Assembly: GCF_900155585.1 (NCBI RefSeq) | Contig: NZ_LT707418.1 | Coordinates: forward strand, 434,001 to 498,000 | Reading direction: 5' to 3' | Length of the DNA stretch: 64,000 nt | Origin: Aedoeadaptatus urinae | Lineage (GTDB): Bacteria; Bacillota; Clostridia; Tissierellales; Peptoniphilaceae | Part shown: piece after piece, positions 1 to 64,000 of the stretch | Numbering within the stretch: position 1 is the first letter of the stretch | Layout of the letters: every line of letters starts with the position of its first letter | The notes under the pieces: generated by a model | The model's input: only the letters and a program-made list of their open reading frames with translations | Database searches by the model: none | Told to the model about the DNA's origin: nothing | Translations under genes and position numbers: made by a program

Positions 1-2629
1 TCTTGGGGCCGAACTTTCTGCCCACCTCTTGGAAATTTGGCTTCAATCTGTAGGTCATGTACTTGCTCAAATCCTCTGAGAAGACCACAGTCTTGACGTT
101 CAGCTCCTCTTCAATTAAATCGGATAGGTCGCCGATAATGGGCTTCAGATTCCCATCCACCAAGACCTCGCTCAAGGGCTGGCGCACCTTGATCTTGGCA
201 TTTTCCCGTCCGGCGCGGCCCAAGGTGACCAATTGACGAACGATGGCCATTTTTTCTTCCAGCTTTTCGTCGATGGCAGCTTCGTCGGCGGTGGGATAGT
301 CCGCTAAGTGGACGCTTTCGCCGCCGTCCAGGGTTTGATAAAATTCCTCGGCGATAAAGGGCGCGAAGGGTGCGATTAATTTTGCCACGCCGAGCAAAAT
401 GTCGTAGGTGGTCTTAAAGACCGCATCCCGAGAGGGGCTGTCTTCTTCGTCCCAGAAGCGACGTCTGTTTCGGCGGATGTACCAGTTGGAGAAATCCTCC
501 GACACGAAATCCTGAATGTCGCGAACCACCTTATTCACCTCGTGAATTTCCATATTTTCCACCACGGACTTCACCAGGCTGTTGTATTTGGAAAGCATCC
601 AGCGGTCGATTTCGTCGTAGGCGACGTCGGTGACTTCTCTGGGATCCACGTCGTTAATATTGGCATAGAGGGTGAAGAAATTATGGATGTTTCTTAAGGT
701 GCGGAAGAATTTGCCGTTGACCTCTCTCAATCCGTCTTCGTCGAACTTCGTCGGGCTCCACGGCGGAGAGACGTACATGAGGTACCAGCGCACCGCATCG
801 GCGCCGTACTTTTCGAAAAGCTCCGTCGGCGACACGGTGTTGCCCCGGGATTTACTCATCTTCTTGCCTTCTTTGTCCAGGATCAAATCGTTGACCAGGA
901 CGCTCTTGTAGGGCGCCTTGCCGGTCATGAAGGTGGAGATGGCCAGGAGGGAGTAGAACCAGCCCCGGGTTTGGTCGATGCCTTCACAGATGAAATCGGC
1001 GGGGAAGAGTTTGTCGAATGCCTCTTTGTTTTCAAAGGGATAGTGCCATTGAGCGAAGGGCATGGAGCCGGAGTCGAACCAGCAGTCGATGACGTCGGTT
1101 TCTCTTACCATGGTTCCGCCGCATTCGCAGCGCAAATGCACGTCGTCTACATAGGGGCGGTGAAGTTCCACGGTTTCGTCGATGTCTTCGATGGCCTCAT
1201 CCACCAATTGCTTAATGCTTCCGATGCTTCGCGTCTTGCCGCAATCCGGGCAGCGCCACACGGGGAAGGGGGTGCCCCAGTATCTGGAGCGGGAGATGGC
1301 CCAGTCGTTTAGGTTTTCCAGCCAGTTGCCGAAGCGCTTTTCGCCGACGAAGGAGGGGAACCAATCGACGCCGTCGTTGTTTTTCACCAGCTGCTCTTTA
1401 AACTTCGTCACCTCGATGTACCAGGAGGGGTGAGCGTAGTAGATCAAGGGCGTCTTGCAGCGCCAGCAGTGGGGATAGTTGTGGACGATGGTTTCCTTGC
1501 TGAAGACCTTGTCCTGCATCTTCAGATAGTCGATGATTTCTTCGTTGACGCTGTGAACGAATTGGCCCTTCCATTGGGTTTCGGTAAAGTTGCCGTCGTC
1601 GTCTACCGGTTTCACGAAGGCCAAGTCATTTCTGCGGCCCGTTTGATAGTCGTCTTCCCCGAAGGCGGGAGCCGTGTGGACGATGCCCGTACCGTCTTCC
1701 GTGGTGACGTAGTCGGCGAGGACGACGACAAAGGCCTTGCCATCCACGTGGATTTGATCGATGAGCTGTTCATAGGCGCGGCCGTCGAGCGCTTTGCCCT
1801 TGACGACGTCCAGCACCTCGTATTCATCTTTTAACACCTTGTCTAAAAGATTTTTCGCCAGGTAATAGACATTGCCGTCGGCATATTTGACCTTGGCGTA
1901 ATCCACGTCGGGGTGCACGGCCAATGCCACATTGGAAGGCACGGTCCAAGGCGTGGTGGTCCATGCCAGGTAGTAGGCATCTTCGTCCTTTGCCTTAAAC
2001 TTCATGGTAATGGTGGGCGTCTTGTCTTCCTGATAGCCCTGTGCCACCTCGTGAGAAGCGAGGCCCGTGCCGCAGCGGGGGCAGTAAGGCAAAATCTTGT
2101 GGCCCTCGTAGATCAGGCCTTCGTTAAACATTTTATCCAGGATGTACCAGACGCTCTCGATGTAGGAGTTGTTGAGGGTAATGTAGGGATCGTCCAAATC
2201 CACGAGGTAACCCATGCGGGTGGTCATTTGCCGCCACAAGCTTTCGTATTCGAACACCGACTCGCGACATTTCTTGTTGAACTTTTCGATGCCGTATTTT
2301 TCGATGTCTTGCTTGTTGTGAAGGTTCAGCTTCTTTTCCACTTCGATTTCAACGGGGAGGCCGTGGGTATCCCAGCCGGCTTTGCGATTGACTCTATAGC
2401 CCTGCATGGTTTTATAGCGGCAGGTTAAGTCCTTTAACGTCCGCGCCATGACGTGGTGAATGCCGGGCTTGCCGTTGGCCGTCGGCGGCCCTTCGTAGAA
2501 AATAAAATCTTCCTTGCCTTCGCGGGTCTCCACGGATCGCTTCAACAGATCCATGTCTTGCCAAAAATCGACGATGCGCTTTTCACGCACGTCGGCCATG
2601 TCTTGGGACAATGTCTCAAATTTCGCCAT
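1..2629 (-). CDS. ileS: Isoleucyl-tRNA synthetase, C-terminus beyond the window
   Basis: Charges tRNA-Ile with isoleucine in the cytoplasm. About 876 codons are visible from the ATG at 2629; the reading frame runs off the window edge, so the C-terminal anticodon-binding part is missing here. The N-terminus carries the class I signature in the form PPTANGKPGIHH (HIGH motif about residues 56-59), and KMSKS is at about residue 590 (bases 848-862). The PPTANGKPGIHH form belongs to the longer, eukaryote-like IleS type found in many anaerobes, not the PPYANG...GHA form of Bacillus or E. coli. The start follows a GGAG-type ribosome-binding site and a T-box leader, so expression should respond to uncharged tRNA-Ile. 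Confidence 0.97.
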   Translation of the reverse strand, partial: MAKFETLSQDMADVREKRIVDFWQDMDLLKRSVETREGKEDFIFYEGPPTANGKPGIHHVMARTLKDLTCRYKTMQGYRVNRKAGWDTHGLPVEIEVEKKLNLHNKQDIEKYGIEKFNKKCRESVFEYESLWRQMTTRMGYLVDLDDPYITLNNSYIESVWYILDKMFNEGLIYEGHKILPYCPRCGTGLASHEVAQGYQEDKTPTITMKFKAKDEDAYYLAWTTTPWTVPSNVALAVHPDVDYAKVKYADGNVYYLAKNLLDKVLKDEYEVLDVVKGKALDGRAYEQLIDQIHVDGKAFVVVLADYVTTEDGTGIVHTAPAFGEDDYQTGRRNDLAFVKPVDDDGNFTETQWKGQFVHSVNEEIIDYLKMQDKVFSKETIVHNYPHCWRCKTPLIYYAHPSWYIEVTKFKEQLVKNNDGVDWFPSFVGEKRFGNWLENLNDWAISRSRYWGTPFPVWRCPDCGKTRSIGSIKQLVDEAIEDIDETVELHRPYVDDVHLRCECGGTMVRETDVIDCWFDSGSMPFAQWHYPFENKEAFDKLFPADFICEGIDQTRGWFYSLLAISTFMTGKAPYKSVLVNDLILDKEGKKMSKSRGNTVSPTELFEKYGADAVRWYLMYVSPPWSPTKFDEDGLREVNGKFFRTLRNIHNFFTLYANINDVDPREVTDVAYDEIDRWMLSKYNSLVKSVVENMEIHEVNKVVRDIQDFVSEDFSNWYIRRNRRRFWDEEDSPSRDAVFKTTYDILLGVAKLIAPFAPFIAEEFYQTLDGGESVHLADYPTADEAAIDEKLEEKMAIVRQLVTLGRAGRENAKIKVRQPLSEVLVDGNLKPIIGDLSDLIEEELNVKTVVFSEDLSKYMTYRLKPNFQEVGRKFGPK

Positions 2630-2656
2630 AATACTCTCCTTTATTTAAAAATCTAT

Positions 2657-2854
2657 AAAAAAAGTCCCCTCGTCTGATGACGAAGGGACGCTTTTATACG
2701 CGGTACCACCCTACTTATAGGATTCTATCACTCAAAGCCTTAACGCGGCGAACGACCATAAGGTTCTAGGGAAGGTGATGCGACTTTCACTGTATTGGCA
2801 CGTCTCAGCTCCTGTGCCTCTCTGTGAATAGGGAATGAAAATCTTCGGCTTCCA
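2657..2854 (-). promoter_or_regulatory. T-box leader of ileS (tRNA-Ile sensing)
   Basis: The minus strand carries the T-box core AGGGTGGTACCGCG (bases 2699-2712) followed by a terminator hairpin (arms within 2664-2689) and a T-run (2657-2663), then ileS. This is the classic arrangement in which uncharged tRNA stabilises an antiterminator. An AUC triplet followed by A at 2777-2779 is a plausible isoleucine specifier, but I have not folded stem I. At about 195 nt the leader is short, and it begins immediately after the stop codon of the rrf2 gene. Confidence 0.9.
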
Positions 2855-3268
2855 TTAATCGATATAATCTGTAATTTTCATGGACTGCAATTGACCGATA
2901 ACGTCTCTTTGCAAACCGTACATGCTTCGGTGGAATTTGCACCCGGCAATTTCTTTTGTGTTGAAGCGGTTGCAATAGGGGTCATTTGCGTGTAAGCAAC
3001 GATTCAACTCGATGGGTCCGTCGATGGCGAGAATAATATCGTACAGCGATATGCCTTCCGCCGGACGGTTAAGAATGTAGCCGCCCTTGGCGCCACGACG
3101 GGACGCGGTCAGCCCGCCAATGTTCAGCTTGCGCAAAATACGCAATGTAAACCTGGAAGGGATGCCCATGGTCTCTGAGATAGTCGGCGCACCGACAACT
3201 TGCCCTTCGTGAGCCGCCAGATGGGCGATAATACGAAAGGCGTAATCAATTTCCTGCGTCAGCTTCAA
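2855..3268 (-). CDS. Rrf2-family transcriptional regulator
   Basis: A 137-residue protein beginning MKLTQEIDYAFRIIAHLA, typical of the Rrf2/IscR winged-helix family. The recognition helix region (IPSRFTLRILRKL) and the wing (RRGAKGGYILNRP) are clear. Three cysteines at about residues 92-116 (NRC, PYC, AGC) sit where IscR, NsrR and RsrR bind an iron-sulfur cluster, so redox, iron or NO sensing is likely but not shown. The start codon is TTG, supported by an upstream GGGAGG and by the family N-terminus. The gene lies directly upstream of the ileS T-box, and a perfect palindrome in its own promoter suggests autoregulation. Its targets are unknown. Confidence 0.88.
   Translation of the reverse strand: MKLTQEIDYAFRIIAHLAAHEGQVVGAPTISETMGIPSRFTLRILRKLNIGGLTASRRGAKGGYILNRPAEGISLYDIILAIDGPIELNRCLHANDPYCNRFNTKEIAGCKFHRSMYGLQRDVIGQLQSMKITDYID
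2861..2890 (-). promoter_or_regulatory. Possible ileS promoter inside the end of rrf2
   Basis: TTGCAG (2885-2890) and TATATC (2861-2866) are separated by 18 bp on the minus strand, inside the last codons of the rrf2 gene. The expected transcript start, near 2853, coincides with the beginning of the T-box leader. Each hexamer matches consensus only partly. Confidence 0.4.
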
Positions 3269-3290
3269 TGCCTCACATCCTCCCTCAAAT

Positions 3291-3311
3291 TTATCTAGAT
3301 AAGGTATTCTA
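3291..3311 (-). promoter_or_regulatory. rrf2 promoter -10 with palindromic operator
   Basis: On the minus strand an extended -10 element (TGT then TAGAAT, hexamer at 3306-3311) is followed by the perfect 12-bp palindrome TTATCTAGATAA (3291-3302), which would overlap the transcription start. This is the expected geometry of a self-repressing Rrf2 operator. Confidence 0.55.
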
Positions 3312-3321
3312 ACATATTTAT

Positions 3322-4611
3322 TTATTTTGGTAAAGCATAGAACCTGCCGTGCTCGGCCATAAATAGTTTGACCAGAAGAGACTCTTCGTCCAAAGCCACG
3401 TCTTCCAAATGAATCATCTGTCCCTTTTTCACGGGGCGGCGAAGCTTCGCCTCGCCGACGAGAAGTCCGATGGGAAGGAGGCCTTCGTCGTAAGCCCGAT
3501 CCGCCTCCACCAATGTGCCGTAGGCCGTGTCGGATCCGATGCCTTGGATGGGTTCGCCCGCCTCCATATCTTTTTTCGCCACGGCGACGGTGTGGGCCAC
3601 ATAGCCCGCCTCCGGAGCAATCGTGGCCTCATTATACAAAACGGCTTTTGCAATTGTCAAAGGGGTTTCGATATTCGTCAGGTGATAGGGTCGGTACAAA
3701 ATGTAATTGGGCCCGTCGCCCATGGAAAGATAGGGCATTTCCCTTTGAATCACCGGCTCGTCGGATTCCACGGAGACGAAGACGCCGGGGGCGATGCCGT
3801 GAACGAAATTCACCGTGCCCCTGCGGTTCATCTCCCCGCCCATATCCTTAGTCAAAAGCTTTTTGCTCAGATCCTTTATATCGGCGTGCATGCCCACGCA
3901 GCCGCCCTCGTCGGGCAAGAGGCCCGTGGCATTACATACGGCATTGAGCTCGATCATGGTATTGGTGGCGTCGACGAAGGAGGTGAGCATGCGGGGGCTG
4001 ATGCCTTTTTTCTCCGCCTCGTCCCTTAAGGTCTCGGGAGTCGCCTCCACATTCATGGGATTGTTCTTTCCCTTTCCGGCGGCGACGACGCGGAAGCCTA
4101 AAAATTCGGCGAAATCATAGAGCTCCATAATGGCGCCGGGCTCGTCTCCCGCCGTGCCCGTGTAGCAAAGGCCCTTCTCCTGTGCCTTTTTTAAGAAATA
4201 GGGCCCGAGGAGCACGTCGCATTCCACATTAAAGCTGATGATGCGCTTGCCTGCATTCAATCCGTTTTCGTTTAACTGAGCGCCTGCCTCCGTATTCCCG
4301 GTGCAGTCGCAAATGGCATCCACTTCCTCCAGCTCCCAGGCCAGAGCGTTGTTCGTGGTAAGAACCGTCTTGCCCTCTTTAAGAAGCTCTCGAACTTCTT
4401 TTTCATCCAAGGTAAATCCGTAGGCGTCTTCTTTTAAGCCCACGTCCTTCGCCTTGTCCAAAAGGGCCTCTTCTCCTCTGGACGACCAAAGAACGACATC
4501 TATATTCTTAATACTTTTTAATTGTGCAACTAATCCCGATCCCATTAATCCGGCGCCGACGACGGCGATGCGTATGGGACCGTGGATAGACAAATCTTTT
4601 TGCAGCTTCAT
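3322..4611 (-). CDS. NAD(P)-binding homoserine-dehydrogenase-like oxidoreductase with SAF domain
   Basis: A 429-residue protein. The N-terminal Rossmann fold shows the dinucleotide motif AVVGAGLMGSGL at about residues 16-27, then a catalytic region resembling homoserine dehydrogenase (DCTGNTEAG, YTGTAGDEPG). The C-terminal roughly 90 residues, with a pattern such as DEGLLPIGLLVGEAKLRRPV, match the SAF domain (antifreeze/sialic acid synthase-like). This architecture is the group called predicted homoserine dehydrogenase with SAF domain (COG4091); its substrate is generally unknown. The ATG follows GGAGGACAAAT. An extended -10 (TGC then TATAAT) lies at 4637-4645. It stands alone, divergent from the M16 peptidase, so context does not give the pathway. 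Confidence 0.75.
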   Translation of the reverse strand: MKLQKDLSIHGPIRIAVVGAGLMGSGLVAQLKSIKNIDVVLWSSRGEEALLDKAKDVGLKEDAYGFTLDEKEVRELLKEGKTVLTTNNALAWELEEVDAICDCTGNTEAGAQLNENGLNAGKRIISFNVECDVLLGPYFLKKAQEKGLCYTGTAGDEPGAIMELYDFAEFLGFRVVAAGKGKNNPMNVEATPETLRDEAEKKGISPRMLTSFVDATNTMIELNAVCNATGLLPDEGGCVGMHADIKDLSKKLLTKDMGGEMNRRGTVNFVHGIAPGVFVSVESDEPVIQREMPYLSMGDGPNYILYRPYHLTNIETPLTIAKAVLYNEATIAPEAGYVAHTVAVAKKDMEAGEPIQGIGSDTAYGTLVEADRAYDEGLLPIGLLVGEAKLRRPVKKGQMIHLEDVALDEESLLVKLFMAEHGRFYALPK

Positions 4612-4636
4612 ATTTGTCCTCCAATCATTCTTTAGA

Positions 4637-4645
4637 ATTATAGCA
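4637..4645 (-). promoter_or_regulatory. Extended -10 promoter of the SAF oxidoreductase gene
   Basis: The minus strand reads TGC-TATAAT here, a consensus -10 hexamer (4637-4642) with the TGn extension, about 26 bp before the start codon. No convincing -35 box is present, as is usual for extended -10 promoters. Confidence 0.55.
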
Positions 4646-4755
4646 TAGATTGTCCCCTGCGGCGAAAGCCTCGGCCCACTACAGGCGAATCTTAACGCTA
4701 TTTTTGATTTTCATCGGCGCCAAAGGGTATGAATTACCAGAATAGGAGTGAATTT

Positions 4756-7629
4756 ATGAACAAGAACTATACATTAATGGAAAAGCGAACCATCGACGAG
4801 TTACACGGCGAGGTTTCTCTTTTAAAACATAATCGAACGGGGGCACAGATCCTCCTCATCGACAATCATAACCACAACAAGACCTTCGCCATCGGCTTTA
4901 AGACGCCGCCGGAAGATTCCACCGGCGTCGCCCACATTGTGGAGCACTCCACGCTGTCGGGCTCGCGGAAGTACAAGACGAAGGAGCCCTTTATGGACAT
5001 GGTGGCATCCAGCGTGCAAACTTTTTTAAACGCCATGACCTATCCCGACAAGACCCTCTACCCCATCAGCTCCAGGAACGAGAAGGACTTTTGCCAGCTA
5101 ATGGACGTGTATCTGGACGCGGTCTTTTACCCGGCCATGAAGAAAAATCCCAAGATTTTTTATCAGGAAGGTTGGCATCCGGAAATTCAGGACGAGAGCC
5201 TCGTGGCCAACGGCGTGGTCTTTAACGAAATGAAGGGGGTCTATTCCGATCCCAACAATCGCATCAGCGACATGATTCGAGAAAGACTCCACCCCACGGG
5301 CACCTATTCCCACGATTCCGGCGGCAATCCGAAAAACATTCCCGATTTAACTTACGACGCCTTTTTGGCTTTCCACGCCCGCTACTACCACCCCTCCAAC
5401 AGCTACATCCTTCTCGCCGGAGATTTGGATTTCGACGAGCGCCTGAACTATTTAGACGAAGAATATTTAAGCCGCTTTGATTACGCGGATCCGGCCTCTG
5501 ACATCGTCGGCCATCCCTTTTTCGACGAGCCCAAGGAATTTCACGACAGCTACGATTTAAGCGAAGAGGAAGACCCCGCCGGGAAGAATTACTTCGCCTT
5601 CTCCCTCTGTGCCAAGGAAAATCCCACGCCGGAAGACCTCTTGCTGCGCAGTTTCTTTCAAGAGCTTTTCGTCGAATCGGAAAACGGCCTCTTGAAAAAG
5701 CCCTTGCAAGATGCGGGCATCGGCGAAGACGTGTACTCGGAACTTTCCGTATCCAATACCTGGGACTTCACCCTGGTAGCCTACCGCGCCGACGGGGCTC
5801 GCTACGAGGATTTTAAATCCATCGTCAACGATACCTTAAACCGCTTGGCCGATGAGGGCATGGACGAGGATCTTTTGGAAGCGACCCTGGAAAAATTTGA
5901 ATTTACCGTGCGCCGCGGCGGCGGCAGCCACGCCGATCTCATCTCCTACATCGGCGCCTTAAACACCTGGCTCTACGGCCAAAGCCCCTTGGACGGCTTG
6001 GAAGTGCTGCCTCTTTTAAATGAAATGCGTGAGAAGATCGGCACGGATTACTATCAGGAAAAGATCCGAGAATTTTTCTTAAAACCGACCCACCGCCTCT
6101 TTATGAATGTGGCGCCGGAGAAGGGCAAGCAAAAGAGAGAAGACGAGGCTCTGGCCGCAAAACAAAAAGCGGATCTCGCCGCATTGTCCGACGAAGAGAA
6201 AAAAGAAATCGAAGCTCTGGTCAAAGACCTGAGGGATTATCAAATGGCGCCGGATTCCGCCGAGGCCAAGGCCACCATTCCCAAGCTGGATCTCGAGGAC
6301 CTGGCCGACGGCATCACGGACATCCCCCGCGACGTCGCAGAAAAAGACGGCGTCACTTTGACGAAAAATCCTCTGAACACCAATGGCATCGTCTATACGA
6401 ACCTGGCCTTTCACATGGGCCATTTGACGGAAGAGGAATTGGCCTATGCCTCCCTGTTAGGGGAAGTATTGACCAAAGTCGCCACGAAAAATTACGACGA
6501 GGCGGCCCTTGAAACGGAAATCTTCCTCTCCGGCGGCGGCTTTACCTTCGACACCCCTGTGGAAGAGACGAAAGCGGGCTATGCCCCCTACTTCTTTATC
6601 TCAACCGGTGCCCTGCCCAGGCAGATCGAGCGGGGCTACGCCGTACTGGATGAAATCCTTCACGACAGCCGCCTGGCTGACGCAAACAGGCTCAAGACGA
6701 TTTTAGAAGGGCTCAAGGCGGACATCGCTAACACCCTCTTGCAGTCGGGCCACAGTATCGTCTCCAATCGCGTGCGCACCCACTTCAGCGAAGGCGCTTA
6801 TGTAGACGATATAATGAACGGCCTCGCCTTCTTCGACTTCGTCTGCGACCGCGTCGACGAAAAGAATTACGCGGCCGTGGGCGAAAAGCTTCAGGCCGTG
6901 GCGAAGAAATTATTCGCCAAAGATCGCCTCACATTAAATCTCATTGCGGAAAAAGAGGACTTGGACGAGGCGGAAGACGCCCTCTCTCCCCTGATTCAAT
7001 CCTTTGACCTCATCGGCGCCGAAGATTATTCCCCGGCCTTTACGCCCGAAAAGGTAAAAGAGGCCTTCACCTTAAATTCTCAGGTCAATTACATTGCCAA
7101 GGGCGGCAATTTTAAAGACCTGGGCAAAAGCTACTCCGGCGACATGGCGGTGCTGGCCAATGTGATCAGCAATCTCTATCTGCACCGGGAAATTCGCGCC
7201 AAAGGCGGCGCTTACGGTGCCGGCATTCGCATCGCGAAAAGCGGCAATGTGGCCACCTACTCCTATCGGGATCCCCACGTGAAGGAAACCATCGCCGCCT
7301 ACGACGGCATCGGCGATTTCCTTCGCTCCCTGGAGCTTTCCGAGCGGGATCTGGCGGATATGATCATCGGCGTCATGAACGTCTTCGATCCCCACATGGC
7401 GCCCCCCTCTTACGGCCTCATGGACTTTAAGCGCTTCTTAAACGGCACGAGCAGTGCTGAGATCGAATCTCTCCGTGAAGAGGCTCTAAAGACCACTGTG
7501 ACGGATTTAAAGGGCTATGGCGACATGATGGACGCCCTTATGGGCGAAGATCAACTGGTGGCCATGGGATCCGAGGCCGCCTTAAAAGAAACGGCCGCCT
7601 TCGACCGCTACGAAAGTTTAAATCGATAA
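4756..7629 (+). CDS. M16C zinc metallopeptidase (presequence-protease-like insulinase family)
   Basis: A 957-residue peptidase of the PreP/falcilysin-like M16C family, which degrades peptides inside a closed chamber made of four M16 domains. The inverted zinc motif HxxEH appears as HIVEH at about residues 60-64, and the downstream glutamate lies in the FNEMKG region. Two M16 halves are separated by a charged coiled linker at about residues 455-515 (rich in K, E and D). No signal peptide is seen, so it should be cytoplasmic. I chose the ATG at 4756 because AGGAG (4744-4748) sits 7 bp upstream; an in-frame ATG at 4729 has no ribosome-binding site. A rho-independent terminator follows. Confidence 0.93.
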   Translation: MNKNYTLMEKRTIDELHGEVSLLKHNRTGAQILLIDNHNHNKTFAIGFKTPPEDSTGVAHIVEHSTLSGSRKYKTKEPFMDMVASSVQTFLNAMTYPDKTLYPISSRNEKDFCQLMDVYLDAVFYPAMKKNPKIFYQEGWHPEIQDESLVANGVVFNEMKGVYSDPNNRISDMIRERLHPTGTYSHDSGGNPKNIPDLTYDAFLAFHARYYHPSNSYILLAGDLDFDERLNYLDEEYLSRFDYADPASDIVGHPFFDEPKEFHDSYDLSEEEDPAGKNYFAFSLCAKENPTPEDLLLRSFFQELFVESENGLLKKPLQDAGIGEDVYSELSVSNTWDFTLVAYRADGARYEDFKSIVNDTLNRLADEGMDEDLLEATLEKFEFTVRRGGGSHADLISYIGALNTWLYGQSPLDGLEVLPLLNEMREKIGTDYYQEKIREFFLKPTHRLFMNVAPEKGKQKREDEALAAKQKADLAALSDEEKKEIEALVKDLRDYQMAPDSAEAKATIPKLDLEDLADGITDIPRDVAEKDGVTLTKNPLNTNGIVYTNLAFHMGHLTEEELAYASLLGEVLTKVATKNYDEAALETEIFLSGGGFTFDTPVEETKAGYAPYFFISTGALPRQIERGYAVLDEILHDSRLADANRLKTILEGLKADIANTLLQSGHSIVSNRVRTHFSEGAYVDDIMNGLAFFDFVCDRVDEKNYAAVGEKLQAVAKKLFAKDRLTLNLIAEKEDLDEAEDALSPLIQSFDLIGAEDYSPAFTPEKVKEAFTLNSQVNYIAKGGNFKDLGKSYSGDMAVLANVISNLYLHREIRAKGGAYGAGIRIAKSGNVATYSYRDPHVKETIAAYDGIGDFLRSLELSERDLADMIIGVMNVFDPHMAPPSYGLMDFKRFLNGTSSAEIESLREEALKTTVTDLKGYGDMMDALMGEDQLVAMGSEAALKETAAFDRYESLNR

Positions 7630-7644
7630 TTCGACGAACAACAA

Positions 7645-7679
7645 AGCCCCGACATCCGAGAGCGATGGCGGGGCTTTTT
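7645..7679 (+). terminator. Terminator of the M16 peptidase gene
   Basis: A hairpin with arms AGCCCCG and CGGGGCT (7645-7651 and 7669-7675) is followed by a T-run, 16 bp after the stop codon. Confidence 0.85.
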
Positions 7680-7698
7680 CACGCCCGAATGTCTGCGC

Positions 7699-7725
7699 AA
7701 AAAAAGAAGCCCCCAAGGACTTCTT
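7699..7725 (-). terminator. Terminator of the arsenic operon
   Basis: On the minus strand a hairpin pairing AGAAGTCC with GGGCTTCT runs into a T-run just after the arsM stop codon. It is convergent with the terminator of the M16 gene. Confidence 0.8.
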
Positions 7726-7732
7726 TTTCTGA

Positions 7733-8791
7733 TTAACAGCAACAGCCGCCACTGCCTGCGCTTTCCGAATCCACCGAAGGCGAGGTGGAGCAGCCTTCGA
7801 AGGGGCCGAAGTGTCGGGAGCGATCGCCGATGACTTCGAAGTATTTGCCGAAGCGGGTTTGTTGAATCATGGCACAGGTGTTGCCGCAAACCGAGGCGGG
7901 CAGGTCCTTTTCGAAATGGTGGTGATCGTCCAGGTCAAAGGCAAATTCGTTGCCGACGATGCCGCCTTTGTAAATAATAAATTGGCCGTATTGTTCGCAA
8001 ATGTCTTCCAGAAATTCGGGCAACTTCATGGCGCGAATGGTGCGGGAGGTAAAGCCGATATTGCCGGTTAATTTTTCAATTTCCGGATTGTCCACGGCCG
8101 CTTTGGAAGAAGACATGTAGCGGAAATCCTCCCAGCCCACTTTGCGCATGAGCCGGCGGAAATCTTCCACATACATGGCGCCGCCGATGCATTCGCCGCG
8201 TAGGACGGGGTGATCTTCCAATTCCTTCGGCATGCGGCGATCGGCGAAAATGTCCGAGAAGTAGAGTTCGCCGCCTTTTTTCAGCACGCGGTAGATTTCG
8301 CCGAACACCGCTTCTTTGTAGGGGGACAGATTGATGACGCAGTTGGAAATAACCACATCGACGCTTTCGTCTTCGATTCCGGCGGATTTTAAATCTTCGA
8401 TATAACCCTTGACGAAGGTGACGTTCGATTCCTTGTAGCCGAATTTTTTCGCCATTTCGTCTTGGTGGGCTTTGGCGATGGCCAATTGATCGTCGTTCAT
8501 GTCCAGGCCGATGACCTTGCCCTTTTCGCCCACGAGCTTGGAAACCATGTACACGTCGAGGCCCGTGCCGCAACCTAAGTCCAAGACGGTGCAGCCTTCC
8601 AAAGCCGGCGGAATGGGCGAACCGCAGCCGTAGAAACGGAGAATGATTTCGTCGGGAATTTGTTCTCTGATCACTTGCAAGTGTTCCGGCATATTGTCCA
8701 GGGCGCAGGAGCAAATATTGGTTTCCATTTGACCTTCTTTTTCGCCGGTGACTTCCGAATAATATTTTTTAACTTCTTCGCGAATATCCAT
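7733..8791 (-). CDS. arsM: Arsenite S-adenosylmethionine methyltransferase
   Basis: A 352-residue class I methyltransferase that methylates As(III) to mono-, di- and trimethyl arsenicals. The SAM motif DLGCGTGLD is at about residues 71-79. Four cysteines sit in the family's conserved contexts: SCALDNMPEH (about 29), FYGCGSP (56), ISNCVINL (151) and GECIGG (201). The C-terminal ArsM extension is present, and the protein ends GSGGCCC. The start at 8791 follows AAAGGAG with good spacing; an upstream in-frame methionine would overlap the preceding gene and has no such site. The gene lies 11 bp after the aquaporin gene, in one operon. No ArsR, ArsB or ArsC is adjacent. The tri-cysteine tail is unusual. 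Confidence 0.93.
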   Translation of the reverse strand: MDIREEVKKYYSEVTGEKEGQMETNICSCALDNMPEHLQVIREQIPDEIILRFYGCGSPIPPALEGCTVLDLGCGTGLDVYMVSKLVGEKGKVIGLDMNDDQLAIAKAHQDEMAKKFGYKESNVTFVKGYIEDLKSAGIEDESVDVVISNCVINLSPYKEAVFGEIYRVLKKGGELYFSDIFADRRMPKELEDHPVLRGECIGGAMYVEDFRRLMRKVGWEDFRYMSSSKAAVDNPEIEKLTGNIGFTSRTIRAMKLPEFLEDICEQYGQFIIYKGGIVGNEFAFDLDDHHHFEKDLPASVCGNTCAMIQQTRFGKYFEVIGDRSRHFGPFEGCSTSPSVDSESAGSGGCCC

Positions 8792-8802
8792 GTTACTCTC
8801 CT

Positions 8803-9624
8803 TTAGCAGCAGCAATTATTGTTCGATTTCGATTGTTGTAAGGGTTCGATGACTTTCGTAAAGACCAAAGCCGCCAGGGCGCTTCCCACACAGGGACCCA
8901 GGGTGTAGACCAAAAGAACCTGCGGTGAAAAGGCTACGGCTTTAAAGCCGACCAGGTAGCCGACGATGCGGGGGCCCAAGTCACGGGCGGGATTTAAGCC
9001 CGCATTGGTCATGGGGCCGATGGTGCCGATAAGGCAAGAGATGGTGAGCCCGATAAACAAGGGGAAAAGATCGTCGCTGGGACGACCCAGATTGCAGCCT
9101 TCGGTCATGGAGAAAATAATAATGACCAGAATAAAGACGCCGAGACCTTCCGCAAAAGCGGCGACGCCGGGGCTGATGACGCCTTTCGCCGTGTTGGGGA
9201 AGACTTCGCACCAGATACTCGAGGGGCCGCTGGCCACGCTCATGGTCAAATTGTCGGCGACGAGGGCCGCTTGCACACTGTCTTTAAAGAAAATCCACAG
9301 GGCCAGGCCGGCTAAGAGGGCGCCGATCATTTGGCCGCAAAAATACACTGGAAAGTTTTTCCACGCGCAACGGCCGCTGAGGCACATGGCCAAGGTCACC
9401 GCAGGATTAAAGTGAGCCGCGGATAAGTTTCTCGTGGCGTAAATGGCGATGGCGATGGCGAGCCCCCAAATCATACCTACCTGAAAGGGACCGGTGTGGG
9501 CGCCGTACAAGGTTGCCGTGGCCACGGCACCGATGCCGAAAAAACACATAAGAAAAGTGCCGATGACCTCGCCCATCATCGAGTGCATCCACACTTTAGG
9601 CTCCGACTTAACTACGTCGTTCAT
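8803..9624 (-). CDS. MIP-family channel (aquaglyceroporin type), probable metalloid channel
   Basis: A 273-residue major intrinsic protein with both signature loops: HFNPAVT (NPA at about 73-75) and GLNPARD (NPA at about 211-213). The aspartate after the second NPAR is typical of glycerol facilitators, which also conduct uncharged As(OH)3. Six membrane helices are readable. It is the first gene of a two-gene operon with arsM, resembling AqpS-type channels of arsenic islands that let arsenite pass the membrane. The protein ends NNNCCC, a tri-cysteine tail like that of its neighbour but with different codons. The start follows AAAGGAGGAATT. Simple glycerol uptake is possible but less likely in this context. 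Confidence 0.88.
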   Translation of the reverse strand: MNDVVKSEPKVWMHSMMGEVIGTFLMCFFGIGAVATATLYGAHTGPFQVGMIWGLAIAIAIYATRNLSAAHFNPAVTLAMCLSGRCAWKNFPVYFCGQMIGALLAGLALWIFFKDSVQAALVADNLTMSVASGPSSIWCEVFPNTAKGVISPGVAAFAEGLGVFILVIIIFSMTEGCNLGRPSDDLFPLFIGLTISCLIGTIGPMTNAGLNPARDLGPRIVGYLVGFKAVAFSPQVLLVYTLGPCVGSALAALVFTKVIEPLQQSKSNNNCCC

Positions 9625-9658
9625 AATTCCTCCTTTTGGATAATATATTTATTATCAG

Positions 9659-9703
9659 TTTATCCTCTGGAGTAAATTCCTGTCAATGAACATAGATATC
9701 TAT
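9659..9703 (-). promoter_or_regulatory. Promoter and candidate operator of the arsenic operon
   Basis: The minus strand has TTGACA (9681-9686) and a weaker GATAAA (9659-9664) 16 bp further on. A perfect palindrome ATAGATATCTAT (9692-9703) lies just upstream of the -35 box. A second inverted repeat, with arms GATAAT and ATTATC, lies at 9639-9656 between promoter and start codon. These look like binding sites for a regulator that is not encoded next door. Confidence 0.5.
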
Positions 9704-9759
9704 TCGTTTTTACAATGGAGAATGTTTTTTGCCCCCGTTTTTCTATAGCCGTCTTCATT

Positions 9760-9788
9760 GAAAAAGCACCGAGCCTATGCTCAGTGCT
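9760..9788 (-). terminator. Terminator of ftsH and the housekeeping operon
   Basis: On the minus strand AGCACTGAGC pairs with GCTCGGTGCT (one mismatch), followed by TTTTT, a few bases after the ftsH stop codon. Confidence 0.85.
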
Positions 9789-9793
9789 TTCGT

Positions 9794-11698
9794 TTACTTA
9801 TCTTCTTTTAAGGCTTGGCTTGCTTCTTCGGAAAGCTCGTCCCTTTCGATGTGCTCCCCGGTTCCCAGGGGATCTTCGGAAAGGGTCTCGCCGTTAAAGA
9901 TGGCTTCGAATTCCTTGCCGCTAATGGTTTCTCTGTCCAAGAGGGCGTCGGAGACGCGGAGCAGAGTGTCCATGTTCTCTTTCAAAAGAGTCTTTGCCTT
10001 GTTGTAAGCATCCCCGACGAATCGGCGCATTTCTTCGTCGATTTCCGCAGCCACTTCTTCGGAGTAATCCTTTGTGTGGCTCATGTCCCTGGCGACGAAG
10101 ACCGAATCGGAATCGCTGCCGTAGGTTAAGGTGCCGACCTTTTCGCTCATGCCGTAGGTAGTGACCATCTCACGGGCGAGCTTCGTGGCCCGCTCGATGT
10201 CGTTGGATGCGCCGGTGGAGATGTCGCCTAAAACTAAATCCTCCGCCACGCGGCCTCCTAAGAGGCTCACCAGCTCGTCCTGCATTTCCGTCTTCGTGGT
10301 GAAATGCATAATGTCGTCGTCGGGCAAAAAGGCCGTAAAGCCGCCGGCGCGACCGCGGGGAATGATGGTGATCATGTGCACCGAATCAAATCCCGGCAAG
10401 AGGCGGGAGACTACGGCATGACCCGCCTCGTGAACCGCCGTGAGCTTGCGCTCTTTTTCCTTAATGACGGCGCTGGTCTTTTCGGGACCTGCCACCACTT
10501 TAATGCTGGCCTCGTTGACGACGGCCATGGTGATCTTTCTCAAATTGGCGCGAGCCGCCAAAAGGGCCGACTCGTTCATTAGGTTTTCAAGATCCGCCGG
10601 AGTAAAGCCTGCCGTACGCTTGGCCACTACGGACATGTCCACGTCCTCGGCCATGGGCTTTTTCTTGCCGTGAAGTTCCAAAATTTCTTTTCGCGCCCGC
10701 ACGTCGGGAAGGCCGACGTAAATTTGTCGGTCAAAGCGCCCCGGGCGAAGAAGGGCAGGGTCCAAGATGTCGGCACGGTTGGTGGCCGCCATGACGATGA
10801 CCCCTTCATTGGTGCCGAAGCCGTCCATTTCCACGAGCAGTTGATTTAAGGTTTGTTCCCGCTCGTCGTGACCGCCGCCGAGGCCCGCGCCCCGTCTGCG
10901 TCCCACGGCGTCGATTTCGTCGATGAAGATAATACAGGGGGCGTTATTTTTTGCCGTTTCAAAAAGATCCCGCACCCGGCTCGCGCCGACACCCACATAC
11001 ATTTCCACGAAATCCGAACCGCTCATAATATAAAAAGGCACCTTCGCCTCGCCTGCCACGGACTTGGAAAGGTAGGTCTTCCCCGTTCCCGGCGGCCCCA
11101 CGAGGAGCACCCCTTTGGGAATGCGCGCCCCCATGGCGACGAATTTACCCGGGCTCTTTAGAAAGTCGACGATTTCGGAAAGTTCTTCCTTTTCTTCTTT
11201 CAAACCCGCCACGTCTTTAAACGTAATTTTATTATCCTCATCTTCCATGACCCGGGCCTTGCTCTTGCCGAAATTCATCATGCGGCCGCCGGCGCCTTGC
11301 TGGGATCGCATAAAGCTGAAGAACAGATAGCCCATAAAGAGCATGACCACGAAAGTGGGCAGAAAACTGGTCAAAGAAGGGGATTGATTATTGACAGGCG
11401 TAGAGGACAGGGCGATATCGCCGCGCTCCACCGGCTTCTTTAAATACTGCTCATAAAAGGAATCGCCGATAATGGGCGGGATGTTTGTCCGAACTACGTC
11501 TTTGTTTTTTTTCGTTACCAGAGCTTCCGAACCCTTTAGGTCGATGGATTTTATTTTATCCTGTTGGATCATTTCCACAAGCTTCGTGTAGCTGATCTCT
11601 TCCGTCGCCCGTTGGGACGGATTCATAAAGTAAATGCCGAAAATCAGCATGCCGAGAAGCACGAGATAAAAGGCGACGCCGCTCCATTTTCTATTCAA
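9794..11698 (-). CDS. ftsH: ATP-dependent zinc metalloprotease FtsH
   Basis: A 634-residue membrane-anchored AAA+ protease that degrades damaged or regulated membrane and cytoplasmic proteins. Two membrane helices (about 7-25 and 112-130) flank an extracytoplasmic domain. Walker A GPPGTGKT is at about 201-208, Walker [10 protein letters not shown] at about 256-264, and the zinc site HEAGH at about 423-427, with the third ligand in the LVLGDISTG region. Length and order are normal. The likely start is TTG at 11698, placed after AGGAGG; no ATG fits better. It is the last gene of the mazG-to-ftsH run and is followed by a terminator. Confidence 0.97.
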
Positions 11699-11750
11699 TA
11701 TTACTAACCTCCTCTTCTGTCGTACTCTTCAGTATACCATATTTAAGGTA

Positions 11751-12314
11751 TTATTTTTCGTAAATCTCAGGCTTTAATACGCCGACATAGGGCAGGTTTC
11801 TATATTTTTCCGCAAAGTCGATGCCGTAGCCCACGACGAATTTATCCGCCACCTCGTAGCCCACGTAATCCACCTGCACCGCCCGCTCCCGGCGGGAGGG
11901 CTTGGTAAGCAAGGTGGCGATGGCCACGTCCTTTACGCCGCGACTTTCCATGACTTTCGTCAAATAGCTGAGGGTGAGGCCCGTGTCCACAATGTCCTCC
12001 ACGATAAGAACGGACTTTCCTTCCACCGTGGTGGAAAGGTCTTTTAAGATCCGCACCTCGCCGCTGGAGGTGGTGGATGTGCCGTAGCTGGAAACGTCCA
12101 TAAAGTCGATTTCCATAGGCAGGTCGATGGCCTGAATCAAATCCGCCATAAAGGCGAAGGCGCCTTTTAAAATGCCGATGACGATAAGATTTTTTCCGCG
12201 AAAGTCGTCGGTGACGGCACGACCGATGCGTTGTACGGCCTCCTGTATCTCTTCTTTGGAAATTAAAACTTCCGCTACATCTCTTTCGATGGAATCCACG
12301 CGAGTTTCTGCCAT
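11751..12314 (-). CDS. hpt: Hypoxanthine phosphoribosyltransferase
   Basis: A 187-residue purine-salvage enzyme that converts hypoxanthine or guanine plus PRPP to IMP or GMP. The PRPP-binding loop VLIVEDIVDTGLTL is at about residues 98-111, and the substrate loop DVSSYG is present. The ATG is preceded by AGGAGG with 7 bp spacing and lies inside the end of tilS (40-bp overlap), so the two are translationally linked. The tilS-hpt-ftsH order is conserved in Firmicutes. Substrate preference cannot be read from sequence. Confidence 0.95.
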   Translation of the reverse strand: MAETRVDSIERDVAEVLISKEEIQEAVQRIGRAVTDDFRGKNLIVIGILKGAFAFMADLIQAIDLPMEIDFMDVSSYGTSTTSSGEVRILKDLSTTVEGKSVLIVEDIVDTGLTLSYLTKVMESRGVKDVAIATLLTKPSRRERAVQVDYVGYEVADKFVVGYGIDFAEKYRNLPYVGVLKPEIYEK

Positions 12315-13558
12315 GATTTTTCCTCCTGCCTATAGGCTTTTCTCAAACCGACGACCCAAATCACTTCGTCTCCTTCGACGACCACGGGCCAGCTGTCCCG
12401 CAGCTCGCGATTGATTTTTGCGTCGATAAAAACATCCTTTAATTTCTTGCGGCCGACCTTTAACCCAATCACATCCCCGGGCCTCCTGGTGCGAATTTTT
12501 ACGCGGGAAGGATCCTTGACGTAGACAAAATCCTCGCCCTCGCCTAAGTAAAAGCGGTGGCCCATAAATTCGGCCTCGCCGTCGATTAAGCTTACAGCAT
12601 CGATAGGCTCCGTCCCTGCAGGGGGCGGGGAAAAAATAATTTTATCGTAGCTCCGCGCCACCCGCAGGCCCGGAAGGTCGATGCCCTTGCCCGTCTGTGC
12701 CTCTTTTAATCCGTCGACGGCTAAAATGTGCTCGTAGCCGATATTTTTCACATGGCCCTTGATGCTTTCGATCGCCCTGCGAAAGACCCGCCGGCGCAAA
12801 GCGTCGGGCAGGTCAAAAATTTCCTCGTCGATGCTTACGCGCGTGGGCGACTCGTGCGCCAGGGCCTCGTAACGCTTTTCGGCCTCCCGGGACAAATAGC
12901 CCTCGTCCTCCTCTACCATGGTTCGAAAATTTGACATGGCTCGACGAAAGCCGGGGTTAATGGCCTCGGCTTCGGGGATGATGTTGAGGCGCACCCGGTT
13001 TCTGGAATAGGTGGGCTCGAGATTGGTCTCATCCACCACATAGGGAATGTGGTTTTCCTCCAGTGCCGCCAGAATCTCCTCTTTTGTCAAAGAGAGCAGG
13101 GGCCGAAACAGGTCCCCCTCCAGCACCTTCATGCCCTCCATGCCCCGGAGGCCGGTGCCTCGAATCAGCCGCAGGAGCATGGTCTCCACCTGATCGTCCA
13201 AGTGGTGAGCCAGGGCGATGAGCCCGCCGGGCGCTTTATGGCGCCTGAAAAAATCGTAGCGCAAAATCCGTCCCGCTTCCTCCGTGCCCAATTTATTTTT
13301 CCGGGCATAGGCGGTTACGTCGGCCCGCTCGACGACGAGGGGAACGGCCCACTCCCTACAAAGGGCCTCGACGAAGGCCTGATCCCTGTCCGCCGTCTCC
13401 CTGAGGCCGTGATGCAAATGGGCGGCCCTTAAATCAAAGGGCACCTTCTCTCTATAGGCCTTCAGCAAACAGAGCAGATACATGGAATCCGGCCCGCCGG
13501 ATAAGGCCACGAGGACGTGGCTGTCCCTATGGATGATTTCGTCGAATGACACGATCAC
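12275..13558 (-). CDS. tilS: tRNA(Ile)-lysidine synthetase
   Basis: A 427-residue enzyme that attaches lysine to C34 of the tRNA-Ile with anticodon CAU, using ATP, so that it reads AUA instead of AUG. The PP-loop signature VALSGGPDSMYLL is at about residues 17-29. The C-terminal TilS domain is recognisable (VRIRTRRPGDVI..., GRKKLKDVFIDAKI). The start is GTG at 13558, 5 bp after GGAGG. A terminator hairpin lies just upstream, so tilS may be partly separated from yabR. The essential role makes this a reliable housekeeping marker. Confidence 0.95.
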   Translation of the reverse strand: MIVSFDEIIHRDSHVLVALSGGPDSMYLLCLLKAYREKVPFDLRAAHLHHGLRETADRDQAFVEALCREWAVPLVVERADVTAYARKNKLGTEEAGRILRYDFFRRHKAPGGLIALAHHLDDQVETMLLRLIRGTGLRGMEGMKVLEGDLFRPLLSLTKEEILAALEENHIPYVVDETNLEPTYSRNRVRLNIIPEAEAINPGFRRAMSNFRTMVEEDEGYLSREAEKRYEALAHESPTRVSIDEEIFDLPDALRRRVFRRAIESIKGHVKNIGYEHILAVDGLKEAQTGKGIDLPGLRVARSYDKIIFSPPPAGTEPIDAVSLIDGEAEFMGHRFYLGEGEDFVYVKDPSRVKIRTRRPGDVIGLKVGRKKLKDVFIDAKINRELRDSWPVVVEGDEVIWVVGLRKAYRQEEKSWQKLAWIPSKEM

Positions 13559-13572
13559 AAAGGCCTCCGTTC

Positions 13573-13599
13573 AAAAAAAGAGCGTCGCTCGGCGACGCT
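13573..13599 (-). terminator. Intra-operon terminator between yabR and tilS
   Basis: On the minus strand AGCGTCGCC pairs with GGCGACGCT-like arms (13581-13599), followed by a run of seven T. It lies after the S1-domain gene and just before the tilS ribosome-binding site, so it likely reduces readthrough into tilS-hpt-ftsH. Confidence 0.75.
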
Positions 13600-13603
13600 T
13601 GCT

Positions 13604-14014
13604 TTATCTTCTCTTCGTCTTACCTTGTCTCACATTGCGACGCTGTTTCGCACTTTCAATCTTTTCATTGCTGACCTTCATGAATTTGCTCAACATATCG
13701 TCGAAGCTGGACGCATCGGATTTATGGACTTCTCTGTTTAATTGAACCGCCTGTGGCAGGGGCTTTTTCTGTTCCGTCTTCGGCCGAGCCTGCTTCATGC
13801 TTAAGGCGATTTTTCCGCCGTCATCCACGGTGAGCACCTTGACCTTGACCTTTTGCCCCATGGATAAATGATCCGAGACTTCCTTGACGTATTCATCGGA
13901 TATTTCCGAAATATGTACCAGGCCGTTGTGATCCTCGTCCAATTGAACGAATGCTCCGAATTTTACGATGCCCGTGACGACGCCGTCTAAAATAGCTCCT
14001 ACTTCGATTGCCAT
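13604..14014 (-). CDS. S1 RNA-binding domain protein (YabR-like)
   Basis: A 136-residue protein with one S1 domain at residues 3-72 (GAILDGVVTGIVKFGAFVQL, GLVHISEIS, VKVKVLTVD), the OB-fold seen in polynucleotide phosphorylase and in Bacillus YabR. The C-terminal half is basic and low-complexity, ending in a run of K and R, which suggests nucleic-acid contact. It lies 3 bp after the divIC-like gene, in the position YabR occupies in Bacillus. Its precise function is unknown in the family; an RNA- or ribosome-associated role is inferred. Confidence 0.85.
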   Translation of the reverse strand: MAIEVGAILDGVVTGIVKFGAFVQLDEDHNGLVHISEISDEYVKEVSDHLSMGQKVKVKVLTVDDGGKIALSMKQARPKTEQKKPLPQAVQLNREVHKSDASSFDDMLSKFMKVSNEKIESAKQRRNVRQGKTKRR

Positions 14015-14017
14015 AAA

Positions 14018-14347
14018 TTACCTTGAATCCTCCTCGTTGGTTTCGCCCGCCCGTTCTTTTTCCTTGTCCACGTAAATAACCTCTCTCGGCTTTACCATGC
14101 CTAAATCCTCACGGGCCACCTCTTCCGCAAACTCCATGCTGTCGCTGTTGCGAATGGCGGCACCCGTGGCTTTTATTTCCTTGGAACGGGCTTCGATTTT
14201 CTTTTTGTTTTCCCGCATTAATGCTTCTTTTTGGCGAGTCTCTTTCCAGGTTCCGAAACTGATGACAACGCAAAGGACGACCACGGCGATAATCGCCCAA
14301 CGGGCCGTTTGAACGGGTACTCTGTGAATTTTTCTTCCCTTTGCCAT
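14018..14347 (-). CDS. divIC: FtsB/DivIC-family cell-division protein
   Basis: A 109-residue protein with a short basic cytoplasmic N-terminus, one membrane helix (about residues 15-33), a charged coiled coil and the family ending EEVAREDLGMVKPREVIYV. Septum-formation initiators of this type join FtsL and DivIB at the division site. It sits between the S4-domain gene and the S1-domain gene, the same place as divIC in Bacillus. The start follows GAGGTGAGTGT. Confidence 0.88.
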   Translation of the reverse strand: MAKGRKIHRVPVQTARWAIIAVVVLCVVISFGTWKETRQKEALMRENKKKIEARSKEIKATGAAIRNSDSMEFAEEVAREDLGMVKPREVIYVDKEKERAGETNEEDSR

Positions 14348-14392
14348 ACACTCACCTCGATAATACTAGTATCGCACGTTTTGCCATTCTTT

Positions 14393-14641
14393 TCAATCGT
14401 CGGGAAGGATTTCGTAGAGATCTTCGGCGCCTTTTTTTTGCACATTGTCCTTAATGTCCAAGACCCGCACCCTTTGGCATCGATTGCCGAATTGCACGGC
14501 CACGGTATCGCCGATGGCCACCTCGTCCCCGGCCTTGGCGGTCTTTCCGTTAATGGTCACCCGGCCGCCGTCGCAGGCTTCCTTGGCCACGGTGCGACGT
14601 TTAATGATTCTTGCGTTTTTCAAATACTTGTCGATGCGCAT
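14393..14641 (-). CDS. rqcP: S4-domain RNA-binding protein, ribosome quality control factor
   Basis: An 82-residue protein consisting of one S4 domain (MRIDKYLKNARIIKRRTVA... VTINGK). This matches RqcP (YabO), a relative of Hsp15 that binds stalled 50S subunits and helps RqcH add alanine tails. Length and neighbours (hup upstream, divIC downstream) agree with the Bacillus locus. The start follows AAAGGGGAAACT, right after a terminator that ends the hup message. Confidence 0.88.
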   Translation of the reverse strand: MRIDKYLKNARIIKRRTVAKEACDGGRVTINGKTAKAGDEVAIGDTVAVQFGNRCQRVRVLDIKDNVQKKGAEDLYEILPDD

Positions 14642-14652
14642 AGTTTCCCCTT

Positions 14653-14678
14653 TAAAAAAAGGGCTCTTGCGAGCCCTC
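14653..14678 (-). terminator. Terminator after hup
   Basis: On the minus strand GGGCTC pairs with GAGCCC around a four-base loop (14661-14676), followed by seven T. It should make abundant hup message end before rqcP while letting some transcripts continue. Confidence 0.85.
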
Positions 14679-14681
14679 GAA

Positions 14682-14960
14682 TTACTTGTTGACCGATTCT
14701 TTTAATGCCTTACCTGCGCGGAAGACGGGAGCCTTCGATGCGGGGATCTTAATGACTTCTTCAGGATTTCTCGGGTTTCTGCCTTCGCGGGCCTTGCGGT
14801 CACGTACTTCAAAGGTACCGAAGCCGACTAATTGGACTTTTTCGTCTTTAGCTAAGCTTTCTTCGATGGTGCTTAAGAATGCGTTTAATGCGTTTTCGGC
14901 ATCTTTCTTGGATAAATTGCTTTTTTCAGCGATTTTGGAAATAAGTTCAGATTTGTTCAT
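14682..14960 (-). CDS. hup: HU-family nucleoid DNA-binding protein
   Basis: A 92-residue histone-like protein that bends and compacts DNA as a dimer. It shows the HU sequence throughout: [41 protein letters not shown] with the DNA-binding arm, and [18 protein letters not shown]. It starts 9 bp after mazG and has its own strong terminator. Nothing unusual is seen. Confidence 0.97.
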
Positions 14961-14969
14961 AATGTCCTC

Positions 14970-16253
14970 CTAAAGATTTTCATGTTCGTTTCTTTCTTTT
15001 TCGGAAAGAACGTCGGTGAATCGAGCCATCGTCGTCGCCAGCAAGCTTTCCGCATCGATCCCACAGCTTTCCGCGTCGGTCAATACGTCTATAAGGCCAC
15101 GCGCTATGCGACGTGAATCCTCGTCCATGTCTGCCGTCGTCTCGGAGAGAAGAGGATCGCTCTTTGTGAGCCGGATCGTCTTTTGTCCCCGCAAAAGGGC
15201 CGGAAGACCGTCGTAGTGACGAAGCTTTTGCGATAGCGTTTGGCTGCCGCGTTCCGCCGATTTGATGCCTTCCCAATCATTGATGCCGCCTTGAAAGACG
15301 TGGGGATGGCGTCGAATCATTTTATCTACCAGCACCCGGACGAGACTCGCCAGGGTGAAGGTTCCTTCTTGCGCCGCCAGTTCGGCGTGAAAGATAACTT
15401 GAAAAAGGACGTCGCCCAGTTCTTCTTCCATGGCGAAGGCATCCTTGCAGTCGATGGCGTAGGCCGCCTCGTAAGCTTCCTCGATTAAATTGGCTTTAAT
15501 GCTTTCATGAGTTTGTTTCACGTCCCAAGGGCAACCCTCGGGGCCGCGAAGCCGTCGAATCAGCCTAATAATATCCCTTACGTCCCCATGCTCATCTGTC
15601 TTCGGAACGAAGAGGCTGGTTTCATAGCCGTAATCGTCGAAGCGATCCAACATATAGACGAGCCGCTTTTCGAAAAAGGCCTTTTCCTCGTGTCCCGCAT
15701 GGGACAGAACGAATACCTCGTGCTCGTCGCCGTAAAGCTCGGACAGGGCCAGCTTCAATTCGCGCACGATCCGCTGATTGTACACTTGGGTCACAATAGT
15801 GTCCACGTGCAGATCCAGATCCAAGTCGGAAAAATCGTCTCCGTTAATGATCTTCATGCCGTCGACGGGATCTCTCTTCACTGAGCTCAGGACCGGCTCG
15901 ATAAAGCTCAAGCCGTCTACGATTTCAATGGCGGGATCCTTCTCCAGCAAATAGATCACGGTCTTTTCCGCGATCAGGGGGTGACCGGGAACGAAGTACG
16001 TAATGTCCTCGTCCCGGGACCGTTCCATTAAATCCTCGCAGATGGCGCGGTAAATGGAATCGAAGTCGTCCTCGGATTCGTACAGATAATCATAAGCTTG
16101 GTAAGGAATATGGTGGGAGCGAAAATACGCGACTGCATCGTGCGCTTCCGTCCTGAGAAATTTTTTCGATTCGTCGTGAATGGCCTCCAGAGCTTTAACC
16201 GTAAGGTCTTTTTCGTTGGTCGGACCGAGACCGACAATTCGTAGCTTTCCCAT
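14970..16253 (-). CDS. mazG: Tetrapyrrole-methylase-like / MazG fusion pyrophosphohydrolase (YabN type)
   Basis: A 427-residue two-domain protein. The N-terminal half has the SAM-dependent tetrapyrrole methylase fold (LRIVGLGPTNEKDLT, FVPGHPLIAEKTV); its activity in this family is unclear. The C-terminal half is MazG, with RGPEGCPWDVKQTHESI and the metal-binding EEAYEA...EEELGDVLFQV helices, which hydrolyses nucleoside triphosphates to monophosphates and pyrophosphate. It is somewhat shorter than Bacillus YabN (about 490). It is the first gene of the run to ftsH, behind a near-consensus promoter. Confidence 0.92.
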   Translation of the reverse strand: MGKLRIVGLGPTNEKDLTVKALEAIHDESKKFLRTEAHDAVAYFRSHHIPYQAYDYLYESEDDFDSIYRAICEDLMERSRDEDITYFVPGHPLIAEKTVIYLLEKDPAIEIVDGLSFIEPVLSSVKRDPVDGMKIINGDDFSDLDLDLHVDTIVTQVYNQRIVRELKLALSELYGDEHEVFVLSHAGHEEKAFFEKRLVYMLDRFDDYGYETSLFVPKTDEHGDVRDIIRLIRRLRGPEGCPWDVKQTHESIKANLIEEAYEAAYAIDCKDAFAMEEELGDVLFQVIFHAELAAQEGTFTLASLVRVLVDKMIRRHPHVFQGGINDWEGIKSAERGSQTLSQKLRHYDGLPALLRGQKTIRLTKSDPLLSETTADMDEDSRRIARGLIDVLTDAESCGIDAESLLATTMARFTDVLSEKERNEHENL

Positions 16254-16276
16254 GACGTCCCCCTTTTACCTAAGTT

Positions 16277-16305
16277 ATTGTACTATTCGCGGCAGGCTTT
16301 GTCTA
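16277..16305 (-). promoter_or_regulatory. Sigma-A promoter of the mazG-hup operon
   Basis: The minus strand reads TAGACA (16300-16305), a 17-bp spacer and TACAAT (16277-16282), 24 bp before the mazG start. The match to consensus and the exact spacing make this the likely main promoter of the cluster. Confidence 0.75.
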
Positions 16306-16385
16306 GCTTAAAAAGGATTTTTTAGCCGAATTTAGCCATTTTTCGCCGAAACTCGTCGGCGATCTCCCTTAAAAAATAAAAGGAC

Positions 16386-16418
16386 ATAAAAAAACAGCCT
16401 ATATGACATAGGCTGTTT
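16386..16418 (-). terminator. Terminator of prsA
   Basis: On the minus strand AAACAGCCTAT pairs perfectly with ATAGGCTGTTT and is followed by seven T, 17 bp beyond the prsA stop codon. Confidence 0.9.
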
Positions 16419-16435
16419 CATTACCGAAGGGAAGC

Positions 16436-17488
16436 TTATTTCTTTTCTTCCGTCTTGTTGCCGGCGTTTTGTTCTTGCGTATTCTTTGCTTGTGCGTCGG
16501 CTTTTTCGTTTCCTTGACCCTTGGTGCCGCTGACCTTGATGGGTTCCACGGGAATGTCCTTCGCCGTGTTCACCAAGCGTTTGACCTTGGCATCCTTTTC
16601 GAGCTTGTCGTTGTATTCCTTAAACTTATCGCGAATCACCGCTTCCTTCACTGCGTCCTTGGCGCTGTTGAAGTCGTTGGAAATCTTGTCAAGCTTAATA
16701 ATGTGGTAACCGAATTGGGTCTTTACGGGATCGGAAATTTCGCCGGGCTTCATGGAGAAGACTTTTTCGTCGAATTCCTTGACCATTTGTCCCGGTGTGA
16801 ATTGACCTAAGGAGCCGCCGTTTTGAGCGGAACCGGTGTCCAGGCTCTTTTCCTTTGCCAGCTTCGCGAAGTCGGCGCCGCCGTCCAATTCCTTCTTAAT
16901 CGCTTCGGCTTCTTCCTTGGTCTTGACCAAAATATGGCTGGCTTCCGCCGTTTTAAATTCGTCCTTGTGATCGTCGTAGTACTTCTTCAGTTCTTTTTCC
17001 GTCGGTTCCATTTCCTTCATCATTTTTTCTTGGTACTGTTGCATGAGAAGGTTGGTCTTCGTGTATTCCTTCATCTTTTCTTCGGTCAGGTTGTTTTCCT
17101 TCAGGGCTGCTTGTAATTTTTCTTCGCCGCCGTACATCTTGACCATCTTATCGAATTCGGCATCCACGTCCTTGTCCGAAATCTTAATGCCCTTGCTTTC
17201 GGCATCTTGTTTGTAAATTTCGAAGCGAACCAAATTGTCCAAGGTATTTTGACGCATCATTTCGCCCATGGTTTGCTTACCGTCTTGGGTCTTTTGGGTC
17301 AAGAAGTCTTCACCGTATTGAGCCATGGCTTGTTGGGCCTGCATCTTGTATTCCCGTTCGTAATCTTCGATGGAAATATCCTTGCCGTTTACCGTGGCGG
17401 CGACGTCTTTTTTGCCGCAGCCGGTTAAGAGAACCGAGGCAGCCAGGCAGACGACACCGATTTTTGTCAGAGTATGCTTAATAGTCAT
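16436..17488 (-). CDS. prsA: PrsA-type lipoprotein foldase (parvulin peptidyl-prolyl isomerase)
   Basis: A 350-residue extracytoplasmic chaperone that helps exported proteins fold. The signal peptide ends in the lipobox LLTGC, so cysteine 21 should be lipidated and membrane-anchored. An N-terminal SurA-like helical region is followed by a parvulin domain (ASHILVKTKEEAEAI, GGSLGQFTPGQMVKEF, VKTQFGYHIIKL). The C-terminus is a low-complexity K, Q, N and E tail. The ATG at 17488 follows AAAGGAA; an in-frame GTG upstream overlaps that site and is unlikely. It is a single-gene unit ended by its own terminator, downstream of mfd on the same strand. Confidence 0.93.
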   Translation of the reverse strand: MTIKHTLTKIGVVCLAASVLLTGCGKKDVAATVNGKDISIEDYEREYKMQAQQAMAQYGEDFLTQKTQDGKQTMGEMMRQNTLDNLVRFEIYKQDAESKGIKISDKDVDAEFDKMVKMYGGEEKLQAALKENNLTEEKMKEYTKTNLLMQQYQEKMMKEMEPTEKELKKYYDDHKDEFKTAEASHILVKTKEEAEAIKKELDGGADFAKLAKEKSLDTGSAQNGGSLGQFTPGQMVKEFDEKVFSMKPGEISDPVKTQFGYHIIKLDKISNDFNSAKDAVKEAVIRDKFKEYNDKLEKDAKVKRLVNTAKDIPVEPIKVSGTKGQGNEKADAQAKNTQEQNAGNKTEEKK

Positions 17489-17538
17489 AATTTTCCTTTC
17501 TTTCTTCACATTGCTTTCTGTCTATTATAACAAAAAAA

Positions 17539-20500
17539 TTAATTCTTGCGTGTGTGCAATTTGTGTACTTTCATAAGATCCAGTACTTTTTCTATCTCAT
17601 CCAATGCATTTTTCTCCGCCGTCAGCCGTATGCTGTATTCCCCCGCCATGGAAAAGACCAATCGCTTGCCGAAGACGCTGGTCAGTTCGTTTAAGAGGGA
17701 CAGATCCAATTCGTAGCCTTTGACGAAGTAGAAGGTGTAGTCGTCGCCCTTTTGCTGAATGGTTTCCACCTGCAGGGTGGAGGCCATGTGGCGAAGCTTG
17801 GACAGGTGGGTGAGCTGCAGCACCGCCTTGGGCGGATCGCCGAAGCGGTCGATGAGCTCGTCGATGACGTCCCGCTCGTCCTCGTCGTCAGTGATGACGG
17901 CAATTTTTCGATACATTTCCATACGCTGGGTCTCGTCTTTAATATAGCTTTTTGGAATGTAGGAGTCGATGAGCACGTCCATGGACGTATCTGCCTCCTC
18001 CACATCCTCCTCGCCCTTGGCGCGGCGCACAGCCTGCTTTAAAAACTTAATGTAGAGATCGTAGCCGATGGCGTTCATGTGGCCGTGTTGGCTTTCGCCT
18101 AAAATATTTCCCGAGCCGCGGATTTCCAAATCCCGCATAGCGATCTTGTAGCCGCTACCGAATTCCGTAAACTCGCGAATGGCGGCGAGACGCTTTTCCG
18201 CTACCTCGGAAATGCTCGCATCCCGCTTGTAGGAAAAGTAGGCGTAGGCGATGCGATTGCTCCTGCCGATGCGTCCCCGCAGCTGGTAGAGCTGGGACAG
18301 GCCCAGGCGGTTCGCCTCCCACACGATCATGGTATTGGCATTGGACACGTCCATCCCCGTCTCGATAATGGTGGAGCAGAGGAGCACGTCGATGTCTCTG
18401 TTATAAAACTGAAGCATGGTGTTTTCCAGCTCCCGCTCGCCCATTTGGCCGTTGGCCATGGCGAAGCGCGCCTCGGGCACCATCTCCTGCAAATCGCTGA
18501 GCATTTTTTCCATGGTCCGCACCCGGTTGTAGACGAAGTAAACCTGTCCGCCTCTGTCCAGCTCCTTTAAAATGGCTTCGCGAATCATCATGGGATTGTA
18601 TTCCACCACATAGGTCTGTACCGGGAAGCGCTCCCCGGGGGGCTCGTCGATGACGGACATATCCCGAATGCCCGCCAAGGACATTTGCAGGGTCCTCGGG
18701 ATCGGCGTCGCCGTCAGTGTCAGGGTGTCCACATTTTCTTTTAAGAGCTTCAGCCGCTCCTTGTGGCGCACGCCGAAGCGCTGCTCTTCGTCGATGATGA
18801 GAAGGCCCAGGTCCTTAAACTTCACGTCCTTGGACAAGAGGCGATGGGTGCCCACGACGATGTCCACAGAACCGATGCGCAGCCCCTCCAGGTCCTTCTC
18901 CTGCTCTTTTTTCGAGCGGAAGCGGGACAGCAGGGCCAGGTCCACGGGAAAGTGGGCGAAGCGCTCACGCATGGTGTTGTAGTGTTGCTGGGCGAGAATG
19001 GTGGTGGGGACGAGGAAGGCCACCTGCTTGCCGTCGAGGACCGCCTTAAAGGCCGCTCTCAGGGCCACCTCCGTCTTTCCGTAGCCCACATCGGCGCAGA
19101 GGAGCCGGTCCATGGGCTTGGCCTCTTCCATGTCCTTCTTAATCTCTTCCGCCGCCTCCAGCTGCCCTTCCGTCTCGTCGTACTGAAAGGCGTCTTCGAA
19201 ATCCTTCTGCCAGGGCTGATCTTCCGTAAAGGCGTAGCCCGTCACGTCTTCCCGCTTGGCGTAGAGGCGAATTAAATCTTCCGCCATCTCTTCCACGCTG
19301 CGCTTGGCCTTGGCCTTGGTATTCTTCCAGGTCTGGGTGTTCAGGCGATTCACCTTCACCGGTCCGTCGTCGGTGGCGATGTAGCGGTGAATCAGCGCCA
19401 TTTGATCCATGGGCAGAAAGAGCTTGTCCCCTCCCTTATAGAGCAGGGTAATGTAATCCCGCTGAATGCCCTGGACCTCTAAATTCGTCGTGCCCATAAA
19501 TTTTCCGATGCCGTGCATTTCGTGAACCACATAATCGCCGACGGAAAGGCTCGCCAAGTCGATGACGTCTTTTTTCTTGCGGCGCCGCTTCTTTTTCTTC
19601 GTCTCGCCGAAAATTTCCGTGGCGTTTAGCAGGACGAAGCGGTCTTCTTCCATTTCGAAGCCGCCGTGCACGTGGCCCGAATCGTATTGTATCTGAGCGG
19701 GCATTAAGTTTTCGCTAAGAGGCACGGGATCGAAGCCCATGTCCCGCAAGCTGTCTTTCAGGCGCAGGGTCTTTTCTTCGCTACCGCCCAAGAGGACGAC
19801 GGAATAATTTCGGTCCAGGTAGCGGCGTATCTCCTCTTTAAAAAAGCGCAGACGCCCGCCGAAGCTGGTAACGGTCTTTATATTGAAATTGGCGATGCGC
19901 TTTACCGGCAAATCGTTGGTAGCCCGCACGATGTAGCTGGAAAGAATGAGATCCCGTGCCTTGAAATCTCTATAAATGGCGTCGTAGTCCAGTTGGATGG
20001 ACATATGGGCCTTTAAAAGCTCGCCTGCTTCGGCGAGATCGCTTAACGTATCCCCTAAGGAAAGCTCTTGATTCTGTGCCACTTCCCTCATGCGCCGCGG
20101 CTCGTCTAAAAAAACGAGGGGAGGCTCTGTAAAGTAATCGATAATCGATGCCCGGGCCTCGTCGGGAATGTAGGGCAGCAAAAGATCGGTGTGGGACAGA
20201 AAGGATCCGTCCTTCAATTTTTCCACGAGAGGCAGAAATTTTTCTTCCGCCCGCTCTTGGGACACGCGGCTTAATTTTTTTATCTTCTTTAAATCCTTTT
20301 CCACGGCGGTAGCCATGGTATCCCGCAGATCCTCGTCAAAGATCACGTCGTGAACGGGAAAAATTTCCGCCACCTCCACATCCTCCACGGAGCGCTGGGT
20401 GTAGGGGTCGAAGCGGCGAATGGAATCCACCTCCACGTCGAAGAGCTCCACGCGGTAGGGATAGGTGTCCGGGGTGTAGATGTCGACGATGCCGCCTCGT

Positions 20501-21027
20501 ATAGAAAATTGGCCCATGCCTTCGACGAAATCCACGCGCCGATAGCCCGAGGCCAACAGCTTTTGCATCAGAGCGCCGGTTTCCACCACATCCCCTAATT
20601 TCAAAGAAAAGGATGCGTCCTTTAAGTAAGAGGGCTTGAGAAAAATGCCGCCTAAGGCTTCCGGCGTCGTCACCACAAACCTCGCCTCGCCCCGGATCAT
20701 GGCATTCATGGTCCTGAGCCGGGCGCTTAAAAGCTCGTTGCTTCCCGCGTCCCGCTGAAAGAAGAAAAGTTGCCGCGGCTGCAGGAGATAGACGCCGTCC
20801 TCGGCGTAGTAGGACAAGTCTTCCGCCAATTTCTTCGCCCGGGCGCTATCGTATGTGACCAAAAGAACGGGCCGCTTTTGATCTTGGTAAATGGTCTCCA
20901 CGGCAGGGGCAATGGCAGGCTCCGCTAAGCCGTAACAGCCGATGGGCATTTCTTTATCCCTGATGCCTTCCAAGATTTCTTGAAAGGAGGGATCCTTTGA
21001 AAAAAGCTCATTGTAAATACGCGTCAT
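17539..21027 (-). CDS. mfd: Transcription-repair coupling factor
   Basis: A 1162-residue ATPase that removes RNA polymerase stalled at DNA damage and recruits UvrA. In order it has a UvrB-like N-terminal module, the RNA-polymerase-interacting CarD-like domain (LSVGDYVVHEMHGIGKF, about residue 490), and a RecG-like motor with Walker A CADVGYGKTEVALRA (about 645) and the DEEQRFGVRHKE box, then the C-terminal TRCF domain. Length is normal. The start follows AGGAGGCAAG. It is the last gene of glmU-prs-pth-mfd, a common Firmicutes order. A hairpin overlaps the gap before its ribosome-binding site. Confidence 0.97.
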   Translation of the reverse strand: MTRIYNELFSKDPSFQEILEGIRDKEMPIGCYGLAEPAIAPAVETIYQDQKRPVLLVTYDSARAKKLAEDLSYYAEDGVYLLQPRQLFFFQRDAGSNELLSARLRTMNAMIRGEARFVVTTPEALGGIFLKPSYLKDASFSLKLGDVVETGALMQKLLASGYRRVDFVEGMGQFSIRGGIVDIYTPDTYPYRVELFDVEVDSIRRFDPYTQRSVEDVEVAEIFPVHDVIFDEDLRDTMATAVEKDLKKIKKLSRVSQERAEEKFLPLVEKLKDGSFLSHTDLLLPYIPDEARASIIDYFTEPPLVFLDEPRRMREVAQNQELSLGDTLSDLAEAGELLKAHMSIQLDYDAIYRDFKARDLILSSYIVRATNDLPVKRIANFNIKTVTSFGGRLRFFKEEIRRYLDRNYSVVLLGGSEEKTLRLKDSLRDMGFDPVPLSENLMPAQIQYDSGHVHGGFEMEEDRFVLLNATEIFGETKKKKRRRKKKDVIDLASLSVGDYVVHEMHGIGKFMGTTNLEVQGIQRDYITLLYKGGDKLFLPMDQMALIHRYIATDDGPVKVNRLNTQTWKNTKAKAKRSVEEMAEDLIRLYAKREDVTGYAFTEDQPWQKDFEDAFQYDETEGQLEAAEEIKKDMEEAKPMDRLLCADVGYGKTEVALRAAFKAVLDGKQVAFLVPTTILAQQHYNTMRERFAHFPVDLALLSRFRSKKEQEKDLEGLRIGSVDIVVGTHRLLSKDVKFKDLGLLIIDEEQRFGVRHKERLKLLKENVDTLTLTATPIPRTLQMSLAGIRDMSVIDEPPGERFPVQTYVVEYNPMMIREAILKELDRGGQVYFVYNRVRTMEKMLSDLQEMVPEARFAMANGQMGERELENTMLQFYNRDIDVLLCSTIIETGMDVSNANTMIVWEANRLGLSQLYQLRGRIGRSNRIAYAYFSYKRDASISEVAEKRLAAIREFTEFGSGYKIAMRDLEIRGSGNILGESQHGHMNAIGYDLYIKFLKQAVRRAKGEEDVEEADTSMDVLIDSYIPKSYIKDETQRMEMYRKIAVITDDEDERDVIDELIDRFGDPPKAVLQLTHLSKLRHMASTLQVETIQQKGDDYTFYFVKGYELDLSLLNELTSVFGKRLVFSMAGEYSIRLTAEKNALDEIEKVLDLMKVHKLHTRKN

Positions 21028-21037
21028 CTTGCCTCCT

Positions 21038-21062
21038 AAAAAGCAGCTCCCGTGAGCTGCTT
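21038..21062 (-). terminator. Hairpin with T-run between pth and mfd
   Basis: On the minus strand AAGCAGCTC and GAGCTGCTT form a perfect 9-bp stem (21041-21049 and 21054-21062), followed by TTTTTA and directly by the mfd AGGAGG. It looks like a partial terminator that lowers readthrough into mfd. Confidence 0.65.
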
Positions 21063-21063
21063 T

Positions 21064-21624
21064 CTACTTTCCGTTATAGGTATTCATGGCCTCGTCCAGC
21101 CCGCTTTTTAAAAAGAGCAGGGCGGCGTCCTTCGCCTTTTCAATGGTCTCGTCCATCACTTTTTCTTCCTCATCCGTAAAGGTGCTGAGGACGAAATTGG
21201 CCAGGTCCATATGGGGATTTTTCTTTCCCACGGCGATTTTTAAGCGGGGAAATTGATCGGACTGCACCTGATAAATAATGGACTTCAAGCCGTTGTGCGT
21301 GCCGGCGCTGCCCGATTTTCTGAGGCGAATGGTGCCGAAGGCGATGTCGATGTCGTCGACTAAAACCAGCACCTCCTCCGGCTCGATTTTAAAATAATCC
21401 ATGCAGGCCCGCACCGATTGGCCGGACTCGTTCATATAGGTTGTGGGCTTTAAAAGACGCACCTTTTTTCCAAAGGCGCGTCCCTCCCCGTAAAGTCCCT
21501 TAAATTTAATGGTGTTTACGGGAATATTTAAAGCATCGGCAATGGCATCCAAGGCCATAAACCCCACATTGTGCCGGGTGTTTTTGTAGCGATCTCCCGG
21601 ATTGCCTAAACCGACGATAAGCAT
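21064..21624 (-). CDS. pth: Peptidyl-tRNA hydrolase
   Basis: A 186-residue enzyme that frees tRNA from prematurely released peptidyl-tRNA. Diagnostic motifs are MLIVGLGNPGDRYKNTRHN with the catalytic histidine at about 20, KPTTYMNESG, and LVDDIDIAFG with the catalytic aspartate. The ATG at 21624 lies 1 bp after the prs stop codon, so the genes are translationally coupled. A longer frame continues upstream but overlaps prs and adds no family sequence. Confidence 0.96.
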   Translation of the reverse strand: MLIVGLGNPGDRYKNTRHNVGFMALDAIADALNIPVNTIKFKGLYGEGRAFGKKVRLLKPTTYMNESGQSVRACMDYFKIEPEEVLVLVDDIDIAFGTIRLRKSGSAGTHNGLKSIIYQVQSDQFPRLKIAVGKKNPHMDLANFVLSTFTDEEEKVMDETIEKAKDAALLFLKSGLDEAMNTYNGK

Positions 21625-21625
21625 A

Positions 21626-22582
21626 TTACACTTCTTCGAAAATTTTGCTGATGGAACGGTCGGTGTTGACCCGGCGAATGGCGCTGGCGAGTATGGGCGC
21701 AACGGAAACCACGTCGATTTTGTCGATGTGCTTTTCCTCGGGCAACTCGATGGTGTCGGTGATGACGAAGCGTTCCATAATGGAATTGTCGATGCGCTCA
21801 ATGGCGGGGCCGGAAAGGACGCCGTGGGTGGCGCAACCGTAAATTCGTTTGGCGCCATGGTTTCTTAAGGCTTCGGCGGCCTTGCAAACCGTGCCCGCCG
21901 TGTCGATAATGTCGTCGACGAGAATACAGTCTTTTCCTTCGATGGAGCCGATGACGTTCATGACCACATTTTCGTTGGCCTTAGGCCGTCTCTTTTCGAT
22001 AATGGCAATGGGCGCGCCGTTTAATTCTTCGGCGAATTTCCGCGTGCGGGTGACACCGCCTAAATCCGGGCTCACGGCCACGATATTGTCCGTGTCGATA
22101 TGGCTCTTAAAGTATTTCGCCAGATAGGGCACGGCGGTTAAGTGGTCGACGGGAATGTCGAAGTAGCCTTGAATTTGTCCGGCGTGCAGGTCCATGCAGA
22201 TAACGCGATCGGCGCCGCTGACGGTAATTAAATTGGCGACGAGCTTCGCCGTAATGGGTTCTCTCGCGCGCACCTTTCTGTCTTGGCGGGCGTAGCCGTA
22301 ATAGGGCACGACGGCGTTAATGCGTCCTGCCGAAGCCCGCTTTAAGGCGTCGATTAAAATTAACAGCTCCATTAAATGATCGTTGACGGGGCCGGAGGTC
22401 GGTTGAATGACGAAGACATCTCTACCGCGAACCGAATCCATAATGTCGATGGAAATTTCTCCGTCGGAAAATTGCTTGACCTCGCAAGCACTTTCGTCGA
22501 TGCCCAATTCATCACAGATTTTTTGTACCAAAGCGCGATTGGAATTTCCCGAAATAATGACGACTTCACCGTTATGTTTCAT
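21626..22582 (-). CDS. prs: Ribose-phosphate pyrophosphokinase
   Basis: A 318-residue PRPP synthetase, supplying PRPP for purine, pyrimidine, histidine and tryptophan synthesis and for salvage enzymes such as Hpt. Motifs include [23 protein letters not shown], the cation site [18 protein letters not shown], and the PRPP loop [11 protein letters not shown]. The ATG at 22582 follows GAAAGGACAGCTAGT and sits 1 bp after the glmU stop codon; earlier in-frame methionines overlap glmU and are not family-like. Confidence 0.97.
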
Positions 22583-22583
22583 A

Positions 22584-23957
22584 CTAGCTGTCCTTTCTCC
22601 GGTTCCAACCGGCAATCATCTTCTGTTCACTTCTCTCTACTGCTAAGCTTTCATCGCCTACATCTTTGGAAATAGTGCTTCCCGCGGCGATAAAGGCGCC
22701 TTCGCCGATGGTGATCGGCGCCACTAAATTTACATTGGAGCCGATAAAGGCGTTGTCGCCAATGGTGGTGCGGAATTTCTTTCTGCCGTTGTAGTTGCAG
22801 AAAATCACGCCGCAGCTGATATTGACGTTCTCGCCCACGTCGCCGTCGCCGATGTAAGCCAAATGTCCCGCCTTCGTTCCCTTGCCGATGTGAGAATTTT
22901 TGACTTCGACGAAATTGCCGATGTGTACATTCTCTTCCAAGACGCAGTTGGGGCGCAGGTGGGCGAAGGGCCCCATGGTCACGCCGCAGCCCACCTTTGA
23001 TTGCTCGATTACCGAGGATTCGATGGTCACCCCGTCTGCGACGGTGCTGTCGACGATTCTGGACGCTCCGCGAATCACGCAGCCCTCGCCGATAATCGTC
23101 GATCCTTCCAGGTGAACGTTGGGACCTAAAATCGTATCTCTTCCGATTTTCACGTCGAAATCGATTAAAGTGGCGTCTTTGTCCGTAAAGGTGACGCCGT
23201 TGTCCATGTGGTATCGGTTGATGCGGCGGCGCATAATTTCTTCGCAGGCAGCCAATTGCACTCGGGAGTTGATTCCCAGCATTTCCTCTTCATCGCACAT
23301 GGTGACGCCGCCAATTTTCCTGCCCTGGTCATTGAGCATTTGAATGACGTCGGTTAAGTAAAGCTCGCTCTGCTTATTGTTCGCGCTTAAATTGCCGATG
23401 TTTTCTTTTAATGCCCGGCCGGTGAAGGCGAAGATCCCGGTATTCACTTCCGTAATGGCCTTTTCCTTGTCCGTAGCATCTTTTTCTTCCACGATGCCTG
23501 CAATGGTGGAATCAGTACCCCGAATGATGCGGCCGTAGCCGAAGGGATCGCTGACCACGGCGGTTAAGACGCAAGCGTCGAAATCGTGGCTTTGTGCATA
23601 GTCCATAAACTTGGCGATGGTCTTTTCCTTAAACAGCGGCGTATCGCCGGTCAAAATATAAACCATGTCCTCGTCGGAAAATTCATCCAAGGCACATGCC
23701 ACGGCATAGCCCGTGCCGTAGGGAATGCCCTCTCCTAATTCTTGCTCGATAAACTTCAGCGGCGCATCCTTAAAGTATTCGATGACGTCGTCTTTTTTGT
23801 GCCCGACGATGACGATATTTTTGTCCATCGCATTGGCAGTGCAGTTGTCCACCACATAACTCAGTATGGCTTTGCCCGCAACCTTATGCAGCACCTTGGG
23901 CATGTCGGATTTCATCCGCGTGCCTTCCCCTGCTGCTAAAATAATTGATACATTCAC
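22584..23957 (-). CDS. glmU: Bifunctional GlcNAc-1-phosphate uridyltransferase / GlcN-1-phosphate acetyltransferase
   Basis: A 457-residue enzyme making UDP-GlcNAc for peptidoglycan. The N-terminal pyrophosphorylase has [21 protein letters not shown]. The C-terminal left-handed beta-helix acetyltransferase has hexapeptide repeats from about residue 255 and the [21 protein letters not shown] segment. The start is GTG at 23957, after GAGGTG. It heads glmU-prs-pth-mfd behind a near-consensus promoter. Confidence 0.97.
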
Positions 23958-23989
23958 GCTTACACCTCACTCGTAACGTTCTTCAATCT

Positions 23990-24018
23990 ATTATAACGAA
24001 CGCGGCAATTTCTCTCAA
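23990..24018 (-). promoter_or_regulatory. Sigma-A promoter of glmU-prs-pth-mfd
   Basis: TTGAGA (24013-24018), a 17-bp spacer and a perfect TATAAT (23990-23995) lie on the minus strand, 33 bp before the GTG start of glmU. Confidence 0.85.
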
Positions 24019-24030
24019 CATTTCTTAGCA

Positions 24031-24062
24031 TAAAGAAGCGGCGAGCACCTCGCTCACCGCCG
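24031..24062 (-). terminator. Terminator of the hyd maturation operon
   Basis: A GC-rich minus-strand hairpin (GCGGTGAGC against GCTCGCCGC, one mismatch) is followed by TTCTTTA, 20 bp after the hydF stop codon. The T-run is imperfect. Confidence 0.65.
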
Positions 24063-24081
24063 GTTTTATGATTCAACGTAT

Positions 24082-25161
24082 TTATAAATCGATTTTGTCC
24101 AATATACCCTTGGCCTCGGCGATGACCAGGCCGTAATTGGTGACGGGGACGTTTTTTTCCTTGGCCTTCGCCACCCTGGCTTGCACCACCGGCCGCTGAA
24201 ACATGCAGCTGCCGCACATAATAATTAAATCGTAATCGCCGATATTTTCGGGAAAGCTCAGCCCACGGGTAAAGTCGACGGTGATCCCGTCTCCTAATTT
24301 TTTTCGAAGCATGGCGGGAATTTTCACCCGGCCGATATCTTCTTCCTTCGGCGCGTGGGTACAAGCTTCCGCCATAAGAATCTTCGCATCCCCGGACAGA
24401 CGGCGCAGGGTCTTCGCCCCCTCCATCATGGCGTCCATGTCCCCCTTGGCTCGGGCGAATAAAATGGAGAAGGAGGTGATCTTCGATGCCGCCGGTTTCT
24501 TTTCGTAGACTTCCGAAAAGACCTGAGAGTCGGTAACGATCCAATCCGGCGCCTTCGCCAGCTTCGCGAGAGCCGTGTCCATGGTGTTTAAATCGCAAAT
24601 CGTCGCCGTCAGCCCCTTGTCCAAGACCTCTCTTAAGGCCTGCACCTGGGGCAGAATCAGCCGGCCCTTCGGCGCCGATGCGTCTTGGGGCATGACGAAA
24701 AGCAGATGGCCGCCCTGAACGGCCATGCCGTCGAAAAGGCCCGGGGCCTTCTTCTTTTCCTTCAACAAATCGGCGAGGGCTTTTAAAATCTCATCCCGCG
24801 GCGGAAAGGGGCGATCCAGTTTCAAGACGGGAATATTTTTCTTCGCCACCGGCTCCTCAATGGCATCTTCCACCTCGCCGATAAAAACGGCGCCGTCGAT
24901 TTCATCCACCACCTTCATGGTGCGGGCCATGCGGGCACCTCCCAGCTCCGTCTCATCGGCCGTACCCGCCGTGTCGATAAAGGTCACCGGGCCCAGGCCG
25001 TCCACCTCCATGTTTTTGTAAACCGGATCCGTGGTGGTGCCCGCCTTGGGCGAAACCATGGAGGTAGCCTGCTCGGTAAGCAGATTCATTAAGGTGCTTT
25101 TGCCGCTGTTGGTCTTTCCGAAAATGGCGATGTGCAGTCGAAGTCCTTTTTGCGTATCCAT
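24082..25161 (-). CDS. hydF: [FeFe]-hydrogenase maturation GTPase HydF
   Basis: A 359-residue scaffold that assembles and delivers the two-iron subcluster of the H-cluster to HydA. The N-terminal GTPase domain has GKTNSGKS (about 15-22) and DTAGTADE. The C-terminal iron-sulfur domain has the family ligands EACTHAP and, about 50 residues later, MCGSCMFQ. Length is slightly shorter than the usual roughly 400. Its ATG abuts the hydG stop codon with no gap, so translation is coupled. Confidence 0.95.
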   Translation of the reverse strand: MDTQKGLRLHIAIFGKTNSGKSTLMNLLTEQATSMVSPKAGTTTDPVYKNMEVDGLGPVTFIDTAGTADETELGGARMARTMKVVDEIDGAVFIGEVEDAIEEPVAKKNIPVLKLDRPFPPRDEILKALADLLKEKKKAPGLFDGMAVQGGHLLFVMPQDASAPKGRLILPQVQALREVLDKGLTATICDLNTMDTALAKLAKAPDWIVTDSQVFSEVYEKKPAASKITSFSILFARAKGDMDAMMEGAKTLRRLSGDAKILMAEACTHAPKEEDIGRVKIPAMLRKKLGDGITVDFTRGLSFPENIGDYDLIIMCGSCMFQRPVVQARVAKAKEKNVPVTNYGLVIAEAKGILDKIDL

Positions 25162-26577
25162 TTAAAACCTGAAGTCCCGCTCGCCGCCTTGAATGCGCTT
25201 CACATAGGCGGCGGCCTTTTCCCTTAAATCGTCGCGTTCCACGTCCTTCAAAAAGTCGACGATTTTTTCTTCCCCTAATTTGCGGGTATCGTCGGCGGCG
25301 TAGTCGGAGAGATATTCCTGCAGGGTCATAATGGCGTTGGGCTGACAGAATTTGGCGATATGGAAGCTCTTCACCTCTTCCATAAAGGTTTCGCCGGTGC
25401 GCCCCGCCCGGTAGCATGCCGTGCAGAAGCTGGGCAGATAACCCAAGTCCAGTAGCCAGTGAATGACCTCATCTAAGCTGCGGCAGTCGTCGGTGTCGAA
25501 TTGAGCGGAGTTGTCCTCTTCCTTCGATTCGTCGTAGCCGCCCACGGAAGTCTTAGAGCCGCCGCTGATTTGAGAGACGCCGAGCTCCAGGGCTTTTTTC
25601 CGCATGGCTTGGCTTTCCCGCGTGGAGATGATCATGCCCGTGTAGGGAACGGCGACGCGGATCAGGGCGATAATGTCTTCGAAAATCTCATCGGGTACGC
25701 CGTTTTCAAATTCTCCCGGGTCGATGTCGTCGGCGGGGCGAATCCGCGGCATGGAAATGGTGTGGGGTCCCACGCCCTTATAAGCCTCCAGGTGTTCCGC
25801 GTGCATCAATTGGCCTACGAAGTCGTAGGGATAATTGTTCAGGCCGTATAAGACCCCTAAGCCCACGTCGTCGATGCCCCCTTCCATGGCCCGGTCCATG
25901 GCCTCCGTATGGTAGGCCCAGTTGGATTTCGGTCCCGTGGGGTGCAGGGCTTCGTAATTTTTCTTGTGATAGGTTTCCTGGAACAGTATATAGGTGCCGA
26001 TCTCCGCCTCCTTCAGCTTCCGGTAATTTTCCACCGTAGTGGCGGCGATGTTCACATTGACGCGGCGAATGGCGCCGTTTTTATGCTTAATGGAGTAAAT
26101 GGTCTTAATGCTGTCCAAGACGTATTCGATGGGATTGTTCATCGGATCTTCCCCGAGCTCCAGGGCCAACCGCTTGTGCCCTAAATCCTGCAGGGCGATG
26201 ACTTCCTTTTTGATTTGTTCCTGAGTCAGCTTCACCCGGTCGATGTGCTTGTTTTTGTAGTGATAGGGGCAATAGACACAGCCGTTAACACAGTAATTGG
26301 ACAAATACAGAGGCGCGAAGAGCACGATGCGATTGCCGTAATACTTTTTCTTGATCTCCCGCGCCAATTGGCGGAAGCTTTCGCGAATATCATCCAGCTC
26401 CGTCATTAAAAGAACCGCCGCTTCCCGGTGGTCCAGGCCCTTCATCTTTCGGCCCTTTTCCAAAATCGCCTCCTGCATGACGCGATTGGTGCGATTGGCC
26501 TTTGCCTCTTCCAAGGTGGCCATAATTTCGTCGTGATTTATAAAATCTTCCGCATTGGCGGACATTTTATCGTACAT
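25162..26577 (-). CDS. hydG: [FeFe]-hydrogenase maturation radical SAM tyrosine lyase HydG
   Basis: A 471-residue radical SAM enzyme that splits tyrosine to provide the CO and CN ligands of the H-cluster. The radical SAM cluster motif is CVNGCVYCPY (cysteines about 96, 100 and 103). The C-terminal CTACYRAGRTGETFM holds the CxxC that, in HydG, binds the second cluster carrying the dangler iron; this separates it from ThiH. It starts directly after the hydE stop codon. Confidence 0.96.
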   Translation of the reverse strand: MYDKMSANAEDFINHDEIMATLEEAKANRTNRVMQEAILEKGRKMKGLDHREAAVLLMTELDDIRESFRQLAREIKKKYYGNRIVLFAPLYLSNYCVNGCVYCPYHYKNKHIDRVKLTQEQIKKEVIALQDLGHKRLALELGEDPMNNPIEYVLDSIKTIYSIKHKNGAIRRVNVNIAATTVENYRKLKEAEIGTYILFQETYHKKNYEALHPTGPKSNWAYHTEAMDRAMEGGIDDVGLGVLYGLNNYPYDFVGQLMHAEHLEAYKGVGPHTISMPRIRPADDIDPGEFENGVPDEIFEDIIALIRVAVPYTGMIISTRESQAMRKKALELGVSQISGGSKTSVGGYDESKEEDNSAQFDTDDCRSLDEVIHWLLDLGYLPSFCTACYRAGRTGETFMEEVKSFHIAKFCQPNAIMTLQEYLSDYAADDTRKLGEEKIVDFLKDVERDDLREKAAAYVKRIQGGERDFRF

Positions 26578-27624
26578 TTATATCTCCCTTCCCTTAAAAT
26601 CTCCTCGACTCATAACAATTTCATAGCCCAGTTCGGCGATCTGCGCCTTTAAATCCCGTAAATTTTCCGCCGCTTCCAAGGCGAAGGCCGCCTTGTTGTC
26701 GTAAAGGGCGTAGCTTTCACGCACCCTCGGCGGCGACAGATTGGGCATAAACACATTGGCGCCGGCTAATATGCCGCGGTTGCGTCCGTCGGCGGCCAAG
26801 GTCTGCATGGCCGTGGTGGACGGAATGTTTGCCGTGGGAAAAAGCAGACGCAAGATGGCGATGCACATGGCCGTGATCTCTACGCTGCCGTTTTCGAAAT
26901 CGCGAAAGGGCGTGGCGTGATGGCGCACATAGGGCCCGATGCCGATCATGGCCGGCTGCAGCTTTTGGAGGAACATAAAATCCTCCACCAAATTTTCCGT
27001 GCTCTGGTAAGGGCTGCCCACCATAAAGCCGCTCCCCACCTGATAGCCCAAGGCCTTTAATTCGTAGAGACAGGCCAGGCGCTTGTCCCGATCCATTTCC
27101 TTCGGGTGAAGCTTTTTGTAATGCTCCGGGTCATAGGTTTCGTGGCGCAGCAAAAATCGATCGGCTCCCGCTTCCTTTAACCGCGCGTAGCTTTGACGGC
27201 TTCGCTCGCCCACGGAGAGGGTAATGGCACAGCCCGGCTGAATCCTTTTGATTCGCCGCAGCCAATCGGCCAGCCGCTCGTCGGTAAAATAGGCGTCCTC
27301 GCCCCCTTGAAGAACGAAGGTTTGAAAGCCCGCCTGAGCGCCCACGGCGACCGCCGCCTCCATTTCCTCCGTCGTCAAACGGTAGCGGTCCACCTCGTCG
27401 TTTCCCCGACGAATGCCGCAGTAGTAGCAATTGTTATGACAGTAGTTTGTAAATTCGATTAATCCGCGGACGTAGATCTTTTTGTGAAAGTGGCGATCGG
27501 CAACGGCTCTCGCCTTTTCAAACACCGCCTCCTCAAGATCCTCGCGGTTTTCGAGCAGATAGCGCAGCTCTTTACGATCCAGCCCTCTGCCTTCGTCGAT
27601 CCTTTTAAAAATCGTCTCGATCAT
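26578..27624 (-). CDS. hydE: [FeFe]-hydrogenase maturation radical SAM enzyme HydE
   Basis: A 348-residue radical SAM protein of the H-cluster assembly pathway. The cluster motif is YCHNNCYYCGIRR (cysteines about 62, 66 and 69). Further HydE features are FVLQGGEDAYFTD and FMVGSPYQSTENLVEDF. Its ATG overlaps the stop codon of the small regulator upstream by 4 bp (ATGA), and hydG follows without a gap. Confidence 0.95.
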   Translation of the reverse strand: MIETIFKRIDEGRGLDRKELRYLLENREDLEEAVFEKARAVADRHFHKKIYVRGLIEFTNYCHNNCYYCGIRRGNDEVDRYRLTTEEMEAAVAVGAQAGFQTFVLQGGEDAYFTDERLADWLRRIKRIQPGCAITLSVGERSRQSYARLKEAGADRFLLRHETYDPEHYKKLHPKEMDRDKRLACLYELKALGYQVGSGFMVGSPYQSTENLVEDFMFLQKLQPAMIGIGPYVRHHATPFRDFENGSVEITAMCIAILRLLFPTANIPSTTAMQTLAADGRNRGILAGANVFMPNLSPPRVRESYALYDNKAAFALEAAENLRDLKAQIAELGYEIVMSRGDFKGREI

Positions 27625-27875
27625 AGATCGCCGGCAAGAGTGGTGCGGACGTTGACGTCGTCGAGCATGCCGAGCTTCCCTGAAAGGGCGTTGATTTTAT
27701 CCTGCTCGCCGTCGACGACGATGCTGATCAAGGACAGCCCGCGCTTCGGGTAGGGTATGCCTAATCGTCCCACAATAATGTCCCGTTCCTCGTGTAAAAG
27801 CTCGTTAATGCTCTTAATGGTATCACCGGATCCGGTTTCGACGATAATGGCGATGATTCCCAATTTTTCGTTCAT
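27621..27875 (-). CDS. TM1266-type iron-only hydrogenase system regulator
   Basis: An 84-residue ACT/NikR-C-like protein (LGIIAIIVETGSGDTIKSIN, LGIPYPKRGLSLISIVVDGEQDKI). This small family is found beside HydE, HydF and HydG genes and is described as a putative transcriptional regulator of the iron-only hydrogenase system; the mechanism is not settled. I chose the ATG at 27875 because GGAGGTGTCT precedes it; an upstream in-frame extension adds unrelated sequence. It is first in the operon. Confidence 0.85.
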   Translation of the reverse strand: MNEKLGIIAIIVETGSGDTIKSINELLHEERDIIVGRLGIPYPKRGLSLISIVVDGEQDKINALSGKLGMLDDVNVRTTLAGDL

Positions 27876-27943
27876 AGACACCTCCAACCTCTTCCTCAAG
27901 GGCGGACCTTTCGGAAAAGAATCTTCTTTTTTTGTACCACCAT

Positions 27944-27952
27944 ATTCTAGCA
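27944..27952 (-). promoter_or_regulatory. Extended -10 promoter of the hyd maturation operon
   Basis: TGC-TAGAAT on the minus strand (hexamer 27944-27949) lies about 70 bp upstream of the regulator start. No clear -35 is present. The remaining gap to 28048 is AT-rich with no further recognised element. Confidence 0.4.
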
Positions 27953-28048
27953 CAACTCGGTTCCTTAGCTGCCGACGGAGAGAAAAAAAGTTAATTTTTT
28001 CACCGGTTCTCTTTTCGTCTTCGATTTTGTTTTATAAAACGCTCCAAA

Positions 28049-28077
28049 CAAAAAAAGAGCCGGAGAATTCCGACTCT
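28049..28077 (-). terminator. Terminator of the PPC-domain gene and transporter operon
   Basis: On the minus strand AGAGTCGG pairs with CCGGCTCT (one mismatch) around a short loop, followed by seven T, 18 bp after the stop codon at 28095. Confidence 0.85.
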
Positions 28078-28094
28078 TTCGAAAGCTTTGCTGT

Positions 28095-28517
28095 TTAAAA
28101 AATCATTTGATTGATGCCGATGGCTTCGTTGGCCTTTCGATCGATGACACCACTCAAGGGGCGAATGAAAATTTCCGCCGTAACGGAAATTACCGCCCGG
28201 TTCAAATGGCCGCCCATGACCGTGCCGTCGGTGCGGCCCAGATTAATGTGGGCGTGGAGATAGGCCTCTCCGTCTTTTCGGGAGAGATTGCCCACGAGCA
28301 TGGTAATCTCCATGGGCTCCTTTAAGGGACGGGTCTTGTACTCCTTGTCCTCTAAATCCATAATGCCGATGACGGCATCGTCGGTGGCGCCGAGGCCGTA
28401 GACCGTGGCCGCCTGAATTTTTTCTTTTTCCGCCAGGGCGAGGAGGCTTTCGCAAATTTCTTCACCGGGATCCAGACGCAGGGCGATGGTGCCCTCTTTA
28501 AAAGCTTTGTAATCCAT
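28095..28517 (-). CDS. PPC-domain (DUF296) protein
   Basis: A 140-residue protein made of one PPC domain (IALRLDPGEEICESLLALAEKE, the histidine-bearing AYLHAHINLG, GGHLNRAVISVTAEIFI). In plants this fold is attached to AT-hooks; in bacteria it stands alone as a trimer of unknown function, sometimes with a metal bound by histidines. It lies 11 bp after the second nucleoside permease gene and before the operon terminator, so it is probably co-transcribed with the transporter. A link to nucleoside metabolism is only suggested by position. Confidence 0.8.
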   Translation of the reverse strand: MDYKAFKEGTIALRLDPGEEICESLLALAEKEKIQAATVYGLGATDDAVIGIMDLEDKEYKTRPLKEPMEITMLVGNLSRKDGEAYLHAHINLGRTDGTVMGGHLNRAVISVTAEIFIRPLSGVIDRKANEAIGINQMIF

Positions 28518-28528
28518 TTTCTTCTCCC

Positions 28529-29467
28529 TTATTTGTTACGCTTATAGGGAATGCCGTTGGCACTGGGGCCGCGGGCTTCGCCGACAAAGACGATCATGGC
28601 GAACATAGTGATGATGTAGGGAAGCATGCTCAATAAATCCGGCGCGACCTTTAAGGAGGTGGAGCCCATGTAAATGACCAAGCCTTCCGCCGCCCCGAAG
28701 AGGAGGCAGGCCAAAAGGGTGGTGTGGGGCTTCCATCCGCCGAAAATAACCGCCGCCAAAGCGATAAAGCCTTGGCCCGAGATTAAGGTTTCACGGAAGT
28801 TGGCCACCACGGCGAGGGACAAGCTGGCGCCGCCGAGTCCGGCTAAAAAGCCCGAGGTCAACACGCCGATGTATTTGATCTTATACACGTCCACGCCCAA
28901 GGTTTCCGCTGCGTGAGGGTGCTCGCCTACGGAGCGAATGCGCAGGCCCAGCTTGGTCTTGTAGAGAATAAAGAAGACCAGAGCCACCAAGGCGAAGGCG
29001 ATGTAGACCGTAATGTATTGGCCGAAAATAATATCCAATGCGCTTCCCGGCTTAAAGACGTGGTTCAACACCCGAGGCATTTTATTTTTTAAAGGGATGG
29101 GCTTGGTCATGGCCGCGCCGTCGAAAAACATGCGGGCGATAAAAATCGCAAGGCCCGGTCCCAATAGGTTGATCGCCGTCCCGCTGACCACGTGGTCGGC
29201 ACCGAAGTGAATGGTGGCGATGCCGTGGAGAAGGGCGATTCCCATGCCGCCGAAGCCGGCGCATAAAAAGGCGATCCAGGGATTGCCCAGGTAGTAGCCC
29301 ACCGTGGCGCCGACGACGCCGCCGATGGTCATCATTCCTTCGAGACCGATATTGACGACGCCGGTGTTTTCACTGACCACGCCGCCCATGGCCGTGTAGA
29401 TCAAAGGAGCGGCATAAAGGAGCGTAATGCCTAAAATGCCGGCAAAGCTCATAAGCAAATTATCCAA
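28529..29467 (-). CDS. Nucleoside ABC transporter permease 2
   Basis: A 312-residue inner-membrane permease of the BMP-associated (CUT2-like) family, with about eight hydrophobic helices and the family segments NIGLEGMMTIGGVVGA and EHPHAAETLGVDVYKIKY. It corresponds in position and sequence type to the last subunit of the Bacillus NupNOPQ guanosine importer. It overlaps the upstream permease gene by 8 bp. Confidence 0.9.
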   Translation of the reverse strand: MDNLLMSFAGILGITLLYAAPLIYTAMGGVVSENTGVVNIGLEGMMTIGGVVGATVGYYLGNPWIAFLCAGFGGMGIALLHGIATIHFGADHVVSGTAINLLGPGLAIFIARMFFDGAAMTKPIPLKNKMPRVLNHVFKPGSALDIIFGQYITVYIAFALVALVFFILYKTKLGLRIRSVGEHPHAAETLGVDVYKIKYIGVLTSGFLAGLGGASLSLAVVANFRETLISGQGFIALAAVIFGGWKPHTTLLACLLFGAAEGLVIYMGSTSLKVAPDLLSMLPYIITMFAMIVFVGEARGPSANGIPYKRNK

Positions 29468-30581
29468 TTTGTTCCCCTCCTTTTTCTTTCTTCGGTACGA
29501 AGCGCGTGCGCAGCCAATCCATAAATTGAGGCATGGCGATAAACAGGACGATAATGCCGATGACGATGTTAATGACCTCCGACGGGGTCTTTAAAGCGGA
29601 ATTCAGCTTGCCGCCGCCGTAGCTTAGGGCCGCAAACAAAATCCCCGAGGGAATACAGGCGATGGGGTGGTTCGCCGCAATTAAGGATACGGCGATGCCG
29701 TTAAAGCCGTAGCCCTGTTGTGCCGCCAAGAGGCCGATGTTTTGGGACACGCCCAAGACCTGTACCGCCCCGGCAAGGCCCGCCAGGCCGCCGGAGATGG
29801 CCATGGAGATCATGGTGCTTCGCTTAATGTCGATGCCGCCGTATTCTGCCGCAAAGCGGTTAAAGCCCACGGCCTTTAATTGGTAGCCCAGCGTAGTTTT
29901 CTTTAAAATAAACCAGACCAGAACCGCCACGATGACGGCGATGAAAATCCCCCAGTGAATGGGCGGATTTAAAATGCCCCGCAAAAACTCGTTGTTTTTT
30001 AATACGGCGCGGCCCGCTTCGGAGCGCTTCCACTCGTTTAAAATACGAATGCTCGCCGAGGGTTGAATGTTAAAGGAATAATTGCTGTCCGGCTTTCTTA
30101 AAAAAGATTTGGTCAGCATATAGTTGCTTAAATAAAAGGCCACCCAGTTCAGCATAATGGACGAGATAACCTCGTTCACGCCCCGCTTCGCCTTAAACAG
30201 GCCCACGAGACCGCCCCACAGTCCGCCGAAGACGATGCCCGTAAGCAAGGCCACGATGCCGTGAAGGATGGGCGGCAGGGTCACGACCACGCCGACGATG
30301 GCGGCGGCGAGGCTGCCGATAATAAACTGGCCTTCCGCGCCGATGTTAAAGATCCCCGTTTGAAAGGCGAAGGCCACGGCGATCCCCGTTAAAATAATGG
30401 GCACGGCTTCCACAATGGTCCAGGAAACAAACTTCGGCTTGCCGAAGGCACCTAAGACCATGACCTTGTAGGCTTCCAGGGGATTGACGCCGACGACGGC
30501 GAAAATCGCGGCACCGACCACCAAGCCCAAGAGGATGGACATGCAGGTGTAATAAAGCATTTTTTTATTCATGATCCACAC
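29460..30581 (-). CDS. Nucleoside ABC transporter permease 1
   Basis: A 373-residue membrane subunit with the paired-permease signature FQTGIFNIGAEGQFIIGSLAAA and GFNRFAAEYGGIDIKRS. It forms the channel together with permease 2 and takes energy from the double-ATPase encoded upstream, whose end it overlaps by 17 bp. The substrate is inferred to be purine or other nucleosides from family membership; sugar specificity is less likely. Confidence 0.9.
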   Translation of the reverse strand: MWIMNKKMLYYTCMSILLGLVVGAAIFAVVGVNPLEAYKVMVLGAFGKPKFVSWTIVEAVPIILTGIAVAFAFQTGIFNIGAEGQFIIGSLAAAIVGVVVTLPPILHGIVALLTGIVFGGLWGGLVGLFKAKRGVNEVISSIMLNWVAFYLSNYMLTKSFLRKPDSNYSFNIQPSASIRILNEWKRSEAGRAVLKNNEFLRGILNPPIHWGIFIAVIVAVLVWFILKKTTLGYQLKAVGFNRFAAEYGGIDIKRSTMISMAISGGLAGLAGAVQVLGVSQNIGLLAAQQGYGFNGIAVSLIAANHPIACIPSGILFAALSYGGGKLNSALKTPSEVINIVIGIIVLFIAMPQFMDWLRTRFVPKKEKGGEQIG

Positions 30582-32094
30582 CTCCCGCCATATAGTAGCC
30601 CAGTTCTTTTTGGCCCGCTTCCCCTTCTTTAAAGGTCTTTGTAATGGAACCTTCGTAAATAATGCCGATGCGGTCCGACAGACTCATAATCTCATCCAAT
30701 TCAAAGCTGACCAAAAGCACGGCGCGGCCATTGTCCCGCTGTTGTACCAAAAATTGGTGAATGTTTTCGATGGCGCCCACGTCCAAGCCCCGCGTCGGTT
30801 GTGCGGCGATGAGGACGTCGGGATCGTCGTCGATTTCCCTGGCGAGAATGACCTTTTGCTGATTGCCCCCGGAAAGATCCCCCGCCAGGTAGGTGCTCTT
30901 TCTGGGCCGAATGTCGAAGGACTCCATTAGCTTGTCGGCGTGGGCCGTAATGGCCGAATCCTGCAGGATCCCCTTGGAGGAATAGGGCGCCTCGTCGTAA
31001 CTGTCGAGCACCATATTTTCCGCTACGGAAAATTCCTGTACCAAACCGCGCTTGTTCCGGTCTTCGGGAATATTGTTCATGCCCGCATCGCGAATGGCCC
31101 TCGGTGTGGCATGGGTGACATCCTTGCCTTCGATGACCACCTTGCCCGCTTCGATTTTTCTAAGGCCCGTAATGGCTTCTAAAAATTCGCTTTGTCCGTT
31201 GCCGTCGACGCCGGCGACGCCGAAGATCTCCCCTTTTCTGACCTCCAGGTTCAATCCCTTCACCACTTCCACGCCGCGAACGTCTTTCACGTGAAGGTTT
31301 TCGATGTGAAGAGCCACTTCCCCCGCTTCCATGGGCTTTTTATCCACATTAAATTGAATGGCCCGTCCCACCATCATTTCGGCGAGCTCCGCCTCCGTGA
31401 TCTTCGCCACGTCTACAGTGTCGATGCGCTTGCCCCGGCGAATAATGGTGCATTTTTCCGCCAAGGCCTTAATTTCCTTGAGCTTGTGCGTAATAATAAT
31501 GATGCTCTTGCCTTCGGCGGCCAGGGCCTTAATAATATCGATAAGCTCCTCAATTTCCTGCGGCGTCAACACCGCCGTGGGCTCGTCGAAAATTAAAATT
31601 TCCGCGTCGCGATAGAGGGCTTTTAGAATTTCCACCCGTTGCTGCATGCCCACGGATATGTCTTCGATCCTTGCATCGGGATCGATTTTCAATCCGTAGC
31701 GATTGGATAGGTCCACCACTTTTTCCCTGGCGGTCTTCTTGTCTAAGACGACGCCGTTTGTAGGCTCTTCGCCGAGAATAATATTTTCCACGACGGTAAA
31801 GGGCTGAAAGAGCATAAAGTGCTGATGCACCATGCCCAAGCCTTGGCCAATGGCGTCCTTCGGTCCCTGAAAATCTACGACCTCGCCGTGAATCTTGACT
31901 TCGCCGAAGGTCGGTTTATATAAGCCGTACAAAACATTCATCAGCGTACTCTTGCCGGCGCCGTTTTCGCCGAGCAGGGCGTGAATTTCGCCTTTTTCCA
32001 CGACCAAATCGATGCCGTCATTGGCTTTGAAGTCGCCGAATAATTTCGTTATCCCGCGCATCTCAACGGCAGGCGCGAGTTTCTTTTCAACCAT
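30565..32094 (-). CDS. Nucleoside ABC transporter, double ATP-binding subunit
   Basis: A 509-residue ATPase with two fused nucleotide-binding domains. Domain 1 has Walker A LLGENGAGKSTLMN (about residues 41-54), the signature SVGMQQRVEI and Walker B LIFDEPTAVLTP. Domain 2 has degenerate Walker A VAGVDGNGQSEF, signature LSGGNQQKVILARE and AAQPTRGLDVG in place of a full Walker B, as is usual for RbsA- and NupO-type proteins. An IS30 element ends about 60 bp upstream and separates it from the lipoprotein gene, but a promoter remains in between. Confidence 0.93.
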   Translation of the reverse strand: MVEKKLAPAVEMRGITKLFGDFKANDGIDLVVEKGEIHALLGENGAGKSTLMNVLYGLYKPTFGEVKIHGEVVDFQGPKDAIGQGLGMVHQHFMLFQPFTVVENIILGEEPTNGVVLDKKTAREKVVDLSNRYGLKIDPDARIEDISVGMQQRVEILKALYRDAEILIFDEPTAVLTPQEIEELIDIIKALAAEGKSIIIITHKLKEIKALAEKCTIIRRGKRIDTVDVAKITEAELAEMMVGRAIQFNVDKKPMEAGEVALHIENLHVKDVRGVEVVKGLNLEVRKGEIFGVAGVDGNGQSEFLEAITGLRKIEAGKVVIEGKDVTHATPRAIRDAGMNNIPEDRNKRGLVQEFSVAENMVLDSYDEAPYSSKGILQDSAITAHADKLMESFDIRPRKSTYLAGDLSGGNQQKVILAREIDDDPDVLIAAQPTRGLDVGAIENIHQFLVQQRDNGRAVLLVSFELDEIMSLSDRIGIIYEGSITKTFKEGEAGQKELGYYMAGGVDHE

Positions 32095-32121
32095 TTCCTA
32101 CCCCCTTCATCATATGGATTC

Positions 32122-32150
32122 ATTATACACTAAAGGCGACAGCTTTTTAA
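32122..32150 (-). promoter_or_regulatory. Promoter of the nucleoside transporter ATPase-permease genes
   Basis: A perfect TATAAT (32122-32127) with TTAAAA (32145-32150) at 17 bp lies on the minus strand, 27 bp before the ATPase start. The left end of the IS30 element is 4 bp beyond the -35 box. Confidence 0.6.
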
Positions 32151-32154
32151 AGTT

Positions 32155-33239
32155 CTTGAATTTACAATCTAAGTGCAACAAAAAATGATTCACCGTTTTC
32201 TGGTAAAATTATGTCGACGAAAACCAATCAACCAGGAGGAACGATGAATCACTATTTTCATTTTACACTAAAAGAGCGTGAGTTGCTAAAGCATTATATG
32301 GATATTGGCCTAAATCAATCTGAAATCGCAACAAAGTTAGGACGCAACAAATCCTCAATTTGCCGTGAGATAAAGAGAAACTCTTTACAAGGAAGTTATT
32401 TACCTTGTGACGCACAGGCACTTTAGGCCACTAGAAGAAAAGTATGTCGTCCTCGAAAGAAGTTAGACGATACCGTCCTTTTCCAAAAGGTAAAGTCGTT
32501 ATTCTTAGAGCATCAGTGGTCTCCGGAACAGATTGCTGCCCGTTTAAAATACGAAGAGAGTGTTTATAGTATTAGTTTCACTACGATTTATCGAGCCATT
32601 TATTCCGGCCTTTTTGACGAGCCAAATCTCTCTAAGGGCAATAGAGGATGTATTAGAAAACTAAGACATCGCGGAAAAACAAGGCATACCAAATCCTATG
32701 AAGAGAGACGCGGTAAAATTCCAATCACCAATCCCATATCCGAACGACCGGATGCAGCTGAAAAAAGGCAGCGCTTAGGCGACTGGAAAGCGGATACGGT
32801 GGCAGGTAAAACCGGCAGGGCATGCTTACTCACATTGACTGACCGGAAAAGTCGTTACCTGCTTTGTCGGAAAATTCCAAAGAAGACGTCCCAATGTGTT
32901 AAACAAACCATGATTGAACTATTGAAGGATGAGCCCCTTCAAAGCATTACTCCCGACAGAGGGAAAGAATTCTCAAAACATCCTGAGATCTCCCAGCAAC
33001 TGTCTCTTGTTGACTTCTATTTCCCACTGCCCCATCACCCATGGCAACGAGGGACCAACGAAAATACAAATGGTCTATTAAGAGAATACTTTCCAAAAAC
33101 GAAAGATATTGACCAATCAGATAGCTATATTGAAGCGAAAATAGAAGAGATCAATCGTCGACCACGTAAATGCTTAAACTGGAAAACGCCCTATGAAGTT
33201 TACCATTCAGTAGAGTTGCACTTGACTTGACAATTCAAG
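32155..33239 (+). mobile_element. IS30-family insertion sequence
   Basis: About 1.1 kb, bounded by imperfect inverted repeats: the left end begins CTTGAATTTACAATC and finishes AAGTGCAAC (to 32179); the right end is its inverted partner (33215-33239). Outer 8 bp and inner 9 bp match exactly, with mismatches between. It carries one transposase frame interrupted by a stop. I see no target-site duplication. It sits between the BMP lipoprotein gene and its ATPase gene. Confidence 0.85.
32244..33230 (+). pseudogene. IS30-family transposase interrupted by one amber codon
   Basis: A frame of 328 sense and stop codons that begins after CCAGGAGGAACG and encodes an N-terminal helix-turn-helix (LNQSEIATKLGRNKSSICRE) and a DDE core: aspartate in GDWKADTVAG, aspartate in TPDRGKEF, and glutamate in NENTNGLLREYF. 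A TAG at 32424-32426 stops it after about 60 residues. The frame is otherwise open to 33230, so this is a single nonsense change, not decay. Function in transposition should be lost unless the amber codon is read through. Confidence 0.88.
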
Positions 33240-33243
33240 GCAT

Positions 33244-33272
33244 AAAAAAAGAGGGACCATGCCCTCTTTTTT
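33244..33272. terminator. Bidirectional terminator after the BMP lipoprotein gene
   Basis: AGAGGG and CCCTCT form a stem flanked by a run of A on one side and T on the other, so it works on both strands. It ends the lipoprotein message and also faces the IS30 transposase. Confidence 0.85.
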
Positions 33273-33283
33273 TGCGATCAAAT

Positions 33284-34381
33284 TTATTTTGCTTCAAAGC
33301 TCTTGTATTCTTCTGCGGAAGCAGGAACCTTGATTTCACCCTTGGTGATCTTTTCCTTGATGGCTTTAACCTTTTCGAGGATTTCCGGTTTCACGTTCTT
33401 GTCGCTGGACGGTGCGATATCGACGGTGTCGCCGTCCTTCAAGCCGTAGCTCAGGTTTTGTCCGCCGGGGAATTCTTCGCCCTTGGACAGGCCTTCAAGC
33501 ACCTTGTATACGGCGCTGTCGGCACGTTTCATAGCCGAGGTGAGTACGTTGTCGGGAGCGATGTCGTTTTGGTCGCGGTCGACGCCGATAGCCCATTTGT
33601 CTTGGTCCTTAGCAGCTTCGATCACGCCGTCGCCTGCTCCGCCGGAGGCGTGGAAGACGACGTCGCAGCCTTGTTGATACATATTGGTTGCGATGCTCTT
33701 GCCCTTAGCTGCGTCGGAGAAGTTGCCGACGTATTGGCTAACCACTTCGACCTTTTGGCCTTTTTCCTTGGCTGCTTGGTCCACACCGGCCTTGTAGCCG
33801 TATTCAAAGACTTGAATAACCGTGGATTCTTGGCCGCCGACGAAACCGACCTTGTTGGTTTCGGTGGTAAGACCTGCGATGTAGCCGACGAGGAAGGAAG
33901 GTTCTTCCGCTTTAAATTGAATACCTGCCAGGTTGTCCGGACCGTTTTCATAAGCGTAGTCGACGATTAAGAATTGAACGTCGGGATTGGCTTCGGCCGC
34001 TTCGAGCATGGCATCGCCTAAGTTGAAGCCGGCGGCGACGATGACGTCGTTACCTGCTTCGAGCAAGGTTTCGATATTCGGCGCGTAGTCGTTGGCTTCC
34101 TTGGATTCTTGGTAAGAAACTTCAAATCCGAAGTCGTCGTGGACCTTTTGCAGACCTTCCCAAACGCCTTGGTTAAAGGATTGGTCGTTGATTCCGCCTT
34201 CATCGGTTACAAAGCCGATTTTTAACTTTTTGCCGTCTTTCTTGTCGCCTGCATCAGCTGCGGCATTGTTGTTGGCAGCCTTGTTATCGTTAGCTGCTTT
34301 GTTGTCGGACGCGCCGCCACATGCCGTAAGCACAAAAATGGCCAGCATCATCACTGCAAGTAGTAGCGATCTTTTTTTCAT
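33284..34381 (-). CDS. BMP-family nucleoside-binding lipoprotein
   Basis: A 365-residue substrate-binding lipoprotein (Med/PnrA/TmpC group) feeding the ABC transporter encoded downstream. The signal peptide ends LTACGG, giving a lipidated cysteine at about 21, followed by an A, N, D and K-rich linker. The mature domain shows GFVTDEGGINDQSFNQGVWEG and GGAGDGVIEAAKDQ, typical of purine-nucleoside binders such as TmpC. The ATG at 34381 follows AAGGGGGAAATT; the longer in-frame start has no site. It has a near-consensus promoter and its own terminator, as expected for a component needed in excess. Confidence 0.93.
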   Translation of the reverse strand: MKKRSLLLAVMMLAIFVLTACGGASDNKAANDNKAANNNAAADAGDKKDGKKLKIGFVTDEGGINDQSFNQGVWEGLQKVHDDFGFEVSYQESKEANDYAPNIETLLEAGNDVIVAAGFNLGDAMLEAAEANPDVQFLIVDYAYENGPDNLAGIQFKAEEPSFLVGYIAGLTTETNKVGFVGGQESTVIQVFEYGYKAGVDQAAKEKGQKVEVVSQYVGNFSDAAKGKSIATNMYQQGCDVVFHASGGAGDGVIEAAKDQDKWAIGVDRDQNDIAPDNVLTSAMKRADSAVYKVLEGLSKGEEFPGGQNLSYGLKDGDTVDIAPSSDKNVKPEILEKVKAIKEKITKGEIKVPASAEEYKSFEAK

Positions 34382-34409
34382 AATTTCCCCCTTAATTTGA
34401 TCTGCCTTT

Positions 34410-34438
34410 ATTATAGTATGAGCCATTGAAAATTTCAA
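34410..34438 (-). promoter_or_regulatory. Sigma-A promoter of the BMP lipoprotein gene
   Basis: TTGAAA (34433-34438), 17-bp spacer and TATAAT (34410-34415) on the minus strand, about 29 bp before the start codon. Confidence 0.85.
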
Positions 34439-34452
34439 TAAGGGAAGGTTTT

Positions 34453-34481
34453 CAAACAAAACAGCACGCCGAAGCGTGCTG
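34453..34481 (-). terminator. Terminator of the membrane protein gene at 34490
   Basis: A perfect minus-strand hairpin CAGCACGC-TTCG-GCGTGCTG with a UUCG-type tetraloop is followed by TTTTGTTT. Confidence 0.88.
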
Positions 34482-34489
34482 CAATATTT

Positions 34490-35518
34490 TTATAAATATA
34501 ATCCTCTGGGGACGGCGAAAAGATAGGTCGCCAAGACGAAGACCGCGATGGCCATGCCCAATGCCTGTCTGAGGTCCACGGATTTTAATTTCAGCCGACC
34601 TCTGGACATGAGCTTAAAGAGCAGGTAGCCGACAAAGGCCAGAATAGGCATGCCGATAAAAATACCGACATTGCTCGGCACCTTTAAGCGGGCCACGGGA
34701 ACAGCGAAGGCAAAAAGCACCATGGCAACGTAAACCACGGGGAATAGCTTGCCCTTGTCCAAAAGCAGGAGGGCCAGTCCGCATACCACGGAAGCAACGA
34801 CGGCGACTATGGCTATGGTCCTTGCCGTACTCATGTGGCTCATGGCCTTTCCGTCGATAAGCTCCAAGGTATTTGTGTAGATGCCGGATTGGGTCTTGGT
34901 GGAGGTTTCCGGGCGAAGACCCTTGTCCTCGATGCCCAAGGCGTCTGAGAATTTTTCCATCTTCACATTGGTCAAAAAGACGCCGATGTCCGCCACGGTC
35001 TTTCCCGTATAGGCGGTAATCGTCGCGGGATCGGTGACGATGGTGAAGGCATAATCCTCCACCTCTTCACTCAAGGGGATGCGCATTTCCGATGTAGCTT
35101 GGAAGGTGATTTTCTCCTTGTTTAACAATTTTTTCATCTGCAAATTGTCGTAGACCGCGCCGTTGATCTTGTCGTACTCGCCCTTGAGCTTCACCTTGCT
35201 CTTGGAGCCGTTGGCTCCCTTGGGCAAATAAACATTTCTTACGGGCACACCTAAAACGCGCACACTGCTGTCTTTTCCCTGATAGTGGAATTTCACATCG
35301 TAGCGATACAACGTCCTCGGGCCCTTTTCGATGCGCCGAGTCACTTGTAAGCTGTCGATGGCGGTGGGATCGTCGAAGATCAAACCGTCGAAGGCCGCGT
35401 TTTTTGCCTCAGTCGGCGAAAGAACGGCCTTGTCCTTCATCAGGGGTGAAAACGTCAGTAGAAAGCACAGTAATAAAAAAACAACAAATATAATTCCGTT
35501 TTTCAATTGTTTCTGCAT
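34490..35518 (-). CDS. Unrecognised multi-pass membrane protein
   Basis: A 342-residue protein I do not recognise. It has one N-terminal membrane helix (about 8-26), an extracytoplasmic domain of about 200 residues rich in charged beta-like segments (VRVLGVPVRNVYLPKG), and four closely spaced C-terminal helices starting at about residue 230. This layout resembles TMEM43-like proteins or membrane-bound sensors, but I see no diagnostic motif. The chosen start is the ATG with GGGGG 6 bp upstream; the ATG two codons earlier is too close to that site. It has its own extended -10 (35555-35563) and terminator, so it is a monocistronic gene. Confidence 0.75.
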   Translation of the reverse strand: MQKQLKNGIIFVVFLLLCFLLTFSPLMKDKAVLSPTEAKNAAFDGLIFDDPTAIDSLQVTRRIEKGPRTLYRYDVKFHYQGKDSSVRVLGVPVRNVYLPKGANGSKSKVKLKGEYDKINGAVYDNLQMKKLLNKEKITFQATSEMRIPLSEEVEDYAFTIVTDPATITAYTGKTVADIGVFLTNVKMEKFSDALGIEDKGLRPETSTKTQSGIYTNTLELIDGKAMSHMSTARTIAIVAVVASVVCGLALLLLDKGKLFPVVYVAMVLFAFAVPVARLKVPSNVGIFIGMPILAFVGYLLFKLMSRGRLKLKSVDLRQALGMAIAVFVLATYLFAVPRGLYL

Positions 35519-35554
35519 AGTCATCCCCCTTTGTGCGTACTATTTTTTCTTATC

Positions 35555-35563
35555 ATACCACAT
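35555..35563 (-). promoter_or_regulatory. Extended -10 promoter of the membrane protein gene
   Basis: TGG-TATGAT on the minus strand (hexamer 35555-35560), about 37 bp before the start codon. There is no strong -35. Confidence 0.45.
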
Positions 35564-35621
35564 ACTTTAGCATTTATCACCGCTAAATTGAAAAACCGTT
35601 TCACCCTTATGCCCCCTGTGC

Positions 35622-35627
35622 TATACT
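35622..35627 (+). promoter_or_regulatory. -10 element of the small membrane protein gene
   Basis: TGC-TATACT, an extended -10 pattern, lies 16 bp before the start at 35644. This is very close, so the 5' leader would be short and would just include AGCGGAGG. Confidence 0.4.
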
Positions 35628-35643
35628 TGTAGCGGAGGTTACT

Positions 35644-36114
35644 ATGATTCTGAATAAAATCAAATTTTTGAATATACTGAAAGCCATCGACTACCTGGCT
35701 CTGCTCACTATGAGCATTCTGGCCTTTATCCATCCCTTCTTTCCCCTTTACGACAAATCGGGGAAGCTGATGGAAAGCTCGGCCCTTTTGCGAATCGCCG
35801 TCGTCGTCGTCGTGCTATTCGTCGGCGTCCCCACGTTCAGTAAAGAAATTACCGCCATTCGCAAAAACAAAAAGCCCTACGACCTGAAGAAGAAAAACAA
35901 CACCGTGTTCCTACCGAAGGTGAATTTGTTTTTGGCCGTGCTCTTCGCCGTAGCCACCGTGATCTTCGTGCCCCTGGCCATCGTGCATTACGCCGATCAG
36001 GGCGCGCAGTGGCAGGCATTCTATGCCATCTTCTATATCTTCGTCTATATTTGCGTCGGCTCCCGCCTGCAATTAAAGCCGGCGGTGGCGATGAAAAGGG
36101 AAAAAAGCAAATAA
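35644..36114 (+). CDS. Unrecognised four-helix membrane protein
   Basis: A 156-residue protein with four predicted membrane helices (about 15-32, 47-63, 92-112 and 123-142) and a basic tail ending in KREKSK. There is no recognised domain. AGCGGAGG precedes the ATG. It is divergent from the other unrecognised membrane protein gene and is followed by an IS3-family element that separates it from its probable terminator. Confidence 0.7.
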   Translation: MILNKIKFLNILKAIDYLALLTMSILAFIHPFFPLYDKSGKLMESSALLRIAVVVVVLFVGVPTFSKEITAIRKNKKPYDLKKKNNTVFLPKVNLFLAVLFAVATVIFVPLAIVHYADQGAQWQAFYAIFYIFVYICVGSRLQLKPAVAMKREKSK

Positions 36115-36136
36115 AAAAGCCCGGCAGGTGCCGAGC
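36113..36136 (-). terminator. Minus-strand terminator stranded by the IS3 element
   Basis: On the minus strand GCTCGGCA pairs with TGCCGGGC (one mismatch) and runs into TTTTTT. It fits the FAD oxidoreductase gene at 37722, but the IS3 element now lies between them. Confidence 0.75.
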
Positions 36137-36214
36137 TCTAGAGTGACCCCATAAAGTTGGACTTAATCGAGTAAGCATTTCGCTTGCTCGATTTTGTTTT
36201 ACATAGCATTCCTT

Positions 36215-37015
36215 CTATGCTGCGTTCATTCGTTCACGGTATTGCTTCGGACTCATGCCTCCTAACTTTTCTTTGATTCGATCGTTGTTGTAGTAGCGTA
36301 TAAAGTGTTCGATGGCCCGCACAAGTTCTTGCCGGCTTCGGTAGACGTAGCCGTCGTAGATTTCTCTTTTCAGCACACTGAAGAAGTTTTCCATGGGTGC
36401 GTTGTCGTAGCAGTTGCCTTTTCTGGACATGCTTTGGAAGATGTGATGTTTTTTCAGCATGGCTTGATAGGCGGTCATTTGGTATCCCCAACCGCGATCG
36501 GAGTGGAAGGTGCGCCGGTAGGGACAGCCGTTGGTTCGCTCGATGGCTTCTTCTAAGCCTCGTAGCATGGTGACGCCGTTGGGTTGGTCGGAGAGGACGT
36601 AGCTGATGATTTCCAGATTGTACATGTCCATGTACGGATCGAGGTAGAGTTTCTTTGTTTGAAGTTTCCCAGTTTGATCTTCGATGTAGTATTTGAATTC
36701 CGTGGTGTCGGTAGTAATTTTTTGGTAGGGGATACAGGTGTTGAATCGGCGGTTGATTCGATTTTTCTTGATTTTCCCGACGACGCCTTTGTACGAGTTG
36801 TACTTCTTGTACTTTCTGCCATAGGCGCGGACTTGAAGGCCCATGTCTTGAATCAGTCGCTGAACTTTCTTTTTGTTCACCACCCACTCCCGATTCTTCA
36901 GCTCCAGATGGATCCTTCGGTAGCCATAGTCTTTGTGTTCGCGCCGGATGGCCAAGATTTCATCTTTTAACGCTTGGTCCTTGTCTTCTTCGCTCCATTT
37001 TTTTTGCCAATACAT
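36215..37015 (-). CDS. IS3-family transposase OrfB (DDE integrase core)
   Basis: A 266-residue frame with the IS3 N-terminal helical segment (REHKDYGYRRIHLEL) and the rve core: aspartate in ITTDTTEF, aspartate in FHSDRGWGYQ, glutamate in NAPMENFFSVLKRE. Its frame stays open upstream into the end of orfA (readable as NEQKARIVAKLREQF), so the active transposase is probably an OrfAB fusion made by -1 frameshifting, as known for this family. The methionine at 37015 is just the first in frame. Confidence 0.9.
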   Translation of the reverse strand: MYWQKKWSEEDKDQALKDEILAIRREHKDYGYRRIHLELKNREWVVNKKKVQRLIQDMGLQVRAYGRKYKKYNSYKGVVGKIKKNRINRRFNTCIPYQKITTDTTEFKYYIEDQTGKLQTKKLYLDPYMDMYNLEIISYVLSDQPNGVTMLRGLEEAIERTNGCPYRRTFHSDRGWGYQMTAYQAMLKKHHIFQSMSRKGNCYDNAPMENFFSVLKREIYDGYVYRSRQELVRAIEHFIRYYNNDRIKEKLGGMSPKQYRERMNAA

Positions 37016-37056
37016 GAAGGTGGATTTTGGGAAGTTGATGGCGGCAAGAATCTTTT

Positions 37057-37641
37057 TTAGTTGGAATTGTTCTCGGAGTTTGGCGACGATCCTCGCCTTT
37101 TGTTCATTGCTTCTTCCCTCGCCAAACTCCTTAGCTCCTCCAGGTATAGCTTTTGAATGGTGAGTATTTCATTCTCCGCTTCTAATTCTTTGATGCGATT
37201 TTCCAATGCCTCCCGTGTAGATACATCAAGGGGCTCCTTCTTAGTTGCAGACTTCGGTGGTTGATTGCAGGCGTCTTTCTTCGTCACAGGTCTCCCTCGC
37301 TTATGTGATTGCAGCCCCTCAATACCATCCTCTCGATACTGACTGCGCCATTTGGCGATGATGGACGGATTCGTCAAACCGAGTTCAAGGGCCAGTTGTT
37401 GGTAGCTGCATTCGCTCGTTTCGTAGCGTGTAATGGCTTCTAACTTAAACTCTACACTGTACTCACGTTTATTTCTAGAGCGCATTAAGCCTTCATCGCC
37501 AAAATGTTTGTAATTGTTGACCCAGCGTTCAATTTGTGAGACGCCTATTTGGTATTTCTTAGCCAGGATTTTATGACCTGCGTGTCCATTCAAATATTCC
37601 TCAATAATTTCCCTCTTCAATTCATAACTGTATTTTGCCAT
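37057..37641 (-). CDS. IS3-family OrfA DNA-binding protein
   Basis: A 194-residue protein with two helix-turn-helix units (GHKILAKKYQIGVSQIERW and YQQLALELGLTNPSIIAKW) and a C-terminal leucine-zipper-like coiled coil (NRIKELEAENEILTIQKLYL). This double-HTH form is typical of IS150-group elements. It ends by overlapping the orfB frame in the -1 phase. Confidence 0.9.
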   Translation of the reverse strand: MAKYSYELKREIIEEYLNGHAGHKILAKKYQIGVSQIERWVNNYKHFGDEGLMRSRNKREYSVEFKLEAITRYETSECSYQQLALELGLTNPSIIAKWRSQYREDGIEGLQSHKRGRPVTKKDACNQPPKSATKKEPLDVSTREALENRIKELEAENEILTIQKLYLEELRSLAREEAMNKRRGSSPNSENNSN

Positions 37642-37700
37642 TAAAAAACCCCCAAAGGTTGGATTTCTTGGTCCAACTTTTGGGGGTCAGTGCACTCAGG

Positions 37701-37723
37701 TCCCCCGCGGGGGATCTTTTTTT
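37701..37723 (+). terminator. Plus-strand terminator stranded by the IS3 element
   Basis: TCCCCCGCGGGGGA, a perfect palindrome, is followed by TCTTTTTTT. On the plus strand it would serve the membrane protein gene that ends at 36114, now 1.6 kb away because of the IS3 element. Its T-run overlaps the stop codon of the opposing FAD gene. Confidence 0.75.
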
Positions 37724-38915
37724 ATGCATTTACTTTGTTAAATTCGTAGAAGGCGGAGAGTGCCTCTTCGATAGGCGCACCCTCCTCCACCAATTTGCGG
37801 TAGGTGTTCATGGCTTTCGTGTCCCCGTAGAGGATGACGCCGACGACTTTGCCGTCTTTTTCGTAAAGGCGGTGGTGCGCAGGGCCGTCGTCGTAGAAGT
37901 AGACGTTGCCCTCGCCGATAATGCCTGCGGAGAAGATTTGGATGGTGCCCAAGTCCAATTTCGTATAGACCTTGGGATCTTCGTAGCTCATATTGCCGCC
38001 CGCCATATTGGCGCCGGCGGCTTTGCCCATGGCACGGGCGGCGGGCCAAATGCCCATGCATCGACCTTCCACTTCCGCCACGTCCCCTGCCGCCCAGACC
38101 TTTTCTTTATTGGTCTTCAGGCTTCTGTCCACGACGACGCCCCGATTTACTTCGAGACCCGTGTCGGTAAACAGGGCCGTGTTGGGCCGCACGCCGATGG
38201 AAACGAGGACCATGTCCAGATCCACTACGGTGCCGTCGTCGAATTCGATGCCCGTCAAGTGATCGTCGCCGATAAAGCCTTTGGTGCTTCGATCGGTGTA
38301 GACCATAAAGCCGTGGTCTTTCATTTCCTCGTTCAGGCTCATGCCCAGCTCCCTATCCAGCTGTTTAGAGAGCAGGTATTCTTCCATGTCCACAATGGCC
38401 ACGAGATTGCCCCGCTTTTGAAGGCTTCTCGCCGCTTCCAGCCCTAACAGGCCGCCGCCGATGACGCCGATGCGCTTTTCGCCTTCCGTGGCGTTTAAAT
38501 AGCTTTCGATTTCCATTAGGTCGGCCCAGCTTCTCAGGGTAAAGACGCCCTTAACCTCCCGGTTGTTAAAAGGAGGCAGGTTGGCGTGGCTGCCGTTGGC
38601 AAGAAGGATTTTTTCGCCTTGATAGCTGTCGCCTTTTTCCGTGGTAACGGTCATGGCGTCGAAATCCACTGCCGATACCTCTGCGTCGAAATTGGTGTCG
38701 ATATTTAATTTTTCCGCCCAATCTTCTTTGTCCAAATAGGGTATGGCGGGATTTTCTTCACTCAAGCATGCGGTGAGCTCGATGCGAAAATAGGGCCGCT
38801 CTTTTTCGTTGCCTAAGAGAAGGATGCTGCCTTCTTTATCCTTTTTGCGGATCTCTTTCGCCGCCGTAACGCCGGCGATGCCGCTTCCCATTATAAGGTA
38901 GTCGTATGTTTTCAA
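37722..38915 (-). CDS. FAD-dependent pyridine nucleotide-disulfide oxidoreductase family protein
   Basis: A 397-residue flavoprotein with the FAD motif YLIMGSGIAGVTAAKEI at the N-terminus, an NAD(P)H motif RIGVIGGGLLGLEAARSL at about 133-150, and the late FAD motif KVWAAGDVAEVEG. It resembles rubredoxin or ferredoxin reductases and the N-terminal part of NirB. I see no redox-active CxxxxC as in disulfide reductases. The start is a TTG at 38915 placed after AGGAGGGTGG; the first in-frame ATG lies inside potD and is unlikely. It follows potD by 29 bp, so it is co-transcribed with polyamine transport genes. The electron acceptor is unknown. Confidence 0.82.
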   Translation of the reverse strand: MKTYDYLIMGSGIAGVTAAKEIRKKDKEGSILLLGNEKERPYFRIELTACLSEENPAIPYLDKEDWAEKLNIDTNFDAEVSAVDFDAMTVTTEKGDSYQGEKILLANGSHANLPPFNNREVKGVFTLRSWADLMEIESYLNATEGEKRIGVIGGGLLGLEAARSLQKRGNLVAIVDMEEYLLSKQLDRELGMSLNEEMKDHGFMVYTDRSTKGFIGDDHLTGIEFDDGTVVDLDMVLVSIGVRPNTALFTDTGLEVNRGVVVDRSLKTNKEKVWAAGDVAEVEGRCMGIWPAARAMGKAAGANMAGGNMSYEDPKVYTKLDLGTIQIFSAGIIGEGNVYFYDDGPAHHRLYEKDGKVVGVILYGDTKAMNTYRKLVEEGAPIEEALSAFYEFNKVNA

Positions 38916-38944
38916 TGGAACCACCCTCCTGATTTTTTTCTTAC

Positions 38945-39985
38945 TTACCTTGCCGTGACTTCCGTCCATATTCTATCATAAACTTCCACAAAATCGTGGA
39001 GATCCCCGTAAACTTCCAAAGGCGGCAGCTTGTCGATGTCGGGATAAGCCACCGGGTCTTCTCTGAGCTCCTTTGGCAAAAGGGCGATGGCCTCGGGGAT
39101 GGGAGACGCGTAACCCACATTGTGCTCGGCGTTTTTCGCCGCGATATCGGGGCGGGACATGAAGTTAATAAAGGCCATGGCCCCCTTGGGATTTTTCGCG
39201 TTCTTGGGCACGGCAAAGGAGTCGTACCAAATATTGGTCCCCTCTTTTGGAATGACGTATTCCAGGGCTTTGTTTTCCTGCCGCATGAGGGCGGCGTCGC
39301 CGGAATACATGACGGAGAGGGCGGCGTCGCCTTGGGCCATGACGTCGCGGCCGTCGTCGGCCAGATAGGCGTAGACCAAGGGCTTTTGTGCGATAAGGGC
39401 CTCCTTCGCCTCTTCCAATTCCTTCTCGGAGCGGCTGTTCATGGAGTAGCCCAAGTATTTCAAGGCTACGGCGATGGAATCCCGTTGGGAATTGTACATA
39501 ATGATTTCTTTTTTGTATTTCTTATCCCACAGGGCGCTCCAAGAATCGATGGGCTCCTTCACGTAATCGGTGTTGACCACGATGCCCAGGGTTCCCCAAA
39601 AATAGGGCAGAGTAAATTTGTTCCCGGGGTCGTAGTCCATGTCCAGAATCCGCTTGTCCAGCTTTTTCATGTTTGGAATCAAGTCGTAGTCCAAGGGCAT
39701 AAGCATGTCTTCTCGAATCATGCGCTCTACCATGTACTCCGAGGGCACGATGACGTCGTAGGGATCGTTGGATTTTTTCAGCTTCACGTAAAGGTCTTCG
39801 TTGGAGGCGAAGGTGTCGTACATGACGCGGATCCCCGTCTCTTTTTCGAATTGGCGGACGGTGTCCATGTCGATATAGTCGCCCCAGTTATAAACGTGAA
39901 TGGTTTCTTTCTTGCTCTCGCTTTTCCCGCAGGCCGTCAAAAGGCCCAGGGCCAGGATGCAGATGAGTAGTGTGTATCTTCTCAT
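38945..39985 (-). CDS. potD: Spermidine/putrescine-binding lipoprotein
   Basis: A 346-residue substrate-binding lipoprotein with signal peptide and lipobox LLTACGK (lipidated cysteine about 19). The mature protein begins IHVYNWGDYIDMD, diagnostic of PotD/PotF, with VYNWGDYI and PYFWGTLGI contributing to polyamine binding. Start ATG after GAGGTGTAGC, overlapping the end of the potC region. It supplies polyamine to the PotBC channel. Confidence 0.94.
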   Translation of the reverse strand: MRRYTLLICILALGLLTACGKSESKKETIHVYNWGDYIDMDTVRQFEKETGIRVMYDTFASNEDLYVKLKKSNDPYDVIVPSEYMVERMIREDMLMPLDYDLIPNMKKLDKRILDMDYDPGNKFTLPYFWGTLGIVVNTDYVKEPIDSWSALWDKKYKKEIIMYNSQRDSIAVALKYLGYSMNSRSEKELEEAKEALIAQKPLVYAYLADDGRDVMAQGDAALSVMYSGDAALMRQENKALEYVIPKEGTNIWYDSFAVPKNAKNPKGAMAFINFMSRPDIAAKNAEHNVGYASPIPEAIALLPKELREDPVAYPDIDKLPPLEVYGDLHDFVEVYDRIWTEVTAR

Positions 39986-39986
39986 G

Positions 39987-40766
39987 CTACACCTCGAAAT
40001 CCACCAGGTCGATGTCCCGCTTGTTCAAGATGAGCAAAAGGACGAGGACGGCGATAAAGAGTAGGGTGGACAGGGCGTTCATGGATGGATTGATCCCGGT
40101 CTTTGCCATGGAGTAAAGGGCGATGGACAGATTGCTCACCCCTTGGCCCGTGGTGAAGAAGGAGATGATAAAGTCGTCGATGGACAGAGTAAATGCCATA
40201 AGAGCGCCGGTGGCGATGCCCGGTTTGATTTGCGGCACCACCACGTAGCGCAGCACCTCGTGGCTCTTGGCCCCTAAGTCGTAGGCTGCCTCCACGGTGT
40301 TTTTGTCCAGCTGATCCAGCTTCGGCAGCACGGAGAGGATCACATAGGGCAGACAGAAGACGATGTGGGACAGAATCATGGTGAGCATGCCCTGTTCCAT
40401 GGCCAAGAAGCCGAAGAGGCTCATGAGGGCCACGGCGGTGACGATGTCCGGGTTCAGCACGGGCAGGTAGTTGATGTTTAAGATCAGCCGTTGACGGCCT
40501 TTGGAAAAGGCGCGTATGCCGATGGCGGAGACGGTGCCCATGACGGTGGAGATCACCGTCGCCACCAACGCCACGACGATGGTGGTGTAAAAGCTCTTTA
40601 AAATAATGGGGTCGGAAAATAAATCCGTGTACCAGTGGGTGGTAAAGCCCGCCCACACGCCGCGAAGCTTCGTGTCGTTAAAGCTGAAGACGATGAGTAC
40701 CACGATGGGCAGATACAAAAACAAAAGCATGAGCCCGAGATAGGCGTTTCTGATTTTATTTCCCAC
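39987..40766 (-). CDS. potC: Polyamine ABC transporter permease PotC
   Basis: A 259-residue inner-membrane permease with about six helices and the EAA loop VEAAYDLGAKSHEVLRYVVVPQIKPG that contacts the PotA ATPase. The start is GTG at 40766 after AAAGGAG, inside the end of potB (11-bp overlap). PotB and PotC form the channel. Confidence 0.94.
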   Translation of the reverse strand: MGNKIRNAYLGLMLLFLYLPIVVLIVFSFNDTKLRGVWAGFTTHWYTDLFSDPIILKSFYTTIVVALVATVISTVMGTVSAIGIRAFSKGRQRLILNINYLPVLNPDIVTAVALMSLFGFLAMEQGMLTMILSHIVFCLPYVILSVLPKLDQLDKNTVEAAYDLGAKSHEVLRYVVVPQIKPGIATGALMAFTLSIDDFIISFFTTGQGVSNLSIALYSMAKTGINPSMNALSTLLFIAVLVLLLILNKRDIDLVDFEV

Positions 40767-41589
40767 GGCGTTCTCCTTTCGACTCCTTGTCGCCGATTTG
40801 CCTGAAGATAAACAGCATGATCAGTAAAATGGCGATTAAAACGACGGCGATGGCCGAGCCGAAGGGCCAATTGCCCGTCAGCCTGAATTGTTGCTCGATA
40901 ATATTGCCCACGAGATAGTATTTGTTTCCCCCGAGCAAGGAGGAAATAACGAAGGTGGACAGGGCCGGAATAAAGCACATGAGTATGCCGCTGTAAATCC
41001 CGGGCAGGGACAGGGGCAGGGTGACCTTTAAAAAAGCCGTGGCGGGGTTCGCCCCCAAATCCTGCGCCGCTTCCAAATAGGAGCGGTCCGTCTTTTGTAA
41101 AATCGTGTAAATGGGCAGCACCATAAAGGGCAGGAAGTTGTAGATCATGCCCATGAGAATGGCGCCCTGATTGTACATCATGTCGAAGGGCCCTAAGCCG
41201 ATGAGGTGAAAGACCTTGTTTAAGACGCCGTTTCGCCCGAGCAAGGTAATCCACGCGTAGGTCCTTAAGAGAAAGTTCATCCACATGGGAATGACGAAGA
41301 GAAGGATCAGCATGGAGCTCGTCTTGGGCTTGGTTTTTGAAATAGCGTAGGCCGCCGGGTAGCCCACCAAGAGGCAGGCCGCCGTGGACATGGTGGCGAG
41401 GACGACGGAACGCCACAATATTCTCAGGTACAGCGGCTGAAAGAAGCGGGCGAACTGCTCCGTGGAGAAGCGGTAGTCCCCCATGCTCATGGTGCTCTCG
41501 CCGTTAAAGCTCATGAAGAGAACGAGAACCAGAGGCAGGACGATAAATAAGATGGCCCAAACGATGTAGGCCGATGCGTATCTTCTCAT
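40756..41589 (-). CDS. potB: Polyamine ABC transporter permease PotB
   Basis: A 277-residue permease with six helices and the EAA loop LEAAQDLGANPATAFLKVTLPLSLPG. The ATG at 41589 overlaps the potA stop codon as TGATG; a GTG one codon earlier is also possible. GGGAG lies about 7 bp upstream. It pairs with PotC. Confidence 0.94.
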   Translation of the reverse strand: MRRYASAYIVWAILFIVLPLVLVLFMSFNGESTMSMGDYRFSTEQFARFFQPLYLRILWRSVVLATMSTAACLLVGYPAAYAISKTKPKTSSMLILLFVIPMWMNFLLRTYAWITLLGRNGVLNKVFHLIGLGPFDMMYNQGAILMGMIYNFLPFMVLPIYTILQKTDRSYLEAAQDLGANPATAFLKVTLPLSLPGIYSGILMCFIPALSTFVISSLLGGNKYYLVGNIIEQQFRLTGNWPFGSAIAVVLIAILLIMLFIFRQIGDKESKGERRGK

Positions 41590-42623
41590 CACTCGTCTCC
41601 CATGACGTGGAAGTTATCGGGCTCCACGTAGATTCCCAACACGTCGTCGGGCTCCCGGGCCACGGTGGATTGCACCATCCACTTCTCCCCTTCCACCTCC
41701 AAAATCATTTCGTAGTGAACGCCTTTAAAGACCGTGGAGATGACCTTGCCCTGAAGGAGATCGTCTCTTCCCGGCTTCAGCTCCACATCCTCCGGTCGAA
41801 TGACGATTTGCACAGGGGCATTTTTTTCAAAGCCCTTGTCCACACATTGAAATTCTCTGCCGTAGAAGGAAATTAATTTATCCTCCACAAAGCGGCCGCG
41901 AATAATATTGCTTTCGCCGATAAAATTGGCGACGAAGGCGTTTTTCGGCTCGTTGTAAATATCCGTCGGCGTGCCGATCTGTTGCACGGCGCCGTCTTTC
42001 ATGACCACTACCGTGTCGCTCATGCTCAGGGCCTCTTCCTGATCGTGGGTGACGTAGATAAAGGTAATGCCTACCTGCTCCTGAATGCGCTTCAGCTCGA
42101 ACTGCATTTGCTTTCTCAGCTTTAAGTCCAAGGCGCCTAAGGGCTCGTCTAAGAGCAGAATCTTCGGGTCGTTGACCAGGGCGCGGGCGATGGCGATGCG
42201 CTGCTGCTGCCCGCCGGAAAGGGACTGGATGTTTCGCTTCGCCGTGTGGGGCAAATTTACCAGCTCCAGCATTTCCTGCACGTGGTGGTCGATGGTTGCT
42301 TTCGGCAGCTTCTTCAGCTTCAAGCCGAAGGCCACATTGTCGTAGACGTTTAAATGTGGAAACAGGGCGTACTTTTGAAACACCGTGTTTACCGGCCGCT
42401 CGTAATGCTTCATTTGAAACATATCTTTTCCGTTAAATAAAAGCTCCCCCTCGTCGGCGGTTTCGAAGCCGGCGATGATGCGCAAAAGGGTGGTCTTGCC
42501 GCAGCCGCTGGGGCCTAGGAGCGTTAAAAACTCTCCGTCCTTAACATTTAAGTCGATGCCCTCCAGCACCTGCGTGTCGTCGAAGGCTTTTTTGATTCCT
42601 TTAATCTCGATTAATCCGCTCAC
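41589..42623 (-). CDS. potA: Polyamine ABC transporter ATP-binding protein
   Basis: A 344-residue ATPase with Walker A LLGPSGCGKTTLLR (about 35-48), signature LSGGQQQRIAIARAL (about 137-151), Walker B KILLLDEPLGALD and a C-terminal TOBE domain that often senses substrate (IRPEDVELKPG). The start is GTG after AGGAGGTGACAG, 10 bp after the regulator gene. It powers polyamine uptake through PotBCD. Confidence 0.95.
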   Translation of the reverse strand: MSGLIEIKGIKKAFDDTQVLEGIDLNVKDGEFLTLLGPSGCGKTTLLRIIAGFETADEGELLFNGKDMFQMKHYERPVNTVFQKYALFPHLNVYDNVAFGLKLKKLPKATIDHHVQEMLELVNLPHTAKRNIQSLSGGQQQRIAIARALVNDPKILLLDEPLGALDLKLRKQMQFELKRIQEQVGITFIYVTHDQEEALSMSDTVVVMKDGAVQQIGTPTDIYNEPKNAFVANFIGESNIIRGRFVEDKLISFYGREFQCVDKGFEKNAPVQIVIRPEDVELKPGRDDLLQGKVISTVFKGVHYEMILEVEGEKWMVQSTVAREPDDVLGIYVEPDNFHVMGDE

Positions 42624-42633
42624 CTGTCACCTC

Positions 42634-43173
42634 CTAAAAATTCGGCGGGTTGCTAACCCACAGCACCGTGGCCTCGTCCCGGGATAGGTTCCTGAAAAAA
42701 CAGGGCGCATCGCCGGTGGCGTAGATCGTATCCTTCGCCTCCACGGAATAGACGTCGTCGCCGCGACAGAAATCCAATCGCCCGGAAAGAATATAGGCGA
42801 AAAATTCCCCTTCGAAGGGGCTCAACACCTTGGAAGAGCCCATGGGCGCAATGCGCCACAGAGTGGGCTCCATGGAATTTTTTTGGGCATTGGGGACGAT
42901 GTAGTCCACGCCGTAGCCCCCCTCTTCGTCTTCGAAGGAGAAGGCGTCTTCTTCCGAAAAGACGATCTGCCCCTCTTCTCCGTCTTTAAAAAAATCGTTG
43001 GGGGAGACGCCCAGTGCTTCTAAAATATCTAAAAATGTCGCCACGGAGGGGCTGGTCAAGTCCCGCTCCACTTGGGAAATAAATCCCTTGGTGAGCTCGC
43101 TGCGTTGGGCCAGCTCTTCCTGGGTCAGCTGTTGCACCTGCCTCAGGCGACGAATCTTTTGTCCTATGCTCAT
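42634..43173 (-). CDS. XRE-family regulator with C-terminal cupin domain
   Basis: A 179-residue regulator. An N-terminal helix-turn-helix (LTQEELAQRSELTKGFISQVERDLTSPSVATF) is followed by a cupin fold (GEFFAYILSGRLDF, PCFFRNLS) that likely binds a small ligand. PuuR and related repressors of polyamine genes share this architecture, and this gene is first in the potABCD operon, so it probably senses polyamine and represses the operon and itself. The ATG at 43173 fits the family N-terminus; an upstream in-frame GTG adds three residues. Ligand identity is inferred. Confidence 0.85.
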   Translation of the reverse strand: MSIGQKIRRLRQVQQLTQEELAQRSELTKGFISQVERDLTSPSVATFLDILEALGVSPNDFFKDGEEGQIVFSEEDAFSFEDEEGGYGVDYIVPNAQKNSMEPTLWRIAPMGSSKVLSPFEGEFFAYILSGRLDFCRGDDVYSVEAKDTIYATGDAPCFFRNLSRDEATVLWVSNPPNF

Positions 43174-43180
43174 AATCACC

Positions 43181-43208
43181 ACTAAACTTTAAGATTAATT
43201 TACTAAAC
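43181..43208. promoter_or_regulatory. Paired direct repeats before the pot regulator
   Basis: Two copies of the heptamer ACTAAAC (43181-43187 and 43202-43208) in the same orientation, 21 bp or two helical turns apart, lie just downstream of the expected transcript start. This looks like an operator for the XRE/cupin regulator. Confidence 0.5.
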
Positions 43209-43217
43209 AACAATCGT

Positions 43218-43246
43218 ATTATAGTCGCTCTGCTCACGTGGGTCAA
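43218..43246 (-). promoter_or_regulatory. Sigma-A promoter of the pot operon
   Basis: TTGACC (43241-43246), a 17-bp spacer and a perfect TATAAT (43218-43223) on the minus strand. Transcription should begin near 43210, inside the repeat pair. Confidence 0.88.
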
Positions 43247-43260
43247 TAGATCCGGGAAAT

Positions 43261-43289
43261 AAAAAAAGCCCGCAGACTTTCTGCGAGCC
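43261..43289 (-). terminator. Terminator of the tdk-psuK-psuG operon
   Basis: GCTCGCAGA pairs with TCTGCGGGC on the minus strand (one mismatch), followed by seven T, 12 bp beyond the psuG stop codon and just upstream of the pot promoter. Confidence 0.88.
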
Positions 43290-43301
43290 GAAAATTTGTT
43301 T

Positions 43302-44231
43302 TTACTTGTTTTCGCTATAGGCCTTGGCGACGGCCGCGCCCAGCTTCGTGTTGTTGTAAACCAGGGCGATGTTCGCTTCCAAGCTGCTGCCGCCGGTAAC
43401 CTCCAGCACCCGTTGGAGCAAGAAGGGCGTGGATGCCTTGCCGAAGATGCCTTCTTTTTCCGCATCGACCAATGCCTTTTCGATGGCGGCGTTAATGACC
43501 TCTTCGTCCATGGCGTCGGCTTCGGGAATGGGATTGGCCACGACGATGCCGCCGTCGATACCTAAATTCCATTTCGTCTTCATGAGCTTGGCGATGTCCG
43601 CGGGATCGTCGTAGCGGTAGTCCAGCTTGTGACCGCTCCTGCGGGTAAAGAAGGCGGGCATCTCTTCCGTTTCATAACCGATCACCGGCACGCCGAAGGT
43701 TTCCAAATATTCCAGGGTTAGGCCGATATCCAAAATAGATTTGCAGCCGGCGCAGACCACGGCGATGTCCGTGCCCGCGATTTCCTGCAGGTCGCGGGAG
43801 ATGTCCATGGTAGTTTGAGCGCCGCGGTGCACGCCGCCGATGCCACCGGTGACGAGAATGGGAATGCCTGCGAGCCGAGCCGTCAGAACGGAGGTGGCCA
43901 CGGTGGTGGCGCCGTTTAACCCTTGGGCAACGATGTGGGCGTAGTCCCGAGTGGAGCTCTTTACGATGTCGTCGGAGGTGGCCATAAATTCGATTTCTTC
44001 TTCCGTGAGGCCTACCTTAATGCGGCCGCCGATAATGGCCGTAGTGGCAGGGGTCACGCCTGCGTCTCTTAAAATGGCTTCGCAGTGCTTGGCCATTTCC
44101 ACGTTTTTCGGATAGGGCATGCCGTGGGAAATAATGGTGGATTCCAATGCCACCACCGGTTCGTGATTGTCCAGTGCCTTTTGTACTTCCGGGGCGATGT
44201 CCATGTACTGCTTCAAATTAGTTTCTTTCAT
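43302..44231 (-). CDS. psuG: Pseudouridine-5'-phosphate glycosidase
   Basis: A 309-residue enzyme that cleaves the C-C bond of pseudouridine 5'-phosphate to give uracil and ribose 5-phosphate. Family segments are VVALESTIISHGMPYPKN near the N-terminus, LVTGGIGGVHRGAQ, CAGCKSILDIGLTLEYLET and GIDGGIVVANPIP. The ATG at 44231 follows AGGAG; it lies inside the end of psuK, so the two are coupled. Together with the kinase it recycles pseudouridine from RNA turnover. Confidence 0.94.
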   Translation of the reverse strand: MKETNLKQYMDIAPEVQKALDNHEPVVALESTIISHGMPYPKNVEMAKHCEAILRDAGVTPATTAIIGGRIKVGLTEEEIEFMATSDDIVKSSTRDYAHIVAQGLNGATTVATSVLTARLAGIPILVTGGIGGVHRGAQTTMDISRDLQEIAGTDIAVVCAGCKSILDIGLTLEYLETFGVPVIGYETEEMPAFFTRRSGHKLDYRYDDPADIAKLMKTKWNLGIDGGIVVANPIPEADAMDEEVINAAIEKALVDAEKEGIFGKASTPFLLQRVLEVTGGSSLEANIALVYNNTKLGAAVAKAYSENK

Positions 44232-45138
44232 AATGAATCTCCTGTTTCTCTTTTTCCCAATCCTTCTCAATAAAGAAAGGAAGTTCACTTTGATCGCTTT
44301 TCAGCACCATCCGCGAGGCGGCCATGGCGCCGACAACGGCATGGTCAATCCTTTTACCTTTCGCCATCTCAGCCGTCAACATGGCGCAAAAGGCATCCCC
44401 GGCGCCGGTGGCTCCCCGAATGGTCATGGGGGTGGATGTAAAGTGGGTCATGTCGCCGTCTTTAAACAGATAGGCGCCGTCGGCACCTGCCGTAATCACC
44501 ACATAGTCCACACCCGCGTCCCTTAGGGCCGCGCCCTGAGTGGCGACATCGTCGCTTCCCCGGCCGCTTAACACCTGCGCTTCCAGAATGTTACATTTTA
44601 GCACATGGATCCGATTTAGGAAAGGGGTAAATTTTTTTACCTTCACGGCGCTGACGCCGTCCACCACGGCTCGAATGTTCCAGGAGAAAATTTCCGCCAA
44701 GGTGTCTTCCCGCAAATTGGCATCCACTACGACGAAATCCGCCTCCTCCGCGAGGGCGCGGCGATCCTTTATCCGCTCGGGACTCAGCTCTTCCATGACC
44801 GCCATATCGTTGACCGCGGCGTGCATCTCCCCTTCCTGATCCAAGAGAACCAAATAGCTACCCGTGGAGGCGCCCTCGAAGGTAAAGGCGTGGGCGAAGG
44901 ATAAATTTTCAGGTGCTCGTGCCAGAATCATGGCCCGCTTATCGTCGTCGCCGAAGGGCGTCACCAGCTCCGTTTGAATGCCCAAGCGGGCGATAGTGGC
45001 GGCGATGTTTCTGCCTACGCCGCCGGGGCTGAGCTCCACGGCCCCGGGAATGGAGTCGTGAAGATCTAAATGCTCGTAGGGCCTTCCGCTAATATCCACA
45101 TTGCAGCCGCCAAAGACGACCACGTGTTTCACTTTCAT
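44218..45138 (-). CDS. psuK: Pseudouridine kinase (PfkB family)
   Basis: A 306-residue PfkB carbohydrate-kinase-fold protein. The N-terminal GGCNVDISG and SPGGVGRNIAATIARLG and the catalytic GATGAGDAFCA (about residue 245) are clear. Its pairing with psuG (14-bp overlap) indicates that it phosphorylates pseudouridine. Its start overlaps the tdk stop codon as ATGA. Confidence 0.9.
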   Translation of the reverse strand: MKVKHVVVFGGCNVDISGRPYEHLDLHDSIPGAVELSPGGVGRNIAATIARLGIQTELVTPFGDDDKRAMILARAPENLSFAHAFTFEGASTGSYLVLLDQEGEMHAAVNDMAVMEELSPERIKDRRALAEEADFVVVDANLREDTLAEIFSWNIRAVVDGVSAVKVKKFTPFLNRIHVLKCNILEAQVLSGRGSDDVATQGAALRDAGVDYVVITAGADGAYLFKDGDMTHFTSTPMTIRGATGAGDAFCAMLTAEMAKGKRIDHAVVGAMAASRMVLKSDQSELPFFIEKDWEKEKQEIHYERN

Positions 45139-45722
45139 TCCTTCCCCCTTTCGCCGCGATTTTTTATCCGCTTAAAGCAGGCGCGGCAAAGCGGCTCGTA
45201 GCTTTCCGTGGCGCCGATGACCACCCGGCCCCCTTCTCCCGAGGTGCGGTGGCTGACCCAGGCGTCGCTTCCGCAGTGGGCGCAGACGGCGTGGTGCTTT
45301 TCCACGTAATCGGCCACGGCCATAATTTCCTTGACGATCTCGAAGGGATGGGCCTCGTAATCCATGTCAAGCCCGGCGCAGACCACGGTCTTTCCCTCAT
45401 CTAACAACGTATCGAAGGCCGCCAAAATCTCTTCCGGCGCGCCGCCTAAAAACTGCACCTCGTCGATAGCTACCACGTCGGCCTTGTGCTCGGCCGCCGC
45501 TTCCATGACCCCGTCGATATCTTCCACCACCACGGCCTCGAGGGAGGTGTTATCGTGGCTCGTAATGGCGGAGTGAATGAAGCGGGTGTCCAGCGTAGGC
45601 TTTAATACCAGCGTGTTGTAGCCGGCGATGCGAAAGCGCTTCACCTCCCGCTCCAAGCTCGATGTCTTCCCCGAAAACATGCTTCCCGTATGTAAAATTA
45701 ATCGTCCCCTGTACTGATGCAT
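45135..45722 (-). CDS. tdk: Thymidine kinase (type II, zinc-binding)
   Basis: A 195-residue salvage enzyme that phosphorylates thymidine. The P-loop is GSMFSGKTSSL (about 13-23), the DExQF motif appears as IDEVQFL, and four zinc cysteines are present as CAHC and CRAC. It is first in the tdk-psuK-psuG operon, behind an extended -10. Context supports a pyrimidine-salvage unit. Confidence 0.95.
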   Translation of the reverse strand: MHQYRGRLILHTGSMFSGKTSSLEREVKRFRIAGYNTLVLKPTLDTRFIHSAITSHDNTSLEAVVVEDIDGVMEAAAEHKADVVAIDEVQFLGGAPEEILAAFDTLLDEGKTVVCAGLDMDYEAHPFEIVKEIMAVADYVEKHHAVCAHCGSDAWVSHRTSGEGGRVVIGATESYEPLCRACFKRIKNRGERGKE

Positions 45723-45742
45723 TTCTTCCTCCTCAAAGAGAA

Positions 45743-45751
45743 ATTATAACA
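45743..45751 (-). promoter_or_regulatory. Extended -10 promoter of tdk
   Basis: TGT-TATAAT on the minus strand (hexamer 45743-45748) lies 20 bp before the tdk start, with GAGGAGG between them. No clear -35. Confidence 0.6.
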
Positions 45752-45784
45752 CAATTCTCGCCATAGCCTCCCCCGCAATTTTTC

Positions 45785-45813
45785 TTGCAATGTATCTTTC
45801 CCTACTATATTCT
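45785..45813 (+). promoter_or_regulatory. Promoter of the ABC-2 exporter genes
   Basis: TTGCAA (45785-45790), a 17-bp spacer and TATTCT (45808-45813) lie on the plus strand, 35 bp before the ATPase start. It is divergent from tdk. Confidence 0.6.
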
Positions 45814-45848
45814 AATTAAGGATTACCATCACTTTCAAAGGAGGACTT

Positions 45849-46571
45849 ATGCTTCAAATCGAACATTTAATAAAATTTTACGGCAAGAAACAAATTCTTC
45901 ACGACCTGAGCTTTGAATTGGATCCCGGGGACATTTGCGCCTTTATCGGATCCAACGGCGCCGGAAAAACCACCACCATTAAATCCGCCCTGGGGCTGAT
46001 CCCCTTCGACGGCGGAAGGATTTTAATCGGCGGCCACGACATCGAGAAGGAACCGCTTGAGGCGAAAAAGCTTTACAGCTACGTGCCGGACAATCCGGAG
46101 CTTTATAAATTTATGCGAGGCATCGAGTATTTAAATTTCATCGCAGATATTTTTGAGCTGGATTACGAAACCCGCAGAGACCGCATCGAGTATTACGCCG
46201 ATCTCTTCGCCATTCGCGACCGCTTAGGCGAGAGCATCGACAATTACAGCCACGGCATGCAGCAAAAGCTGGCCCTTATCGCCGCCTTGATCCACGATCC
46301 CAAGCTCATCGTCTTGGACGAGCCCTTCGTAGGCCTGGATCCCATGGCGACGAAATCCATTCGGGAAACCTTTAAGACCATGGCGGCGGAAAAAGGCACC
46401 ACGATTCTCTTCTCCACCCACGTCTTGGAGGTGGCGGAAAAGCTGTGCAACAAGGTGGCCATTATTCGCGAAGGCCATTTGGTCTTTTTCGGCCCCACAG
46501 AAGAGGTGCTTGAAAAGGGCAGCTTGGAGGATCTGTTCATGGAAAGGATGCAAAGCCATGGACAAGCTTAG
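45849..46571 (+). CDS. ABC transporter ATP-binding protein
   Basis: A 240-residue ATPase of the DRA/ABC-2 exporter group: Walker A FIGSNGAGKTTTIK (about 36-49), signature NYSHGMQQKLALIAALI, Walker B LIVLDEPFVGLDP. The membrane partner is encoded by the next gene, which overlaps its end by 14 bp. Substrate (lipid, peptide or drug) cannot be told. The gene pair resembles the EcsAB type. Confidence 0.92.
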   Translation: MLQIEHLIKFYGKKQILHDLSFELDPGDICAFIGSNGAGKTTTIKSALGLIPFDGGRILIGGHDIEKEPLEAKKLYSYVPDNPELYKFMRGIEYLNFIADIFELDYETRRDRIEYYADLFAIRDRLGESIDNYSHGMQQKLALIAALIHDPKLIVLDEPFVGLDPMATKSIRETFKTMAAEKGTTILFSTHVLEVAEKLCNKVAIIREGHLVFFGPTEEVLEKGSLEDLFMERMQSHGQA

Positions 46572-48159
46572 GCTTTTAAATCGGCTGGAGAGAAAGCGCA
46601 CCTTTAATCAATTTACCCAGGGGAAAAAGAAAAAGGCCTTCGGTATTTTTATCTACCTTCTCTCCCTTTGGGGCTACTTTTGGATCGGCGGGCTTCTGCC
46701 CCTCTTCGGCTCCATGGCGGTTATCGAGGCCAACACCGGCTCCGCCGGCACGATTTCCGTGGCGGAGCTACTAAGCGATGCTGGGATTCTTTCCTCCATG
46801 GACGTCATGGCCCTCGCATTTTTTCTCGCCAGCGTGATCATTTCCTTTATTCAAATTCGAAATATCTACTTCAACGACTTCGACCAATCCACCTTGTGGA
46901 GTATGCCCGTGGATACGCGGCTCATTCTTATTTCAAAAAACACGGGCCCGGCGGTATTCAGTCTGCCCTTGGTCTTGGCATTTACCCTGCCTTCTATGAT
47001 TCTCACCAAGGTAGCCACGGGCTCCTTTTTCAAGGCCCTTCTCGTCCTCGTGGTGTTTTTCTGCGCCAATCAATTAGGCGAATGCCTGGGCTGCTTTTTG
47101 CGCATCGCCTTGGCGAAAGGCAACAGCCGCCTTCAGCTGTCGAAAGGCGTAAAGACTTTCTTCGGCTTTCTCCTCTTCGTCGTCTTTATGATAGGCTTTT
47201 ACACGGAGCTGGCACGGGACTTTAAAGACCTTATCGTCTTCATGGGCTTTTACAATCGCCTGCCCGCTGCGGCACGGCCCGTATCCTTTGCCCTGAATCA
47301 TCATTTGTGGCTTATCTTCGTCTTTATTCTTCTGACGGGGCTCATATACTACGCCTTTCTTAACTACATGGCGAAAAATTTCTTTGCCATCAGCGAAAGC
47401 CTGGCCCCTCGCGGCACGGTCAAGGCCGTGAAGAGCGACGACTATAAGGTGCGAAAAAAATATGCCGCCCTCATTCGAAAAGAACGGCGCCTCTTTTTCT
47501 CCAACAGTGCCGTGGCCTTTAACAGCTTTTTCGGCACACTGCTCCCGGTCATTCTCGCGGCCATTCTCTTCGTGCCCGCCGTGAAGGAAATGTTTCTGGG
47601 CTTTTTAAACAGCCAGAGCTTCGTCTCCCCCGACGCCGCGATCTTTTTAATTCTCACGGGTCTCGCCGGTATGATGAATCTCGGAGGCTTCAGCTTCTCT
47701 CTGGAGGGCCTCGGCGCCTACAACACCTATGCCCTGCCCCTAAAGGGCCAATCAATTTTTCTCGGCAAGCTCCTTATGGCCGCAAGCCTCATCGTCCCGG
47801 CTTATCTCATCGCCTGGCTGCTCCTCGTCGTCAATCTGAGGCCGGCGCCTGTCTACCTGCCCTTTTATCTCATAGGGCCCTTGGCCTACGCCCTCTTGAT
47901 CAACGGCATCTCCCTCTTTTTCGACTGGAAGTTTGCCAACTACAACTGGACCAATCCTCAAGAGCTGGCGAAAAATTCAAAACAATCCTTCTTCTCGGGC
48001 CTGGGCAGCCTCCTGGTCAGCTTCGCCATTCTGCTCATCGGCGTCGGCGTCATGACCAAGGCACCCCTTCTCTATGCTTCCCTGCTCACCATCATCTTTG
48101 TGGCGGGCAATGTGGTACTCTATTTTCTCACCCGAGACATCACCGTCTATCATCAATAA
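46558..48159 (+). CDS. ABC-2 type exporter membrane subunit
   Basis: A 533-residue membrane protein with about 12 hydrophobic segments in two groups and a basic cytoplasmic N-terminus (MDKLRLLNRLERKRTF). The ATG at 46558 follows AAAGGATG within the end of the ATPase gene; an in-frame upstream extension is read from inside the ATPase gene and is unlikely. It should form the channel of the exporter. The family is poorly characterised. Confidence 0.82.
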   Translation: MDKLRLLNRLERKRTFNQFTQGKKKKAFGIFIYLLSLWGYFWIGGLLPLFGSMAVIEANTGSAGTISVAELLSDAGILSSMDVMALAFFLASVIISFIQIRNIYFNDFDQSTLWSMPVDTRLILISKNTGPAVFSLPLVLAFTLPSMILTKVATGSFFKALLVLVVFFCANQLGECLGCFLRIALAKGNSRLQLSKGVKTFFGFLLFVVFMIGFYTELARDFKDLIVFMGFYNRLPAAARPVSFALNHHLWLIFVFILLTGLIYYAFLNYMAKNFFAISESLAPRGTVKAVKSDDYKVRKKYAALIRKERRLFFSNSAVAFNSFFGTLLPVILAAILFVPAVKEMFLGFLNSQSFVSPDAAIFLILTGLAGMMNLGGFSFSLEGLGAYNTYALPLKGQSIFLGKLLMAASLIVPAYLIAWLLLVVNLRPAPVYLPFYLIGPLAYALLINGISLFFDWKFANYNWTNPQELAKNSKQSFFSGLGSLLVSFAILLIGVGVMTKAPLLYASLLTIIFVAGNVVLYFLTRDITVYHQ

Positions 48160-48173
48160 CTACGGAGGTATTA

Positions 48174-49052
48174 ATGAGCGAAAAAAGCGCATCTATACTC
48201 TTGGCCGCCGTCATCATCGCCCGCGCCACGAGCTACTACTTTATAAAAATCGGCATGCAGGGACTGGACGTCTTCAATCTTCTGTCCGTCCGCTTTACCA
48301 TCGCCACGATTCTACTCACGACACTGTTTTTTAAAAAGCTTCACCCCATGACGCGAAGCACCTTTGCCCACGGCACCGTTTTAGGCGTGGCATTCTTTGC
48401 CGTCATGGCCTTTGAATTTATGGCACTGAAGACGGCAGCGGCATCTACCGTGGCGTTTTTGGAAAATACATCCATCGTCATCGTGCCCATACTAATCGCC
48501 ATTACCACTCGCAGCCTGCCCACGAAAAGTGCCCTCATCGGCATCGCCGTGACCGTCTTGGGCGTCGGCTTTTTAACCTATAACCCCGGCGGCCTCTCCC
48601 TGTCCCGCGGCGAAATTTACGCCCTCTTAGCGGCAGTAAGCTACGCCGTGGTCATCCTCTTGACCGCCCGCTACGCAGCAAGCAGAGACAATTCCTTTCA
48701 GCTGGGCTATCTGCAGGTCTTTTGGATCTTTATCTTCTCCACGGCAGCCACCTTTTTACTGGAAACGCCCCAAATGCCTCAAAGCCAAACGGAATGGACG
48801 GCCATCCTCGCCCTCGCCGTCGTCTGCACCGGCTTCGGCTTTACCCTGCAGCCCGTGGCGCAACAACACACCACCCCTGAACGAGCGGGCATGTTCTGTG
48901 CACTGAACCCCCTCTGCGCCACCATTATGGGCACGACACTGCTAGGCGAAACCATCTCCGTCTATAAACTCCTGGGCATCGCCTGCATCATCGTAGGCCT
49001 TACCTTGCCCATTATCCTAAATAGCCTGGAAAAGAAAAGACAAATACAATGA
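48174..49052 (+). CDS. EamA/DMT-family transporter
   Basis: A 292-residue protein with ten helices arranged as two EamA repeats (second repeat starting about residue 150). Segments such as ALLAAVSYAVVILLTARYA and ALNPLCATIMGTTLLGETIS are typical. Members export metabolites or drugs or import amino acids; substrate is unknown. It starts 14 bp after the exporter gene with TACGGAGG and ends before a terminator. Confidence 0.88.
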   Translation: MSEKSASILLAAVIIARATSYYFIKIGMQGLDVFNLLSVRFTIATILLTTLFFKKLHPMTRSTFAHGTVLGVAFFAVMAFEFMALKTAAASTVAFLENTSIVIVPILIAITTRSLPTKSALIGIAVTVLGVGFLTYNPGGLSLSRGEIYALLAAVSYAVVILLTARYAASRDNSFQLGYLQVFWIFIFSTAATFLLETPQMPQSQTEWTAILALAVVCTGFGFTLQPVAQQHTTPERAGMFCALNPLCATIMGTTLLGETISVYKLLGIACIIVGLTLPIILNSLEKKRQIQ

Positions 49053-49059
49053 CGACAGA

Positions 49060-49098
49060 AAAAATCCATTGGGAGAAAGATCCCCAATGGATTTTTTA
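49060..49098. terminator. Terminator after the EamA gene
   Basis: AAAATCCATTGGG and CCCAATGGATTTTTT form a long stem with T-runs suitable for both strands. Confidence 0.88.
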
Positions 49099-49126
49099 GT
49101 GGCTACTTTTTTCTTCTTATAGCCAA

Positions 49127-49445
49127 GATACTTTTTCGCTCAAAATTCATTCTTACATGGCTTTTAAACCCGGGGACGGGGGAAATCCCGCCGAGACCCG
49201 ATTTTAATTGCGTAACTGTCTTTTTATAATCAAATTACGTTTTTTCTTAAATATTCATTCTTTCACGGCTTTTAGACCCGGGGAAGGGGCTAGGGCGTTG
49301 CGATTCGCCCTCAACCCACAGGGGCCACGAATTTAAATTGCATAGCCAACTTAATGTATTCAGGTTGCTTTTTTTATTTAAAATTCCAATCTTTCATGGC
49401 TTTTAAACCCGGGGACGGGGGAAAGGGCTCAGAGCGAAGTAACCC
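49127..49445 (+). repeat. Three tandem GC-rich structured repeats (direct orientation)
   Basis: Three units begin near 49145, 49253 and 49383, so spacing is about 108 and 130 bp. Each has an AT-rich leader (often ATTCATTCTT), then CA(T/C)GGCTTTTA(A/G)ACCCGGGGA, a variable GC hairpin, and a tail near AATTGC(G/A)TA. Units 1 and 3 share the exact 17-mer CCCGGGGACGGGGGAAA (49169-49185 and 49408-49424); unit 2 has CCCGGGGAAGGGGC (49277-49290) and a hairpin AGGGCG/CGCCCT. No protein-coding potential is seen. Confidence 0.85.
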
Positions 49446-50870
49446 GGTCGCCAAGATTTGGACATTCCCCCTACCTTAAATCGTGTATAATTCAATTAAG
49501 GAGGGAAACCATGGGACGAGGAAAACTAACCGCTGAAGAGCAAGCCATCTTACGCACCAATCCAAATGTCAAATCAGTCAACGATCAATGCATTTTCTAT
49601 ACGGCCGAATTTAAAAAACACTTCATTGAAGCGCTAACCAAGGGCAAGCGGCCTAAACAAATCTTCGTTGAAGCCGGCTTTGACCTGGAAATCTTAGGCG
49701 ACAAACGCATCGAACGAGCCACTGCGCGATGGAAAGAGCGCCACATTCGGGACACCATTCTCGCATCAATTGACCAAGAAGCCGCAAAAGAAGCCCTGCA
49801 GGCCATCGATGCCATCGACGACATGAAAAAAGCCAAAGACAAACTGGCAAAGCAAGAAAAAATCATTCAACAACAAGCCGCGGAGATCGAAGCATTAAAA
49901 AAAGCTGGCTGGCGAGGAAGGAGGCGATGCGACAAGAAGGTATATGGAACGACTGATCTCTGTAAAATCATCGAAGAAACCGTCGAAACCTACGGAAAAG
50001 CCATTAACATCAAAGCCCTTTGCGAAAATCTTCAACTGCCTAGGAGCACCTATTACTACTATAAAGCCAGCAAAGAAAACCGGCAACGAAGAGAAGAAGC
50101 AGATCGAGAAGCCCTGTACTTCATACAAAAAGCCTATGACCATAGCGGCAAATACTACCACAAAGGCAGCCGCTCCCTTCGCATGGTTCTGAAAAACGAC
50201 TACGACATCATCTACAACCGCAAAAAAATTCAACGCATCATGCGGAAATATCAACTCAAGTGCCCTGTGAAAAAAGCACGGCCCTACGACAAGCGGAAAA
50301 ACGACGGCCAAGAAAGCAAAATCGCCCCGAACCGTGTCAAGCGCGCCTTCAAGCCCGGCAAAGCGAGAAAACTCTTCCTCACCGACATCACCTACATCAA
50401 ACACCAAGGCCACTTCTCCTACGTCTCCGTCATCATCGACGCCCAAACCAACGAACCCGTCGCCTACAAAACCAGCACAAGCTACAGCCTCGACTTCGTC
50501 CTCGAAACCCTCGAGCAACTCAGCGCCTGCGGCTACAGCCAAAACGCCATCATCCACTCCGATCAAGGCGTTCACTACACAGCAAAAAAATTCCGGGACA
50601 CCGTCCAATCCATGGGCCTCATCCAATCCATGTCAAGAAAAGGCAACTGCTGGGACAATGCACCCTGCGAATCCTTCTTCGGCAAAATGAAACAAGAAGT
50701 CCCATTCGACGAAAACGCCGACGACCAAGAGATCGAAGCCGCAGTCAGCGACTACATAAACTACTACCGCTACCGCCGATACCAAGAAGGCCTCGGCGAT
50801 ATGACGCCATACGAATACGGCTCCACACTACTCCACGCATAGGGGTTGACGTGTCCAAATAAGCGGGTCC
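49446..50870 (+). mobile_element. IS3-family element with a single fused transposase
   Basis: About 1.4 kb. Weak inverted repeats share ATTTGGACA near 49456-49464, with its inverse near 50852-50860. The outer limits are therefore approximate. It is embedded between repeat unit 3 and an inverted copy of the same 17-mer (50887-50903). Confidence 0.7.
49511..50842 (+). CDS. IS3-family transposase, fused OrfAB
   Basis: A 443-residue single-frame transposase. The N-terminal third contains a helix-turn-helix-like segment and a coiled coil (KLAKQEKIIQQQAAEIEALKK, about 115-135). The integrase core has aspartate in LFLTDITYIKH, aspartate in IIHSDQGVHYT and glutamate in NAPCESFFGKMKQE. Most IS3 elements need a frameshift to join the two parts; here they are one open frame. 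AGGAGGGAAACC precedes the ATG. It appears intact and possibly active. Confidence 0.93.
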   Translation: MGRGKLTAEEQAILRTNPNVKSVNDQCIFYTAEFKKHFIEALTKGKRPKQIFVEAGFDLEILGDKRIERATARWKERHIRDTILASIDQEAAKEALQAIDAIDDMKKAKDKLAKQEKIIQQQAAEIEALKKAGWRGRRRCDKKVYGTTDLCKIIEETVETYGKAINIKALCENLQLPRSTYYYYKASKENRQRREEADREALYFIQKAYDHSGKYYHKGSRSLRMVLKNDYDIIYNRKKIQRIMRKYQLKCPVKKARPYDKRKNDGQESKIAPNRVKRAFKPGKARKLFLTDITYIKHQGHFSYVSVIIDAQTNEPVAYKTSTSYSLDFVLETLEQLSACGYSQNAIIHSDQGVHYTAKKFRDTVQSMGLIQSMSRKGNCWDNAPCESFFGKMKQEVPFDENADDQEIEAAVSDYINYYRYRRYQEGLGDMTPYEYGSTLLHA

Positions 50871-51266
50871 GCCTTAGAAGGCCGCATTTCCCCCGTCCCC
50901 GGGACCCCTTGCCCCCTTTCTGGCCGCGTGTAATTGGTTAGAAAATGCCTGCGGCATTTTCTATTTATTACCTTTTTCTTCGTCGCGATAGGTCGCCCAT
51001 GTCACAAGGGCTAAGCGGCACTATGCAGGTGACTGGCCTCACTGATAATCCGCAGCCCCTGCCCCTTTGAGCGATCACCTTCCATTTTTCGCTCGCTCAC
51101 TTACGAATGACGCATGAACTAAACTCATCCGATTAATCGGCCATCTCACATTCTATCTTCCGCAACACATCCCAATAGGAATCAAATGCCGTCAGGCATT
51201 TGCACTGCCAAAAGGCGTTTGTGGGTGGAAGGGGATGGGGCCCCGGGGAAGGGGCAGAGGGTGGAT
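50871..51266. other. Non-coding gap between two IS3 elements with repeat fragments
   Basis: No gene is supported here. It holds an inverted copy of the repeat 17-mer (50887-50903), a direct fragment CCCGGGGAAGGGGC (51242-51255), and two short palindromes: GAAAATGCCTGCGGCATTTTC at about 50941 (arms GAAAATGCC and GGCATTTTC) and CAAATGCC/GGCATTTG at about 51183. It reads as debris of the repeat family plus unknown intergenic DNA. Confidence 0.6.
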
Positions 51267-51330
51267 AGGCTACAATAATTAGGACAGTTTCCTTAAGGTG
51301 TGGTATCTTATGATCAACAAGGAGGATCAA

Positions 51331-51642
51331 ATGGATAAAGCACCTAGAAAAAGAAGAGCCTTTTCAGACGAGTTCAAGCAGCACGTGGTGGATCTTTATG
51401 AAGAAGGCATGAGTCGACAAGAAATCATTCAGAAATATTCATTAACCCCTTCAGCCTTTGACCGCTGGGTTAGCCAATTCCGTACCACCGGTACCTTCAA
51501 AGAGACGGTGTCGTTAAGTGAATCGGACCAGGAGAAGATTGCCTTACGCAAAGAGATTCAACGGCTCAAGATGGAGAATGATATTTTAAAGCAGGCCGCG
51601 CTGATACTTGCGGAGAAAAACGATACGTCATCGATCGTTTGA
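51331..51642 (+). CDS. IS3-family OrfA
   Basis: A 103-residue DNA-binding protein with one helix-turn-helix (MSRQEIIQKYSLTPSAFDRWV) and a leucine-zipper tail (IALRKEIQRLKMENDILKQAAL). The ATG at 51331 follows AAGGAGGATCAA. It ends within TTTGA, overlapping the orfB frame by 4 bp in the -1 phase. Confidence 0.9.
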   Translation: MDKAPRKRRAFSDEFKQHVVDLYEEGMSRQEIIQKYSLTPSAFDRWVSQFRTTGTFKETVSLSESDQEKIALRKEIQRLKMENDILKQAALILAEKNDTSSIV

Positions 51643-52484
51643 AACACAAATACCCGGTATCAGCGCTTTGTAGAGTACTAGGCATCAGCCGTTCCGCTTA
51701 TTACTACCGGCCGAAAGCTCTCTCCGATGATGCAATCGATCTGGAGATCAAGGTCCGTGCCATCTTTCGTGCAAGTCGCAACGTCTATGGCGCACGCAAG
51801 ATAAAAAGTGAATTAGAAGCGGAAAACATCGTCGCCTCCAGGCGACGAATTCGCGCCATTATGAAGAAACTTCATTTGGTTTCCGTTTACACCAAAGCAA
51901 AGTACAGACACCATCCTTCAAAGAAAAACGAAGAGCAAATACACAACGCGCTCAACCGCGAATTCAGTCAACGTCAGCCGTTAGAAGTCATCGTCTCAGA
52001 TTTGACCTATGTTCGCATCCATCAGCGCTGGGCCTACGTTTGTGCCATCACTGATCTTTTCAATCGTGAAGTCATCGGCTACTCCTGCGGCTTACGTCGC
52101 GACTCTGCCCTCATACAACAAGCATTCGACACCATCCCCTATCCGTTAGAAGCCATCGGCTGCTTTCATACCGACCGAGGGAAAGAATTCGATAACAACC
52201 ATATACGTGCCCTCTTAAAAGCCAACCACATCAAACGCTCACTGAGCCGTCCCGGCAATCCTTACGACAACGCCGTGGCAGAAAACATATTTAAGAGCTT
52301 CAAAACAGAATTTTTAGAGAGAGAAACCTTTCAAAGCCTACATGACTTAAGGGAGAAACTCAGCAGTTACATTCAATGGTGGAACAGCGAGCGAAGACAT
52401 ACAAGCCTTGAAAACATGACCCCTCTCGCATACCGAGAAAGAGAGAGTATAAAAAGCAAGCCCGTCGTTCGAGCGACACCTTGA
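51639..52484 (+). CDS. IS3-family OrfB transposase
   Basis: A 281-residue rve-fold transposase with the N-terminal IS3 helix region (ISRSAYYYRPK, ASRNVYGARKIKSEL) and DDE residues in VIVSDLTYVR, FHTDRGKEFDN and NAVAENIFKSFKTE. The visible start is a TTG overlapping the orfA stop codon, so expression is by -1 frameshift or stop-start coupling. Confidence 0.92.
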   Translation: MKHKYPVSALCRVLGISRSAYYYRPKALSDDAIDLEIKVRAIFRASRNVYGARKIKSELEAENIVASRRRIRAIMKKLHLVSVYTKAKYRHHPSKKNEEQIHNALNREFSQRQPLEVIVSDLTYVRIHQRWAYVCAITDLFNREVIGYSCGLRRDSALIQQAFDTIPYPLEAIGCFHTDRGKEFDNNHIRALLKANHIKRSLSRPGNPYDNAVAENIFKSFKTEFLERETFQSLHDLREKLSSYIQWWNSERRHTSLENMTPLAYRERESIKSKPVVRATP

Positions 52485-52510
52485 CAAAAGTGTCCAAAAA
52501 ACTGTTGCCA

Positions 52511-52685
52511 TTCCAGGGCGAATCGCAACGCCCTGGGCCCTTCCCCTGGTCTCAAAGCCGTGAAAGAACAGATTTTAAGCGAAAAAAGTATCTTGAAAAT
52601 ATTAAGTCGGCTACGCAATTAAAATCGGACCCCGGCGGGATTTCCCCCGTCCCCGGGTTTAAAAGCCGTGAATGAAGAATTTTTG
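52511..52685 (-). repeat. Two inverted copies of the GC-rich structured repeat
   Basis: Read on the minus strand, one unit starts near 52680 (CATTCACGGCTTTTAAACCCGGGG, with the 17-mer at 52641-52657) and a second near 52579 (TTCTTTCACGGCTTTGAGACCAGGGG). The second contains a perfect 8-bp hairpin CCAGGGCG/CGCCCTGG at 52513-52536. They match units 1 and 2 on the left side but in opposite orientation, about 101 bp apart. The stretch from here to 52800 holds no gene. Confidence 0.85.
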
Positions 52686-52799
52686 TGCGAAGAGAAATCA
52701 CCACGACGTTCTCTTTGGTGTGCCCTTGTTCCGAATGAAGATCTACTTAAAAAAAGAGAAAAGCGGTCTTTTTTTCTTCGAGAAATATGTATTTTTAAA

Positions 52800-52834
52800 T
52801 AGAGAAAGGACGTGTTTCCACGTCCTTTTCTCTA
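52800..52834 (-). terminator. Terminator of the str operon after tuf
   Basis: GAGAAAAGGACGTG pairs with CACGTCCTTTCTC around a GAAA loop on the minus strand, 14 bp past the tuf stop codon. It is a long, stable stem with a modest T-run. Confidence 0.8.
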
Positions 52835-52847
52835 TTTGTTTTGGTTT

Positions 52848-54041
<1,194 letters not shown>

Positions 54042-54070
54042 TGTAAATCCTCCTTTAGAGTAGAATTAAC

Positions 54071-56146
54071 TTATTTATTTTTTCCGTTGAGTACTTCTTC
54101 GGACACGTTCTTGGGAACTTGTTCGTAGTGGTCGAACTGCATAGAGTAGTTGGCACGACCTTGGGTGTTGGAACGCAAGCTGGTTGCGTAGCCGAACATT
54201 TCTGCCAAGGGCACGTAGCAGGTGACGATTTGAGCGCCGGCTACCAGCTCCATCCCTTCCATACGGCCGCGGCGAGAGTTAATGTCGCCGATAACATCGC
54301 CCATGTACTCTTCGGGAGTGACGATTTCAACTTTCATAACCGGTTCTAACAAGACGGGGCTTGCCTTGGACAATGCGTCGCGCAGGGCCATGGAGCCGGC
54401 AATCTTAAATGCCATTTCCGAGGAGTCCACGTCGTGGAAGGAGCCGTCGTAGAGGCTGACCTTGACGTCGAGGACTTCGTAGCCGCCCAGAACACCGTTT
54501 TGCATCGCTTCTTCGATCCCTTGTTGGGTGGGGCCGATAAATTCCTTGGGAATCGCACCACCGACAATGTTGTTTTCGAATTCGAAGCCCTTGCCGGGTT
54601 CCAAGGGTTCGACCTTGATCTTGGCGTGACCGTATTGACCGCGACCACCGGATTGACGAACGAATTTGCCTTCGCCGTCGGCGGAGCTGAGAATCCCTTC
54701 GCGATAGGATACCTTCGGGTTACCGATGTTTGCTTCGACTTTAAATTCGCGGAGCAGACGGTCGACGATAATATCCAAGTGCAATTCGCCCATGCCGGCG
54801 ATAATGGTTTGACCGGTTTCTTCGTCGGTGTAGGTTCTGAAGGTCGGGTCTTCTTCGGCGAGCTTTTGCAGGCCGATGGACATTTTGTCTTGAGAAGCCT
54901 TGGTCTTCGGTTCGATGGCGACGGAGATAACGGGTTCCGGGAATTCCATGTTTTCCAAAATGATTTGATCATTTTCGTCACAGAGGGTGTCCCCGGTGGA
55001 TGTATCTTTTAAACCGACGGCAGCGGCGATTTCACCGGCGTAGATTTCTTCCACTTCTTCACGCTTGTTGGCGTGCATTAAAAGGATACGACCGACGCGT
55101 TCTCTCTTGCCCTTGCTGGAGTTGAAGACGTAGCTACCGGCCTTTAAGGTACCGGAGTAAACGCGGAAGTAGGAAAGCTTCCCTACATAGGGGTCGGTAA
55201 CGATTTTAAATGCCAATGCGGAGAAGGGTTCTTCGTCGCTTGCGTGGCGATCTTCTTCCGCTTCCGTATCGGGATCGATGCCCACGATGGCGGGAATGTC
55301 TACCGGCGAGGGCAGGTAGTCGATAATGGCATCCAGCAGCAACTGAACCCCTTTGTTCTTGTAAGAGGAACCGCAGGTCACCGGAGTCATTTCTACGGCC
55401 AAGGTTCCCTTACGGATGGCGCGCTTAATAGCTTCTTGGGTTACTTCTTCCCCTTCGAGATAAGCCATCATTAAGTCTTCGTCGAATTCGGAGACCTTTT
55501 CGATGAGGTTTTCGCGCCATTCTTCGGCTTGTGCCTTGTATTCTTCCGGCACTTCCGTAATTTCGATTTCGGTTCCCATGTCGTCCTTGTAGATTTCAGC
55601 TTCCATGGTGACCAAGTCGATCATGCCGATAAAGGTTTCTTCGGCACCCATGGGAATTTGAATCGGCACGGGATTGCCGTGTAATTTGTCTTCGATGGTC
55701 TTAACCGAACGGAAGAAGTCCGCACCGGTTACGTCCATTTTGTTGATGTGCGCAATTCTGGGAACGTGGTAGCGATCAGCTTGACGCCAAACCGTTTCCG
55801 ATTGGGGTTCAACGCCGCTCTTGGCGTCGAACAGGGAGACGGCACCGTCCAACACGCGAAGGGAACGTTCAACTTCTACGGTAAAGTCAACGTGGCCCGG
55901 TGTGTCGATGATGTTCAGGCGGTAACCCTTCCAGTGCGCGGTGGTAGCAGCAGAGGTAATGGTGATGCCACGCTCTTGCTCTTGCTCCATCCAGTCCATT
56001 TGGGCGCCACCGTCGTGGGTTTCTCCGATCTTGTGAATCCGACCGGTGTAATACAGAATACGTTCGGTCGTCGTCGTTTTACCGGCGTCGATGTGCGCCA
56101 TAATTCCGATATTGCGTACTTTATTAAGCGGCACTTCTCTAGCCAC
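54071..56146 (-). CDS. fusA: Elongation factor G
   Basis: A 691-residue translocase GTPase. Motifs [15 protein letters not shown] (about 17-31), DTPGHVDF and [10 protein letters not shown] are present, followed by domains II-V including GELHLDII and [10 protein letters not shown]. Length is standard. It lies 29 bp upstream of tuf and 15 bp downstream of rpsG. Confidence 0.99.
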
Positions 56147-56161
56147 GTAATTTCCCCTTTC

Positions 56162-56632
56162 TTACCATCTGAAATGAGCAAAAGCCTTGTTCGCTTCTGC
56201 TGCACGATGCATTTCGTCTTTACGCTTTACAGCGCCGCCTAAGTCGTTGGATGCATCCAAAATTTCTTTGGATAAGCGTTCGACCATGGTTTTTTCACCG
56301 CGGGCTCTGGCGTAGCGGACGATCCAGCGAAGTCCCAGGGTTTGACGTCTTTCGGGACGTACTTCCAAGGGCACTTGATAGTTGGCACCGCCGATACGGC
56401 GTGCTTTAACTTCCAAAACCGGCATGGCGTTGTTTAACGCTTTGTAGAATACTTCTAAGGGTTCTTCACCGGTTGCTTCTTTTACGGCCTCTAATGCGCC
56501 GTAGACGATTCGTTGGGCCGTCCCTCTCTTACCGTCCAGCATGACATTGTTGATTAACTTGGTAATAACAACGTCGCCGTACACGGGATCGGGCATGACC
56601 TCTCTTTTAGGAATATGTCCTTTTCTTGGCAT
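56162..56632 (-). CDS. rpsG: 30S ribosomal protein S7
   Basis: A 156-residue S7 with the usual [20 protein letters not shown] start and [17 protein letters not shown] segment. It binds 16S rRNA to start assembly of the 30S head, and in some bacteria represses the str operon. It follows rpsL by about 96 bp, a somewhat long gap without a clear terminator. Confidence 0.99.
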
Positions 56633-56728
56633 TCTCTTCCCTCCTTAACTATTTGGTTGAGAAAAATCAACGGTACTCGACATACGTCGTGTGCCAAGAG
56701 CATCTATTAAAAAGATTGTGCTCTTTGA

Positions 56729-57145
56729 TTAGTTACTTTTCGGTTTCTTTGCACCATATTTTGAACGCGCTTGCCTTCTTCCGTCGACGCCGGCAGTATC
56801 CAAGCTTCCGCGTACGACGTGATAACGCACACCGGGAAGGTCTTTGACACGACCACCGCGAACTAAGACGACACTGTGTTCTTGTAAGTTATGGCCGATT
56901 CCGGGAATGTATGCCATGACTTCATAGCCGTTGGAAAGGCGAACACGGGCAACTTTACGAAGCGCGGAGTTCGGTTTCTTCGGCGTTACAGTACGAACCG
57001 CGACGCAAACGCCTCTTTTTTGAGGAGAATTGACGACGGTTTGCTCTTTTAGTAAAGAGTCGTAGTTGAATCCTAAAGCCGGCGATTTCGACTTGGTTTC
57101 GGATTTCTTTCTACCCTTCTTTACAAGTTGGTTGATTGTAGGCAC
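56729..57145 (-). CDS. rpsL: 30S ribosomal protein S12
   Basis: A 138-residue S12 ([16 protein letters not shown]..., [23 protein letters not shown]). The lysines in [10 protein letters not shown] and GRVKDLPG, whose mutation gives streptomycin resistance, are wild type. A Firmicutes-type insertion ([14 protein letters not shown]) precedes SPQKRGVC. It heads the str operon. Confidence 0.99.
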
Positions 57146-57203
57146 TTAGTGCACCTCCTTTAATAATTGGGATTTTCTAACAGCACAAATCGATTTCAAT
57201 CAT

Positions 57204-57230
57204 GAAAAACTACCCGTATAGCGGGTAGTT
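57204..57230 (-). promoter_or_regulatory. Attenuator-like hairpin in the rpsL leader
   Basis: On the minus strand AACTACCCG and CGGGTAGTT form a perfect 9-bp stem with a 5-nt loop, followed by TTTTTC, between the promoter and rpsL. It has the form of a rho-independent terminator inside the leader, so it may regulate readthrough into the str operon. Confidence 0.65.
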
Positions 57231-57257
57231 CCTAATGCGTTCGATTTACACTCTGGT

Positions 57258-57286
57258 AGTTTACCATCTTTTCCTTCAATTTTCAA
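57258..57286 (-). promoter_or_regulatory. Sigma-A promoter of the str operon
   Basis: TTGAAA (57281-57286), a 17-bp spacer and TAAACT (57258-57263) on the minus strand. The transcript would start near 57250 and carry a leader of about 105 nt. Confidence 0.75.
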
Positions 57287-57310
57287 GCATTTTACGGGAT
57301 TTATCCCCTT

Positions 57311-57853
57311 TTATCCCCGAATTTCTTTTAAAATACCGCGCTTCGATACGTAAAGGCGTTGAGCCACCCAGGCAACGGCAACGGACTTGACTAAATCGAC
57401 GGGAATAAAGGTGATCATGGTCTTAAAGGCGGCGGAAAAACTTTCGCTGTTATTGTACAGACCCAAAAGCCCCGAAAAGTTAATGAATAATGCGCCGAAG
57501 AGAACGAAGACAATCAAAAAGGTAACATAACTGCGGCTCTTTACCTTTTCAAGGGCGAGACCGACGAAGTAGGGCGAAAGCAGGTAGCCGATAAAATAAG
57601 AGCCGGTGGCACCTAAAAAGACAGCGGCACCGCCGCGACCTCCGGGCAGCACGGGAAGACCCAGTGCGATACAGAGCAGGAAGACGAAAACCGTGAGCGT
57701 ACCGTATTTCTTTCCGAGGACGGCGCCCGCCAAGGCGCAGACCATGTTTTGAAGAACCACGGGCACGCCGAAGGGCGTGGGAATAAATAATAAACCGCTT
57801 AGAATAATAAGGGCCAGGTACATGGCCATGGTCGTCAGTTGTTTTGTTTTCAT
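57311..57853 (-). CDS. bioY: Biotin transporter substrate-specificity component BioY
   Basis: A 180-residue membrane S-component of an ECF transporter with six helices and BioY hallmarks (GVPVVLQNMVCALAGAVLG, LPVLPGGRGGAAVFLGATGSYFIGYL). It captures biotin and works alone or with shared EcfAA'T energising proteins, which are not in this window. The ATG at 57853 follows GGAGGTTCATCAA. It stands alone between rpoC and rpsL, with a promoter and perfect palindromic operator. Confidence 0.93.
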   Translation of the reverse strand: MKTKQLTTMAMYLALIILSGLLFIPTPFGVPVVLQNMVCALAGAVLGKKYGTLTVFVFLLCIALGLPVLPGGRGGAAVFLGATGSYFIGYLLSPYFVGLALEKVKSRSYVTFLIVFVLFGALFINFSGLLGLYNNSESFSAAFKTMITFIPVDLVKSVAVAWVAQRLYVSKRGILKEIRG

Positions 57854-57866
57854 TTGATGAACCTCC

Positions 57867-57887
57867 ATTTACAATGTTATTGTAAAT
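57867..57887. promoter_or_regulatory. 21-bp palindromic operator of bioY
   Basis: ATTTACAAT-GTT-ATTGTAAAT is a perfect inverted repeat (9-bp arms, 3-bp centre). It overlaps the downstream edge of the -10 box, the classic repressor position. The arms are much closer together than in the standard BirA operator, so the binding protein is uncertain. Confidence 0.75.
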
Positions 57888-57914
57888 TATCGTCCCTCAC
57901 GGTTTCTTTGTCAA
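57886..57914 (-). promoter_or_regulatory. Sigma-A promoter of bioY
   Basis: A perfect TTGACA (57909-57914), a 17-bp spacer and GATAAT (57886-57891) on the minus strand, right after the rpoC terminator. Confidence 0.85.
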
Positions 57915-57916
57915 TA

Positions 57917-57940
57917 GAAAAAACTCCGCCGAAGCGGAGT
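57917..57940 (-). terminator. Terminator of rpoBC
   Basis: ACTCCGC-TTCG-GCGGAGT, a perfect stem with a UUCG-type tetraloop, is followed by TTTTTT on the minus strand, 9 bp past the rpoC stop codon. Confidence 0.92.
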
Positions 57941-57948
57941 TTCTTATT

Positions 57949-60900
57949 TTACAGGCTCATTCCCTCGAGAATGTCCAAATCTTTTTTTCTCTTGTCCTCT
58001 TCTTCCCAATAGACCGTGCCGTTGGCACGAACGCCGGTGCCTGCGGGAATCAGTTGACCGATAATAATATTTTCCTTTAAGCCCTTGAGGTAATCTTGTT
58101 TCCCTTCAATGGCCGCATCGGTTAAGACGCGAGTGGTTTCTTGGAAGGACGCCGCAGAAAGGAAGGAATCCGTGGCCAGGGAGGCTTTGGTAATCCCAAG
58201 CAAGGTGGGGATCGCCGTGGCTTCTTGAAGGCCGGCTTCCGCCGCCTTTTTGTTGGCCCGTTCGAATTCTTTCTTGCTTACCATGCTGCCGGGGAGGAGA
58301 CTGGTGTCGCCAGCGTCGTCGATGCGCACCTTAGACATCATTTGCTTGACGATGACTTCGATGTGCTTGTCGTCGATGTCGACCCCTTGCAGACGGTAAA
58401 CCCGTTGAACTTCTCTGACGATGTATTCCTGAACGCCCATGACGCCTTTGACGCGAAGCAGGTCTTGGGGATAGACGGAGCCTTGTGTCAGCTCGTCGCC
58501 TTTTTCCACCAGGTCGCCGGGCTTTACCTTGATGCGGGCGCCGTATACCACGGTGTAGGCTTCCGATGTGCCGTCGTCGGCGGTAATGACGATTTCGCGT
58601 TTCTTCGCCGTTTCACGGATGTCCACGGTGCCGCTGATCTCTGCGATAATGGCGAGCCCCTTGGGCTTACGCACTTCGAAAAGCTCTTCGACACGAGGCA
58701 AACCTTGGGTAATGTCCGCTGCCGCTGCGACCCCGCCGGTGTGGAAGGTACGCATGGTCAACTGAGTCCCGGGCTCGCCGATGGATTGTGCGGCGATAAC
58801 GCCGACGGCTTCGCCGATGCCCACGGGACGACCCGTGGCCATGTTTTCGCCGTAGCACTTGGCGCAGACGCCGTCTTCGGAATTACAGCCCAAGACGGAA
58901 CGAATCTTCACCTCTTCGATGCCGGCGGCAATAATGGCTTCGGCTTCTTTGGAACCGATCATTTCTCCCGCCTTGACGAGGAGGGCGCCGGTTTCCGGAT
59001 GATGCACGTCTTCGTAGGAGGTTCTTCCTTCGATACGGTCGTGCATTTCTTCGATCATTTCGCGGCCGTCCTTAAAGGACTTGGCCACGATGTAGCTATC
59101 CGATCCGCAATCCTCCTCGGTGACGGTCACTTGTTGAGACACGTCGACTAAACGACGGGTCAGGTAACCGGAGTCGGCGGTACGCAGTGCCGTATCCGCC
59201 AAGCCCTTCCGAGAGCCGTGGGTGGACATAAAGAATTCCAATACGTCCAGACCTTCCCGGAAGTTTGAGGTAATGGGAACCTCGATGGTTCGTCCGGAAG
59301 GCGAGGCCATGAGCCCGCGCATGCCGGCCAATTGACGAATTTGGTTCTTGGAACCACGGGCACCGGAGTCGGCGAAAATAAAGATATTGTTTAATTCGCC
59401 GAAGCCTTCCATAACCTTGTCCGTTAAATGGTCAGTGGCTTCGTTCCAAATGTCGATAACGTGCTCGTAGCGCTCTTCGTCGCTGATGAGACCCTTGCGG
59501 TACGCCTTTTCGTATTTTTCAACGTCCAGATCCGCTTGATGGAGAATCTCCGGTTTTTCCTTGGGAATTTCTACGTCCCCCATGGAGATGGACATAGCGC
59601 CGATTGTGGAGTAGTGGTAGCCTAAGCTCTTCACCTCGTCGAGGAAGGCCGCCGTTTCCAGATTGTCGTGCAGCTTATAGCAGCGATCGATGATTTTGCC
59701 TAAGAGCTTTTTGTTGATCACCTGATCGATTTCCAGGCCGTAGGGATCTTTTTCCCGGTCCACAAAGCCTAAGTCTTGGGGAATGGCGCGGTTGATCAGG
59801 AAGCGACCGATGGTGCTTTCCACGATCTTGCCCCGCTTGTCCTTTTCGTCTTTAAAGCGGCGCACCTTGACGTGGGAATGGAGATGGGCCCAGCCGCTGG
59901 CATAGGCATGCATCATTTCCTTTTCGTCCATAAAGGTCATGCCGTCGCCTTTGACGTGGCCTTTTCTGTCCAAGGTCAGGTAGTACATCCCTAAGACCAT
60001 GTCCTGAGACGGGGTGGTAATGGGCTTGCCATCCTTTAACGCCAAAATATTATTGGTGGAAAGCATTAAGAGGCGGGCTTCCGCTTGGGCTTCCGCCGAC
60101 AAGGGCAAGTGAACCGCCATTTGGTCCCCGTCGAAGTCGGCGTTGTAAGCCGTACAGGCCAAGGGATGGAGTTTAATGGCTTTTCCTTCTACAAGCACCG
60201 GTTCGAAGGCTTGAATCCCCAAACGGTGCAGGGTAGGCGCACGATTTAAGAGAACGGGATGGTCTTTAATGACATCCTCCAGCACGTCCCATACCTCGGG
60301 GCGAACCCTCTCTACCATGCGCTTGGCGCTTTTAATGTTGTGGGCCAGCTCCCGTTCCACCAGCTCGCGCATAACGAAGGGCTTAAACAGCTCCAGGGCC
60401 ATGTTTTTCGGCAGACCGCATTGATAGAATTTCAAAGAGGGCCCGACGACGATAACGGAACGGCCCGAGTAGTCCACCCGCTTGCCCAGCAGGTTTTGAC
60501 GGAAGCGCCCTTGCTTGCCCTTCAGCATTTCGGAAAGGCTCTTTAAGGGGCGGTTCCCCGCACCGGTAACCGGGCGGCCGCGGCGGCCGTTGTCGATTAA
60601 GGCGTCGACGGATTCTTGCAGCATGCGCTTTTCATTGCGCACGATAATTTCCGGCGCGCCGATGTCCATAAGCTTTCTCAGACGGTTGTTACGATTAATG
60701 ACGCGGCGGTACAGGTCGTTTAAGTCCGACGTGGCGAAACGACCGCCGTCTAATTGCACCATGGGGCGCAGCTCAGGCGGAATGACGGGAATGCAATCCA
60801 GGATCATCCACTCGCATTTGTTTCCGGAGCTTCTGAAGGCTTCGATGACTTCCAAGCGACGGGTAATGCGCACGCGCTTTTGCCCGGTGGCATCGTCTAA

Positions 60901-61488
60901 TTGCTCCCTGAGATCCTTGGAGATCTCGTCTAAATCAATTTTGCGCAGTAGATCTCGAACAGCCTCGGCACCCATGCCCGCTTCAAATTTGTCGCCGTAT
61001 TCCCGCTTAAATTCGCGGTATTCCGTTTCGGATAAGAGTTGCTTTTCGTATAAATCCGGCACCCCTTCGTCCACGCGGGTAACGATGTAGGATGCGAAGT
61101 AAAGGACCTTTTCCAGCGCCCGGGGGCTGACGTCCATGACCAGACCCATGCGGGAAGGAATGCCCTTAAAATACCAAATGTGAGAGACCGGTGCGGCCAG
61201 CTCGATGTGGCCCATGCGTTCCCGGCGCACCTTGGACTTGGTGACCTCCACGCCGCACTTTTCGCAGACCACGCCTTTGTAGCGCAGGCGCTTGTACTTT
61301 CCGCAGGAGCATTCCCAGTCCTTCGTGGGTCCGAAAATCTTTTCGCAGAAAAGACCTTCTTTTTCGGGCTTTAATGTTCTGTAGTTAATGGTTTCCGGCT
61401 TCTTGACTTCCCCATAGGACCAAGATCTGATTTTTTCCGAGGATGCTAAGCCGATTTTAATGGAATGAAATAATTCGTTTCTGCTCAA
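57949..61488 (-). CDS. rpoC: RNA polymerase subunit beta'
   Basis: A 1179-residue catalytic subunit. The N-terminal zinc ribbon has cysteines at about 60, 62, 75 and 78. The active-site loop NADFDGDQM, whose three aspartates hold magnesium, is at about 448-456. Later come the second zinc site ([13 protein letters not shown]), the trigger-loop region ([16 protein letters not shown]) and the C-terminal LIPAGTG. No large lineage insertions, as expected in Firmicutes. It starts 46 bp after rpoB. Confidence 0.99.
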
Positions 61489-61534
61489 GGAGCAAGACTC
61501 CTTTCTTTATATACCTTCAACTGTCGAAAAGGAC

Positions 61535-64000
61535 TTATTCCTCTTCTTCGTCATGTGTAAAGCCTGTCGGAATCGTATCGCCGGAAATTTTGCGAATGCC
61601 GGCCAAGGCATCCACCGTCGATTTTCCTTCGATAAGCTCCCCAGCATCTTCTCCGTCAATTTTTCCGTCCATGGAATCCAAGTGGTTGAGATCGTCGTCG
61701 TCGGTACTTAGATCCACTTCGTTTTCGTCTTCGTCCAGTACTTGTATTTCAAGAGCCAATGCTTCCAGCTCTTTGATCAGAACCTTAAAGGATTCGGGAA
61801 TGCCCGGTTGCGGAATGTTTTCGCCCTTGACGATGGCCTCGTAGGTCTTGACACGGCCCACGATGTCGTCGGATTTCACCGTCAGCATTTCCTGTAAGGT
61901 GTGGCTTGCCCCGTAAGCTTCCAAAGCCCACACTTCCATTTCCCCGAACCGTTGGCCGCCGAATTGAGCACGACCGCCCAAGGGTTGTTGGGTGACGAGA
62001 GAATAGGGACCGGTGGAGCGGGAGTGGATTTTTTCGTCGACCAGGTGGTGAAGCTTGAGCATGTACATATAGCCTACGGTGACCGGGTGGTCGAAATCTT
62101 CCCCGGTGCGGCCGTCTCTAAGCTGTACCTTGCCGTCGGCGGAGTAGCCGGCTTGCTTCAGTGTGTCGAAAATATCCTGCTCGTTGGCGCCGTCGAATAC
62201 GGGAGTGGCTACGTGCCAGCCCAGCTTCTTGGCGGCGAGACCCAAGTGCACTTCCAATACCTGTCCCAGGTTCATACGAGAGGGCACGCCCAAGGGATTC
62301 AGCACGATTTGAATGGGACGTCCGTCGGGCATGTAGGGCATGTCTTCCTTGGGAAGGACACGGGAGATAACCCCCTTGTTCCCGTGGCGACCGCACATTT
62401 TGTCCCCGACCTGAATCTTGCGCTTCGTGGCGATAAAGACGCGAACCATTTCGTTGACGCCGGGCTGCAGCTCGTCGTCATCGGCGCGGCTGAAGACCTT
62501 CACGTCCACGACGATGCCCGCTTCACCGTGGGGCAGGCGGAGGGACGTGTCTCTGACTTCTCTGGCCTTTTCGCCGAAAATGGCGCGCAAAATACGTTCT
62601 TCCGCGGAAAGCTCCGTCTCGCCCTTGGGCGTGACCTTGCCGACGAGGATATCGCCGGGATTCACTTCCGCGCCGACGCGGATAATGCCTCTCTCGTCCA
62701 AGTCTTTAAGCATGTCGTCGCTGACATTGGAAATGTCCCGGGTGATTTCTTCCGGGCCTAATTTCGTGTCGCGAGCTTCGGCTTCGTATTCCTCGATGTG
62801 GAGGGAGGTCAACACGTCGTCGATGACCAGCTCTTCGTTAATGAGCATGGCGTCCTCGTAGTTGTAGCCTTCCCAGTTCATAAAGGCGATGAGAATATTT
62901 TTGCCCAAGGCCATTTCCCCTAAGTCCGTGGAGGGGCCGTCGGCGATGACTTCGCCTCGCTTCACCTTTTGACCTTCCGTCACGATGGGGCGTTGGTTAA
63001 TGGTGGTGCCTTGGTTGGCCTTTTCGAATTTATGGAGACGGAAGACGATGTCGTCTTTGCCGTCATCCGGTGTCAGCACGATTTTATCGCTGGATACTTT
63101 TTTAATGGTGCCGTCGTCTGTGGAAATGACGCAGACGCCGGAGTCGCGGGCCGCCTTGTATTCGATCCCCGTGGCCACAATAGGCGCTTCGGTTTTCAAC
63201 AAGGGCACTGCTTGACGCTGCATGTTCGAGCCCATGAGGGCGCGGTTGGCGTCGTCGTTTTCCAGGAAGGGGATCATACTGGTCCCGACGGCGACGATTT
63301 GTTGCGGCGAGACGTCCATGTAGCTGATGTCCTCGCTCTTGTAGACGTCGACGAGGCCGTCGATGCCTCGGGCGATGACTCGGTCGTTAATGAAGTGGCC
63401 GCTTTCATCCACTTTTTCGTCCGCTTGGGCGATGATGTTTTCGTCTTCTACATCGGCGGTAATGTATTCGATATCGTCGGTAACCAAGCCTTCGCCTTTG
63501 ACGACCTTTCTGTAGGGCGCTTCAATGAAGCCGTATTCGTTAATACGGGCAAAGGTGGTTAAGGATGTAATCAAGCCGATGTTCGGACCTTCAGGCGTTT
63601 CGATGGGGCACATTCTTCCGTAGTGGGAGTTGTGCACGTCTCGAACCTCCATGCCGGCCCGGTCCCTGGAAAGACCGCCGGGCCCTAAGGCGGAGAGACG
63701 ACGCTTGTGGGTCAGCTCCGACAGGGGATTGTTTTGGTCCATAAATTGCGACAATTGCGAGGAGCCGAAAAATTCCTTAATGGCCGCCGTCACCGGTCGA
63801 ATGTTGATTAAGGATTGGGGCGTGGCGGAATCGGGATCTTGCACCGCCATGCGTTCGCGAATCACCCGTTCCATACGAGTTAAGCCGATTCGGAATTGGT
63901 TTTGTAAAAGCTCGCCCACGGAACGGATGCGACGATTGCCCAGGTGGTCGATATCGTCGGTTTTACCGATACCGTAGAACAGGTTAAATTCGTAGTTTAC
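61535..64000 (-). CDS. rpoB: RNA polymerase subunit beta, N-terminus beyond the window
   Basis: About 820 C-terminal residues are visible; the frame is open to the window edge (upstream residues [21 protein letters not shown] are readable). The rifampicin-pocket region is wild-type-like: [30 protein letters not shown]. The C-terminal [24 protein letters not shown] clamp-binding region is present. A long acidic tail follows ([20 protein letters not shown]), common in Firmicutes. Confidence 0.99.

Follow-up and report, generated by a model that had tools for sequence, protein, structure and literature searches.

Two adjacent genes in the genome of Aedoeadaptatus urinae, one for a putative arsenic methyltransferase (ArsM) and one for an aquaglyceroporin (MIP), both end in three cysteine codons. 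This raises the question of what the two tails are for and whether they belong together. The genes lie in the window, by which we mean the whole stretch of 64,000 nucleotides that was analysed (contig NZ_LT707418.1, positions 434,001 to 498,000), part of a 1.82 Mb genome. An earlier note on this DNA had proposed that the tails hand arsenite from the channel to the enzyme at the membrane. Translation of the two minus-strand genes confirmed the tails themselves, GSGGCCC on ArsM and NNNCCC on the channel, since the proteins end ...SAGSGGCCC and ...KSNNNCCC. We also agree with the note that this is not a copied 3' end; the cysteine codons differ, as do the flanking residues, and an origin of one end from the other was ruled out.

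The channel gene is the first of the pair and arsM the second (Table 1). The two genes are adjacent, on the same strand and 11 nt apart (MIP stop to arsM ATG), in one likely operon. An FtsH-like gene lies upstream of the channel on the same strand and an M16C-like peptidase gene lies downstream of the pair on the opposite strand (both named from sequence), which indicates that the pair is a two-gene unit without arsR. The inverted repeat GATAATA-4-TATTATC beside the promoter-like site was considered as an operator for a distant ArsR and rejected; it is not kept in a near relative, Aedoeadaptatus pacaensis (L062; in NCBI taxonomy Peptoniphilus pacaensis, Peptoniphilaceae), whose channel is 99% and whose ArsM is 98% identical. 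A search at E 0.001 found no ACR3 in the genome of the window, and ACR3 was present in 8 of 13 related genomes searched, the sister genome G005 included. As far as a search for ACR3 can tell, the channel and ArsM may form the principal arsenic system of this genome.

Table 1. The channel-arsM pair and its features, numbered from the first letter of the window.
Feature	Position	Strand	Evidence or remark
Aquaglyceroporin (MIP) gene, first of pair, 273 aa	8803..9624	-	PF00230 131 bits vs cut-off 25
arsM gene, second of pair, 352 aa	7733..8791	-	phmmer to 5evj 4.5e-99; Foldseek CrArsM, CmArsM, human AS3MT
MIP C-terminal CCC codons, residues 271-273	8806..8814	-	TGC TGC TGC TAA; pLDDT <50 at residues 269-273
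ArsM terminal CCC codons, residues 350-352	7736..7744	-	TGT TGC TGT TAA
ArsM C-terminal arm, predicted disordered, residues 331-352, tip GSGGCCC	7736..7801	-	pLDDT <50; linker variable, CC(C) tip conserved
ArsM Cys56 codon (FYGCGSP), counterpart of CmArsM Cys72	8624..8626	-	alignments
ArsM Cys151 codon (ISNCVIN), counterpart of CmArsM Cys174	8339..8341	-	alignments
ArsM Cys201 codon (RGECIGG), counterpart of CmArsM Cys224	8189..8191	-	alignments
Likely ribosome-binding site AGGAGAG of arsM	8796..8802	-	sequence read; overlaps last base of MIP stop region
Promoter-like TTGACA-18-TAAACT upstream of MIP gene	9657..9686	-	10/12 matches; consensus match only

The predicted structure of the window ArsM has the ArsM/AS3MT fold, with 5evj, 4fs8 and 8xt7 among the first 13 Foldseek matches (E 4e-38 to 2e-34). 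In CmArsM the catalytic cysteines are named as 72, 174, 224 and 44 (PMC5552862, like all papers here cited from the part of its text available to us). Alignment to CmArsM showed that Cys56, Cys151 and Cys201 are present, and a Cys pair (27/29) lies near the position of CmArsM Cys44. The protein scored 185.8 bits against NCBIfam NF008823, below the cut-off of 263; since NF008823 is a short-form model of 272 positions, this miss lowers only membership in that subfamily. Against the arsenosugar ArsM model NF038099 it scored 110.7 bits, below the cut-off of 400. Fold and catalytic cysteines together argue for an As(III) SAM methyltransferase of the AS3MT type. The phmmer matches to the five solved ArsM/AS3MT sequences end at query residue 345 or earlier, before the tail.

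The MIP model is nearest in fold to GlpF (8y8x and 1fx8, TM 0.83-0.84 normalised by query), and the sequence carries two NPA motifs, NPARD included. Its score against NCBIfam TIGR00861 was 161.4 bits, below the cut-off of 171.25. A phmmer alignment to GlpF, mapped by eye, placed W53, I199, A208 and R214 at the filter positions. A W-I-A-R filter is that of plant NIP-I channels, which pass arsenite, and on this mapping by eye the selectivity filter of the window MIP would be of the same kind. In the model the last membrane helix runs to residue 267 with the Cys cluster directly after it. From aquaporin topology we take the C-terminal CCC to lie on the cytosolic side, and the N terminus of these MIPs presumably does so as well.

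We then compared the ArsM tail across genomes. Among 130 genomes of the family, 80 had some match and 14 a long ArsM (E 1e-132 or lower), and all 14 long proteins end in CC or CCC. All 13 rows of our alignment A2 end in CC, 10 of the 13 in CCC or CCCC, and the fourteenth, a split arsM gene in genome G045, ends GGGCC. The wider sample took in Coriobacteriia, other Bacillota, Acinetobacter, Nitrobacter, Cupriavidus, a Staphylococcus sp., and arsenosugar-type proteins from a cyanobacterium and a Bacillota genome. We found at least two cysteines in the last eight residues of 26 of the 29 unfused ArsM proteins, against 0.78 expected from each protein's own composition. Terminal CC or longer was found in 23 of the 29 and CCC or longer in 13, and two of the sampled tails end CGC and one CY instead of CC. 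The tailed proteins span Bacillota, Coriobacteriia, Pseudomonadota and a cyanobacterium, the latter with an arsenosugar ArsM. The linker before the tip varies in length and sequence, the Cys codons vary synonymously, and the CC(C) tip is constant. Among the sequences sampled, the tail is thus a widespread and conserved feature of the enzyme family, probably a thiol arm.

The count of 29 keeps L014 (an in-frame TAA near the start, only the part after it used; it may be a dead gene), L011 (start codon unsure) and L148 (N-terminal frame unclear). Excluded are the three fusions, the short forms L085-L088, L015 (a split gene whose tail reads GGGCC), L071 (truncated at a contig end), the third ArsM frame of L068, which is open, the in-frame-TGA matches L016-L031 and the near-duplicates L003 and L010. 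A plasmid search with ArsM returned 132 records, five with at least 80% coverage; four of these five were sampled (L147, L177, L178 and L179, with H63 left out) together with L148 at 78% coverage. In a scan of viral contigs ArsM was absent and the MIP had two weak partial matches; a phage search added one partial match.

Some further cysteine-rich ends were seen in the same material. L156 ArsM has CCC near both ends, and L011 has an upstream in-frame NKCCCSKD, its start codon being unsure. In L155, L156 and L157 an ArsR-like repressor with a CAC motif (named from sequence) precedes arsM, and these ArsR-like proteins have Cys-rich ends.

The ArsM tail was lost in two settings. The three unfused proteins without it, L065, L068b and L076, form one clade in which the catalytic triad is also lost (one of three catalytic cysteines kept in L065, none in L068b and L076). 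The full set of three catalytic cysteines is found in 25 of the 26 tailed proteins; the other, L148, with its unclear N-terminal frame, shows two. Because the tailless clade represents one evolutionary event, its link to triad loss is a single observation. The ArsM-ArsS fusions L068, L070 and L089 keep the triad but have lost the tail together with Cys302, which shows that not every ArsM-like enzyme needs a tail. The short ArsM proteins L085-L088 have neither a C-terminal domain nor a tail, and carry a cluster such as CCSCGSSCC near the N terminus, close to where CmArsM has Cys44.

A thiolate arm that serves ArsM's own active site, by capture or by re-reduction, is the most economical reading of these data. 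The tail could be mainly a redox shuttle whose thiols follow every methyl transfer by reducing an active-site disulfide or an As(V) intermediate, which would lessen the need for external thioredoxin or glutathione. The model for human AS3MT, which requires a reductant and runs through disulfides, favors this, and human Cys368-Cys369 form a disulfide (PMC4211708); the absence of the tail where the catalytic Cys are absent points the same way. However, a dithiol shuttle does not need three cysteines, and the available part of PMC4211708 gives the Cys368-Cys369 pair no function. We regard a mainly redox role as rather unlikely.

For the channel tail, our comparison covered 24 rows of the subfamily and 7 controls; L077 (broken), L076 and L081 (partial), L003, L004 and L010 (repeats of the same genes), and L078-L080, L082, L175, L214 and L215 (other MIPs or partial) were left out. 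At least two cysteines follow the last membrane helix in 14 of the 24 members. They take the forms CCC, CC, CSCN, CGCN, CGCGG, CACE, CSCK, CDC, CSCG, CEC and others, and tailed members are scattered over the subfamily tree. Among 25 MIPs of the family that we label glycerol-type, not one has two cysteines in the last 25 residues. As the last three residues of a MIP, strict CCC was found only in the window and the sister species; the broken MIP L077 ends CCCK. In a plasmid search with the MIP, all matches were below 60% identity. Comparison of these sequences indicates that the channel tail is a recurring feature of one MIP subfamily.

The position of the cluster directly after the last membrane helix suggests that the tail might be a regulatory sensor, the pore opening or shutting when the cytosolic thiols bind metalloid. 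Consistent with this, a second CCC or CC cluster is found at the MIP N terminus in the relatives L007, L010 (Finegoldia magna DSM 20470 record) and L004 (Peptoniphilus nemausensis). In contrast, the tail is disordered in the model and 10 of the 24 subfamily members lack one. We consider a sensor of this kind distinctly unlikely.

Within this genome the two endings are more than chance would give. The pattern TGY TGY TGY followed by TRR occurs at 8 sites in the whole genome, and at 6 of them the last codon is a true stop. Four of these six close open frames of 16, 27, 40 and 43 codons; the remaining two are the MIP and ArsM genes. Leaving aside any genuine protein shorter than 44 aa, no other gene of the 1.82 Mb ends in three Cys codons, and these two are adjacent. 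The same scan of sister genome G005 gave 7 sites with 6 true stops, two of them the same pair and the others frames of 10, 19, 27 and 40 codons. In six further genomes, where part of the sites was checked, the longest frame except ArsM was 67 codons (L100, G004), then 59 and 57.

In the hand-over proposed by the earlier note, the channel tail would trap arsenite as it enters, and thiol exchange would then move it onto the tail of ArsM. The adjacency of the genes, the only two CCC-ending open frames of gene size in the genome, favors it, and there are precedents for its elements: aquaglyceroporin-arsenate reductase fusions join an arsenic enzyme to a channel (PMC9775063), and the arsenic metallochaperone ArsD works with three cysteines (PMC4562236). 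However, we found that each tail occurs without the other. Among the 14 family genomes with a long ArsM, an intact partner MIP is present in 5; the other nine, all with an ArsM tail, are eight without a partner MIP and G002, which has a decayed remnant of about 29 residues, and the ArsM of G002 keeps CC although the channel is lost. In the Coriobacteriia L067, L069, L070 and L072 an ArsM ending CC or CCC lies beside a tail-less MIP. Conversely, tailed MIPs occur without ArsM nearby in L142-L145 (about 4 to 8 kb inspected on each side) and in L172 and L174 (1.5 kb on each side). Around L143, L144, L145, L172 and L174 we found MtaA/UroD-type methyltransferase, corrinoid protein, MtaB-like, GcvH-like and CobW-type genes, some of these neighbors tested by profile and the others named by resemblance; the surroundings of the L142 MIP have no clear theme. 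Since tailed MIPs also stand beside methanol/corrinoid-type genes, the MIP ligand need not be arsenic.

We tested whether the MIP tail is tied to an arsM neighbor over the 24 subfamily MIPs and found no association. Of the tailed MIPs 8 have arsM nearby and 6 do not, against 6 and 4 of the tail-less ones (Fisher p = 1), a count in which the neighbors include L065 and L071, ArsM-like proteins lacking the catalytic cysteines. A hand recount limited to neighbors with an intact catalytic triad gave 7:7 for tailed and 5:5 for tail-less MIPs, and an independent-pairs test on the 24 MIPs had too few contrasts to decide. The reading of the note is thus supported only in part: the tails are real and non-homologous and both recur in relatives, but they are not peculiar to this operon, and by the note's own criterion a link of the channel tail to arsenic context is refuted for Cys pairs, strict terminal CCC being confined as described above. 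Since each tail is found without the other and no association was seen, a channel-to-enzyme hand-over is not supported and we consider it very improbable. The tails, each with a plausible thiol-arsenite chemistry, are for the same reason probably separate arsenic-binding devices and not a matched pair.

Least probable of all is that the tails are neutral, as short Cys runs at floppy protein ends or TGC trinucleotide slippage, a view that the perfect TGC triplet repeat of the MIP tail and its scattered distribution would suit, but that for ArsM is already unlikely, because the excess over expectation, the mixed TGT/TGC codons and the constant tip on a variable linker, together with the want of any other CCC-ending gene-size frame in the genome, speak against it; the scan and the 26 of 29 rule out a chance origin of the ArsM tail.

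Our preferred joint reading, to which we give a probability of roughly 0.55, is that the pair is a small arsenic operon in which a thiol arm serves the active site of ArsM and the channel tail is a separate cytosolic thiol cluster. The host would be an anaerobe close to Aedoeadaptatus (Peptoniphilus) pacaensis. The aquaglyceroporin would let As(OH)3, and perhaps methylarsenite, cross passively, and its gene is followed by that of the AS3MT-type ArsM. The CCC of ArsM would be the tip of a flexible arm that captures trivalent arsenic for delivery to the Cys56/Cys151/Cys201 site of the same enzyme; alternatively, the same arm might re-reduce the active site between methyl transfers. A flexible arm of 22 residues should span the distance to the active site, whether in its own subunit or in a neighboring one. 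In mercuric reductase and thioredoxin reductase a flexible C-terminal Cys pair delivers metal or electrons to an active site, and to these we liken the ArsM tail although their fold and reaction are unrelated.

For the channel, the CCC would be a subfamily-level thiol cluster at the cytosolic mouth of the pore that can bind passing metalloid, and it may do so as a trap or as a gate. In this reading arsenic binding by either tail, the role of the tail in catalysis and the channel substrate are inferred. Aquaglyceroporins also pass methylarsonous acid (PMC1440775), and anaerobic arsenic methylation has been proposed as microbial warfare through its toxic product (PMC11653729), so product export is as plausible as arsenite import. 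A bolder and doubtful extension is that in one subfamily of aquaglyceroporins from anaerobes the cytosolic thiols (CCC, CC or CxC, sometimes with a second set at the N terminus) clamp metalloids and so make a passive pore a one-way arsenic trap or a self-gated channel, that ArsM loads its active site by an analogous conserved arm, and that flexible thiol arms are a general device of arsenic proteins that has yet to be named. If thiol-tailed MIPs do bind metalloids, they would show a novel means of giving an open pore a direction or a gate of its own.

Much of this locus is already known in kind, namely ArsM, MIPs in ars operons and arsenic channel-enzyme fusions. The C-terminal domain of AS3MT has been held not to be conserved and to lack a specific function (PMC5398495), and that of ArsM/AS3MT is given as of unknown function in print (PMC10199152), in the available parts of both papers. 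In the open-access literature searched, as far as its text was available, we did not find a description of a terminal Cys tail of bacterial ArsM or of ars-linked MIPs; within that literature both the conservation of this tip in bacterial ArsM and the subfamily of MIPs with Cys tails are apparently new. In the sequences examined, the extreme tip of this supposedly unconserved domain is conserved over several phyla; the proteins that lack it are those without the catalytic cysteines and the fusions of ArsM to ArsS. This makes a neglected part of the enzyme, of which humans have a relative, simply testable.

Compared with known systems, the window MIP shares the MIP fold, the two NPA motifs and NPARD with GlpF and presumably with ars-operon MIPs such as AqpS, and differs from the glycerol-type MIPs in its cytosolic C-terminal Cys cluster. 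Eighteen MIPs have been described from ars operons that encode no other transporter (PMC4435449). The window MIP is paired with arsM, with no arsR in the pair and no ACR3 in its genome by the search above. Aquaglyceroporin-arsenate reductase fusions (PMC9775063, PMC12838822) couple an arsenic enzyme to a channel, whereas here the two genes are separate and the enzyme is a methylase. E. coli ArsD has terminal vicinal pairs, Cys112-113 and Cys119-120, and its chaperone function is tied to the N-terminal Cys12/13/18 and not to these pairs (PMC4562236); unlike the enzyme and channel here it is a small chaperone, and the likeness lies in terminal vicinal Cys pairs on an ars protein. An ArsD-like protein of sister genome G005 (family named from sequence) ends GCCGNNSSCC.

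The window ArsM shares its fold and catalytic cysteines with CmArsM, CrArsM and human AS3MT. Two arsenosugar ArsM proteins have similar tips: L141 (the same gene as L149; 524.6 bits against the NF038099 cut-off), which adjoins a CC-tailed MIP, ends GGGCCC, and L178, arsenosugar-type by annotation, ends GGGCC. The window ArsM differs from this type by its low score against that model. The nearest known counterpart of the tip is the C-terminal Cys368-Cys369 pair of human AS3MT, within ...AAGGCCGTKK (PMC4211708), which is preceded by GG as in the window ArsM; unlike the human pair, the Cys triplet of the window ArsM, a pair in some relatives, is the very end of the chain.

Damaged aquaglyceroporin (MIP) genes were seen at two loci. 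One genome of the family retains only a remnant of about the final 29 codons of the channel gene, in which the tail has ceased to be CCC, and this remnant is directly followed by an intact arsM with a CC end. At locus L077 the first NPA motif of the MIP frame joins the second NPAR directly, the middle seemingly having been deleted, and the frame terminates in TCCCK.

Damage to arsM was also observed. In genome G045 of the same family the gene is found as two pieces on the same strand, about 131 kb apart, one encoding the N-terminal residues 2-78 and the other residues 74-351, which reflects either a rearrangement or an assembly error. The L014 arsM carries an in-frame TAA close to its start and still has the CCC end; it is possibly a dead gene.

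Coordinates of features in the window and in relatives
Feature	Locus	Position
Inverted repeat GATAATAAATATATTATC	window	9639-9656
Channel gene remnant	L005	G002:C12:1105-1191
MIP frame	L077	5935-6375
arsM piece	L015	G045:C1:989790-990632
arsM piece		G045:C1:1121952-1122182
arsM with in-frame TAA	L014	G019:C1:398000-399058
ArsR-like repressor	L155	6607-6954
ArsR-like repressor	L156	6527-6916
ArsR-like repressor	L157	4174-4524
ArsM-radical SAM fusion	L068	3413-5596
ArsM-radical SAM fusion	L070	3528-5591
ArsM-radical SAM fusion	L089	487-2511

The inverted repeat adjoins a promoter-like site of the channel gene, and comparison with the near relative Aedoeadaptatus pacaensis (L062) found that it is not preserved there as a repeat. 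Immediately 5' of arsM at three other loci we found ArsR-like repressors with a CAC motif, which also have Cys clusters close to their C-terminal ends. Cys-tailed MIPs at L151, L152, L153, L172 and L174 are clustered with genes for MtaA/UroD-type methyltransferases and corrinoid proteins, together with MtaB-like, GcvH-like, lipoyl synthase and CobW genes.

Fusions of ArsM to a radical SAM protein, which by sequence resemblance looks like ArsS, occur in Eggerthellaceae and one Bacillota genome and have lost both the ArsM tail and Cys302. The short ArsM homologues of the family (L016-L031) each contain one in-frame TGA, which suggests that they are selenocysteine-containing forms of ArsM, for which NCBIfam includes families.
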